Of a stretch of 48,817 nucleotides of DNA, positions 1 to 48,817 are shown piece after piece. Below the pieces are notes generated by a model that had not been told where the DNA came from, did not search any database, and saw nothing but the letters and a program-made list of their open reading frames with translations. The DNA lies in the NCBI GenBank assembly GCA_027483175.1, contig JAIXVE010000349.1, positions 1-48,817 on the forward strand. Direction: 5' to 3'. The stretch is from Verrucomicrobiaceae bacterium (GTDB taxonomy: Bacteria > Verrucomicrobiota > Verrucomicrobiia > Verrucomicrobiales > V1-33). The translations under genes and the position numbers were made by a program. Every line of letters begins with the position of its first letter. Position 1 is the first letter of the stretch.

Positions 1-163
1 ACCGACGAGCAACACAGGAATCGGGAAAAAGACCCGTCCCCTACCCCCTCCGCAGTGCGCCTCAATCCTCCTTCCTTCCCACAAAATCAGAAGATACCAT
101 CTGTAAGGCGGGCTGCACTAGCACATCACACCCCGAAGTGCTCCGCACGCCTGCCTGCCCGCC

Positions 164-916
164 TCAGTCCTTCTTCCGGAACACTTCCTTGAAAAACCGC
201 TTCATCGCCGCCCACGACTCCTTGTCCGCCTTCTCCTGATAGGCCGGTCCCGGCTTCGTGAACCCATGCAGCGCCCCCTCGTAACTCACAAACTCCATCT
301 TCGCCTGCGACTGCTTCATCTCTTCCTGAAACCCTGGCACTTCCTTTCCCACATTCGCGTCCGCACCGCCGTGGCACACCAGAATCCGCGCCTTGATCGC
401 CCCAGGCGCCGCCGGCAGCGTCGTTCCCAGCCCTCCGTGAAAACTCACCACGCCGCGCACATCCGCTCCGCTCCTCGCCAGCTCCAGCACGCAGCTGCCC
501 CCGAAACAATAACCAATCGCCCCCAACCGCCCACCGTCCACTTCCTTCCGCGCCTTCAATTGCTCCAGGCCCGCCAGCACCCGCCGCCGCAGCAACGGCA
601 GATCCTTCCGGTACTTGCCAGACTGCACCGCACATTCCTTCGGATCCGCCGGCCGCACGTCCTTGCCGTAAATGTCCGCCGCAAACGCCACATACCCCAG
701 CCCCGCCAGCATCTTCGCCCGCTCCTTCGTGTAATCCTGCAACCCCGTCCAGTCGTGCACCACCAGAACCCCCGGCCGCGCCCCCTTCACACTGTCATCC
801 CACGCCACAAATCCCTCCAACGCCGTCTCCCCGTCCTTGTACACCACCGACTCCGTCTGAATCGCAGCATGGAGCATCGTGGCAGTCAGCGAAAGAATTG
901 TTAGCGCAAGTTTCAT
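164..916 (-). CDS. Dienelactone hydrolase family protein, secreted
   Basis: An alpha/beta hydrolase of the dienelactone hydrolase family, 250 aa from the ATG at 916. The family hydrolyses lactone or ester bonds with a Cys-His-Asp triad. The nucleophile elbow GYCFGG places the cysteine near residue 137, the acid is probably the Asp in HGGAD near 186, and the histidine lies in LHGF near 217. A signal peptide (MKLALTILSLTATMLHA) suggests export. The track extends to a GTG at 922, but AGGGAG sits about five bases before the ATG at 916 and would abut the GTG, so I prefer the ATG. It is divergent from the next gene. The substrate is unknown; many family members act on other small esters. Confidence 0.88.
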   Translation of the reverse strand: MKLALTILSLTATMLHAAIQTESVVYKDGETALEGFVAWDDSVKGARPGVLVVHDWTGLQDYTKERAKMLAGLGYVAFAADIYGKDVRPADPKECAVQSGKYRKDLPLLRRRVLAGLEQLKARKEVDGGRLGAIGYCFGGSCVLELARSGADVRGVVSFHGGLGTTLPAAPGAIKARILVCHGGADANVGKEVPGFQEEMKQSQAKMEFVSYEGALHGFTKPGPAYQEKADKESWAAMKRFFKEVFRKKD

Positions 917-1046
917 ACCCACTCCCTAAACTCCCGATTCTCCACCCTCAAGCGCCACCCGTTCCGCACCGACGGGAAATTCTTCCACTTTTTCCGTGGG
1001 TTTCTCACCCGGCAGACGTGTTCCTGCCGGAACCATTCCACTCACC

Positions 1047-1910
1047 ATGAAACTCCTCCTCTCGATCCTCTCCCCTCTCCTCGCCGCCTCCCTCCACGGC
1101 CTCGCCCAGCAACCAGACGTCACACCTCTGGCCCCCGCCACCACCGACCCTCATGCCTCGCAACATGCAGACCCCTTCGCCGATCCCCATGCCCCCCAAA
1201 TCCCCCCCGGCACGCGCCTCGACAAGGTCGTGTTCTCAGACGCTAATCTAGCCGAAGTCATTGAGTATCTCGACAAAAGATCTCAGAACGAAGGCAGCCG
1301 TCCGCTCAACGTCGTCCTCCAACCCGGCCTCGAATCCGTCACCATCCCCGCCCTCTCCCTCCGCAACGTCACCACCACCGAGGTCCTCCGCGTCGCCTCC
1401 ACCATCCTCGGTCTCTCCCTCGAACCAGTCAAAGGCGACACCGACGACTCCGTCGCCGCATGGATCCTCAAACGCCCCTCGCCCGTCGATCCCGCCCAGC
1501 CCACCAGCGCCGACCCAAACGCCATCCTCGAATCCGAAGGCCTCGCCCTACCCGTGACACCATCGACCGTACAACCGCTCGCCTCCTCAGGCAGCCCACG
1601 CCAGACCCGCGTCTTCAGCATCGCCTCCCTCGTCCCTCGCCGCGCCCCTTCTCGTGAAGCCGCCGAACTCCGCGAGAAAGAAACATACCACCTCATCAAC
1701 TCCCTCACAGAATTCGCCCAGCAACTCGATAAAGCCGCCGATATCCGCCACTTCTCTTCCCTCGACCTCATCGTCGTCAAATCCACCGCCCTCCCGCTCA
1801 TCAGCGAAGCCATCGACGCCATGCGCAGCGACGCCGCCATCCGCTACCCCGCTCCCACTCCCCCATCCCCCACCCCAAACGGCGCTCCCGGACAACCCGC
1901 CGACCACTGA
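1047..1910 (+). CDS. Periplasmic protein with secretin N-domain (STN-like) folds
   Basis: A 287 aa protein with a signal peptide (MKLLLSILSPLLAASLHGLAQ); the track start at 996 is a GTG upstream of this, so I use the ATG at 1047. Residues about 50-140 resemble a secretin/TonB short N-terminal domain: a segment like FSDANLAEVIEYLDKRS, then a strand-rich stretch with LRNVTTTEVLRVAS. A second part near the C-terminus ends in a strand-helix pattern (LDLIVVKSTALPLISEAIDAM) typical of secretin N1/N2 units. No barrel is present, so it is not a secretin itself. It is followed after 30 bases by an ECF sigma factor, suggesting one operon. The exact role is unknown. Confidence 0.7.
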   Translation: MKLLLSILSPLLAASLHGLAQQPDVTPLAPATTDPHASQHADPFADPHAPQIPPGTRLDKVVFSDANLAEVIEYLDKRSQNEGSRPLNVVLQPGLESVTIPALSLRNVTTTEVLRVASTILGLSLEPVKGDTDDSVAAWILKRPSPVDPAQPTSADPNAILESEGLALPVTPSTVQPLASSGSPRQTRVFSIASLVPRRAPSREAAELREKETYHLINSLTEFAQQLDKAADIRHFSSLDLIVVKSTALPLISEAIDAMRSDAAIRYPAPTPPSPTPNGAPGQPADH

Positions 1911-1940
1911 TCTCCCCCACCAACCCATCCCCCCACCCCA

Positions 1941-2570
1941 GTGGAACGCGGCGACCTCTCCCTCTCCGCACCGGCCCAGTCACCCACCGACTGCGCCGCA
2001 CCACCCCCATCCCCTGACATCCCCGCCCTCTGCTCAGCCGTCCGCCGCGGCGACGAATCCGCCGTCCGATCCCTCCACGCACTCTATCACAACCGCCTCT
2101 CCCGCTACGCCCTCGTCATCACCCGCGGCAACGAAGCCATCGCCTCAGACGCCGTTCAGAATACCTTCCTCAAAGCCCTCCGCTCCCTCCGCCCCCTCCC
2201 CGACGAACCAGCCCTCTGGGCATGGCTAGCCAGAGCCTGCCGCTCCTCCGCCTCCGACGAATCCAGACGCTCCCGACGCTACTCCGCCTTCCTCTCCAGA
2301 CTCGCCTCTCTCTTCTCACCTCCAGACCCCAACCCTCCCGAAGACTCCGAATCCATCTGGCACGCCGCCCTCCAACTCGCACTCGCCAACCTCCCGGATT
2401 CCGACCGCGCCCTCCTCGACGACCGCTACACCCACCGCCATTCCCTCGCCTCCATCGCCACCGCCACCGGATCCTCCGAACGCGCCATCGAAGGCCGCCT
2501 CGCTCGACTCCGCCACCACCTCCGACAATCCATCCTCAGGAACCTCGCCTCCAGACCCCATGAACCCTGA
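1941..2570 (+). CDS. ECF-type RNA polymerase sigma factor
   Basis: A 209 aa sigma-70 family protein of the extracytoplasmic-function type. Region 2 is at about 30-105, with the characteristic block ASDAVQNTFLKALRSL. Region 4 is at about 145-200, with LPDSDRALLDDRYTHRHSLASIA and the helix-turn-helix tail SERAIEGRLARLRHHL. The start is a GTG at 1941; no other in-frame start lies before region 2 and there is no obvious Shine-Dalgarno sequence. It sits between a secretin-domain protein and a tiny membrane protein whose ATG overlaps its 3' end by 11 bases, which suggests translational coupling. The small partner may control it, but no anti-sigma (ZAS) motif is visible. Confidence 0.85.
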   Translation: MERGDLSLSAPAQSPTDCAAPPPSPDIPALCSAVRRGDESAVRSLHALYHNRLSRYALVITRGNEAIASDAVQNTFLKALRSLRPLPDEPALWAWLARACRSSASDESRRSRRYSAFLSRLASLFSPPDPNPPEDSESIWHAALQLALANLPDSDRALLDDRYTHRHSLASIATATGSSERAIEGRLARLRHHLRQSILRNLASRPHEP

Positions 2571-2910
2571 CGATCTCCTCGCCGACCTCACACCTCCCAC
2601 CTCCTCCGCCGACCACCTCGTCGCCACCGCCCGCCGTCTCGCCCACCGCCGCCAGACGCTCCGCGACTCCCTCGCCGCCGCCGCCATCCTCGCCATCACC
2701 ACCACCCTCATCTCCCGCCTCGTCACCCCCACCTCCCTCCCCTCTCCCCTCTCCACCACCCAACCCATTCCCACTCCAGCACCGCTCTCCGCAGACGAAC
2801 TCCTCGATGCGTTCGGCGATCAACCCGTCGCCCTCGTCACCTACCCCGACGGCCGCCAGCAACTCCTCGCCATCCTCCGCCCCCCTCCCCGCACCACTAC
2901 CCCTCACTGA
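2560..2910 (+). CDS. Small single-pass membrane protein next to the sigma factor
   Basis: A 116 aa protein I do not recognise by family. A basic N-terminal stretch (ATARRLAHRRQTLR) precedes one hydrophobic helix (LAAAAILAITTTLISRLV, about residues 39-56), then a Pro/Thr-rich linker and a short domain containing ALVTYPDGRQQLLAILR. This predicts a cytoplasmic N-terminus and a periplasmic tail. The start overlaps the ECF sigma gene by 11 bases. Position and topology fit a membrane partner or regulator of the sigma factor, but the cytoplasmic part is short for an anti-sigma domain and lacks the HxxxCxxC zinc motif. The function is inferred from context only. Confidence 0.6.
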   Translation: MNPDDLLADLTPPTSSADHLVATARRLAHRRQTLRDSLAAAAILAITTTLISRLVTPTSLPSPLSTTQPIPTPAPLSADELLDAFGDQPVALVTYPDGRQQLLAILRPPPRTTTPH

Positions 2911-3016
2911 CCGCCCCACCGCCCACCACCGCTTCCGGCTCGCGAGACGCCATTCAGCCTATCCGAGTTCCTCAATCCCCGCGCGCACATCGCTTTCTCC
3001 ATTCAGCCGCCCTCCC
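2911..3016. other. Intergenic stretch before the left repeat
   Basis: Together with the following repeat and left junction this makes a 360-base gap between the small membrane protein and the PPTase gene. These 106 bases are C-rich like the host DNA. I see no gene or convincing terminator here. Confidence 0.5.
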
Positions 3017-3142
3017 CATCCCCCGGACACAGCAACACCACCTCCCCATCGGAAGCCGGTGTTCCCTCACAAATCTCCGACAGGATTCCCCGTCGCCCTC
3101 CCGCTCAGAACTTGTAGTCCATCAGCACCTGGAAGCGCCCGC
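3017..3142 (-). repeat. Left 126-bp direct repeat: degenerate copy of bamA 3' end
   Basis: This segment matches 14555-14680 over 126 bases in the same orientation; by eye I count 7 mismatches and no gaps. Read on the - strand it encodes the last residues of BamA (GRFQVLMDYKF and stop) and its 3' untranslated region. Homology to bamA stops abruptly at 3142, where the upstream frame becomes unrelated (a short open frame from an ATG at 3194 runs into it). Two of the mismatches break the stem of the hairpin that is perfect in the right copy. It looks like a vestigial end of an inserted island. Confidence 0.88.
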
Positions 3143-3270
3143 CATGGAAACGTGCCGTGTCCTCTCGATTACGCTCGGATTCTTTTGAATTCATGGCCTC
3201 GGACGGTATCAATCCGCGGGGAGGTCGTCCGGCGATTCCGCTGCGCCCATGGATGAATCATGGCACAGGT

Positions 3271-4035
3271 TCATCCAGGTGGAGTCTCCCCGACAAGCCC
3301 GGGCTTCCGCCCCTTCTCGACGACCAGAGCCCCGACAAAACCTTCCGGCAAAGGGATCTCGTGGACCTCCCAGGATACGGTCTCCACATCTGCCCCAGGC
3401 AACCGCAGCACCTCCGCCGGCCTCCCCGGAGCAAACGTGAACTCAATCTCCGAAATCTCATCGGTCAATCCTTCACCAGTCGCCTTCAGATACGCTTCCT
3501 TGCGCGTCCATCCTGCGAAGAATGCCCGCTCTTGCTGCTCCGGCGGCAAAGCGAGCACCCCGCCCAACTCGCTGGCCGAGAAAACCCGCTCGGCGATCAA
3601 CGGCCAATCCATCTCCCGCCCTGTCCATTCGACATCGACTCCCACCTCCCGTCCTTTGGCCAGCGCAATCACCACCAGTGAGTTGGAATGAGCCAGATTG
3701 AATCGAATATCACCCTCGGCGGACCCGCTGATCAACCGGGGCTTGCCGCGCGATTCATAACCAATCGCCACCTCAGTCGGATCGACCCTCAGGACTCCTC
3801 CCAGAAGAAGTCGCAACAACGCCCGCCCGAAAACAAACTCATTCCGCGCCTCCATCCCTATAAAACGCTCGGCCCGCAATCGCTCTGGTCCGTCGAGCAA
3901 CCGGGCATAGGCCGATATCTCCACCGCATCGCCAGGCACCTTACCAAGCCAGACATGGACATCCTCGTTTCCCGCTCCCACCGGATTTGCATTCCAGCTA
4001 GCGATGTCCTTCCACTCATGACAGGTGATTCGCAT
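3271..4035 (-). CDS. 4'-phosphopantetheinyl transferase, Sfp type
   Basis: A 254 aa cytoplasmic enzyme that transfers the phosphopantetheine arm of CoA to the conserved serine of carrier domains. It shows the family landmarks in order: FNLAHS (about 112-117), the Mg-binding GVDVE (132-136) and the catalytic WTRKEAYLKATGEGL (176-190), the W-x-x-KEA signature. The length is usual for Sfp-type enzymes. It is the last gene of the - strand NRPS operon, 45 bases after the synthetase stop, so its natural partners should be the two PCPs of the NRPS and the carrier domain of the acyl-AMP ligase. Having its own PPTase makes the island self-sufficient. Confidence 0.93.
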   Translation of the reverse strand: MRITCHEWKDIASWNANPVGAGNEDVHVWLGKVPGDAVEISAYARLLDGPERLRAERFIGMEARNEFVFGRALLRLLLGGVLRVDPTEVAIGYESRGKPRLISGSAEGDIRFNLAHSNSLVVIALAKGREVGVDVEWTGREMDWPLIAERVFSASELGGVLALPPEQQERAFFAGWTRKEAYLKATGEGLTDEISEIEFTFAPGRPAEVLRLPGADVETVSWEVHEIPLPEGFVGALVVEKGRKPGLVGETPPG

Positions 4036-4080
4036 GGCGATCTTACGGGGGATGCGCGCGCTCGGGCTCTTGCCCGGCGC

Positions 4081-7000
4081 TCATCCGGCTTTGGACAGTG
4101 CCGCCTCCATTGATTTGGCGAGCGATTCAAGATTAGAAGCTTCTAACATGGTACCGTGCGTACCGGATACATGGTGGATGCTGACACCGCCGCGGGCCAT
4201 CCGCTTCCAGAAGGCATGAAGGCTTGGCGTGGATGTTTCGGCCGCGAAGAAATCGACGTGCCCGGAATAGACCTTCGGTCGGTAGAGTGCCGACGCCACA
4301 TCGTAATAGTCCGGTTGGTCTTTCTTCTGATTCTCCCGATTGGGCTCCGTCGGCAATTGCGTTCGTGAGCGTTTGCGCAGAACAAAATAACTCAACGCGT
4401 TCCAACGACCGAGGAAATACTGGCCGCGCTCGGCCAGCGGCAATTCGCGCCACTGCCTCAGGTGGACCCCGAGCCTCTTGCGGAAATGGGGGAGCAGCGT
4501 CCCGAGATAGGCTTTCAGTGGGACATGAGAGGTGGCGTGGGTGTCTAACAATCCAAGAAAAGCAACCGTTCCGCCCTCGCTGCTCAATTCCTGAGCCACC
4601 GCGTAAGCGATCCAGCCGCCGAGAGAAAAACCCGCAAGGTGATACGGACCTTCCGGTTGCAGGGAACGGATCTCCCGGGCGTAATGCCGCGCCATTTCCT
4701 CCACGCTGGTGTGGCGAGGTGCAAGCCCATCCAGACCCACCGCCTGCACCCCGTAGATCGGACGATCATTCTTCATCGTCCGGGCCAGATCCAGGAACAC
4801 GTAAACATCACCGCCCCACCCATGAATCAGAAACAACGGCGGTTTCGAACCCGACGGCTGCAAAGGCACCAGTGAACTCCACGCCGGTGCCCAATTGTCA
4901 TCACTGAGCCGACGCGCAAAAGAAGCAATCGTTGGCGATTGGAACAATGTCGCGATCGGAATCTTCCGATCCAGAAGCTTCTCAATCTCCACAGCCAGTC
5001 GCGCTGCTTGAAGCGAATGCCCGCCAAGGTCGAAGAAATTGTCATTGCGACCAATGCCTGATCGATGAAAGAGCCGTTCCCAGATCCGAATCAATTCAAG
5101 TTCAAGCAGGCTGCTTGCCTGATCCGATGGTTGGGCATCTTTGGGGTAACTCTGATCGGGCGCTGGCAATTTGTTGCGATCCACTTTGCCATTGGGCGTC
5201 AGGGGTAACTGGTCCAGCCATACGAAGGCATTAGGCAGCATGTATTCCGGAAGCGTGGAACAAAGCCGCGCCCGCAGGCTGGCCGGGTCAGCCTGCGGTG
5301 AAGAGGTATCCACCAGATAAGCAAACAGTTGTTTGTCCCCGGATTCCGCTTCGCTCACGACCACCACCGCGTCAGTGACCCCAGGGCAACCACGAAGCGC
5401 GTGCTCAATCTCCCCCAATTCAATCCGATATCCGCGGATCTTAACCTGATGATCGAAACGTCCCAGGAATTCGATGGTCCCATCGGGCCGCCAGCGTGCG
5501 AGATCCCCGGTCTTATAAAGGCGAGCCTGAGAATCCGTGCTGAATGGATCCGCGACAAACTTCTCTTGTGTAAGCTCAGGCGCGTTCAGGTACCCGCGGG
5601 CCAGACCATCCCCGCCCGCGTGAAGCTCACCCGCCACCCCCGGCGGCACCGGCTCGCCTTGCTTGTCCAGAATGTAGACCGTCGTCCCCGCAATCGGACG
5701 GCCAATCGGCACCGAAGCCCCGACTTGCGACGCCTCGTCGAACACGCCACAACACGTGAAGGTGGTGTTCTCCGTCGGGCCATAGCCATTGATGAGCCGG
5801 CCGTGTCCCGGCATCTCCAGATAGTCGCGCACCCTCGCAGGCGACAACACATCACCACCGGCCAGCAATTGCCGCACTCCCGCAAGGGCCGCTGGCTGTA
5901 GTTCCACCATTTGGTGAAACAATGCCGCTGTCAGCCAAAGCGTGGTTACCCCGTGCCCCGTGATGGCACTTCCAAGCTCGTCGAGATCGAATGATTCACT
6001 CGAGGGCAAAACCAATTTCGCTCCATTGAGCAGACTGCCCCAGATCTCGAACGTCGAGGCATCGAACGAAATCGGCGCGAATTGCAGTAGCACGTCCGCG
6101 GGTCCCAATTCGACGTAATCAGGATCGACCACCAGCCGGACAATCCCTCGGTGCGGCACCATCACGCCTTTAGGCTTGCCTGTGGTGCCCGAAGTAAACA
6201 TCACGTAGCCCAGATCCCCGGGCTTGTTGGTGCATGGCAAATCTGATGAATCCGATCCTTCCAGACGTTCCAGGAGATCCTCCAGTCCAAGGACTTGTCC
6301 GCCCTGCGAGGACTCTCCCGCCAGAGAAACAATCCGATCCCGCCACAGACGCTGGCAGAGAATCAGGGAGGCGTTCGTATCCTGCAATAGCACGCGGAGC
6401 CGCTCCATCGGCAGTTTCGGATCCAGTGGCACATACGCGCCACCCGCCTTCAGAATACCGAGCAAGGCGATGATCATTTCCACCGAACGTTCGGTGCAAA
6501 GTCCCACCAGCACATCAGGAGCCACCCCGAGAGATCGCAGATGATGCGCTAACCGGTTCGCCCGGACGTTGACTTCCTGATAGCTCAGACAGACGTCGCC
6601 GCTCTGCAGCGCCACCGCTTCAGGGGCACGATTCACTTGTTCCTCAAAAATCTGATGCGCGCACTTGTCACGCGGATAGTTCCTTCCGGTCTGGTTCCAT
6701 TCCACCAGCAGCCGGTGCCTTTCCGATTCCGGCATCAGTCGCAACTGATCGATAGGTTTCCGCGGGGCTTCGGCAATCGCCTCCAGCAACTCCTTCAGAT
6801 GCCCGGCCATCCGCCCGGCCTCCTCTTCCGTGAAGATGTCGCAGGCATACTCCAATTGGCAATCCCAGCCCCGCTCCGATGCCATCACGCTGAAGATCAA
6901 ATCACACTTGCTAGTGTGGTTGTGCATCGGCACCAGGTGACCCTTTGCTTGGTCGAGGATCAATTGGGGCAGCACCTGCTCCACAAAAACAAACATCACC

Positions 7001-10000
7001 TGGTGTAAAGGCTGGGAATGAGCCTCACGCTCCTTGACCGCGAGTTCCACCATCTCTTCAAACGGAAGTCGCGCATGGTCGAAGGCATCGAGAACCGTTT
7101 GCCGAACCTGCCGCAGTATCTCCTCGAACCCCTCGTGGCCCTTCACCCTGCAGCGGATGGGCAGGGTATTGAGGAAGAACCCGATGAGATTCTGGAATTC
7201 CCTTCTTTCCCGCCCGGTGATCGGAGTGGCCACCACTAGGTCGTCTTGGCCGGTGAAGCGGTACAGCCAAACCTGATAGGCAGCCAGCGCGGTCATGAAG
7301 GAAGTCGCATTCTCCTCACGTGACAGAACATTGAGCCTCGCCGCAACCTCACCGGCGAGTCGAAAAGATTGGATCGCACCCCGACCGCTTCGATGAAGCG
7401 GTTTTCGAATACCGCAGCGAAGATCCAAATCCGGTGGCAATTCCCGGAGTTGTTCGCTCCAGAAATCCCTCTGAGCCTCCATCTCCTTAACTGTCAGTCG
7501 TTCCCGCTGCCAGATCGCAAAATCAGCATACTGCATCGGCAATTCCGGCAGCCCCGCCGATTCCTCGTTTCCACCGGCATGATAAAGGCAGCTCAACTCC
7601 TGGAAAAGCAGCCTCACTGACCATTCATCCATGATGCTGTGATGGAAAGTGAACGCTAGCACCTGATCATCCTCCGCCAACTGGATCCAGAGGATCCTCC
7701 ACAGAGGTGCCTCGGACAGATCGAAGGCTCGGCGCGCCTCCTCTTCCAGGACTTGCTGCCATGCGGACGCTCGCTCCGGGACCGCGGTGGAACGCAAGTC
7801 CACCTCCCGCCAGGGCAGCGGAAAATCTTTCGCGTCGGCCACTTGCTGCACCAGATCCTCCCCCTGTATCACCAACGCCGCCCGCAACACCTCATGGCGC
7901 TCCAGAATCACACGCAAGGACGCCCGTACACCCTCCCGATTCACACGGCCAGAAAGGCGGACGACTTTCGGGACATTGTATGCCGCCGGATCCGGCAGCA
8001 TCTGCTGCACCAACCACATCCCCTGTTGGGCGAAGGACATGGGAAAAGGCCCCCGCCGGTCCGCTTTCCGAGTTGGCTCGCTGCCTTTCAAATCGCCGCC
8101 GCAACGAAGGGATTCAATCCTTTCAGATAGGCTTTCAATGGTAGGATGGTCGAAAATCCAGCGCAGGGGGATCTCAAGATCAAGCAATTGCTTTACCTTC
8201 GAGCAGATCGCCACTGCCAGGATGGAGTGTCCCCCGAGATGGAAGAAGTTGTCATGGATGCCCACCTGCTCACGGCGCAGGGCCGTTTGCCAGATTTCGA
8301 CCAGCACTCGCTCCGGTTCATTGCGCGGGGCAGCATAGCCTGCTTCCACAACTTCCAGTTCCACCCCTTCCAGCCGCTCCAGGGCCTTCCGATTCACCTT
8401 TCCGCCCGGTGTCAGGGGGAAAGCAGAAACCATCAGGAAGCGCGATGGGATCATATGATCCGGCAGCTTTTCCTCCATGAAACGGCGCAATTGCCGAGCG
8501 GCCGGATGGAAGTTGCCATCCACCACAAGGTAGGCCGCAAGGCACTTGCCTCCGGTCGCGGCATCATTCGCCAGCACCACCGCCTGTCGCACTCCCGAAC
8601 AGGTCGCCAGCACTTTCTCAATCTCCCCAAGCTCGATGCGATAGCCGCGGATCTTCACCTGATTGTCCACTCGCCCGAGAAACTCGATCGTTCCGTCCGG
8701 CAACCATTTTCCGCGATCTCCCGTTTTGTAGCAACGCGCTTCTGGACCGCACCCGAACGGATCGGCGACAAAACGCGCAGACGTTTCGTCCGGACGGTTC
8801 AGATACCCCCGCGCCACACCCGCGCCACCAATAAGCAATTCCCCCGGCACGCCAACACCCACTTGGCTCATCTGCGAATCGACCACATAAACCCGGGCGT
8901 TTGGCAGTGGACGACCCAGGGGCACCGTCGTCTGGTGGTGCGCGGGATGCGGTTGATCAATTTCATGCGCCAGCACGCCCACGGTCGTCTCTGTCGGACC
9001 GTAGTGATTGAAGATCCGACACTCCGGCACCATCTTCCGGATCCGCTCCAGCATCCTCCAATCCGATGATTCGCCGCCCAGCACCAGAACACGCCGCGGG
9101 ATCAGGTCGGCCGCCTGCCCCGGCGAGACCGACTGGAGCAGCATCTCCAGATGCGAAGGCACGATCTTAACCACATCAATGGTCTTGCTGCGGAAGTAGC
9201 TTGCCAATGCCTTGGGATTGGTACCCCGTTCCCGGGAAATAACGTGCAACGCTCCTCCTGTAACCAAAGAGGGAAACAATACTGTATGCCCAAGATCCGT
9301 TGAAAAGGACGAAACCATCCCATAGCGCAAACCCGACGGCAAAGACAGTCGCTCGACAATCCCGTTGACGTAGTTCACCAAGTGTCGGTGCTCAATGAGC
9401 ACCCCCTTGGGCCGGCCTGTCGAACCAGAAGTGAAAATGGCGTAGGCCAGATTCGCCGACCCGGCGCCGCTAACCGGATTCGTGGATTTTTCGCTGGCAA
9501 GGCTCGGCCAGTCCGTATCAAGGTTGAATACCGGTGGGAGCTCCGTTGGCAGCTGCTCCACCAGAGACGATCCCGTTATCAGCACCGTCGGATTGGTTTC
9601 CTCGATCATCGCTTTCAGGCGGTCGGGCGGACAGGTCGTATCCAGCGGCACATAGCCACCGCCAGCCTTCAGGATGCCAAGCAGTCCCACCACGAGTTCA
9701 AGCGAGCGCTCGGCAAAAAGGACCACCAGCTTTTCCGGGCCGACACCACGTCCACGCAAGTGGTGCGCAAGCTGGTTGGCACGGGAGTTGAGTTCCCGGT
9801 AAGTCAGCGATTGATCCTCGAACACTACCGCCACCGCGTCCGGCGTGCGTTCCACCTGCTCCTCGAACATCTCGTGAACGCCCTTGTCACATGGATAGTC
9901 CCGCTCGGTCTGATTCCATTCCACCAGAGGTTGCTGCCGTTCCTCCGCAGAAAGCACTGGGATATCCGAAAGAAGTTTCCCGGGATCGCTGGCGATGCTT

Positions 10001-11451
10001 TCAAGCACCACAAGCCAATGCCCCAGCATTCGCACCACGCGGTCGGCGTCAAAAAGGTCGGTGTTGTATTCCGCCGTGGCCAACCATTCGGCACCGATCT
10101 TCTTCACCGCTAGCGCGAAATCGAATTTGGCGGTATGTGTATCGGTTCTCCAGGGCGTGGTCAGGATCCCGGGTAACTTTAGCGAAACCTCAGAAAAATC
10201 CTGCAAGGCGAAGGTTACATCAAATAGCTTGGCTGCACCCGCGTCCCGGCGGAGTTGCAGCATTTCCACGAGCCGCTCAATCGGCATGTCCTGATGGGCA
10301 TACGCCTGAACCGCGGTCTCCTTCACCCGGCCTAACACCTCTCGAAATGTGGGTTGGCCGGCCAGGCTCGTCCGCATCACCAGGGTGTTGACGAAAAATC
10401 CGACGAGATCCTCCACCTCCACCCGCTGGCGGTTGGCTATGGGCACGCCGACCAGAACATCCTCTCGCCCGGTATAGCGGTGCAGCAGGACTTTAAACGC
10501 GGCCAGCAGAATCATGAAGAAGGTTGCGCCCTCCTCCCGTGCCCGGGCCATCAGCCTCGCGGTGAGATCGGAATCAACATGAATCTCAGCCCGGGCCCCG
10601 CGAAAGGATTCTTTTGACGGGCGGGGCCGGTCGGATGGCAGATTCAAGGGTTCCAGATCGCCCGCGAGCTGTGCCTTCCAGTACTCGGCCTGCTTCTCAA
10701 AGACACCGCCGGACAACTGGCGCTCCTGCCACGCGGCATAGTCCGCGAACTGCACGGGCAGCGGTGGCAACGGCATCCCATTCCCGGCGGCGCGTGCCGT
10801 GTAGCAGTCGCCCACCTCCCGCCAGAGATTGGAACGAGACCAGCCGTCCGAGATGATGTGGTGTAAGACGAAGCACAACACATGTTCTTCCGGTCCGAGG
10901 CGGGCCAAAGCCACCCGAAAGCCGGGGGCCGCCGCCAGATCGAACGTGCGGCTGGCCACCTCCTCCATGTAGCGATCAGCCGCCGCCGACCGCTCGGCCT
11001 CGGGCACTGCCTGGAAGTTCTCTGCTTCGAAAGCAAACTCCGCACCCGATGCGACATACTGGAATAGTTGCTCGCCTGCCATGACAAAAGTTGTCCGCAG
11101 GGTGTCGTGGCGGCGCACCACATCGGACACCGCACCTAGCAACACATCCTCGTCCAGGGGGCCGATTAGGTGAAACGATGATGGAATCACATAGACCGGC
11201 AACCGCTCCGAATACTCGTGCAGGAACCACATCCGTTGCTGGCTGTGGGAAGCGGGATAAACCGTGACTCGCCCGGTGGGTTCGTTTGATCGGCCGAATG
11301 CCTCCGTCCGCAGGGGAACGGCGGGCACCATGGCCTGATACTCGGTGGAGTCGGCAGCATCGCGACCGGCGGCAAGTCGCTGAACTAGCAACGCGCGTTG
11401 TTTGGGGCTCAATCGGGCAAGTCGTTCTTTCAGGTCCGTCGCTTCGCTCAT
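4081..11451 (-). CDS. Two-module nonribosomal peptide synthetase, C-A-PCP-C-A-PCP-TE
   Basis: About 2456 aa from the ATG at 11451; the track N-terminus (start 11829) reads into the previous gene. That ATG overlaps the upstream stop as ATGA, supporting coupling. Approximate order: helical linker 1-45; C1 50-480 with HHIISDG near 197; A1 500-1020 (IFTSGSTGRPKG, NHYGPTETT, TGDRGKW); PCP1 with LGGHSI near 1070; C2 1125-1560 with HHSIMDE near 1270; A2 1570-2090 (MFTSGTTGKPKG, NGYGPTENTTF); PCP2 with LGGHSL near 2143; thioesterase with GFSLGG near 2275, acid probably in LLDTHA, histidine in SGTHG. Aligning the pockets to GrsA by eye I read A1 as D-L-T-K-V-G-H-V-G-K (aspartate-like) and A2 as D-A-F-W-L-G-G-T-F-K (valine-like). 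There is no epimerisation domain. C1 at the N-terminus presumably accepts an acyl group from the ligase-carrier encoded two genes upstream. Domain calls are firm; substrates are predictions. Confidence 0.95.
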   Translation of the reverse strand: MSEATDLKERLARLSPKQRALLVQRLAAGRDAADSTEYQAMVPAVPLRTEAFGRSNEPTGRVTVYPASHSQQRMWFLHEYSERLPVYVIPSSFHLIGPLDEDVLLGAVSDVVRRHDTLRTTFVMAGEQLFQYVASGAEFAFEAENFQAVPEAERSAAADRYMEEVASRTFDLAAAPGFRVALARLGPEEHVLCFVLHHIISDGWSRSNLWREVGDCYTARAAGNGMPLPPLPVQFADYAAWQERQLSGGVFEKQAEYWKAQLAGDLEPLNLPSDRPRPSKESFRGARAEIHVDSDLTARLMARAREEGATFFMILLAAFKVLLHRYTGREDVLVGVPIANRQRVEVEDLVGFFVNTLVMRTSLAGQPTFREVLGRVKETAVQAYAHQDMPIERLVEMLQLRRDAGAAKLFDVTFALQDFSEVSLKLPGILTTPWRTDTHTAKFDFALAVKKIGAEWLATAEYNTDLFDADRVVRMLGHWLVVLESIASDPGKLLSDIPVLSAEERQQPLVEWNQTERDYPCDKGVHEMFEEQVERTPDAVAVVFEDQSLTYRELNSRANQLAHHLRGRGVGPEKLVVLFAERSLELVVGLLGILKAGGGYVPLDTTCPPDRLKAMIEETNPTVLITGSSLVEQLPTELPPVFNLDTDWPSLASEKSTNPVSGAGSANLAYAIFTSGSTGRPKGVLIEHRHLVNYVNGIVERLSLPSGLRYGMVSSFSTDLGHTVLFPSLVTGGALHVISRERGTNPKALASYFRSKTIDVVKIVPSHLEMLLQSVSPGQAADLIPRRVLVLGGESSDWRMLERIRKMVPECRIFNHYGPTETTVGVLAHEIDQPHPAHHQTTVPLGRPLPNARVYVVDSQMSQVGVGVPGELLIGGAGVARGYLNRPDETSARFVADPFGCGPEARCYKTGDRGKWLPDGTIEFLGRVDNQVKIRGYRIELGEIEKVLATCSGVRQAVVLANDAATGGKCLAAYLVVDGNFHPAARQLRRFMEEKLPDHMIPSRFLMVSAFPLTPGGKVNRKALERLEGVELEVVEAGYAAPRNEPERVLVEIWQTALRREQVGIHDNFFHLGGHSILAVAICSKVKQLLDLEIPLRWIFDHPTIESLSERIESLRCGGDLKGSEPTRKADRRGPFPMSFAQQGMWLVQQMLPDPAAYNVPKVVRLSGRVNREGVRASLRVILERHEVLRAALVIQGEDLVQQVADAKDFPLPWREVDLRSTAVPERASAWQQVLEEEARRAFDLSEAPLWRILWIQLAEDDQVLAFTFHHSIMDEWSVRLLFQELSCLYHAGGNEESAGLPELPMQYADFAIWQRERLTVKEMEAQRDFWSEQLRELPPDLDLRCGIRKPLHRSGRGAIQSFRLAGEVAARLNVLSREENATSFMTALAAYQVWLYRFTGQDDLVVATPITGRERREFQNLIGFFLNTLPIRCRVKGHEGFEEILRQVRQTVLDAFDHARLPFEEMVELAVKEREAHSQPLHQVMFVFVEQVLPQLILDQAKGHLVPMHNHTSKCDLIFSVMASERGWDCQLEYACDIFTEEEAGRMAGHLKELLEAIAEAPRKPIDQLRLMPESERHRLLVEWNQTGRNYPRDKCAHQIFEEQVNRAPEAVALQSGDVCLSYQEVNVRANRLAHHLRSLGVAPDVLVGLCTERSVEMIIALLGILKAGGAYVPLDPKLPMERLRVLLQDTNASLILCQRLWRDRIVSLAGESSQGGQVLGLEDLLERLEGSDSSDLPCTNKPGDLGYVMFTSGTTGKPKGVMVPHRGIVRLVVDPDYVELGPADVLLQFAPISFDASTFEIWGSLLNGAKLVLPSSESFDLDELGSAITGHGVTTLWLTAALFHQMVELQPAALAGVRQLLAGGDVLSPARVRDYLEMPGHGRLINGYGPTENTTFTCCGVFDEASQVGASVPIGRPIAGTTVYILDKQGEPVPPGVAGELHAGGDGLARGYLNAPELTQEKFVADPFSTDSQARLYKTGDLARWRPDGTIEFLGRFDHQVKIRGYRIELGEIEHALRGCPGVTDAVVVVSEAESGDKQLFAYLVDTSSPQADPASLRARLCSTLPEYMLPNAFVWLDQLPLTPNGKVDRNKLPAPDQSYPKDAQPSDQASSLLELELIRIWERLFHRSGIGRNDNFFDLGGHSLQAARLAVEIEKLLDRKIPIATLFQSPTIASFARRLSDDNWAPAWSSLVPLQPSGSKPPLFLIHGWGGDVYVFLDLARTMKNDRPIYGVQAVGLDGLAPRHTSVEEMARHYAREIRSLQPEGPYHLAGFSLGGWIAYAVAQELSSEGGTVAFLGLLDTHATSHVPLKAYLGTLLPHFRKRLGVHLRQWRELPLAERGQYFLGRWNALSYFVLRKRSRTQLPTEPNRENQKKDQPDYYDVASALYRPKVYSGHVDFFAAETSTPSLHAFWKRMARGGVSIHHVSGTHGTMLEASNLESLAKSMEAALSKAG

Positions 11452-12020
11452 GAATGGATCCGGTTCAGGTTGCGGTTCAGAACCTCGTTGCACGCCGCCA
11501 GGGTTTCTCCCTTTGCCACCGCCGCTGCTAACGATCCATCCGCCGCAATGAGATTGGCCAGCGCACTCCTCACCGCAGATTGTGCCGCGAAGAGACATGG
11601 GGTGCTGTAAATCACCAGGCTGGCACCATGACCTCCGAGTTCCTCCAGACGGCAGACGGGAGACTTGCCACCGGCAATTTGGTTGAAAACCACCGGGCAA
11701 TCCACCAGCGATCTGGCAACATGACAGGCGACGGCGGTGTCGCAGTAACCATCGTCGATGTCCACCAGCAGATGTTGGGATGGCAAAACCGCCCTCACCC
11801 GGCCGACAAAATCCAGCAGGTCGGACCATGCAATGAACCCCTCGTCGGGCAACCCGTAGTGGCTCGCGGAAAACCCGAATCCGCTGATGAACAGGGCATC
11901 ATGGGTTTCCGCTGCCAGCAAGGCACTGAAAACATCATAGACTCCAATGAACGGAACCAGATCCCCGCGTTTGAGGCGCTCACGCAACATCTTTCCTTTC
12001 GATGAATCCAAAGTGTCCAT
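11448..12020 (-). CDS. PEP mutase/isocitrate lyase superfamily protein, internally shortened
   Basis: A 190 aa protein, while relatives of this superfamily (PEP mutase, 2-methylisocitrate lyase, oxaloacetate hydrolase) are about 270-300 aa. The N-terminal part matches well: VPFIGVYDVFSALLA, FISGFGFSASHYGLPD and the metal-site strand LLVDIDDGY (usually DADTGYG). After HVARSL the sequence jumps to VVFNQIAGGKSP and LGGHGASLVIYST, which normally follow about 100 residues later. The missing middle would carry the catalytic ED(K/Q) loop and the KRCGH-type motif, so classical activity is doubtful. The frame stays open, so this is an in-frame deletion or a specialised short form. It starts 3 bases after the ligase stop and overlaps the NRPS start by ATGA. 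Its role in the cluster is unknown. Confidence 0.75.
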   Translation of the reverse strand: MDTLDSSKGKMLRERLKRGDLVPFIGVYDVFSALLAAETHDALFISGFGFSASHYGLPDEGFIAWSDLLDFVGRVRAVLPSQHLLVDIDDGYCDTAVACHVARSLVDCPVVFNQIAGGKSPVCRLEELGGHGASLVIYSTPCLFAAQSAVRSALANLIAADGSLAAAVAKGETLAACNEVLNRNLNRIHS

Positions 12021-12023
12021 GAT

Positions 12024-13868
12024 TTAGTCGAGCAATTCTGCGCGCTCCTCGGTACTCAGACGCCCAAGGGCTTTTGCCAGGTCATCGAGTTCTTTTTCCG
12101 CCTGAATACGCTCCAGTTCGGCGGCAAGCAGGGCGGGAGTCGGCATTCGGAATAGCAGAGGTGTCGGCAGTTCAAGCGACAGGCTTCGACCTAGCCGGGT
12201 GAGCACTTGAGTGGCACGCAGGGAATCTCCACCAAGCATGAAAAAATTGCCCTGCCTTCCGGCCGGCGGGCAACCAAGCACCTCGCTGAACATGTCCACC
12301 ACTCGCTTCTCCATGGGCGATGCCGGTTCTTCATGCGCAGTTGCTAGAAACGCACCCAACTGCCGGGCCAAACCGATGCGCTGGATTTTTCCCGTGGAGC
12401 CTCTTGGAATGTCCGGCACTGCGATAATCCGGCTCGGGGCTTTGAAGGCCGGCAGTCGATCAAGCACAAAACCCCTTAAGTCCGCTTCCGTGCAGTCAGC
12501 GCCCGGGTGCAATACAACAGCAGCGACCACATCCTCGCCCAGCGATGGGTGAGGGACGGCGAATGCCACCGCTTGCCGAACCATGGGATGAGCCAGCAAT
12601 GCCTCATCCACCTCACGGGGAGCTAATTTTTCTCCGCCGCGATTGATCATTTCCTTCAGTCTTCCGGTGATAAACAGATAGCCGTCCGCATCAAAGAAGC
12701 CTTGGTCGCCGGTGCGCATCCAACCCAGATGGAACGCCTGGGCGTTGGCTTCGGGATTCCCATGGTAGCCGGGAGTCACATTTTCACCACGGATGGCAAT
12801 TTCACCAGTGGTTCCAGCTTCCATCTGATCCCCCGCTTCATCCAAAATGGCGATCTCAGGACCAGCGGGAAGCCCCACACAACCGGGTTTCCGGAGGCGC
12901 GGTGGCAAAGGGTTGCTGGCCATCTGGTGAGCAGCTTCCGTCATGCCATAGGATTCGATCACCGGCACCTGGAAAAGATTCTCAAGACCCATCATCACTG
13001 ATGGAGGCAACGCGGCAGATGAAGACCGTATGAAACGGAGGCTGCTTTCCATGATGGATCGGCCTTGGCCTTGCAAATGCGCCAGAATCGCCTGATGCAT
13101 CGTCGGCACCGCGGAATACCAGGTCGGTTTCCAGGTTCCCAGCCAACCGGGAAAATCGTCCGCGTTAAATCCCGTGGTGCAAATCGTGCCGCCACCCGCC
13201 GCCAGCGATGCCAGCACACACGCCACTAGGCCATGGATGTGGAAAAGCGGCATCACATTGAGGCAAAGGTCCGATTCCGACAGTTCCAATGTGCTCCCGA
13301 TGTTCCGGGCCGACGCGCAAAGATTTCTCTGGGTGAGGGGAACCATCTTCGGGCGCGAGGTCGTGCCCGAGGTATGCAGCACCAGAGCCACGTCATCTGC
13401 TTCGGCAAGGCCGGGTTGCGCGGCCCCGGTGCCGGGAGTGCCGGAAAGATCAAAACTCCCGTTGGGCCGCAGGACTAGCTCAATCACAGGCACCCCGAGC
13501 GCAGTGGCCGCCAAGCGGGCCGGTGTTTCATCCCCCACCATCACGATCAGGCTCTTTGCCCGCAAGTCCCCGAGATAAAAGGCGAACTCTTTCTCCAAAT
13601 AGGCAGGGTTCAGAGGCGCCGCGATCGCCACGCTGGCGACAGCCAGAAAAGCCACCGCCAGCTCGGGTCCCTGCGGCAACACGATGGCAACCCGGTCGCC
13701 TCGGCCGATGCCCAGGCAGTTCATCTGCTCCATCGTCCGCTGCACTTGCTCCCAAAGCCTCTCGTGGCTGAGCGGTTCGACACCCTCGCTGGCAATGGCC
13801 TGTCTGGAGCTATATCGGGCGGCGTTTTTCGCGAGCAAAGCGGGGATTGAGCAGTCGCTTTCTGTCAT
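12024..13868 (-). CDS. Acyl-AMP ligase fused to a carrier (ACP/PCP) domain
   Basis: A 614 aa protein. Residues 1-505 are an ANL-superfamily adenylating enzyme: P-loop LHTSGTTSRPKMVP (variant of TSGTTGxPKG), a central ESYGMTEAAHQ, TGDQGFFDADGYLFITGRLKE and the C-terminal lysine in RGSTGKIQRI. Overall it looks like the fatty-acid/oxalyl-CoA ligase branch rather than an amino-acid A domain. Residues about 530-600 form a carrier domain with GGDSLRATQVL, whose serine takes phosphopantetheine. The tail (LDDLAKALGRLSTEERAEL) resembles the helical linker before condensation domains. As the first gene of the operon it probably activates a carboxylic-acid starter and presents it to C1 of the NRPS. The starter identity cannot be read from the sequence. 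Confidence 0.85.
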   Translation of the reverse strand: MTESDCSIPALLAKNAARYSSRQAIASEGVEPLSHERLWEQVQRTMEQMNCLGIGRGDRVAIVLPQGPELAVAFLAVASVAIAAPLNPAYLEKEFAFYLGDLRAKSLIVMVGDETPARLAATALGVPVIELVLRPNGSFDLSGTPGTGAAQPGLAEADDVALVLHTSGTTSRPKMVPLTQRNLCASARNIGSTLELSESDLCLNVMPLFHIHGLVACVLASLAAGGGTICTTGFNADDFPGWLGTWKPTWYSAVPTMHQAILAHLQGQGRSIMESSLRFIRSSSAALPPSVMMGLENLFQVPVIESYGMTEAAHQMASNPLPPRLRKPGCVGLPAGPEIAILDEAGDQMEAGTTGEIAIRGENVTPGYHGNPEANAQAFHLGWMRTGDQGFFDADGYLFITGRLKEMINRGGEKLAPREVDEALLAHPMVRQAVAFAVPHPSLGEDVVAAVVLHPGADCTEADLRGFVLDRLPAFKAPSRIIAVPDIPRGSTGKIQRIGLARQLGAFLATAHEEPASPMEKRVVDMFSEVLGCPPAGRQGNFFMLGGDSLRATQVLTRLGRSLSLELPTPLLFRMPTPALLAAELERIQAEKELDDLAKALGRLSTEERAELLD

Positions 13869-13929
13869 AGGGTGATGGTTTTTGGAAAGGTCGCTGGGGT
13901 CTTAGTAAGCATCGGCCCGGTCAGCAACA

Positions 13930-13959
13930 TCTATCCTGGCGGGTTTTGAATTTTAACAA
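13930..13959 (-). promoter_or_regulatory. Possible promoter of the NRPS operon
   Basis: On the - strand TTGTTA (13959-13954) is followed after 18 bases by GATAGA (13935-13930), a fair -35 and weak -10 pair, about 60 bases upstream of the first gene of the operon. It is one of the few AT-rich spots in the region. This is a weak motif match only. Confidence 0.25.
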
Positions 13960-14053
13960 ACAGACCTCGGGAGTTCGGTCGGTGCATCACTGCTAGAAGT
14001 TTGCTCTCTGCTGGAGGCCCCTGAAAGAGCCATTGGGTCGGACCCCATTGCTG

Positions 14054-14275
14054 TCAGGTTAAGGCCCGGATCCCTGATTCCACGGGGGATTGGCGTCGCC
14101 GTTTGTCCCGCATCACCCGGTCGGGGTAGGGATCGAAATCGAAGAGGGCAGCGATGTCCGGGGCCTTGATGGACTGCCCGGCCAGCAGGTCGTGGAGCTT
14201 TTCATGGCTCAGCCGCGCCCGGCCCACCACGGCACCAATCCGGCGGGCGATCCTCATCCCCAACTGGTTGGGCGA
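14054..14275 (-). pseudogene. Unrecognised gene fragment at the island edge
   Basis: An open frame on the - strand reaches a stop at 14054. Its coding-like part is RPWDRDQTKWSPNQLGMRIA onward, with VVGRARLSHEKLHDLLAGQS and IAALFDFDPYPDRVMRD. I set the lower-bound start near an internal ATG, but the open frame runs up to 14380 without a clear start, overlapping the truncated antitoxin gene in another frame. The charged, helix-rich sequence looks like the C-terminal end of a real protein whose N-terminus has been lost. I do not recognise the family; it is not a PIN toxin. Just beyond its stop is TTAACCTGACAGC and the palindrome GGGTCGGACCC, which could be a relic of an insertion-sequence end. 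Confidence 0.35.
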
Positions 14276-14322
14276 CCACTTGGTCTGATCGCGGTCCCAA
14301 GGTCGCCCCCTGAGTGAAACCC

Positions 14323-14490
14323 CTAACAATGGCGGGCGAGCGCGTCGGCCGATGGCGCATCCGGAACCTCCTCGCGCCAAACCTCCTCCAAACCCTCAAT
14401 GACGAGATCCCTGATGGCGGTGCGTCGGCTCACCGCGGCGACCTTCGTCCTCTCCAGAAGGCCGTCACACAAGTCCACGGTCGTCTTCAT
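14323..14490 (-). pseudogene. Truncated VapB-like antitoxin (ribbon-helix-helix)
   Basis: From the ATG at 14490 the frame reads MKTTVDLCDGLLERTKVAAV, then RRTAIRDLVIEGLEEVW, the typical pattern of VapB/Arc-type antitoxins: an N-terminal strand followed by two helices that bind DNA. Family members usually continue after ...ALARL with a toxin-binding tail; here the frame ends prematurely at DALARHC (55 aa). No VapC/PIN toxin follows; instead an unrelated fragment begins. I read this as a broken toxin-antitoxin locus at the right edge of the island. The track start at 14568 lies inside the right repeat and is not used. Confidence 0.55.
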
Positions 14491-14554
14491 CCGAAACAAA
14501 ACACTTGAAGCTGACTTCGTGCCAACCGCCTCCCTCCCCACCCGCGCCCCACCA

Positions 14555-14680
14555 CATCCCCAGGACACAGCAACACCGGCTCCCCATCGGAAGCCGGTGT
14601 GCCCTCAAAACTCTCCGACAGGATTCCCCGTCGCCCTCCCGCTCAGAACTTATAGTCCATCAGCACCTGGAAGCGCCCGC
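14555..14680 (-). repeat. Right 126-bp direct repeat: authentic bamA 3' end
   Basis: This is the partner of 3017-3142 (7 mismatches by eye, no gaps, same orientation). It contains the last dozen codons of bamA, its stop at 14643 and the downstream hairpin. Recombination between the copies would remove 11,538 bases and leave one bamA 3' end. Confidence 0.88.
14573..14600 (-). terminator. Probable bamA transcription terminator
   Basis: A perfect 9-bp stem (ACACCGGCT / AGCCGGTGT) with a 10-base loop lies about 42 bases after the bamA stop. On the - strand it is followed by a weak T-containing tail (TGCTGTGTCC), so termination strength is uncertain. In the left repeat the stem is interrupted by an AC-for-GG change. 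Confidence 0.5.
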
Positions 14681-17009
14681 TCCCATCGTTGAACTCATCC
14701 GCCGTCACCGGAATCCCGTAATCAAGCTTCAGCGGCCCCACCACCGGCAGCACCGCCCGAATCCCGAAACCAACGTTCGCATTGTAGTCGCTCGTCGAAA
14801 AATCCCACGAGTCCGCATTCACCACACCAGCATCCGCAAACACCGCCGCCCGCACCTTCCCAAACACCGGCACCGAATACTCCAGCGTGATGTACGCCGA
14901 GGAATTCCCACCGATCGGCTCGCCGTTCACATCCTTCGGACCCACATCCCGATAGTTGAACCCGCGCAGGTTGTTCGCACCACCCAGAAACTCACGCTCG
15001 AAAATCGGCACCCGATCCCCGTTCCCCACCGTGTCCACCACCGCAGCTCGCCCTTCCACAAAGAAGATCGTGTCAAATGGCAGGGTCCAGAACTTCGAGC
15101 CCGTCACCGAGAAGTTATACACCTCCACGTCGCCACCCAGCACCCCGCCACTCAGCGCCCCCTCCACCATGATCTTGTGCCCGCGCCGCGGCCGCTGAAT
15201 GTCATCCCGGTTGTCAAATACCCACGCCGAACTCAGCCGGCTCTGCAGATACTTGCCCTCCTCATCCTTGATCTGCTGCGAGGCATCCCCGGAAACATCG
15301 AAGATCTCCACGTTCTGCAGCGTGTACGTCAGCCGCAAATCGGAATTGTCCCCCAGCGGCTTCCGCAGATTCACAGACGCCCCGATATCCCGCTGATCAA
15401 AGTAATCCGACAGAAAGTTCTTCTCCGTCCAGAACAAATCCCCACCCAGCGACAGCCGCTGCCCCATGAAATACGGCTCCGTCACGCTCAGCAGAAACTG
15501 CTTCGTCTGCGTCCCCGCCCTCAAACTCAAACGGAACCGCTGCCCAGCACCCGTAAACCGCGGCCAGTTGAACAAATCAAAATTCCGCTGCGTGATCTCC
15601 ACCATCCCCACCAGATTGTCGATCGTGCTGAACCCAGCACCGAACTGCACCTGACCAGTCTTCTTCTCAATCAGCGAAATGTTCAGGTCCTTGTAGTCAG
15701 GCCCCAGCGTCGACGCCACCGGCATGAAATCAATCCCGTTGCCAGCCTCGAAGTAATCCAGCTTCTGCAGCCGCGTCATCGACTTCTTCACCTTGATCGT
15801 GTTGTAGTCATCCCCAGGCTCCAGCGCCATTTCCCGCAGAATCACTTCCGTCCGCGTCGCCGAGTTCCCCGAAATGTTCACCCGCCCCAGCTTGAACTGC
15901 TGCCCCTCCTCAATCCCGTAAGTAATGCTGATCGTATTCCCATTCTTGGAAATCCGCGGCGTCACCTTCACATCCGCATACCCGCGCGATCCATAGTAAT
16001 CCTCGATCGTGTCGATATCCGTCTTCATGTCCGCCAGCGAGAAAATCGTCCCCGCTTCCAGCTGAAACACCGGAATCAGCGTCGCCGACTCAAACACTTT
16101 GTTCCCCGTCACCGCCACCGCTCCCGTCGTGTACTGCGGCCCCTCGGAAATCCGGAACACAAGGTCCGTCTTCTTGTCGTCGATCCTAACCTGATCCACA
16201 TTGTCCACCCGCGCATCAAAATACCCCGCGTTCCCATACGCATCCTGCACCCGCCGGATGTCCCCCTCGATCTTATCCTGCGTGATCTTCCGCTTCAAAT
16301 CCCACACCTTGATCCAGTTCCGGTCGTCGACCTCCACAATGCTCTTCAATCGCCGCGAACTGAACACCGTGTTCCCCTCGAACTTCACCTGGTTCAGAAT
16401 CCCGCGCCCGCCCTCATCAATCCGGAACACAATCCGCGAAAACCCAGGCTGGCTCCCCGGCTCAATCGAATAACTCACCGTCGTCTCCGCATACCCGCGC
16501 TTCGTGTACAACTCCAGAATCTTCGAACGCACCTCATTCAGCTTCGTGTCGTCCACCACCGTCCCAGCCTTGAACTCCGCCTCGTCACGCAGCCGCTCCG
16601 TCTTGAACACCGTATTCCCCTCAAACACCAAGTCGCCCATCGCCGGCCGCGCCTCCGCCGTCACCACCACATTCACCCCACCCGGCACATCCACCGTATC
16701 AATCGTCACATTCAGCAGGTTCCCGGAACTGAACAGCGCCCGCAAATCATCCTCTTCCTTCTCCCGAGTCCACGTCTCGCCCACCTTCAATCGCATGTTC
16801 GACGTGATCCGCGCCTTGTCCACCGTCGCATCCCCCTTGAACCGCACCTCCACCGATTTCACCACCTTCGCCGCCGCCGGCTGATCCGCCAGCATCGATC
16901 CCGGTTGCCCCGATGGCAGCGGCGGCTCCGCCGGAGCCGTCTGCCCCCGCACCCCCGCCGTCAGCGCCAAAGTCGCCACCAGCGATACCAGCGTTAGCCT
17001 CGGATTCAT
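14643..17009 (-). CDS. bamA: Outer membrane protein assembly factor BamA
   Basis: The central insertase of the BAM complex, which folds beta-barrel proteins into the outer membrane. I place the start at the ATG at 17009, which gives a signal peptide (MNPRLTLVSLVATLALTAGVRG) and 788 aa, a normal length. Residues about 45-390 hold five POTRA repeats, visible as recurring units such as LVFEGNTVFKTERL and VKFEGNTVFSSRRL. The remainder is the 16-strand barrel, with a VEGRAAVV strand, the LRGFNYRD loop-6 motif and a C-terminal aromatic signature (QVLMDYKF). It is divergent from opgG. Its last ~40 bases and 3' flank are duplicated at 3017-3142, suggesting that this 3' end served as an insertion point. 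Confidence 0.95.
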   Translation of the reverse strand: MNPRLTLVSLVATLALTAGVRGQTAPAEPPLPSGQPGSMLADQPAAAKVVKSVEVRFKGDATVDKARITSNMRLKVGETWTREKEEDDLRALFSSGNLLNVTIDTVDVPGGVNVVVTAEARPAMGDLVFEGNTVFKTERLRDEAEFKAGTVVDDTKLNEVRSKILELYTKRGYAETTVSYSIEPGSQPGFSRIVFRIDEGGRGILNQVKFEGNTVFSSRRLKSIVEVDDRNWIKVWDLKRKITQDKIEGDIRRVQDAYGNAGYFDARVDNVDQVRIDDKKTDLVFRISEGPQYTTGAVAVTGNKVFESATLIPVFQLEAGTIFSLADMKTDIDTIEDYYGSRGYADVKVTPRISKNGNTISITYGIEEGQQFKLGRVNISGNSATRTEVILREMALEPGDDYNTIKVKKSMTRLQKLDYFEAGNGIDFMPVASTLGPDYKDLNISLIEKKTGQVQFGAGFSTIDNLVGMVEITQRNFDLFNWPRFTGAGQRFRLSLRAGTQTKQFLLSVTEPYFMGQRLSLGGDLFWTEKNFLSDYFDQRDIGASVNLRKPLGDNSDLRLTYTLQNVEIFDVSGDASQQIKDEEGKYLQSRLSSAWVFDNRDDIQRPRRGHKIMVEGALSGGVLGGDVEVYNFSVTGSKFWTLPFDTIFFVEGRAAVVDTVGNGDRVPIFEREFLGGANNLRGFNYRDVGPKDVNGEPIGGNSSAYITLEYSVPVFGKVRAAVFADAGVVNADSWDFSTSDYNANVGFGIRAVLPVVGPLKLDYGIPVTADEFNDGSGRFQVLMDYKF

Positions 17010-17266
17010 GTCAGCGCCCGCTCGGCCAGGAATTCTCTGCTCGGAATGCATATCGGAAATTGTTGGTCGTGAAGAAAAATAACAAAGCCTGCCCGCAACC
17101 CAGCCATGGCAGCTCTGGCCCGCGAGGCTACCCGGCAGCCCCGAAAGCGCAACTCCTTTGTCGGCACCCTCCCACCACATCTTATCCCGCGTTCACGGCC
17201 CCCAACCCTCCCCTCACCACCACCCCAGCCCTCTCGCTCCAGCTTGCGGCCCCTCCCCTCGCCGCT

Positions 17267-18886
17267 ATGTTCTCACCCATGCCTCCCTCCCGCCTGCGCC
17301 CCCAACCGCTTGCCCTCCTCCTCCTCGGCACCTGCCTCGCTTCCCCAACTTCCGCCTCCGCCGCAGTACCCTTCTCCTTCGACTCCCTCAAAGCCCGCGC
17401 CCGCTCCCTCGCCGCCTCCCCTCACGTCCCCCCACCCGACTCCCTCGCCGACTTCTGGAAAAATCTCACCTACGACCAGCACCGCGACATCCGCTTCCGC
17501 ATGGAAGACGGTCTCTGGGCCCGCGACAAACGCCCGTTCTCCATCGACTTCTTCCACCCAGGCTGGACCGCCAAAAAAACCGTCACCATCCACGAGGTCC
17601 GCAACGGCCAGGCCGATCCCCTCACCTTCAACCGCTCCATCTTCGACTACGGCAAAAATTCCATCCCGGACTCCGTCCCGCCCCCCAACGGCTACGCCGG
17701 CTGGCGCGCCCGCTGCCACCTCAATGGCCCCGACTACATGGACGAATTCCTCGTCTTCCTCGGCGCCAGCTACTTCCGCTCCATCCCCGCCAATTCCCCC
17801 TACGGCCTCTCCGCCCGCGGGCTCTCCATCAATAGCGGTCTCCCCAACGAGGAATTCCCAGACTTCCGCGAATTCTGGCTCGAACCTCCCACCCCCGACG
17901 CCTCCTCCCTCCGCTCATGGGCCCTCCTCGACGGACCCAGCGTCTCCGGTGCCTACCAGTTCACCGTCACCCCAGGCACCGAAACCACCATCGACATCGA
18001 AGCCGAACTCACCCTCCGCCAGCCCGTCACCCAACTCGGCCTCGCCCCCTTCTCCAGCATGTTCTGGTTCGGCGAAGCCACCCACCCCAAACCCTACGAC
18101 TTCCGCCCCGAAGTCCACGACAGCGACGGCGTCCTCATGGAACTCTCCGACGGTGCCCTCCACTTCCGCCCGCTCGAGCAATCCAAAGACCGCTCCCGCC
18201 ACTGCGTCTTTTCCCTCGATAAACCCCGCTCCTGGTCCCTCCTCCAGCGCGACCGCTCCTTCGCCTCCTACCTAGACACCGAAGCCCGCTACCACGACCG
18301 CCCCAGCGTCCGCGTCGAACCCCTCGAAGGCTTCAACCAGGGAAAACTCCACCTCATCGAACTCCCCGCCACCGACGAAACCGGCGACAACGTCGTCCTC
18401 CTCTGGGAACCTCAGCCTGCCCTCCAACCCGGGAAACCCTTCAACTTCCGCTACCGCCTCCACTGGATGCGCGACCCAAAACCCTCTGGCCTCTTCACCG
18501 TCAAAGCCACCCGCTGCGGCCACCCCGTCCAGCGCCCCGACCAGATCCTTGTCTCCATCGACTTCGCCAAACCCCTCGTCCCCCAACCCAAGGAACCTCA
18601 CATGAAGTGGGACGACATCGCCTCCCTCAAACCCGTCGTCACCGCCAATCACCCGGACGTCAAAATCATCCACGCCGGCATCTCCGACCTCAGCATGGCC
18701 CACGTCGATGACCTCCCCCTCAAACTCGGCCGCCGCCCGGACATCCACATGCCCCAGGTCCTCCGCGCCTTCTTCGTCCTCGAAGCCCCCGCCTCCCTCT
18801 CAGAAACAGACCTCACCTGCGAACTCCGCAACGCCGACGGTCATCCCGTCTCCGAAAAATGGCTGTGGCTCTGGCACCGCCCCTGA
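17267..18886 (+). CDS. opgG: Glucan biosynthesis protein of the OpgG/MdoG family
   Basis: A 539 aa periplasmic protein; the track start at 16913 runs antisense into bamA, so I use the ATG at 17267 (another lies at 17279) just before a signal peptide (LALLLLGTCLASPTSASA). The body matches MdoG/OpgG: FDSLKARARSLA, DSLADFWKNLTYDQHRDIRF, DEFLVFLGASYFRSI, YGLSARGLSI, EEFPDFREFWLE and a C-terminal immunoglobulin-like domain. The family acts on beta-1,2-glucan backbones in osmoregulated periplasmic glucan synthesis. No opgH glycosyltransferase is adjacent, so the partner must be elsewhere or the protein has another role. Its 3' end converges on msrA with only 12 bases between and no visible terminator. 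Confidence 0.9.
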   Translation: MFSPMPPSRLRPQPLALLLLGTCLASPTSASAAVPFSFDSLKARARSLAASPHVPPPDSLADFWKNLTYDQHRDIRFRMEDGLWARDKRPFSIDFFHPGWTAKKTVTIHEVRNGQADPLTFNRSIFDYGKNSIPDSVPPPNGYAGWRARCHLNGPDYMDEFLVFLGASYFRSIPANSPYGLSARGLSINSGLPNEEFPDFREFWLEPPTPDASSLRSWALLDGPSVSGAYQFTVTPGTETTIDIEAELTLRQPVTQLGLAPFSSMFWFGEATHPKPYDFRPEVHDSDGVLMELSDGALHFRPLEQSKDRSRHCVFSLDKPRSWSLLQRDRSFASYLDTEARYHDRPSVRVEPLEGFNQGKLHLIELPATDETGDNVVLLWEPQPALQPGKPFNFRYRLHWMRDPKPSGLFTVKATRCGHPVQRPDQILVSIDFAKPLVPQPKEPHMKWDDIASLKPVVTANHPDVKIIHAGISDLSMAHVDDLPLKLGRRPDIHMPQVLRAFFVLEAPASLSETDLTCELRNADGHPVSEKWLWLWHRP

Positions 18887-18898
18887 CCTTCACCAACC

Positions 18899-19549
18899 TC
18901 ACTTGTTCTCCTCAGGCTTCAGCAGCCCCATCTTCTTCAGCTTCGGCACAATCGTCGCCCGGCAATACCCCCAATTCCCCGTCCCCTTCGTGAAGTTCGC
19001 GTTGAAGTAATCCTGATGGTAGTCCTCCGCAGGATAGTAATTCTCCAGCTTCACAATCTCCGTCACAATCGGATCCTTGAACTTCCCGCTCTTGGCCACC
19101 TTCGCCTTCACCTGCTCCGCCGTCGTCTTCTGCGCGTCCGTGTGATAGTAAATCCCCGACCGGTACTGCGTCCCCTCATCATTCCCCTGACGATTCAATG
19201 TCGTCGGATCATGCAGCTCGAAAAATACCTCCAGCAGCTTCTCAAACGGCATCACCTCAGGATCAAACGTCACCTTCACCACCTCCGCATGCCCCGTGTC
19301 CCCCTCGCACACCTGCCGGTACGTCGGATTCTTCACATGCCCGTTCGAGTAACCACTCTCCACCTTCTCCACCCCCTTCACGCGCTGCAGAATCACTTCA
19401 ATACACCAGAAACATCCGGCACCTAAGGTTACAGTTTCCATCTTCTTCGTTGGGGCTGGAGCTTTCGCCGCCGCCTCATCCGCCGCAGGCACCCGCCCGG
19501 TCAGAAGCATCAGGCTGGCAGCAAACAGAAAAAATCGGCGCGGATTCAT
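18899..19549 (-). CDS. msrA: Peptide-methionine (S)-S-oxide reductase MsrA, exported
   Basis: A 216 aa protein that reduces S-methionine sulfoxide in oxidised proteins. The active-site motif GCFWC is at residues 45-49, preceded by VTLGAG; further landmarks are SGYSNGHVKNPTYRQVCEG, TGHAEVV, HDPTTLNRQGND and the YHQDYF near the C-terminus. A hydrophobic leader (FFLFAASLMLLTGRVPA) indicates export, so it probably protects envelope proteins. There is no MsrB domain. It converges with opgG. Confidence 0.96.
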   Translation of the reverse strand: MNPRRFFLFAASLMLLTGRVPAADEAAAKAPAPTKKMETVTLGAGCFWCIEVILQRVKGVEKVESGYSNGHVKNPTYRQVCEGDTGHAEVVKVTFDPEVMPFEKLLEVFFELHDPTTLNRQGNDEGTQYRSGIYYHTDAQKTTAEQVKAKVAKSGKFKDPIVTEIVKLENYYPAEDYHQDYFNANFTKGTGNWGYCRATIVPKLKKMGLLKPEENK

Positions 19550-19589
19550 GGCAGTCAGGTCTTAAATTCCTCCCATCATACGCTCCATC

Positions 19590-20276
19590 TCACCTCGGTG
19601 TTGCACCCGCAGGCAATTCACCCGCCGCACGCTTCCCCGGCACCGGAGGCGTCGGCTCCGCCTTCCATCCCCGCAGCCGGCAATGCACCCGCGATACCTC
19701 TCCCATGTAACTCCCCGCAGAAAACGCCGCCGCCGCCGCCATCATCCGCTTCTTCGCCTCCTCCTTCCGCCCGTTCGCCTCCGCATAAAGCCCAAGATAC
19801 AAATCCGCATACGCCACCGCCTCACCCCCAGCCTTCGCCGCAGCCGCCACCACTGCCTCCTCCTTCCCCTTCCCCGCAAACAACGCATGCACTTCCTTCA
19901 TCGGCACCCGCTCGTCATCCGTGATCGGTATAAACACCTTCCGCGCCGCCTCAGGGCTCTCCAGTTTCGCCACACATAGATAATGCCACACCGCATTCTC
20001 CACATCCTCAGGATTCACCTTCTGGTGCACCTCAAACTGATCCCGCCCGTCCTGGTAACGTCCCGCATAATACAACGCTATCCCACGCTGCCAGTGAAAC
20101 GGCAGCGATGACGGCTGCGCCGCCACCTGCGCATCCCACTCCACAAGGCTCTCCTTGATCCTCCCCTCGAAAAACAACTGCACACCGTTCCGAAACCGCT
20201 CCTCAGGCGTCTGCCCGCCCACCACACAAGGCAACAGCATCACCCCGGCCATCAATAACATCTTCAGCATCTTCAT
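19590..20276 (-). CDS. Exported TPR protein downstream of rpoD
   Basis: A 228 aa protein with a signal peptide ([21 protein letters not shown]) and tetratricopeptide-type helices: [48 protein letters not shown], and a later [22 protein letters not shown]. The layout resembles NlpI-like lipoproteins, but no clear lipobox is present. TPRs mediate protein contacts, so this is probably an envelope adaptor. Its ATG overlaps the rpoD stop (ATGA), so it is likely co-translated with the housekeeping sigma factor, an odd neighbour for a periplasmic protein. The last 30 residues are a Pro/Gly-rich tail. Confidence 0.8.
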
Positions 20277-22105
20277 GGCGTCGCAGAATTGTCAATAAAA
20301 CCCTCAAGGTGCCGGATCCGCGTCGGATGCCTCATCTTCCTCAGCGCCTTCGCCTCAATCTGCCGGATCCGCTCCCGCGTCACCTGAAACTGCTTGCCCA
20401 CATCCTCCAAGGTCCGGCTGAACCCGTCATGCAACCCGAACCGCTGCTCCAGCACCGCTCGCTCCCGGTCACTCAGGGTCTCCAGCACCGCCTTCAGCTT
20501 GTCCTTCAATAACGAAAAACCAGTCCGCTCCATCGGATTGTCCGCCGACTTGTCCTCAATGAAATCCCCGAAACTCGTGTCGTCCCCATCCCCCACCGGA
20601 GCCTGCAGCGATATCGGCGTCTGCGCCATCTTCAGCACCGCCCTCACCCGCTCCTCAGGCAGATGAATCTCCTCCGCAATCTCCTCCGGCGTCGGCTCAC
20701 GCCCGAACTCCTGCACCAACTGCTTCTGCACCCGCATCAGCTTGTTGATCGTCTCAATCATATGCACCGGAATCCGGATCGTCCGCGCCTGATCCGCAAT
20801 ACTCCGCGTGATCGCCTGCCGGATCCACCACGTCGCATACGTCGAAAACTTATACCCCCGCCGGTACTCGAACTTCTCCACCGCCTTCATCAACCCCATG
20901 TTCCCCTCCTGAATCAGATCCAGAAACGGCATCCCACGGTTCGTGTACTTCTTCGCAATCGAGATCACTAACCGCAAATTAGCCTCCACCATCTCCTTCT
21001 TCGCCCCGTGCGCCTCACGCAGATGCTTCCGTAACTCGCTGAACGCCGCATGGAAATCCTCCCGCGTGTGCCACGACCTCTTCTCAAGACTCGCCAGCTG
21101 CTCCTGCGCCCCCTTGTCCTCCGGCTGCTCCTTCAACCGCTGCTCCACATCCACCATCTCCAGCATGAACGCCTCCGCAATCGTCTCAAACTCCTCAATC
21201 GTCTTCTGCTTGAAAAAGAACTTCCCGCACGCCCGCTGCACCGCCACCAGCGCCTTCCGATACACCCCCACAGCCGCCTCCCGCTTCGCCCCAGCCTTCG
21301 TCTCCAGCACCTTGTCCCACGCCTCCTGCGCCACCCGCCGACTCTCCCTAACCTGCTGACACAACCTCACCGCCGCCTTCAGATACCGGTCCCTCCCCTC
21401 GATCTTCTTGTCAATCACCACCCGATCACACCGCTCCGTCCCATCAATCAGCTTCTCCGCCAGCCCAAGATACGCCTCAGGAATAAACCCGAAATTGTTC
21501 AGCACCCGCGACACCTGCTCCTCCGCCTTCTCAATCCGTATCGAGATCTCCACCTCCTGCTCCCGCGTCAGCAGCGGCACCTGCCCCATCTGCTTCAAAT
21601 ACTGCCGCACAGGATCATCCAGCGAATCCGGCCGGTCCGGCAGCCGATCATCAATGTCCTTCACCGGCGACGCCACCTGCGCAGGCGTCTTCACACGGTC
21701 CACCTCCGACGCATCAATAATGTCAATCTCCAGATTCCTCAGCCGCAGAATGATCTCCTCCACCAGATCCGGCAGAATCACATCGTTCGGCAGCTGCTCG
21801 TTCAAGTCATCATACGTCACGTGCCCCTGCTCCTTCGCCAGCCGGATCAACTCCCGCACCTTCGCCTGAATCTCAGGCGTCTCCAAGGTCGCATCCGCCG
21901 GCACCACCGGCACCGGCGCACTCAATACAGGATTCTTCCTCGGCCTCCCCCGCCCACGCTTCACCACCCCCTCAGGCAATGCCTCCACCGGCGCCGCCAA
22001 CACCACTCCCTTCCCCACTTCTCCCTCCACACCTTCCAGTTGCTCAGCTCCCTCACGCTTCCCAGCGCGGGTCTTCTTCGGCGGGGTCGTGGCTCGCTCA
22101 GGCAT
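20273..22105 (-). CDS. rpoD: Primary RNA polymerase sigma factor RpoD
   Basis: The housekeeping sigma-70, 610 aa. Region 1.1-like sequence ([20 protein letters not shown]) is at about 83-135; region 1.2 begins at [23 protein letters not shown]; a nonconserved insert follows; regions 2.1-2.4 contain [26 protein letters not shown] and [17 protein letters not shown]; region 3 has INKLMRVQ and [11 protein letters not shown]; region 4 has [15 protein letters not shown] and [16 protein letters not shown]. The first 70 residues are unusual: basic and Val/Pro-rich, with an AT-hook-like [11 protein letters not shown] at about 48-58. It follows dnaG by 34 bases, the classical dnaG-rpoD order, and overlaps the TPR gene by ATGA. 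Confidence 0.96.
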
Positions 22106-22139
22106 CGTGAAAATTCGGTGGGAAACAGGGCCGCAGACC

Positions 22140-24002
22140 CTAACTGATTATCGGAATATCCCGCAGGCTCCGGGACAAATCAAGATTTTCCTTCTGCAGC
22201 TTCGCCACTTCCTGCATGATTAATAAAGATTCATTTATTGGCAGCGCCGCCTGCTTCATCCGGTTCACCAGCACGTCCAACTCCCTCTTGTTCGCCTGAA
22301 TCCGTAAACTCAGCACGCCGTGCTCCGCCGCCCCAGCCCCCCTCCCCGGCGGCTCCCCCATCAGCAACCCGGACACCGCGATCTCCTCCTCCGCACTCAG
22401 CGTCGCCAGCCACACCCCCACCCCCTCCGGCCGCCCCGCATCCAAGGGCTCCGCCAGCGCCCGACTCAGCAGCGCTCCCCCAGCCAATCCCTCCCACGCC
22501 TTCGCATACGCCACCCCTTCCCTCACCAGCCACTCGCGACCCTCAGGATCCCCTAACGCCAGCTGCAGCAGCAACCGCAGCGACGGCGAATCAATCACCA
22601 GCGGCTCCCCACCTCCCTCCTCGCCCGTCTCCTCCTCCACCACCCCAGCCGCCCGCTCCGCCGCCACCTCCCGCTGCTTCAGCATCTGCCGCGCATGCGC
22701 CGTCACCATCCGCCTCAATTCCTCCGGCGGCGCATTCAACCGCAGCGCCGCTCGCGCAATCCCCCCATCCTGCGTGATCCGGTCCCGCGTCCTCGCAATC
22801 GCCCCCGTCACCTCGCTCAGCACCCGCATCCGCTCCCTCGGATCCTCCGGCGGCCCACCCGGTGCCTTCACATCAATCAGAAAATCAATGAAGTCCCGCG
22901 CCCCCGCCAGATGCTCCCGAAACGCCGCCGCCCCTCCACTCCTCAACAGCGAATCCGGATCCTCCCCCACCGGCAACCGCGCCACCCTCACAAAAATCCC
23001 CTCCTTCGCCAGCTCCCCGAAACAACTCCGCGCCGCCTTCAACCCCGCATTGTCCGCATCAAAACACAGCACCACCTGATCCGTATGCCGCTTCAGCAAT
23101 CGCGCATGATCCGGCGTGAACGCCGTCCCCAGCGGAGCCACGATGTTCTCAATCCCATGCTCATAACACATGATCATGTCAATCTGCCCCTCGCAGATGA
23201 TCGCACTCTGCTCCCGGTGTATCGCCCGCTTGCTCTGATCCAACCCGAAAAACACCTGGCTCTTCGTGAAAATCGCCGTCGCCGGTGAATTGATGTACTT
23301 CGCCGGCGACGCCGCCGCATCCAGCACCCGCCCGCTGAACCCGATCACATCCCCGTGATCATTCCGAATCGGAAACATCACCCGATGCTTGAACCGCGGA
23401 TACCCGCCCATCTCCGGCCTCCCCTCCTCCCGCGGCGAAAAGATCCCCCCCTCCACCAGCAGCGCCTCCGGAAATCCCTCCGCCGCCGCCCACCCACGCC
23501 ACACCCCAGCCTCCGGCGGCGCATAACCAATCTGCCACCGCTTCGCCACCTCCGCATCCAGCCCACGCGACTTCAGATACCCGCGCGCCTCCCCCGCCGC
23601 CCCGCTCTTCAGCAGCAACTGATGCATCCACGCACTCGCCGCCCGATGCAATGCCAGCATCCTCACCCGCAGCGCCGCCACCCCCGCATCCTCCGCCGTC
23701 ATCTGCTCCTCAATCAGCCGGATCCCATACCGCTGCGCCAGCTTCCTCACCGCATCCGCAAACGGCAGATTCTCATACTCCATCACAAACCGGATCGCCG
23801 TCCCGCCCTTCCCGCACCCGAAACAATGAAACGTGTTCCGCACCGGCGACACACTGAACGACGGGGTCCGCTCCGCATGAAACGGACAACACGCCTTCCA
23901 CGATGTCCCCGCACGCTTCAGCGGAAAATACGACCCCACCAGATCCACGATGTCCGCCGCCGCGATCACCTGCTGAATCGATTCCTCCGCAATGCGTCCC
24001 AT
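22140..24002 (-). CDS. dnaG: DNA primase DnaG
   Basis: Makes RNA primers for replication; 620 aa, a usual length. The N-terminal CHC2 zinc finger is visible ([14 protein letters not shown] ... [10 protein letters not shown], about 38-67). The core ([38 protein letters not shown]) leads to the TOPRIM centre with IICEGQIDM (catalytic Glu) and [11 protein letters not shown] (metal-binding Asp pair). The C-terminal DnaB-interaction part is poorly conserved but ends in helices ([22 protein letters not shown]) as expected. It starts 9 bases after the stop of the PAS protein and runs into rpoD. Confidence 0.96.
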
Positions 24003-24011
24003 GGCAGCGCC

Positions 24012-26195
24012 TCAGTCTGCTCGCGCCGCCACCGGCACCGTCCGGAATCTCAGCCTAACCTCCCCAGTCGGCCCCGGCAAACCCGTCAGCGTCGCCCCGA
24101 TCTGCGCCGACAACGCCTCCACTATCCTCCACGACAGCGAATCCGTACCCCCCGCCACCACGCGCCCATCCCCAGTCACCACCCGGTCCCCCACACTCAG
24201 CACCGCCTCCCCGGCCCCCGCCACCAACCCCACCCGCACCACCGGATCCGGCTGCCCCGCCCGCTGCGCCATCGCCACCGACAGCAACTCCCCGAGAATC
24301 ACTCCTAACGTAATCGCCAGCTTCTGCGGCAGCTGCACCGCCTCCACCGCCATCTCCACCCGCGGCACCCCACCAGCCACCCCACGACTCTCCCGCAACG
24401 CCCCCGCCAGCTCCGTCGCATACCTCGCAAAATCCACCCGGTCATCCTCCCCGCCTATCATCCGGTAAATCAGCGCCACCGCCGCCAGCCGGTCCCGCCC
24501 CGCCGTCACCGCGTCCCTAACCTCCCCCGCAGGCGCATCATCCGCCTGCAGCGCCAGCAGGCTCGACAGCAACTGCAGATCATTCCTCGCCCGATGCAGC
24601 GTCACCGTCGCCCGCCCCGCCACCGGACCCGCCGCCCCCGCCCGCTCGCGGATCAATGCCAGAAACTTCCGGCTCCCGCCCGCCTCGTCCGTCACCGGCA
24701 CCAGCTCCACCTCCGCCGTCCCCGTACTCCGGTCCCGCCGCCGGAACCCGCTCACCGCCTTCCACCGACCCTCCCGATTCAATTGCTCACTGATCTCCTC
24801 ACTGAACGACCGCGCATCGTCCGGCCGGAACAATCGATACAATCCCTCACCTTCCAGCTCCCCTAGCGTATACCCGAACATCCGCTCCGCCGCCCCATTC
24901 AACCCGCTGATCCGCCCGCGGTCATTCATCACCACCACCGCACTCTCCAACCCCTCAAACCACGCCATCCCCTCACCCGCTCCACGCACCCCCGCCGCCA
25001 CCGCCGTCACATCCCGCAACACCACCCCGTACTCGCCCGCACCCTCCACACTCAGCAACACCATCCGCGCCTCCAGCACCCGCGCCCGCACCTTCACATC
25101 CGGCTGAAACACAAACTCACACCGCGTCTCCGCCTCAGGATTCTCCCGCAACCGCGCCATCATCACATCCAGCGGCAATGGCTCCGCAATCGCCGGCAGC
25201 ACCGCCTCCAGCATCCGCTCCCGCACCACCTCCCCAGCCGGCAGCAACCCACCGAAATCACGCCCGCCAGAATACTCCAGTATCCTCCCCTTCCCATCCA
25301 GAACCATCACCAGATCCGCCACCGTCTGCGCCATCCGCCCCTCCACCCACGGCAATGGCCGCACCGCTCCACTTCCCGACGCACTAACACCCACACCCGC
25401 AGCACCAGCCCCCGCCACCACCGGAACCAGAAACAACGCCGCATGCACCACCTCCCCATCCTCACCCCGCGTCACCGAAACACTCATGCTCACCGGCGTC
25501 CGCGTCCCGTCCCGCTCAGTCATCTCCGTCAGCACTCCTCCCAGCACCGCACCGCTCCCACCCTCCGCCATCACCTTCACCACCCGCTCCACTTCCACCT
25601 CAGGCAGCAGCTTCCCCAACCCAGCCCGCCGAATCTCCACCCGCGAATACCCCGTCAACTCCTCAAACCTCGCACTCGCCTCCGTCACATTCCCACTCGC
25701 ATTCAAAACCGCCACCGCCACCCCGCAACTCTGAAACAACCCACGGTACCTCGCCTCACTCGCCTTCAATGTCTGCTCCTCAAGCCTCGAATCCGTCACA
25801 TCAAAAACCGTCAGCAGCAACCGATGCCCCGGCAGCACCGACGGCCGAAACTCCACTTCCTTCATCCATCCCTCCGCATTCCGCATCGAACACGTCCACG
25901 GCAGCCGCCGCCGCCACACCCGCTCCCACCAGTCATCCATCGCCCGCTCCTGCGGCTCATTCTCACTCCCAAACGCCCGCTTCAACCACAACGCCAATCC
26001 CCCGCACTCCTCCACCCCATACCCCAGCACCGTCCGATGCTGCGGATTCACATACAGCACATCCGCCATGTCGCTCAACACCATCATCCCAAACGGCGCT
26101 GCCTCCGCCATCTCTCGAAACAGCAATCCCTCCCCAGCCTTCGCTTCAGGACGCGGCTTGCCGCTTTCGGCCTCGGATGCAGGTGCAGTACTCAT
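24012..26195 (-). CDS. Multi-PAS histidine-kinase-like protein with degenerate ATPase domain
   Basis: A 727 aa cytoplasmic protein without membrane segments. Four PAS-like regions are visible, including PFGMMVLSDMADVLYVNPQH, YRGLFQSCGVAVAVLNASG, MVLDGKGRILEYSGG and VVVMNDRGRISGLNGAAERMF. Near residue 540 is a HisKA_2/HWE-type box (LHRARNDLQLLSSLLAL), with one histidine in the expected place. The ATPase domain that should follow is eroded: the N-box reads GELLSVAMA where NELxxNA is expected, and the DxGxG motif reads SVGDRVVTGDG. ATP binding is therefore doubtful, and it may be a sensor scaffold. No response regulator is nearby. It ends 9 bases before dnaG, implying co-transcription with dnaG-rpoD. 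Confidence 0.82.
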   Translation of the reverse strand: MSTAPASEAESGKPRPEAKAGEGLLFREMAEAAPFGMMVLSDMADVLYVNPQHRTVLGYGVEECGGLALWLKRAFGSENEPQERAMDDWWERVWRRRLPWTCSMRNAEGWMKEVEFRPSVLPGHRLLLTVFDVTDSRLEEQTLKASEARYRGLFQSCGVAVAVLNASGNVTEASARFEELTGYSRVEIRRAGLGKLLPEVEVERVVKVMAEGGSGAVLGGVLTEMTERDGTRTPVSMSVSVTRGEDGEVVHAALFLVPVVAGAGAAGVGVSASGSGAVRPLPWVEGRMAQTVADLVMVLDGKGRILEYSGGRDFGGLLPAGEVVRERMLEAVLPAIAEPLPLDVMMARLRENPEAETRCEFVFQPDVKVRARVLEARMVLLSVEGAGEYGVVLRDVTAVAAGVRGAGEGMAWFEGLESAVVVMNDRGRISGLNGAAERMFGYTLGELEGEGLYRLFRPDDARSFSEEISEQLNREGRWKAVSGFRRRDRSTGTAEVELVPVTDEAGGSRKFLALIRERAGAAGPVAGRATVTLHRARNDLQLLSSLLALQADDAPAGEVRDAVTAGRDRLAAVALIYRMIGGEDDRVDFARYATELAGALRESRGVAGGVPRVEMAVEAVQLPQKLAITLGVILGELLSVAMAQRAGQPDPVVRVGLVAGAGEAVLSVGDRVVTGDGRVVAGGTDSLSWRIVEALSAQIGATLTGLPGPTGEVRLRFRTVPVAARAD

Positions 26196-26287
26196 CAGCA
26201 GTTTCGCAGAATTCTGATCGTAAACTCCCAGAATGCCCGCCTCCCCCGTTTCCGCAAGGCGTTCCCAAAATCTTCAACCCGCCCAAC

Positions 26288-27508
26288 TCATCGCCCGCCC
26301 ACCTTCCACAAACTCCCGTCACTCCGCACATACACCGACTTCCCACTCAGCGACGGCGTGCACAAAATCGGCTCCCCAAGCTCCAGCCGCCCCGTCACCT
26401 TCCCCTCCTCACCCACCGCCGACGCCGTATCCACCCCGATCAGCACCCCAAGCTCACTCCCAATGTAAAGCATCGGCCCAGCCATCACCGGACTCCCGCT
26501 GAACTTACCGTCCAGCCGCAGCTTCCACGGCCGCTCCCCATCCTCCAGATTCGCACACGTCAGCACCCCAGCCCCACTCACCGCAAACAACCGCCCGCCA
26601 TGCATCACCGGACTCGCCGTGTCCGCTGACACCTGCGCCGATTCCCACACCCGCTCCGGTGGCGTCGTCCCTCCCTTCAATCGCCACACCGCATGCCCCT
26701 TCCCAGGCCGCGGCTGCGCCATGAAACTCCCACTCACCGTAATCGACGGAATACTGCTCCCAGGCCCCTCCAGCTTCCACCGCTCCCGACCACTCTTCGG
26801 ATCCACCGCCACCGCCCCGTCCCGCGACGCCACAATCACCGTCTCCGTCCCGTCCGCCTCACGCTGCACCGCCGGCGACGTCCAGTTCGCATCCTTCGCC
26901 CCAGGCCGGTGCCACAACTCCACCCCAGTCGCAGCATCAATCCCCGCAGTGAAACTGTCCGAATCATTCTCAATCTGCGCCACCACCACCCCGCCAGCCA
27001 TCACCGGCGACGACGCCAGCCCAAGGCTGTTCCCAGCATTCGGATAATCCACCATCAACCCCCTCAGCCACACAAGGTTCCCCTCCATATCCAGACAGAT
27101 CAGATCGTTCGACGAAAACAGCGCATACACATGCTTCCCGTCCGAACACGGCGTCGGAGCCGCATTGCACGTCTTCGCATGGCACATCGTCCGCCCCGTC
27201 GCCCGGAACTCCCGCTCCCAGATCAGCTTCCCATCCCCATCCCCGAAACACAACACATGCAGCCGCTCCTGCTTCGGCCCGCTCGCCGCCGTCACATACA
27301 CCCGCCCCCCAACCACCAGCGGCGACGACAACCCCCGCCCAGGCAACGCCGCCTTCCACGCCACCCCATCCGCTCCCTCAAACGTCCGCGGCGGATTGCT
27401 CCCCTCACCAGCATTCCCACTCGAACCAGGCCCCCGGAACTGCAGCCAGTCAGAAGAAGCACGCCCAGCCAGCGGCAGGAACGTAAGGATCAGCAGCGCT
27501 CTCATCAT
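26288..27508 (-). CDS. PQQ-like beta-propeller repeat protein, exported
   Basis: A 406 aa protein with a signal peptide ([19 protein letters not shown]). It has a PVC-typical start ([17 protein letters not shown]) and repeated propeller blades such as [67 protein letters not shown] and [24 protein letters not shown]. Such pyrrolo-quinoline-quinone-like repeats occur in dehydrogenases and in BamB. No PQQ cofactor ligands or catalytic domain are visible, so I treat it as a periplasmic binding or scaffold protein. It is divergent from metK and 92 bases upstream of the PAS gene. Confidence 0.85.
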
Positions 27509-27700
27509 CCCATCCCCTTAACCCCTCCCTCCCCTCAAGGCAACCTCCGTCTGCTCCTCTCACCCCCTCGTCCCACCAGAAACGCATTGACCGCCCCTCA
27601 CCCGAAGTGCAATGCCACCATGCCGCACTCCGGCCGACCACGGCACACCTGCGCTCGCCTTTTTCTTCCTTTCCTAAAAACGCCAACCTCCCTGCTCACC

Positions 27701-28897
27701 ATGTCCCGCTCGTTCATCTTCTCTTCTGAATCCGTCGGCGAAGGCCACCCGGACAAAGTCTGCGACACCATCTCCGACGCCATCCTCGACGCCTGCCTCA
27801 CTCAGGACAAATCCTCCCGCGTCGCCTGCGAATCCTTCGCCAAATCAAACGTCGTCGTCGTCGGTGGCGAAATCACCATCCCCAACATCGGCACCAAAAG
27901 CCTCGACGAGGTCATCAATATCCCCAAAATCATCCGCGCCGCCGTCCGCGAAATCGGCTACACCAACGACGACGACGTCTTCCACGCCGACCGCATCTTC
28001 ATCAACGAATACCTCACCACCCAGTCCCCTGACATCGCCCAGGGCGTCGATTCCAAAAAAGCCAAAGGCAAGAAAACCGCCGAACAGGGCGCAGGCGACC
28101 AGGGCATCATGTTCGGCTACGCCTGCAATGAAACTCCGGAACTGATGCCGGCTCCCATCATGTTCGCCCACCGCCTCGGCCGCGAACTCACCGCCATCCG
28201 CAAAGCCGGCAAAGCCAAATGGCTCCGCCCGGACGCCAAAAGCCAGGTCTCCGTCGAGTACGTCAACGGCAAGCCCACCCGCATCACTAACGTCGTCATC
28301 TCCACTCAGCACGCGGCCGGCGTCGAACACGCAGAAATCGAAAAATTCTGCATCGAGAAAATCATCCGCAAGGTCCTCCCCAAAAACATGCTGACCTCAG
28401 CCACGGAGTTCCTCATCAACCCCACCGGCAACTTCGTCGTCGGCGGCCCTCAAGGCGATAGCGGTCTCACCGGCCGTAAAATCATCGTCGATACCTACGG
28501 CGGCATGGGCCGTCACGGCGGCGGCGCCTTCTCCGGCAAAGATCCCTCCAAGGTCGACCGCTCCGCCGCCTACATGGGCCGCTGGGTCGCCAAAAACGTC
28601 GTCGCCGCTGGCCTCGCCGCTCGCTGCGAGGTCCAGTTCGCCTACGCCATCGGCCACCCGCAACCCGTCAGCGTCCACATCGACTCCTTCGGCACCGGCA
28701 CCGTCTCGGACGACTCCATCCTCGCCGCCGTCCTCAAAACCTTCTCCTTCAAGCCAGCCGACATCGTCGCCCAGCTCAACCTCCTCCGCCCGATCTATAG
28801 CAAGACCACCAACTACGGTCACTTCGGCAAGGACGACAAGGACCTCACATGGGAATCCACGGACAAGGCCGCCGCCCTCAAAAAGCTCGCGAAGTAA
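27701..28897 (+). CDS. metK: S-adenosylmethionine synthase MetK
   Basis: Makes S-adenosylmethionine from ATP and methionine; 398 aa from the ATG at 27701 (the track start at 26693 is an artefact reading antisense into the PQQ gene). The N-terminal signature [23 protein letters not shown] carries the ATP/metal-site residues. [13 protein letters not shown] is the conserved adenosine-binding motif, and [21 protein letters not shown] is the phosphate-binding motif. The protein carries a family-atypical K-rich insert ([12 protein letters not shown]). The upstream region (27509-27700) shows no recognisable SAM riboswitch. A strong terminator follows at 28917. Confidence 0.97.
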
Positions 28898-28916
28898 TTC
28901 CCCTCTCTCCCCTCCC

Positions 28917-28962
28917 AGCCGCGCCCTCCCGCTCACCTCGGGTCGGCGCGGCTTTTCTTTTC
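28917..28962 (+). terminator. Rho-independent terminator after metK
   Basis: A perfect 9-bp stem AGCCGCGCC (28917-28925) / GGCGCGGCT (28945-28953), with a 19-base loop, is followed by TTTTCTTTT. It starts 20 bases after the metK stop and separates metK from the converging RND pump gene. Confidence 0.85.
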
Positions 28963-28972
28963 CACCCCCAAC

Positions 28973-31900
28973 TCACACCTCCTCACTGGCAACCACCGCC
29001 CTCCTCCCCAGCCACCCGTACAACGCAGGCATCAGCAGCAGGCTCATCCCCGTCGACGTCACCAGCCCGCCCAGAATCACCACCGCCATCGGATGCTCGA
29101 TCTCATGCCCCGGCTCGTTCCCCCGCAGCGCCAGCGGCACCACCGCCAGCCCCGCACAAAGCGCCGTCATCAGAATCGGCACCAGCCGCTCCCGCGCCCC
29201 GCGCCGCACCAGCTCCTCACCAAACTCCATCCCCTCCACCTCCCGCAAATGCTGATAGTGACTCAGCAGCATGATCCCGTTCCGCGCCGCTATCCCCAGC
29301 ACCGTCACAAACCCGATCAACCCACCCATGCTTAGCACGCCCCCGCTCCACCACACCGCCACCACTCCCCCAATCAGCGCAAACGGCAGGCTCAGCACCG
29401 CTAGCAAGGTCACCCTCGCATTCTGAAAATCCGCCTGCAGCAGCACCACCACCCCAGCCAGCGCCGCCAGCCCCAGCCACATCAGCCGGTCCCGCGCCGC
29501 CTCACGCGCCGCATACTCCCCCGGAAATTCCGCATGGCTCCCCTCCGCAAACGTCAGCCCCTTCACCCGCCGCTGCACTTCCTCCGCCACCGACCCCAGA
29601 TCCCTCCCCGCCACATTGCACGTCACATCAATCCGCCGCGACGCACCCTCGCGCCGAATCTCGTTAGGCGTCGGACTCACCGCCACCGTCGCCACATCCC
29701 CCAGCCGCACATGCCCGCCCCCCGGCACATCAATCAGCAACCCCGCCACCGCCGCCGCATCCCCCCGCACTTCAGCCCCACCCCACACCACCACCCGGTG
29801 AATCTTCTGATCCTCAAACACCTCCCCCACCCGCGTCCCCTGCACATACGTCGACACCGCCCGCCGCACCGCCCCACTGCTCACCCCAGCCGCCTCCATC
29901 TCCGCAGGCCGCAGATCAATGCGCAGATGCGGCACCAGGTTCTGCTGCTCCACCTTCAACCCCGTCACCCCCGGAATCTCCCGCATCACCGCACTAGCCG
30001 CCTCCGCCTGCGCCCGCAATCCCTCCAGATCACTCCCGAAAATCCTCACCACAATCGACGCCCCCGCTCCCGTCAGCACTTCCTTCACCCGTTCCCTCAG
30101 ATACGTCTGCACATCCCGGTACAACCCCGGATACCCTTCCACAATCCCGTTGATCCGCTTCACCGAGGTCTCGTAATCCACCCCTCGGTCAAGGCTGATC
30201 CACAGCTCCGTGAAGTTCGCCCCCACCACCTCGTCCCCGAACTCCGCTCGACCGATGTGCGACCCGAAATGCTTCACGCCTTCCACTCCCCGCAGCTCCA
30301 CACTCGCCCGCTGCGTGATCCGCGTCATCGCCTCCAGCGACGTCCCCGTCTTCTCCACCCAGTGCATCAGAAAATCCCGCTCCTTGAACTCCGGCAGAAA
30401 CTCCTCGCCCAATCCCCGCGCCAGCCAACCCGCCCCCGCCAGCGACACCACCACCAGCCCCATCGCCACCCGCGGCACCCGCACCACCGGACCTAACACT
30501 CTCCCGTAGATCCCCTTCAGCCACCTCGGCAGCCAGTGCTCCCGCCGCTCCAGGGTCCGCCCCCGCAGCAGCACCAGGCTCAACGCCGGCGTCACCGTCA
30601 GCGCCACCACCAGCGAACACAGCACCGACAGCACATACGCCAGCACCAGTGGCCGGAAAAAACTCCCCGCCAGTCCCTCAAGGAAAAACACCGGCAGCGT
30701 CACCAGCACCACCACCAGCGTCGCCACCACCACCGCACTCCGCACCTCCAGCGACGCCTCCAGTATCACCGGCAGCACCGGCCGCCGCACCGCCGCCACC
30801 GCATTCTCCCGCAGCCGCCTCAGCACGTTCTCCACATCAATCACCGCATCGTCCACCACCTCCCCTAACGCAATCACCAGCCCCGCCAGCACCATCGTGT
30901 TGATCGTCTGCCCCTGCCACCTCAGCACCAGCACCGCCGCCAGCAGCGACAGCGGAATCGCCGTCAGGCTGATCACCGCCGTCCGCCAGTCGAACAGAAA
31001 ACACACCAGCACCACCACCACCAGCCCGCACCCCACCCACAACGCCCGCGTCAGATTCGCCAGCGATTCCTCAATGAAGGTCGCCGGCCGGAAAATCTTC
31101 CGATCCACCTCCACCCCGGGCATCCCCGCCTGCAGCGCATCCAGCGCCGCCTCCACCCCGCGCGTCACCTCAAGCGTGTTCCCCCACGGCACTTTCTCCA
31201 CAATCAGCAGCAGCCCAGGCTCATCATTGATGATCGCATCCCCGATCGGGGGCGCATGCCCCGTCACCACCTCCGCCACATCTCCTAACCGCAACCGCAC
31301 CCCCCCAGGCACCTCGATCACCGCCGCCCTCAGATCCTCCGCACTCCGCACCGGCGGCGTCATCCGCACCGGCAACCGCTGGTTCGGCGTCTCCACAAAC
31401 CCGCCCGCCGTCACCACCGCCGCATCCCCAGCCGCACGCACCACCTGATCCAGCGTCACCCCGCTCGCCCTCAATCGCTCCGGATCCACCAGCACCTGAT
31501 ACTCTTCATCCCGCTGCCCCCAGATCGCCACATTCGCCACCCCCGGCACCGCCATCAGCCGCGGCCGCACCGTCCACACCGCAAGCTCGCTCATCTCCAT
31601 CTGCGTCATCACCCGCGACGTCATCCCTAACTTCATCACCCGGCTCAATGACGAATGCGGCGGCAGCAGCACCGGTGCCTTCGCCACCGCCGGCAGCCTC
31701 ACCCGCGCCTGCGCCAGTCGCTCCTGAATCCCCACCCGCGACGCCATCAACTCCGTCCCTTCCTCGAAGATCAGCACCACCGACGACAACCCGGCCACCG
31801 ACTTCGACCGCACCGTCTTCAACCACGGCAATCCGTTCAACGCACTCTCCACAGGCACCGTCACCAACGCATCCACTTCCTCCGTCGACAACCCCGGAGC

Positions 31901-32056
31901 CTCCGTCTGCACCTCCGCCAGCGGCGGCGCAAACTCCGGAAACACGTCCATCGGCGCATCCCGCAACCCGCGCCAACCCACCCACACCAGCACACACGCC
32001 CCGCACAGCACCACCACCCGGTAACGCAACGCCGCAGAAACAATCGCACTCAGCAT
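28973..32056 (-). CDS. Heavy-metal-type RND efflux pump (CusA/CzcA family)
   Basis: A 1027 aa inner-membrane proton-driven pump. It has the RND plan: TM1 at [42 protein letters not shown] just after it, a large periplasmic loop, TM2-6, and the same half repeated (second loop after [15 protein letters not shown]). The TM4 signature [21 protein letters not shown], with paired acidic residues, is typical of the heavy-metal-efflux subfamily. The methionine triad used by CusA for Cu(I)/Ag(I) is not evident, so a divalent metal or other cation is equally possible. It is last in a - strand operon: regulator, kinase, outer-membrane factor, adaptor, pump. Confidence 0.92.
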
Positions 32057-32104
32057 AATCTTGTCAGTTCATCCCCATCACTCGATTCCGTTCACCTGGC
32101 AGGC

Positions 32105-33103
32105 TCACTTGAACCCTCCAAACTCCGCCCCGAACAACTCCGCGGCCCCCGACGTCACCACCTCCACCCCCGCCGCAGGCCCAGCCCCCAGCACCGCCAG
32201 CACTCCCGCCTTCCGCTGCACATCCACCCGCCGCCTCCGGTACGCCCCGCCCCCCGCAGCCTCATAAACCCAGCTCCCGCCCCCCGCATCGTACAACACC
32301 GCCGACCACGGCACCGTCAGCACTTCCTCACCACTCCCAGCCACCGCAATCTCCACCATCACCCGCTGCCCAGGCACCATCCCCAGCCCCGCACACCGGT
32401 AATGCAGATCCACCGTCCCCGCCGCCGCACTCGCCGATGGCACCGACGCCACCGGCTCCGCCTCCACCGCCGCTCCCCCAGCCCCAGCCGTCACCCGCAC
32501 CACCGCCCGCGCCCCCGCATCCAGCCCCGCCAGCTCCAACGACGGCACCGCCACGCTGATCCACCGCTCCGGCTTCCCTAGCACTTCCCCCGGATCCTCA
32601 CCCAGCAACCGCCGCTGCCCCTCCGCCGTCCGCAACGCTATCACCGCCTGATCCCGCAACGCCTTCGCCTCATCCCTCGCCCGACCGCTCCCCGCAGACT
32701 CCCGCGACAACTCCTCCGCTCGCCGCAACGCCACCGTCGCCGCCTCCAATCCCGCCGCCGCCGCCTCCACCGCCCCATCCGCCGTCACCTGCAATTCCGC
32801 CAGCCGCCTCAATTCCTCAGGCGTCGCCCCAGGCCGCGGCTGCAGCACCCCCGGCGCACCCAATGGCAGCAGCACCAACCCACCATACAACCGCACCGCC
32901 CCAACCTTCCGCCGCTCCACCTTCGCCGTCGCAATCCCCAACCGCTCCACCGCCTCGCGCGTCAGCACCAGGCGGTTCAATTCCCCCTCCGCCACAGGAT
33001 GCTCCACCCGCGACGGCCCCGCTCCGCCACCATCCGCCCCGGCAGCACGCCACGCCACCCCTAACCAGATCACCGGCAGTATTCGATAGTTCATAATCTT
33101 CAT
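32105..33103 (-). CDS. RND efflux periplasmic adaptor (membrane fusion protein)
   Basis: A 332 aa protein from the ATG at 33103, which overlaps the upstream TolC-like stop as ATGA (the track start at 33145 lies inside that gene). A signal peptide (LPVIWLGVAWRAAGA) is followed by a short barrel (RLGIATAKVERRKVGAVRLYGGLV), an alpha-hairpin coiled coil (about 95-165: ELRRLAELQVTADGAVEAAAAGLEA region), and C-terminal beta domains with GQRVMVEI and VPWSAVLYDAGG. It should bridge the pump and the outer-membrane factor. No added metal-binding module such as a CusF-like domain or His-rich tail is present. It is shorter than many CusB/CzcB proteins. Confidence 0.85.
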   Translation of the reverse strand: MKIMNYRILPVIWLGVAWRAAGADGGGAGPSRVEHPVAEGELNRLVLTREAVERLGIATAKVERRKVGAVRLYGGLVLLPLGAPGVLQPRPGATPEELRRLAELQVTADGAVEAAAAGLEAATVALRRAEELSRESAGSGRARDEAKALRDQAVIALRTAEGQRRLLGEDPGEVLGKPERWISVAVPSLELAGLDAGARAVVRVTAGAGGAAVEAEPVASVPSASAAAGTVDLHYRCAGLGMVPGQRVMVEIAVAGSGEEVLTVPWSAVLYDAGGGSWVYEAAGGGAYRRRRVDVQRKAGVLAVLGAGPAAGVEVVTSGAAELFGAEFGGFK

Positions 33104-34428
33104 GCGCCCACTCGCCCTCCCGTCGCCCGTTCCAGTTCCGCCCACGCCTCCCGCAACCGCCCCTCGCTCTCCGCCGCCCGACCCCGCGTCTCATTCAGCC
33201 GCCGCGCCACCTCCACCGCCACCGACGGCAACGCATCCCCAAGCTCCACCGCCCGCCGCGTCCTCGCCAGCACAGTCTCCATCTCCCTCACCACAGGCCC
33301 CCACCCCGCATGCACCGCCCTCGCCTGCTCCACCCGCACCCTCGCCGCCCGAATCTCCCCAGCCGCCTGCTCCCTCACCAGATTCAACCCTCGCCGCGCC
33401 TTCTCCAATTGCGCCGCCGCCGCCGCCCGCGCCCCGTCATTCCGCTGCCACAACGGCAGGCTCATACTATCAATCCCCGGCTGCAATCCCTCCTCCCCTC
33501 GATAATGCCCCGTCGCCGCCACCATCAGAATCTCCGCTCGCGCCAGCTTCGCCCGCGCCCCCGCCGCCACCACCGCCAGCTCCGCCGCCCTCACATCCGG
33601 CCGCACCGCCAATCCCCGCGCCACCAGTTCCCCCTCGCTCCCCGGCATCTCCCGACGCCTCATCTCCGTCACCCGCACCTCCAACGGCGCTCCGCCCGCG
33701 TTCATCCCTAGCAATCCCCGCAGCCGCTCCCGCGCCAGCCTCGCCTCCGCCTCCAGCCGCGTCGCCTCCTGCACCACCCCATGCGCTTCCGCCTCCGCCT
33801 GCTCCGCCTCCAGCACACTCATCTCTCCAGCCCCCGCTCGCTTCCGCGCCAATCCCGCCAGCTCCCCCATCAATCGACCCGACTCCTCACTCACCTCACG
33901 CCGCGCATCCGCCACCTCGATCCCCGCCCACGCCACCCGCACATCCCTCACCACATCCAGGGCCTGCTGCATCAGCTTCCCCGCCGTCACCTCCGCCTCC
34001 AGCATCGCCGCCCGCCGCCGCCCCGGCCGCAGCACCAGCGCTTCCAAAGGCAACCGACTGATGACCTCCAGCGCCCGCCCGTTCGACGGCATGAACACCG
34101 ACAAGGTCGGATTCGTCAGCTGCCCCGCACGGATCACCTCCGCCCGACTCACCCCCAGCTCCGCCAGCGCCATCTGCAATCCCGGATGATTCCACAACGC
34201 CGTCACCACCGCTTCCTCCTCCCCTAACGGCTTCCCACCTCCCACTCCGTCCGGCCACGAAAACACCAGCGCATCCGGCCTCGACCCCGCCTCATAACCT
34301 CCAGCCGCCACCCGATCCGCCACCGCCGGATCCACTCCCCGGCACGACACCCCAGCCAACGCCACCCCGCCTGCCACCGCAGCAAGGCGGAGCATCAGAA
34401 GATTCCCGGCGGCCGTCGTCTGCACCAT
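33100..34428 (-). CDS. TolC-family outer membrane efflux lipoprotein
   Basis: A 442 aa outer-membrane factor that forms the exit duct of the tripartite pump. I start at the ATG at 34428 (GAGGG lies about six bases upstream); the track uses the GTG one codon earlier. The N-terminus has a lipobox-like LAGVSC near residue 29, suggesting a lipid anchor. Two long alpha-helical repeats follow, each with the family pattern of heptad-rich helices: EEAVVTALWNHPGLQMALAEL with TNPTLSVFMP, and VRPDVRAAELAVVAAGARAKLARAE with a long coiled coil after LWQRND. It lies between the sensor kinase and the adaptor. Confidence 0.88.
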   Translation of the reverse strand: MVQTTAAGNLLMLRLAAVAGGVALAGVSCRGVDPAVADRVAAGGYEAGSRPDALVFSWPDGVGGGKPLGEEEAVVTALWNHPGLQMALAELGVSRAEVIRAGQLTNPTLSVFMPSNGRALEVISRLPLEALVLRPGRRRAAMLEAEVTAGKLMQQALDVVRDVRVAWAGIEVADARREVSEESGRLMGELAGLARKRAGAGEMSVLEAEQAEAEAHGVVQEATRLEAEARLARERLRGLLGMNAGGAPLEVRVTEMRRREMPGSEGELVARGLAVRPDVRAAELAVVAAGARAKLARAEILMVAATGHYRGEEGLQPGIDSMSLPLWQRNDGARAAAAAQLEKARRGLNLVREQAAGEIRAARVRVEQARAVHAGWGPVVREMETVLARTRRAVELGDALPSVAVEVARRLNETRGRAAESEGRLREAWAELERATGGRVGA

Positions 34429-34473
34429 CACCCACCCTCACCCGGTTCGCCCACCGCGCCATTAACACGTCCG

Positions 34474-35886
34474 TTATCTTCCTCCCCCAGCCGGAAACCG
34501 CAGCGTCATCACCGTCCCCTCCCCCAACCGGCTCTCCACCCCCGCACTCCCCCCATGCAGCCGCATCACCATCGCCACAATCGCCAGCCCCAGCCCCGCC
34601 CCACCCCGCACCCCCGCCACTCTCGCCCCGTCCACCCGGTAAAACCGGTCAAACACCCTCCCCAGATGCTCCGCCGCAATCCCGCACCCGCTGTCCGCCA
34701 CCTCAATCACCACCACCCCATCCTCCCCCGCACCCACCGTCACCACCACCTTCCCACCACGCGCCGTGTGCTCGACCGCATTGCTCACCAGATTCCCCAC
34801 CGCCTGCTTCACTAGCTCCCCATCCACCCACACCTCCCCGGAACCCCGACAGCTCAATCCCACCCCGGCCGCTTCCGCCGCCGCCCCGTGAAACTCCACC
34901 ACTTCCCCGCACAACTCCCCCGCATCACACCGCTCCACCTCCAGCCCCGCTCCCCCATCCTCCGCTCGCGCCAGAAACAACAGGCTCTCCACCATCCGAT
35001 GCAGCCGCTGATACTGCTCCTGACTCCTCTCCGCATGCCGCCGATACTCCTCACCGCTCCGCTCCCGGCTCAGCAGCAGCCCGGTCCCTAGCATCAGATT
35101 GTTCAACGGCGTCCGCAACTCATGCGCCGCATCCGCCGTGAACCTCGCCAGCTTCGCATACGATTCATCCAGTCTCCGCAGCATCCGGTCCGATTCCTCC
35201 GCCAGCGACCGCAATTCCTCAGGCCACTCCCGTTCCCCCGGCAACCCCGCACCCCCATGCCGCTCCACCAGCCGCACCGCCTCCGTGATCTCCGCCACCG
35301 GCCGCAATCCCCGCCGCGCCACCACCATCCCTAACACCCCACACACCACCGTCCCCAGTCCCGCCATCAACCCCAGCACTCTCCGCGATTCACCCAGCCA
35401 CACCTCCACCCCACCCGCATCCATCGCCGCCTGATACTCCCACTCCCCCTCACCAGTCCTCACCCGCGCCGATCCTAGCAACACCGGCCGCCCCTCCGCC
35501 GTCCGCCACTCGCTCAACCGCGTCCACACTTCCCCCTCCCCCACCGGCTCAGGAAATCCCTCCGCTCCAGGCACCATCATCGCCATCCCCGGCGTCGCCG
35601 CCACCTCCTGCCCATTCATTCCCAGCAACCGCCCGAACACCCGCTCCTCATGCCCGCCCGCCGCCGCCATCCGCAACCGCCTCGCCACCGCCTCCATCCC
35701 CACGCCTCCCCCTAACTCCTCCCTCACCCGCGTCAGTTCCCCGGACAGCATCGCCGCATCCTCCGCCAGCAGCTGCCGGTGCAGCGCCCCATGCAGAAAC
35801 AACGCCGTCCCGCTCAGGGTCACCAGCGCCACCAGCGCAAAGCCCCCCGCCAGCCTCACCCGCAACGACCACCGCCCCTCACTCAT
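34474..35886 (-). CDS. Sensor histidine kinase of the efflux operon (CusS-like)
   Basis: A 470 aa two-component kinase from the ATG at 35886, which overlaps the regulator gene by 8 bases and has GGAGG nine bases upstream. TM1 (LAGGFALVALVTLSGTALFL) and TM2 (VLGLMAGLGTVVCGVLGMVV) flank a periplasmic sensor domain of about 140 residues. HAMP follows (RRGLRPVAEITEAV). The dimerisation box has the phospho-accepting histidine in DAAHELRTPLNN. The ATPase domain is intact: LVSNAVEHT (N), DSGCGIAAEH (G1), GGAGLGLAIV (G2). Context suggests sensing of a metal ion or envelope stress that induces the pump. Confidence 0.93.
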   Translation of the reverse strand: MSEGRWSLRVRLAGGFALVALVTLSGTALFLHGALHRQLLAEDAAMLSGELTRVREELGGGVGMEAVARRLRMAAAGGHEERVFGRLLGMNGQEVAATPGMAMMVPGAEGFPEPVGEGEVWTRLSEWRTAEGRPVLLGSARVRTGEGEWEYQAAMDAGGVEVWLGESRRVLGLMAGLGTVVCGVLGMVVARRGLRPVAEITEAVRLVERHGGAGLPGEREWPEELRSLAEESDRMLRRLDESYAKLARFTADAAHELRTPLNNLMLGTGLLLSRERSGEEYRRHAERSQEQYQRLHRMVESLLFLARAEDGGAGLEVERCDAGELCGEVVEFHGAAAEAAGVGLSCRGSGEVWVDGELVKQAVGNLVSNAVEHTARGGKVVVTVGAGEDGVVVIEVADSGCGIAAEHLGRVFDRFYRVDGARVAGVRGGAGLGLAIVAMVMRLHGGSAGVESRLGEGTVMTLRFPAGGGR

Positions 35887-36568
35887 GCCCGCGCTCCTCC
35901 AGCACATACCCGGCACCCCGCACCGTGTGAATCAATCGCACCTCCCGCCCCTCATCCACCTTCCTCCTCAACCGTCCCACCGCCATGTCCACCGCATTGC
36001 TGTCCCCAAACGCCATGTTCCAAACCTCCCGCGCCAGCATCCCCCGACTCAAGGTCTCCCCGCGATGCCGCACCATGAACGCCAGCAACTGATACTCCCG
36101 CACCGTCAGATCCAGCAACACCCCGCCCCGCCGCGCCTTCATCAGCACCCCGTCCAACTCAAGATCCCCCACCTGCTCCCCTCCCACACCCACCGCTCGC
36201 CCGCGCCGCTGAAACGCCCGCACCCGCGCCAGAAACTCCACCCACGCAAACGGCTTCACTAGGTAGTCGTCCGCCCCAAGCTCCAATCCCCTCACCCGGT
36301 CATGCACCGAATCCCGCGCCGTCAGAAACAACGCCGGCGTCCCGCACCCTCCCGCCCTCAATCGCTCCAGCAACCCCCACCCGTCCACCACCGGCAGCAT
36401 CACATCCAGCACCAGCAGATCATACTTCCCATCCCGCGCCCGCTCCCACCCAGCCATCCCGTCCGCCGCCCCCTCCGCCGCAAAACCATTCTCCCGCAGC
36501 CCCTCCACAAGGAACTCCCGGGCCGGTCCTTCATCCTCCACCACCAGTATGCGCATCGCTGCCGCCAT
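35879..36568 (-). CDS. OmpR-family response regulator (CusR/IrlR-like)
   Basis: A 229 aa DNA-binding regulator. I place the start at MAAAMRIL (36568); MRIL at 36556 is an alternative, and the track extension to 36772 overlaps the divergent gene. The receiver domain (about 5-118) has the acidic pair VEDE, the phospho-acceptor in LLVLDVMLP, a threonine in FLTARD and the lysine in YLVKPFAW. The winged-helix domain (about 135-225) has LTVREYQLLAFMVRHRGETLSRGML and VRLIHTVRGAGYVLE. As first gene of the pump operon it probably autoregulates the operon from the 90-base region shared with the divergent cytochrome gene. Confidence 0.93.
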   Translation of the reverse strand: MAAAMRILVVEDEGPAREFLVEGLRENGFAAEGAADGMAGWERARDGKYDLLVLDVMLPVVDGWGLLERLRAGGCGTPALFLTARDSVHDRVRGLELGADDYLVKPFAWVEFLARVRAFQRRGRAVGVGGEQVGDLELDGVLMKARRGGVLLDLTVREYQLLAFMVRHRGETLSRGMLAREVWNMAFGDSNAVDMAVGRLRRKVDEGREVRLIHTVRGAGYVLEERGHE

Positions 36569-36658
36569 CCCCGCACCCAACCCTCTTCTCCCACACCAGC
36601 AACCGCCCATCTTCCCCCCTCCCTGTAAGATCACGCCCCCATCCGTGTAATTCGGGAA

Positions 36659-39247
36659 ATGCGATTCCCCCTGCTCGCCCTCTTCGCCTCGCTCCTCCCC
36701 ACTCTCCACGCCGCCCCCGTCTTCGAATCCGAGATCCGCCCGCTCCTCAAAACCCACTGCTTCCACTGTCACGGCGAAGGCGGCAGAAAAGAAGCCGGCC
36801 TCGACCTCCGCCTCCGCCGCTTCATCGTCCAGGGCTCCCCCAAAAACGGCCCCTCCATCTCCCTAGGCAACCCCCACGCCAGCCGTCTCCTCGACGTCGT
36901 CACATCCGGCGACATGCCCAAAGACGCCAAACCCCTCAACCCCCGCGAAATCGCTCTCCTCGAATCATGGATCGCCGCCGGAGCCCCCACCCTCCGCGAC
37001 GAACCAACCTCCATCCCCGACGTCTACATCACCGACGAAGAACGCCACTTCTGGAGCTTCCAACCCATCGCCTCACCTCCCATCCCACCCGGCGAACTCA
37101 ATCCCATCGACGCCTTCATCGCCCCGAAACTCCACGCCGCTAACCTCGACTTCCTCCCACCCGCCGACCCTCGCACCCTTATCCGCAGGGCCTCCTTCGA
37201 CCTCCTCGGCCTCCCTCCCTCCCCGGAACAAACCGAAGCCTTCCTAACCGCCTGTTCCCCGCCCACCCCGGAAAACCTCAACCGCGCCCTGGCCTCCCTC
37301 GTCGACCAACTCCTCGCCTCCCCGCACTACGCAGAACGCTGGGGCCGCCACTGGCTCGACGCCGCCGGCTACGCCGACTCCAACGGCCACGACGACGACA
37401 CCACCAGACCACACGCATGGCACTACCGCGACTACGTCGTCCGCGCCCACAGCGCAGACATGCCGTGGAACCGCTTCCTCACAGAACAACTCGCCGGCGA
37501 TGAACTCGCTCGCGTCACCCACGACTCCGCCACCGCCGCCATCAGCAACCAAGGCAACACCGACCTCCTCGCCGCCACCGGATTCCTCCGCATGGCCCCG
37601 GACCCCACCGACGCCGCCGTCGCCGACCCCGACCTCGCCCGCAATCAGGTCCTCGCCGACACCATCAAAACCGTCTCCTCCTCACTCATGGGCCTGACCG
37701 TCGCCTGCGCCCAGTGCCACGACCACCGCTACGACCCCATCTCCCACGCCGATTACCACCGTCTCCGCGCCGTCTTCGAACCGCTCTATAACTGGAAACA
37801 ATGGCGCCAGCCAGCCCAGCGGCTCTACTCCCTCTACTCCCCCGAAGAACGCGCCAAAGCCAACGCCATCGAATCCGAAGCCGCCGCTCTCGACGCCGCC
37901 CGCTCGACCTTCGCCCTCAACCGTCTCGACGAAATCTTCGCCGAACGTCTCGCCAAGGTCCCCGAACCCGACCGCGAAGCCGTCCGCACCGCCCGCAACA
38001 CCGAGGACGCCAAACGCTCCCCAGCCCAAATCGCTCTCCTCAAGCAGTACGTCGAAGCCAATGTCGCCCGCAACGAAGGTCTCCTCCTCCTCTTCGACCC
38101 TCCCGCCGAAGCCAAACGCAAGGAAATGGAGGCCAAAGCCGCCGCCCTCCGCGCCACCAAACCCACGGAACACTTCCTCATGGCCGCCACCGAATCCGGC
38201 CCGGCTCCCCCCACGTTCCGCTTCCACCGCGGCGATCACCTCCAGCCACGCGAGGAAATCTCCCCAGCCGTCTTCGAGGTCCTCTCCCAACCCATCCGCC
38301 CGCTCCTCTCCTCACCAAACCCGGACCTCCCCTCCTCCGGCCGCCGTCTCGCCTTCGCCCACTGGCTCACCAGCCCCGCAAACCCCCTAACACCACGCGT
38401 CCTCGTCAACCGCTTCTGGCTCCACCACTTCGGCCGCGGTCTCGTCCCCACCCCCGGCGACTTCGGCACCCTCGGCTCACCCCCCACCCACCCGGATCTC
38501 CTCGACTGGCTCGCCTCCGACTTCACCTCCCACAACTGGCAGCTCAAACGTCTCCACAAACTCATCCTGACAAGTCGCACATGGCAGCAATCCCACGACC
38601 CCCATCCCTCCCAGGATCGTGAAAATCTCTACTGCGGCTGGAAACTCCAGCGCCTCGACGCCGAATCCCTCCGCGACTCCATGCTCGCCGTCTCCGGCCG
38701 CCTCAACCCTATCATCGGCGGCGAACCCGTCCCCGTCGCCCGCGATGTCTCCTCCGGCCGCATCATCCCAGGCCGCGAAATCATCAACCCAGGCAACGGC
38801 ATGATCGACAAAATCGACTCGGTCGCCACCAGCGCCGACCGCCGCAGTCTCTACATCCAGGCCCGTCGCTCCAGACCCCTCACCGTCCTCGATACCTTCG
38901 ACCTCCCCGTCATGAACCCTAACTGCACCTCCCGCACGCTCTCCACCGTCGCCCCGCAGTCCCTCCTCCTCATGAACGACTCCTTCACCGTCGACATCGC
39001 CCGCAGTCTCGCCGCCCGTCTCCAGAAAGACGCCCCCGAAAACGACGCCGCCAGAATCTCCCGCGCATGGGCCCTCCTCTTCAATGCCCCGCCCTCCCAG
39101 CTCGACTCCGCCCGCTCCCTCGTCTTCCTCCACCGTCTCCGCTCCGCCGCTAAACCCGACACGCCCTCCGCCCAGGCCGACGCCGACGCCCTCACCGCAT
39201 GGGCCCAGCTCCTCCTCGCCACCAACCGCTTCCTCTACATCGACTGA
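36659..39247 (+). CDS. PSCyt1-DUF1549-DUF1553 protein (planctomycete-type cytochrome)
   Basis: An 862 aa exported protein (signal MRFPLLALFASLLPTLHA). The N-terminal PSCyt1 domain contains the haem c motif CFHCH (34-38), followed by GSPKNGPSISLG and the conserved GDMPKDAKPLNPREIALLESWI. DUF1549/PSCyt2 (about 160-370) includes RRASFDLLGLPPSPE, YAERWGRHWLDAAGYADSNG and a second CAQCHDHRYDPI. DUF1553/PSD1 (about 560-840) includes RRLAFAHWLTSPANPLTPRV, NRFWLHHFGRGLV, and APQSLLLMND. These proteins are abundant in Planctomycetes and Verrucomicrobia, where a role in polysaccharide breakdown has been suggested but not generally shown. The usual DUF1501 partner gene is absent here. Confidence 0.93.
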   Translation: MRFPLLALFASLLPTLHAAPVFESEIRPLLKTHCFHCHGEGGRKEAGLDLRLRRFIVQGSPKNGPSISLGNPHASRLLDVVTSGDMPKDAKPLNPREIALLESWIAAGAPTLRDEPTSIPDVYITDEERHFWSFQPIASPPIPPGELNPIDAFIAPKLHAANLDFLPPADPRTLIRRASFDLLGLPPSPEQTEAFLTACSPPTPENLNRALASLVDQLLASPHYAERWGRHWLDAAGYADSNGHDDDTTRPHAWHYRDYVVRAHSADMPWNRFLTEQLAGDELARVTHDSATAAISNQGNTDLLAATGFLRMAPDPTDAAVADPDLARNQVLADTIKTVSSSLMGLTVACAQCHDHRYDPISHADYHRLRAVFEPLYNWKQWRQPAQRLYSLYSPEERAKANAIESEAAALDAARSTFALNRLDEIFAERLAKVPEPDREAVRTARNTEDAKRSPAQIALLKQYVEANVARNEGLLLLFDPPAEAKRKEMEAKAAALRATKPTEHFLMAATESGPAPPTFRFHRGDHLQPREEISPAVFEVLSQPIRPLLSSPNPDLPSSGRRLAFAHWLTSPANPLTPRVLVNRFWLHHFGRGLVPTPGDFGTLGSPPTHPDLLDWLASDFTSHNWQLKRLHKLILTSRTWQQSHDPHPSQDRENLYCGWKLQRLDAESLRDSMLAVSGRLNPIIGGEPVPVARDVSSGRIIPGREIINPGNGMIDKIDSVATSADRRSLYIQARRSRPLTVLDTFDLPVMNPNCTSRTLSTVAPQSLLLMNDSFTVDIARSLAARLQKDAPENDAARISRAWALLFNAPPSQLDSARSLVFLHRLRSAAKPDTPSAQADADALTAWAQLLLATNRFLYID

Positions 39248-39300
39248 TCCCCAAACCCTTTCCGGGTTGCATCTCCCTCCCCGCCGCCAGACCAAACCCC

Positions 39301-40410
39301 ATGCCCAACCGTCGCTCCTGTCTCGCCGCGATCGCCGGTGCCCTCGCCCCCGCCTGCGGCCGCAAGAACGCCCCGACTCCCGCCAAACCCCCCAAACCTC
39401 CCGCCCAAGGCATCCCCCTCCCAACCATCGAACCAGCCGCCGCCCGCTGCCTCCCCGATAAACTCGCCGCCTTCTCCTCCGCACTCGGCGGCAATGGCGT
39501 CGTCCTGCGCCACGGGGCCATCGTCCACCAGTGGGGCAATCCCCGCACCCCCCTCGACGTCGCCTCCGCCGGCAAACCAGTCCTCGCTCACCTCGTCCTC
39601 CTCGCCGTCCAATCCGGTCGCCTCCCCAGCCTCGACGACCCCGTCCTCCGCTGGCTCCCAGCCCTCGGCACCCTCAACCCTTCCCTCAATCACAAGGATG
39701 CCGCCATCACATGGCGTCACCTCATCACCCAGACGTCCTGCTACGGGGTCTCCGAACCCCCAGGCACCGCCTTCGACTACTGCGACTTCCAGATCTCCCT
39801 CCTCTGGAAACTCCTCTTCGAAAAACTCTACGCCGTCTCCCCGGAAGACGCCGGCCCCAAGATCCTCCGCCCGCTCCTCTTCGACCAGCTCGACGCCACC
39901 GACTCCCCCACCCTCCGCATCCGCGAAGCCCCCCACCCCTCCGGCCGTCTCGTCGTCTCCGCACGCGACATGGCCCGCTTCGGCCTCCTCTACCTCCACG
40001 GCGGCTCATGGAACGGTCAGCAACTCCTCCCGCAATCCATCGTCCACTCCGCCCTCAACTCCCCACTCCCCTTCTCACTCCCTCGCACCAAAGGCATCGA
40101 CGCCGACATGCTCCCTGACATCCGCTCCTGCGGCGGCGGCAAAAACCAGGAAGACCACCTCGGCTGCTACTCCTCCCTCTGGTGGCTCAACCGCCCCGAC
40201 CCCTCCGGCAAACTCCTCTGGCCTTCCCTCCCCAAAGACGCCTTCGCCGCCGTCGGCAACGGCGGGGTCCGCACCATGATCGTCATCCCCTCCCTCAGCA
40301 TCGTCGCCTCATGGAACAAATCCTCTCTCCAACCCCTCCCCATCTCCGCCGGCGGCCGTGAACAAATGGACGCCGCCCTGACTCCTCTCATCGCCGCCAT
40401 CCAACCCTGA
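39301..40410 (+). CDS. Serine beta-lactamase-fold (class C/AmpC-like) protein
   Basis: A 369 aa protein from the ATG at 39301. The N-terminus (NRRSCLAAIAGALAPAC) looks like a Tat-type or lipoprotein-like leader. The catalytic SxxK is SAGK (89-92), in DVASAGKPVLAHLVL. The second motif reads YCD at 160-162 where these proteins normally have YxN, and the third is probably GNGG near the C-terminus. Length and spacing match the penicillin-binding-protein/esterase branch (Pfam Beta-lactamase) more than resistance enzymes. It sits between the PSCyt1 gene and a membrane protein and is probably in their operon; the next start is one base after its stop. The substrate is unknown. Confidence 0.85.
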   Translation: MPNRRSCLAAIAGALAPACGRKNAPTPAKPPKPPAQGIPLPTIEPAAARCLPDKLAAFSSALGGNGVVLRHGAIVHQWGNPRTPLDVASAGKPVLAHLVLLAVQSGRLPSLDDPVLRWLPALGTLNPSLNHKDAAITWRHLITQTSCYGVSEPPGTAFDYCDFQISLLWKLLFEKLYAVSPEDAGPKILRPLLFDQLDATDSPTLRIREAPHPSGRLVVSARDMARFGLLYLHGGSWNGQQLLPQSIVHSALNSPLPFSLPRTKGIDADMLPDIRSCGGGKNQEDHLGCYSSLWWLNRPDPSGKLLWPSLPKDAFAAVGNGGVRTMIVIPSLSIVASWNKSSLQPLPISAGGREQMDAALTPLIAAIQP

Positions 40411-40411
40411 C

Positions 40412-42772
40412 ATGGCCTCCGGTCCCTCCGCCACCACCCGCTCCCGCGCGCTCCAATCCGCCGCCGTCTTCCTCCTCTTCTGCGGCATCGCCCTCCTCCG
40501 CGCCCTCCCCGCCTTCGACCGCGGCACCTACGCCACCGAAGGCGGTGAATGGCTCTCGCGTCTCTGGGACCTCGGCTTCTTCAACATGGTCTTCGGCGCC
40601 CGCGGCGACTACGGGGTCCTCGCTAACATGGTCGTCATCCAGTCCGCCCATTCCCTCACTTCCCTCCTCGGCGGCCACCCGCTCTCCCCCTCCGGCCCTG
40701 CCATCCAGCACACCGTCGCCGCCCTCTACGCCGCCGCCATCTTCACCGGCATCTTCCTCTGCCTCCGCAACCACCACCGCCCCGCACGCGCCCTCGCCGT
40801 CACGCTCCTCATGCTCCTCGTCCCTGACCTCGACGGAGAAAACAGAATCTTCGGCGAAGCCAATAACGTCGGCTTCTTCAGCGGTCTCGCCACAGCCTTC
40901 CTCATCTACCACCTCTGGCTCCAGTCTTCCCTCTCCCGCAGACACCTCCTCATCGCCGGATCCCTCCTCGTCTTCCACCTCCTCACCTCCCCACTAGCAG
41001 GCATCGTCGCCGCCGCAGGCTGCGCCATCCTAACGCTCCGCGCCCTCCTCTCATGGCGCGCCTCCCGAGGCCCCTTCCCCCTCCGCATCCTCGGAGCCCT
41101 CGCCATCATCGCCCTCGCCGCATGGTCCATCCTCCACGCCTCCCCGGGCGTCCCCGATGAAGGCGCTTCCGAATCCTCACAAATCTCCGCCGCCTCCCCG
41201 GAACAACTCCGCCTCCACTTCACCGAACTCGTCTTCTGCCGCCAGCTCTTCTACCCGCTCACCATGAGCTTCTACAGGCTCTGCTCCGACCGCTCCATGC
41301 TCGCCGCCGCAGCCGCCTTCCTCATCCTGACAGCCGCATGGGCCTTCACCGAACGCAGACGCGGCACCCCATGGCGCTCCATCGCCGCCCCGCTCCTCCT
41401 CATCGCCATCGCCTTCAGCATGGCCGCCACCACCGTCGTCTCCAGAGGCTGGCTCTCCCGCATGGAAGCCCCCTACTCGAAAATCTGGCCCATCCGCTAC
41501 TTCCTCATCCAGGCCATGCTCGCCACCGGCACCGCCGCCCTCCTCCTCCTCCGCTCCTCCGACCTCTTCCCCAAAGCCAAATCCTTCATCCACGCCGCTC
41601 TCCTCCTCCTCGCCGCTAACTTCGCCCGCGAACAATCCGCCGCCATCTCCACAGCCATCAACCACGGCAACCCAGACGTCGCCGCCCGCCGCTGGGCCGC
41701 CCAACTCGACCGCTCCGCCGCACTCCACTCCTTCGCCAATCACAACCGCTTCCCCGGCGGCCCCAAAGCCGCCCTCCGCACGGAAATGTACATCGATTAC
41801 CATTTCCTCCGCGTCCCCGCTCGTCTCCTCGATTCCTACCTCCAACGCCCCGGCACAGGCACCACCGGTTCCTGCCCCGCTACCCTCACGCCCCCCGACT
41901 CCATCCTCACCGATCCCGCACGCCGCCCGCTCACCCTCTCACCCCGCCACCTCCGCGTCATCCCCAGACCCTCCGGCACGCTCGTCACCTTCGACCTCCT
42001 CATGGAGGACTCCACCCACTTCAGCGACTCCCGACGCAAACTCTGGTTCTCCTCCCTCCCCGGCCTCTCCAAATGCGCCGCATGGGCCGCTTCCGAAGAG
42101 GTCCCCTTCGACCTCACCCTCGACGGCCGCCGCCGCCGCCAACTCGAACGCTGGCTCTTCAAAGCCGCCCTCTGGTTCGACCAACCGCTCTCCCCCGAAT
42201 CCGCCGCCGCCGCCCTCTCCGGCCTCAAAGCCGGCCTCGGCCCCTCCCCAAACCTCTGCCTCGCCGCCGCAGACCTCTCCGCCGCCACCGCCAACCCTTC
42301 CTTCTCCGCCTTCCCAGACGAACGCGAAACCTTCTTCCTCGATTCCCCCCAACTCCCCGCCTTCTCATGGCTCTGGGACCCAGCCTCCCTCAAATCCACC
42401 AACCTCTCCATCTCCAAAGACGGTCTCCGCCCCTCCGACAACTCCACCGGCTCCCCCTCCGTCTCCCTCACCCTCCCCTCACCTTCCCTCGACGCCGCCT
42501 CCATCTCCGGCCTCCGCATCGAGGTCTCCAGACGCCGCTACAAACCCTCTCGCATCACCGCCATCCTCCACGGCAACTCCGGCCCGCTCCGCTCCATCCC
42601 CATCATCAATCCGGAAGGCGACGCCGTCTTCGAAACCGCCTTCCTGCCACCTCCCGCCTCCTCCGGTCCCATCCATCACATCGAATTCATCCTCGAAAAC
42701 CCAGACCCCTCCCACCCGCTCCGCATCGACTCCCTAACCCTCTACTCCCCCGCCCCTCCGGACCACCCCTGA
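40412..42772 (+). CDS. Large polytopic membrane protein of unknown function
   Basis: A 786 aa protein I cannot place in a family. The first ~400 residues contain about nine hydrophobic helices, for example AAVFLLFCGIALLRALPAF, HTVAALYAAAIFTGIFLCL, LLIAGSLLVFHLLTSPLAGIV and IRYFLIQAMLATGTAALLLL. A loop after the first helix carries DRGTYATEGGEWLSR and could be a catalytic exoloop as in GT-C glycosyltransferases, but no DD/DE signature is certain. The C-terminal ~380 residues are soluble, with a jelly-roll-like strand pattern near the end (DAVFETAFLPP, IHHIEFILEN). Start is one base after the beta-lactamase-fold gene, so they are tightly coupled. Confidence 0.75.
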   Translation: MASGPSATTRSRALQSAAVFLLFCGIALLRALPAFDRGTYATEGGEWLSRLWDLGFFNMVFGARGDYGVLANMVVIQSAHSLTSLLGGHPLSPSGPAIQHTVAALYAAAIFTGIFLCLRNHHRPARALAVTLLMLLVPDLDGENRIFGEANNVGFFSGLATAFLIYHLWLQSSLSRRHLLIAGSLLVFHLLTSPLAGIVAAAGCAILTLRALLSWRASRGPFPLRILGALAIIALAAWSILHASPGVPDEGASESSQISAASPEQLRLHFTELVFCRQLFYPLTMSFYRLCSDRSMLAAAAAFLILTAAWAFTERRRGTPWRSIAAPLLLIAIAFSMAATTVVSRGWLSRMEAPYSKIWPIRYFLIQAMLATGTAALLLLRSSDLFPKAKSFIHAALLLLAANFAREQSAAISTAINHGNPDVAARRWAAQLDRSAALHSFANHNRFPGGPKAALRTEMYIDYHFLRVPARLLDSYLQRPGTGTTGSCPATLTPPDSILTDPARRPLTLSPRHLRVIPRPSGTLVTFDLLMEDSTHFSDSRRKLWFSSLPGLSKCAAWAASEEVPFDLTLDGRRRRQLERWLFKAALWFDQPLSPESAAAALSGLKAGLGPSPNLCLAAADLSAATANPSFSAFPDERETFFLDSPQLPAFSWLWDPASLKSTNLSISKDGLRPSDNSTGSPSVSLTLPSPSLDAASISGLRIEVSRRRYKPSRITAILHGNSGPLRSIPIINPEGDAVFETAFLPPPASSGPIHHIEFILENPDPSHPLRIDSLTLYSPAPPDHP

Positions 42773-42873
42773 CACCCGCACCCGCGGTCCGCACATTTCC
42801 AAAAATTTTCTCCCGCATCCCTCCCGGGCAGTGTAGCGTCTCAGCGGTCCTCAACCGCTTCCACTCCACGCTT

Positions 42874-44511
42874 ATGGCTCCCGTCGAAAAGTTCGTGAAC
42901 TCCGTCCGCCTGCGCATGAACCGCCAGCGCGCTCTCAAAGCCTTCCTCTGGTCAGCCATCGCCGGCGCAGGCATCCTCCTCGCCGTCGCCCTCATCTACA
43001 TCCTCAACGGCTACGCAGTCCCCAGAATCTGCTACGCCCTCGCCGCAGGCTCATCCCTCACCGCAGCCATCGTCGCCGCCATCATCCGCAGACCTTCCAC
43101 CGAAGAAGCCGCCGCCTGCGCCGACGAAGCCTTCCACCTCCGCGACTCCATCGTCTCCCACCGCCGCTTCCAGGCAGAACACAAAGCCGGTGGCTTCTTC
43201 GACCTTCAGGCCAACACCACCGCCGAAACCGTCGCCGCTCTCAACCCCGCCGCCCTCAAATTCGCGTGGCCCCGCAAACTCGCCACCGGCGCCGGCCTCC
43301 TCGCCCTCGCCGCAGGCCTCACCGCCTTCAAATCCACTGACCAGTCCATCCTCGACCGCCTCGCCCGCGAAGAAATGACCGGCGACCGCATGGACGAGGT
43401 CAAAAAGGAATTCGAAGAACTCATCAAGGAACTCGAAAAATCCGCCGACGAAGAGGAACTCAAGGAACTCAACGCCAACGACCTCAAAAAGTACGTCGAG
43501 GAACTCAAGTCCACCAAGGACATCGCCGAAGCCATGAAGCAGCTCGCCGAACTCGAGCGCAAAATGGACAAGGCCGCCAAGGCCCTCGAACAGAAAAAAG
43601 AGGCCCAGCTCATGAAGAAGGCCGGCGAGGAACTCGAAAAAGAAGAGGACCCTCAAGCCCGCGAACTCGCCAAGAAACTCAAGAACGAGCAGTTCAAAGA
43701 GGCCGCCAAAGACCTCGCCAAAATGCTCCCTCAGGAAGAGGAAGGCAAAAAGACCTCCGAGAAACGCAAGGAAGCCGCCAAACTGAAGGCCGCCGCCAAA
43801 CGCATGGCCTCCGCCGCCCGCGCCCAGAAAAACAATCAGGCCAAAAACAGCCAGAACGGCCGCGAAAACGAACAGAACGGTCAGCAGGCCCAGGTCTCCC
43901 AGGCACCCCAGGAACAGGAACTCAGCGAAGAACTCGAACAGCTCGAAATGGAAGCCGACGAGTACGACCAGCAGATGGAAGAAGCCGAAGCCGCCGAAAA
44001 AGCCGGTAAGCTCGATCCCTCCAAGCTCGACAAACTCAAAGCCTCCAAAAACAAGCTCGGCGAACGTCTCAACAAGCTCGGCCAGAAACTCGGCAAAATG
44101 GGCATGAAGCGCGACGCCAAAATGAAGCTCCTCGGCATGTGCAAAAAAGCCGGTCAGTGCCAGGGCTTCATGCAAGGCCTCGCCATGTCCCCCTTCGCCG
44201 CCCCAGGCGGCAAGGAAGCCGGCGTCGGTTCCATCGAATCCCGCCGCGAAGGCTCCGAAGAACTCACCGACAACGGCAACACTTCCCAGCTCAAGGGCCA
44301 GAAGGGCTCCGGCCCTAGCCTCACCAAGGTCGAAGCCGCAGACGACGGCACCGGCGTCAGCAGCCGCCGCGGCGAAGCCAAGGAACGCACGTTCAAAAAA
44401 CAGTTCGAATCCTTCGTCCAGCGCGAGGACGTCCCCGAAGATGTCAAAGACGGCGTCAAAAACTACTTCAACGCCCTCCACGCCGCCGAACCAGCCGCCG
44501 AGAAGAAATAA
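42874..44511 (+). CDS. Coiled-coil membrane protein in the MoxR operon
   Basis: A 545 aa protein from the ATG at 42874 (the track start at 42073 overlaps the previous gene in another frame). Two N-terminal membrane helices (ALKAFLWSAIAGAGILLAVALIYIL and the following ICYALAAGSSLTAAIVAAII) and a third near 135-150 (LATGAGLLALAAGLTAF) precede a highly charged coiled coil from about 155 to 415, rich in Lys/Glu/Ala (KKEFEELIKELEKSADEEE). The tail is Gly/Ser-rich with a last folded segment (FKKQFESFVQREDVPEDVKDGVKNYF). The plan recalls DUF4175-type proteins found beside MoxR/DUF58 genes, but I cannot confirm homology. It likely forms a long envelope-spanning rod. Confidence 0.8.
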   Translation: MAPVEKFVNSVRLRMNRQRALKAFLWSAIAGAGILLAVALIYILNGYAVPRICYALAAGSSLTAAIVAAIIRRPSTEEAAACADEAFHLRDSIVSHRRFQAEHKAGGFFDLQANTTAETVAALNPAALKFAWPRKLATGAGLLALAAGLTAFKSTDQSILDRLAREEMTGDRMDEVKKEFEELIKELEKSADEEELKELNANDLKKYVEELKSTKDIAEAMKQLAELERKMDKAAKALEQKKEAQLMKKAGEELEKEEDPQARELAKKLKNEQFKEAAKDLAKMLPQEEEGKKTSEKRKEAAKLKAAAKRMASAARAQKNNQAKNSQNGRENEQNGQQAQVSQAPQEQELSEELEQLEMEADEYDQQMEEAEAAEKAGKLDPSKLDKLKASKNKLGERLNKLGQKLGKMGMKRDAKMKLLGMCKKAGQCQGFMQGLAMSPFAAPGGKEAGVGSIESRREGSEELTDNGNTSQLKGQKGSGPSLTKVEAADDGTGVSSRRGEAKERTFKKQFESFVQREDVPEDVKDGVKNYFNALHAAEPAAEKK

Positions 44512-44557
44512 CATCCCGCGGTCTCCCGGCTCTCCCGCTCCCCTCCTCCGGCACGCC

Positions 44558-44896
44558 ATGAAAGCCGTCCCCCTCGCCGCGCTCGCCGCCACCGCCGCCA
44601 TTGTCCTCAGTCTCCACGCTCAGGACTCCGCAGACCCGGCACCTCCACCAGCCCCACCAGCCCCACCGGCCAAACCCTACCTCGTCATCGACGCCCAACC
44701 TTCCTCTCCGGCCAACGCCGGAAACGGTTCGTCAGATCGTCTCGCCCGTCTCGAAGCACAACTCAATCAAGCCGCCGCCGCCGGCTACCGTCTCGCCGCA
44801 GCCCATCAGGACTGGATCATCATGGAACACAGCTCCCTGGCTCAAGGTCCAGTCTCCAGCGTCCGACGCCGCGTCGTCCTCCCAGTCGACAACTGA
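44558..44896 (+). CDS. Small exported protein, DUF4177-like core
   Basis: A 112 aa protein from the ATG at 44558, with a signal peptide (MKAVPLAALAATAAIVLSLHA). A Pro-rich linker (DPAPPPAPPAPPAKP) follows, then a compact domain with YLVIDAQ and the helix RLARLEAQLNQAAAAGYRLAAAHQDWIIME. The 'helix, AAGYRL, strand' pattern resembles DUF4177, a small domain of unknown function. It lies 46 bases after the coiled-coil gene and 37 before moxR, so it is probably a component of the same envelope system. Confidence 0.65.
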   Translation: MKAVPLAALAATAAIVLSLHAQDSADPAPPPAPPAPPAKPYLVIDAQPSSPANAGNGSSDRLARLEAQLNQAAAAGYRLAAAHQDWIIMEHSSLAQGPVSSVRRRVVLPVDN

Positions 44897-44933
44897 TCCC
44901 CTCGCACACCTCTCTCCTCTTTTTTCTCCAACC

Positions 44934-45929
44934 ATGTCCCCAGAACAATCCGCTCAGCACTTCCAGGAAACTTTCGAGAAAATCCGCTCGGAAATCAGCA
45001 AATTCATCGTCGGCCAGCAGGACATCGTCGAAAATGTCCTCATCTCCATCATCTGCGGCGGCCACGTCCTCCTCGAAGGTGTCCCCGGCCTCGGCAAAAC
45101 CGCCCTCGTCAACACCATCGCCAAGGCCCTCCACCTGAAGTTCCAGCGGATCCAGTTCACCCCGGACCTCCTCCCCGCCGACGTCGTCGGTACCCAGATC
45201 CTCGTCGATAAAGGCGGCCAGAAGGTCTTCGAATTCCAACAGGGCCCCGTCTTCTGCAACGTCCTCCTCGCTGACGAAATCAACCGCGCCACCCCCAAAA
45301 CCCAGGCCGCCCTGCTCGAAACCATGCAGGAAAAAACCGTCACCGTCGCCAGCAAAACCCACAAGCTTCCGCTCCCGTTCTTCGTTCTCGCCACCCAGAA
45401 CCCCATCGAAAACGAAGGCACCTACCCACTCCCGGAAGCCCAGCTCGACCGCTTCTTCTTCAAACTCTTCGTCGAAGTCCCCACCCACAACGACTTCGTC
45501 GAAATCCTCAACCGCACCACCGGCAACAAACCCCCGGAAATCAACCCGGTCGCCACCGGCGAGGACATCATCCAGATGGGAGCCACCCTCCGCGAGGTCC
45601 CCATCGCCGCCGAAGTCCAGGACTACCTCGTCCGCGTCGTCCGCAATACCCATCCCACGGAGCCCTCCGCCCCGGACTCCGTGAAGACCTACATCCGCCA
45701 CGGCTCCAGCCCTCGCGGTGCCCAGACCATCCTCACCGCCGCACGCGCCCGCGCCCTCCTCAAAGGCCGCTTCCACGTCTCTAAGGAAGACATCAACGCC
45801 GTCGCCGTCTCCGCTCTCCGCCACCGCATGATCCTCTCCTTCGAAGGCGAAGCCGAAGGCATGCGCACCGAAGCCATCGTCAACGACGTCATCGAAAAAC
45901 TCTCCTTCGCCGGTTACGCCGTCGCCTGA
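44934..45929 (+). CDS. MoxR-family AAA+ ATPase
   Basis: A 331 aa AAA+ ATPase from the ATG at 44934; the track start upstream overlaps the previous gene. Walker A is GVPGLGKT, Walker B is VLLADEINRATPKTQ, sensor 1 lies in FVLATQNPIENEGTYPLPEAQLDRFFFK, and the lid helix holds SSPRGAQTILTAARARAL with the sensor-2 arginine. MoxR proteins act as chaperones for maturation of metalloenzymes or assembly of envelope complexes, working with VWA-domain partners. The next genes encode a DUF58 and a BatA/VWA protein, the standard partnership. Confidence 0.95.
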   Translation: MSPEQSAQHFQETFEKIRSEISKFIVGQQDIVENVLISIICGGHVLLEGVPGLGKTALVNTIAKALHLKFQRIQFTPDLLPADVVGTQILVDKGGQKVFEFQQGPVFCNVLLADEINRATPKTQAALLETMQEKTVTVASKTHKLPLPFFVLATQNPIENEGTYPLPEAQLDRFFFKLFVEVPTHNDFVEILNRTTGNKPPEINPVATGEDIIQMGATLREVPIAAEVQDYLVRVVRNTHPTEPSAPDSVKTYIRHGSSPRGAQTILTAARARALLKGRFHVSKEDINAVAVSALRHRMILSFEGEAEGMRTEAIVNDVIEKLSFAGYAVA

Positions 45930-45998
45930 CGTCCTCCCCCTCCCGGGCCTCCCACCCTCCGCCCGCAAGGTCGCCTCCTCTGCCTCCCGTGACCTCCC

Positions 45999-46862
45999 AT
46001 GCTCACTGACCCAACCTTCATCCGCAAACTCGACGGGCTCTACCTCCTCGCCCGAAAGGTCCTCGGCGGCTCCATGCAGGCGGACCGCAAATCCTCAAAA
46101 AAAGGCTCCGGCATCACCTTCGCCGATTACGCCGAATACCACCCCGGCGACGACTTCCGCTCCATCGACTGGCGGGTCTACGGCCGTTTCGAACAGCTCG
46201 TCGTCAAGCTCTTCGAAATCGACGAGGACGCCACCGTCTACATCCTGCTCGACGAAAGCCCGAGCATGCAGTCGAAGTTCACCCTCGCCAAACAACTCGC
46301 CGCAGGCATCGGCTACATCGCCCTCCACATGCTCGACCAGCTCTGCGTCTACGGGCTCGCCGACAAGCTCCAGCCCGTCCTCGAACGCACCCGCGGCCGC
46401 GGCAAGGTCCTCCCCTTCCTCCGCGGTCTCGAAGACGCCCCCACCTTCGGCTCAGACACCAACTTCACCGCCTGCGCCCGCGAATTCCAGGCACGCCACC
46501 GCCGCAAGGGCATCATCGTCGTCATCTCCGACTTCCTCTTCCCCTCAGGCTTCGATGACGGCCTCAAATTCCTCCAGTGGAACAAGCACGAGGTCTTCTG
46601 TCTCCAGGTCCAGGACGACAACGACACCAAGTGCGACTGGAAAGGCGACGTCGACCTCACCTGCGTCGAAACCGGTCAGCACCAGCGCCTCACCATCACC
46701 CCCCGCGAAGCCCGTCTCTACGAACAGGCCGTCGCCGACTGGAACGATTCCCTTCGCAAATGCTGCGCCAAACGCGGCATCGGTCTCGCCTCCACCACCC
46801 CCGCAGTCCCCTTCGAAACCGTCATCACTGACATCCTCAGAAGAGGAGGCCTCGTCGCATGA
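45999..46862 (+). CDS. DUF58 domain protein with VWA-like fold
   Basis: A 287 aa cytoplasmic protein. The DUF58 hallmark ADYAEYHPGDDFRSIDWRVYGR is at about 40-62. It is followed by a VWA-like fold whose metal-site motif is YILLDESPSMQSK (DxSxS form intact) and further strands GIIVVISDFLFP and VFCLQVQDDND. DUF58 proteins nearly always occur beside MoxR ATPases, and are thought to be substrates or adaptors. Its stop overlaps the ATG of the next gene (ATGA). Confidence 0.92.
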   Translation: MLTDPTFIRKLDGLYLLARKVLGGSMQADRKSSKKGSGITFADYAEYHPGDDFRSIDWRVYGRFEQLVVKLFEIDEDATVYILLDESPSMQSKFTLAKQLAAGIGYIALHMLDQLCVYGLADKLQPVLERTRGRGKVLPFLRGLEDAPTFGSDTNFTACAREFQARHRRKGIIVVISDFLFPSGFDDGLKFLQWNKHEVFCLQVQDDNDTKCDWKGDVDLTCVETGQHQRLTITPREARLYEQAVADWNDSLRKCCAKRGIGLASTTPAVPFETVITDILRRGGLVA

Positions 46863-48634
46863 AGTTCCTCGCACCGCTCTTCTTCTGGTCGTTCCTGAGC
46901 TTCCTCCCGCTCGTCGCCATCTACTTCCTCAAGGTCCGGCCGCGCCGCCGCACCGCCACCGCCTACTTCCTCTGGAACAGGGTCTTCACGGAAAAAAAGG
47001 CCACCTCTCTCTTCCAGCGGCTCCGCGATCTCCTCTCGCTCCTCCTCATGTCCCTCGTCTTCGGCTCGGTCTGCCTCGCGCTCACCAGACCCGAACTCGT
47101 CAATGACGACCGCAAGGACCTCCTCATCCTCATCGACAACTCCGCCAGCATGTCCGCCGGCTCCGGCAGCGCCCAGCGTCTCGCCCTCGCCAAAACCGCC
47201 GCCTCAGATCTCATCAAAGGCATGGACGCCAGCCAGCGCGCCTCCGTCGCCTCCGTCGCCTCCGACGTCAGCTTCCTCTCCCACCTCACGGACAACCCGC
47301 GCCAGCTCCTCGACGCGGTCACCTCCGTCAATCCCACTTCCCTAGACTTCAATCGCAACGCCATCGCCGCCCTCCGCGGCGGCGACAGCTCCGAATGGAT
47401 GAAAGGCCACCGCCTCATCCTCATCACCGACGGCTGCTTCCCCACCGGCACCGCCCCCGACAACGTCGAAATCCTCAAGGTCGGCGACCCGCTCGAAAAC
47501 GCCGGCATCGTCGGCGCAGACGCCCGCTTCCTCCCAGGCGCAGGCAACCGCCTCGGCATCTACATCCGCACCGCTTCCTCCGCCAAAGAAACCATCAAGG
47601 CCGACCTCACCCTCAAACCCGCCGACTCCCCGGCCATCGGCAAACTCGTCTCTCTCGACATCAAACCAGGCACCAACCCCGGCGAAACCTTCGTCATCGA
47701 AGACGCCGCCCCAGGCAAATGGATCGCCTCCCTCGACCTCAATGACGCCTTCGCCGGCGACAACTCAGTCTCCCTCGTCGCCCAGAAACCCAAGCCCGTC
47801 CGCGTCAACGTCCAGGCCTCCGACAAATTCTTCTTCGACACCGCCGTCGAATCCTTCTCCTCCGGCAACAACGGCTTCCTCCTCCTCAGCCCGGAAAACC
47901 CCCAGCTCGTCATCTCCCGCGGCAACGCCCCGGACGCTCCCCTCGCCCTCGTCTTCGAACCCTCCGGCTCCTCCCCATGGTGGTCCGCCATCGGCGAACC
48001 GCTCGAATCCGCCGTCCCTCGCGTCTCCATCCCAGACCACCCCATCCTCCGCCACCTCGACGCCGCAGGCATCAACTTCGCAGGAGCCCGCAAAATCACT
48101 CCAGCCAAAGACGCTCTCGTCCTCGTCGAATCCGAAGACGCCGTCCCTCTCCTCTTCCTCGCCTCCGCCAACGGCCGCTCGGTCCTCGTCGCCAACATGA
48201 ACCCAGTCGAAGCAGACTTCTTCTACTCCGCATGGTTCCCCGTCCTCGTCCACAGCGCCGCCACCCACCTCGCCGGCCGCGACGACTCCCTCGCCGCCAC
48301 CTACCTCCCAGGCGAATCCATCCCTCTCCCAGGCGTCCGCCCAGACGAACCCACCACCATCAAGGCCCCGGACGGTTCCTCCTCCACCGCCTCCGGCAAA
48401 CGCTCCGCCCCTCTCGACAAACCTGGCTTCTACACGCTCCAGAACGCCTCCGGTGAATGGCTCGCCGCCGTCAATCTCCTCTCCCCAGCCGAAACCCTCC
48501 TCGATAACTCCGCCGCCGCCTCCACCGTCGGACCCATCGCCTCAGGCCTCCCGCCCTACCTCATCCTCACCATCCTCGCCATCCTCGTCCTCATCGCCGA
48601 GTCCCTCCTCTACCACCGCCGCAAGGTCGGCTGA
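46859..48634 (+). CDS. BatA/VWA-type membrane protein
   Basis: A 591 aa protein. Two N-terminal membrane helices (FFWSFLSFLPLVAIYFLK and LLSLLLMSLVFGSVCLAL) form the BatA region. The VWA domain follows with an intact MIDAS: LILIDNSASMSAG and LITDGCFPTG. A long periplasmic-type region (about 230-560) leads to a C-terminal helix (YLILTILAILVLIAESLLY) and a basic end. Bat-type proteins assemble with MoxR and DUF58 proteins at the inner membrane. GAGGAGG nine bases before the ATG is one of the few clear ribosome-binding sites on this strand. It is the last gene of the MoxR group before gcvP. Confidence 0.9.
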   Translation: MKFLAPLFFWSFLSFLPLVAIYFLKVRPRRRTATAYFLWNRVFTEKKATSLFQRLRDLLSLLLMSLVFGSVCLALTRPELVNDDRKDLLILIDNSASMSAGSGSAQRLALAKTAASDLIKGMDASQRASVASVASDVSFLSHLTDNPRQLLDAVTSVNPTSLDFNRNAIAALRGGDSSEWMKGHRLILITDGCFPTGTAPDNVEILKVGDPLENAGIVGADARFLPGAGNRLGIYIRTASSAKETIKADLTLKPADSPAIGKLVSLDIKPGTNPGETFVIEDAAPGKWIASLDLNDAFAGDNSVSLVAQKPKPVRVNVQASDKFFFDTAVESFSSGNNGFLLLSPENPQLVISRGNAPDAPLALVFEPSGSSPWWSAIGEPLESAVPRVSIPDHPILRHLDAAGINFAGARKITPAKDALVLVESEDAVPLLFLASANGRSVLVANMNPVEADFFYSAWFPVLVHSAATHLAGRDDSLAATYLPGESIPLPGVRPDEPTTIKAPDGSSSTASGKRSAPLDKPGFYTLQNASGEWLAAVNLLSPAETLLDNSAAASTVGPIASGLPPYLILTILAILVLIAESLLYHRRKVG

Positions 48635-48647
48635 CTTTCCCGGGAAC

Positions 48648-48669
48648 ATCCGCTTTTCAGGAAGCGGAT
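48648..48669 (+). promoter_or_regulatory. Hairpin between the VWA gene and gcvP
   Basis: A perfect 8-bp stem ATCCGCTT / AAGCGGAT with a 6-base loop (TTCAGG), 14 bases after the VWA stop. There is no T-run, so it may be an mRNA end-stabilising or weak terminator structure rather than a true intrinsic terminator. Confidence 0.45.
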
Positions 48670-48680
48670 TCCAACTTATC

Positions 48681-48706
48681 GGAGGCGAGCATCCCGTTCC
48701 GCCTCC
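48681..48706 (+). promoter_or_regulatory. Inverted repeat enclosing the gcvP leader
   Basis: GGAGGC (48681-48686) is exactly complementary to GCCTCC (48701-48706), which abuts the gcvP ATG at 48707. GGAGG is the best Shine-Dalgarno-like sequence in the leader but lies 20 bases from the start; the hairpin could hide it or alter its effective distance. No glycine-riboswitch core is visible. Confidence 0.35.
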
Positions 48707-48817
48707 ATGAGCTCTTCCTCCTACGCCTCCCGCCACCTCGGCCTCCTCCCTGAAGAATGCGACGCCATGGCCCAGCTCTGCGGCCACGAATCCCTCGACG
48801 CCCTCATCGACGCCACC
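48707..48817 (+). CDS. gcvP: Glycine dehydrogenase (decarboxylating), N-terminal part only
   Basis: The first 37 codons of a gene that runs off the window. The start SSSSYASRHLGLLPEECDAM followed by GHESLDALIDAT is the characteristic N-terminus of P-protein of the glycine cleavage system (commonly F..RHIGP, then M...G..S.DALID..). The P-protein is the pyridoxal-phosphate enzyme that decarboxylates glycine and loads the lipoyl group of GcvH. The PLP lysine region is outside the window. It was missed by the ORF track because it has no stop here. Confidence 0.85.
   Translation, partial: MSSSSYASRHLGLLPEECDAMAQLCGHESLDALIDAT

Follow-up and report, generated by a model that had tools for sequence, protein, structure and literature searches.

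The DNA stretch analysed here, hereafter the window (48,817 nucleotides), belongs to the metagenome-assembled genome of an uncultured freshwater verrucomicrobium, a draft of 365 contigs designated G000, and it carries a complete bamA gene and, beyond the 3' end of that gene, a block of NRPS genes enclosed by two direct copies of the bamA tail (Table 1). A repeat search of the window delimited these copies as 133 nt long, 93% identical and spaced 11,538 bp apart, with 9 mismatches, 7 of which lie inside a 126-nt core; the core had been noticed, in the same orientation and with the same mismatch count, in a preliminary description of this DNA, and the full repeat is slightly longer. Elsewhere in the window the left copy finds no better ungapped match than 64 of 133 positions, so the repeat is not a product of chance, and the 5.86-Mb draft genome contains only these two copies and no third. 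In the left copy, the last 38 nt of the bamA reading frame (GRFQVLMDYKF-stop) are followed by approximately 95 nt of 3' untranslated region (UTR) with a hairpin; folding places this hairpin in both copies with a z-score near -3, which is consistent with a terminator at both tails. GC skew is about -0.1 to 0 from 3.15 to 14.5 kb, as against about -0.4 outside, the shift occurring at either end of the island. A tRNA gene as the target was ruled out, the window being free of tRNA genes. Comparisons were made mainly with G002 and G003, which are congeneric sister species, and with G001, a more distant congener; all genomes compared are drafts, and G002 is 75% complete.

Table 1. Features at the left end of the window, in order of position; basis gives the evidence for each assignment
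Feature	Position	Strand	Basis
MITE-like repeat, right half	1-121	+	matches in G000, G002, G003; overlap with C24
segment S, apparently relocated	114-2893	+	90% to G003:C7 6828-4067; absent from C276 home locus
dienelactone hydrolase (in S)	164-922	-	Pfam
secretin/FecR-like ORF (in S)	996-1910		
ECF sigma factor (in S)	1941-2570		Pfam
small ORF (S end)	2560-2910		
filler between segment S and bamA stump	2894-3009	.	no significant match elsewhere in G000-G003
left copy, detached bamA tail	3010-3142 (coding 3105-3142)	-	repeat search, alignment, folding
filler between stump and NRPS cassette	3143-3301	.	no significant match elsewhere in G000-G003
4'-phosphopantetheinyl transferase (PPTase)	3271-4035	-	PF01648, PF22624
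NRPS cassette	3302-14241	-	92-96% to G003:C147 13223-24441; low GC skew
two-module NRPS (2 Condensation, 2 AMP-binding, 2 PP-binding, 1 Thioesterase; start codon inferred)	4081-11451	-	Pfam
PEP mutase/isocitrate-lyase-like gene with 93-residue in-frame deletion	11448-12020	-	Pfam; alignment to G003
AMP-ligase with C-terminal carrier domain	12024-13868	-	PF00501, PF13193, PF00550
vapB-like antitoxin gene, 55 aa, adjoins bamA	14323-14490	-	similarity to G002 vapB; without Pfam match
right copy, apparently native bamA tail	14548-14680 (coding 14643-14680, UTR 14548-14642)	-	repeat search, alignment
bamA, complete, 789 aa	14643-17012	-	98% aa identity to G002 and G003

The NRPS cassette and its second location

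The open reading frames of the island encode the PPTase, the NRPS, the PEP-mutase-like protein, the AMP-ligase and the vapB-like product, and no recombinase or integrase is among them, as the preliminary description had also stated. Compared with their counterparts in G003, the cassette genes have dN/dS ratios of 0.19-0.36 (0.23 for the NRPS) and dS values of 0.09-0.20, which fall on either side of the 0.13 of bamA, and they are under purifying selection. The PEP mutase/isocitrate-lyase-like gene has an in-frame deletion of 93 residues with respect to G003, located between two direct copies of CCAGCGAT; with this loss the protein is probably inactive here, and the NRPS pathway may be partly broken in G000. 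Upstream of the NRPS operon, 55 bp (13990-14044) are 91% identical to a sequence in another genus (G009:C160) and resemble the terminus of an insertion sequence or dispersed repeat.

In G003, the cassette occupies a different place, on contig C147, between a small conserved ORF and a gene designated SASA (sialate O-acetylesterase-like, named from sequence alone), and no bamA tail accompanies it there. The same two flanks recur in G000 on contig C22 (723-10257, locus L080), where they enclose a type I restriction-modification system, hsdR/hsdS/hsdM, also named from sequence. Since these flanks hold the cassette in one species and hsdRSM in the other, the cassette resides at two unrelated loci, and the C22 locus is a variable spot, or hotspot. 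The cassette was not found in G001 or in the 75% of G002 that is represented. The composition of the NRPS block, its absence from G001 and G002 as sampled and its other locus in G003 support the part of the preliminary description that treated the block as mobile or acquired; entry of an incoming element at the bamA end, the other part of that proposal, was not borne out by the comparisons that follow.

Downstream of bamA in related genomes

At the nucleotide level bamA is 95.8% identical to the genes of the congeneric G002 and G003, and several features distinguish its two tails in the window. The homology of the right copy to these relatives reaches position 14532, further than that of the left copy; over the 16 nt past the repeat, the right copy is 94% identical to G002, as against 25% for the left copy, which over the same stretch is 31% identical to the right copy. 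The vapB-like gene adjoins the right copy, and the N-terminal 34 residues of its product match those of the G002 VapB encoded downstream of bamA at 17 of 34 positions (50%), although it is too divergent to be an ortholog of the vapB of the relatives. A 46-bp, 78% match between the 3' region of the vapB-like gene and contig C24 (1877-1922) was discarded as too weak. From the longer match to G002, the vapB-like neighbour and the nucleotide sites that the copies share, the right copy looks native, with the end of bamA uninterrupted, and the left copy looks like the extra one, in agreement with the preliminary assignment of the right copy as the true gene end and the left as a stump. The shared sites bear also on the age of the duplication: the two copies agree against G002 and G003 at 3-4 sites, as compared with 1 site for the alternative grouping, and the tail was thus probably duplicated within the G000 lineage or obtained from a very close relative.

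If an element had entered the 3' end of bamA and restored the gene, as was first proposed, island-free relatives would be expected to show the small ORF ending at 2910 joined to bamA. Instead, both G002 and G003 have bamA followed by a vapB-vapC pair and then by a DUF1553 gene, with one bamA tail each, and the hydrolase/sigma factor block lies elsewhere in their genomes; this order is contiguous in G002 and in G003 spans two contigs whose ends overlap perfectly over 73 bp. The predicted empty site, which would include the left flank, therefore does not exist in these relatives, and simple insertion of the cassette at bamA was rejected on the basis of their gene order. Nor do other bamA loci point to elements at this site: in none of 66 such loci, 59 of which had at least 2 kb and 43 at least 9 kb of downstream sequence, was the gene's own tail repeated downstream.

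Two further observations were made among these loci. Locus L140 has a 98-bp, 74% match to the bamA tail, but on the upstream side. At locus L196 (G009:C90), in another genus of the family, hsdS and hsdM lie approximately 3.5-8.5 kb downstream of bamA, either by chance or because this is a further variable spot beside bamA.

The left flank and its continuation beyond the window

The segment to the left of the detached tail, termed S, has a home elsewhere. In G003 (contig C7) it has a radical-SAM gene on one side and other genes on the other, and in G002 (contig C74) its outer neighbour is the same. In G000, contig C276 carries the corresponding radical-SAM piece (116-838, equivalent to G003:C7 3037-3758), which runs directly into sequence equivalent to C7 7359/7444 onward, and S is missing from it. 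Because S is gone from this old site, the left flank of the window appears to be itself relocated and not the ancestral neighbour of bamA.

The window begins within a MITE-like repeat of approximately 211 bp with 34-bp terminal inverted repeats and CTAG ends, another example of which lies at G003:C371 3540-3754 (L201). Matches to this repeat number 63 in G000, 40 in G003 and 17 in G002, with many contigs ending in one, and there are none in 10 other family members (G001 and nine genomes of other genera). The left half of the MITE closes contig C24 and the right half opens the window, the two contig ends sharing exactly 34 bp. C24 also carries the outer 0.5 kb of S (C7 7348-6820); the window resumes at C7 6828, and the G003 sequence is continuous across the site. 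Judged by these matches, C24 joins the window through the MITE. On C24 the order is a stretch at 332-1800 whose equivalent in G003 lies between the DUF1553 gene and vapC, a rayT-like remnant, a segment T, the MITE and S. Segment T accounts for approximately 17 kb and is collinear with G002:C26 and with contigs of G003; it runs on into other DNA in both relatives, and the T-S joint is thus specific to G000. On the rayT side of T, contig ends are reached in G002 and G003. A further contig, C181, stops in the DUF1553 gene, and for this reason we infer its link to C24 only from collinearity. With these contigs in place, bamA would be separated from the DNA formerly downstream of it by about 33 kb made up of T, S, the stump and the NRPS cassette, each derived separately. 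MITEs occur at the T-S joint, inside S and at C276, and none was found at the joints around the bamA stump.

Origin of the second bamA tail

The best reading of these data, held with moderate confidence, is a recombination-driven accretion of segments beside bamA that trapped a duplicated tail. According to this model, T, S and the NRPS cassette would have been joined 3' of bamA, in that order, after the split from the G002 and G003 lineages, replacing the vapC side of the vapB-vapC pair, and the left copy, duplicated from part of the bamA tail, would have been caught between S and the cassette with short filler on either side. As it sits inside a larger patchwork of moved segments, the left copy is probably a piece captured in this way rather than a scar left by a bamA-targeting element; it would not, then, be the remnant of an attB site, and the cassette would be a passenger without a recombinase of its own. 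MITE-associated recombination may have helped the moves. The two tails, the gene orders of the relatives, the join of C24 to the window, the loss of S at C276 and the two sites of the cassette are directly observed; the driver (RecA-dependent or end-joining recombination), the order of events and the copying of the tail are parts of the model that we infer. Several aspects of the locus count against it: a direct repeat around a compositionally distinct block is exactly what an insertion leaves, the filler at the joints (2893-3010 and 3142-3302) matches nothing, and the vapB-like gene is divergent. Sources for both fillers and for 14241-14548 were sought in the four genomes G000-G003, with no convincing match.

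An insertion of the Campbell type, by which a DNA circle bearing the NRPS genes and the bamA tail of a close relative recombined with the resident tail after S had moved there, is unlikely. The tails would have supplied the crossover homology, and their direct orientation, their 133 nt of homology and a divergence (9/133) similar to that between species (9-12 per approximately 133) all suit such an event, for which an integrase is unnecessary. Its prior state, however, with S joined to the bamA tail, is seen in no relative, the native-like longer UTR and the vapB-like neighbour belong to the right copy and not to the left, and the G003 cassette has no bamA tail. The model of the preliminary description, in which the 3' end of bamA served as the attachment site for an integrase-bearing element that subsequently lost the integrase, is quite improbable, even though the repeat lies exactly at the 3' terminus of a conserved gene, the target is intact, the composition is foreign and insertion of mobile elements into the 3' ends of protein genes is documented (PMC6563490). 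Of the features of an integrase-type island, the direct repeat at the target end is present, and a recombinase, an empty site and other elements at the site were not found: the island has no integrase, the empty bamA loci of the relatives are without the left flank, which is itself relocated, the other bamA loci show no tail repeat downstream, the G003 cassette lies elsewhere and is free of the tail, and bamA is not named as an integration site in the literature searched. A variant in which elements truly attach at the 3' end of bamA, S having moved there beforehand, and in which a recombinase whose gene lies elsewhere acted in trans to mobilise a small NRPS element, seems very improbable. Least probable of all is a chimera of assembly or binning. 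The 365-contig draft, the many contigs broken by MITEs and the joining of three unrelated segments might suggest one, yet the copies differ by 7%, so that the joint did not arise from exact shared k-mers; the filler is unique sequence, S is lost at C276 but present in the window, so that the two loci complement each other, and both C24 and the window agree with G003 on either side of the MITE.

Known systems resemble the accretion beside bamA in part. Hotspots driven by recombination without an integrase have been described (Oliveira type; 2017, PMC5635113), and like these the loci described here show no recognisable mobile element, lie beside conserved genes and have the same flanks with different cargo, as seen at the SASA locus (NRPS genes in G003:C147, hsdRSM in G000:C22) and at bamA (vapB-vapC in G002 and G003, the patchwork in G000). 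Unlike them, the bamA spot holds chromosomal segments that have moved and a gene tail that was duplicated, and the likeness is one of gene order. The H47 genomic island of Escherichia coli is small, is without its own recombinase and recombines at short direct repeats (PMC5426353). The island beside bamA likewise has direct repeats at its borders and no recombinase; however, excision of H47 was seen by PCR, whereas the present island is not known to excise, and its repeats are long, 7% diverged and located in one case in the tail of an essential gene. Integrated mobile elements (iMGEs) of Thaumarchaeota enter the 3' ends of protein genes (PMC6563490), and at the bamA island, too, a conserved protein gene stays intact and has a border repeat at its 3' end; the island differs in that it has no integrase, its left flank is not native and the relatives offer no clean empty site.

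A direct repeat of a gene end around a foreign block is thus by itself no proof of site-specific integration; here the sister genomes reveal stacked, moved segments. Sister species carry one NRPS cassette at loci unrelated to each other, no mobility gene being visible, and this cassette represents a tractable example of biosynthetic cluster relocation in uncultured Verrucomicrobiota.
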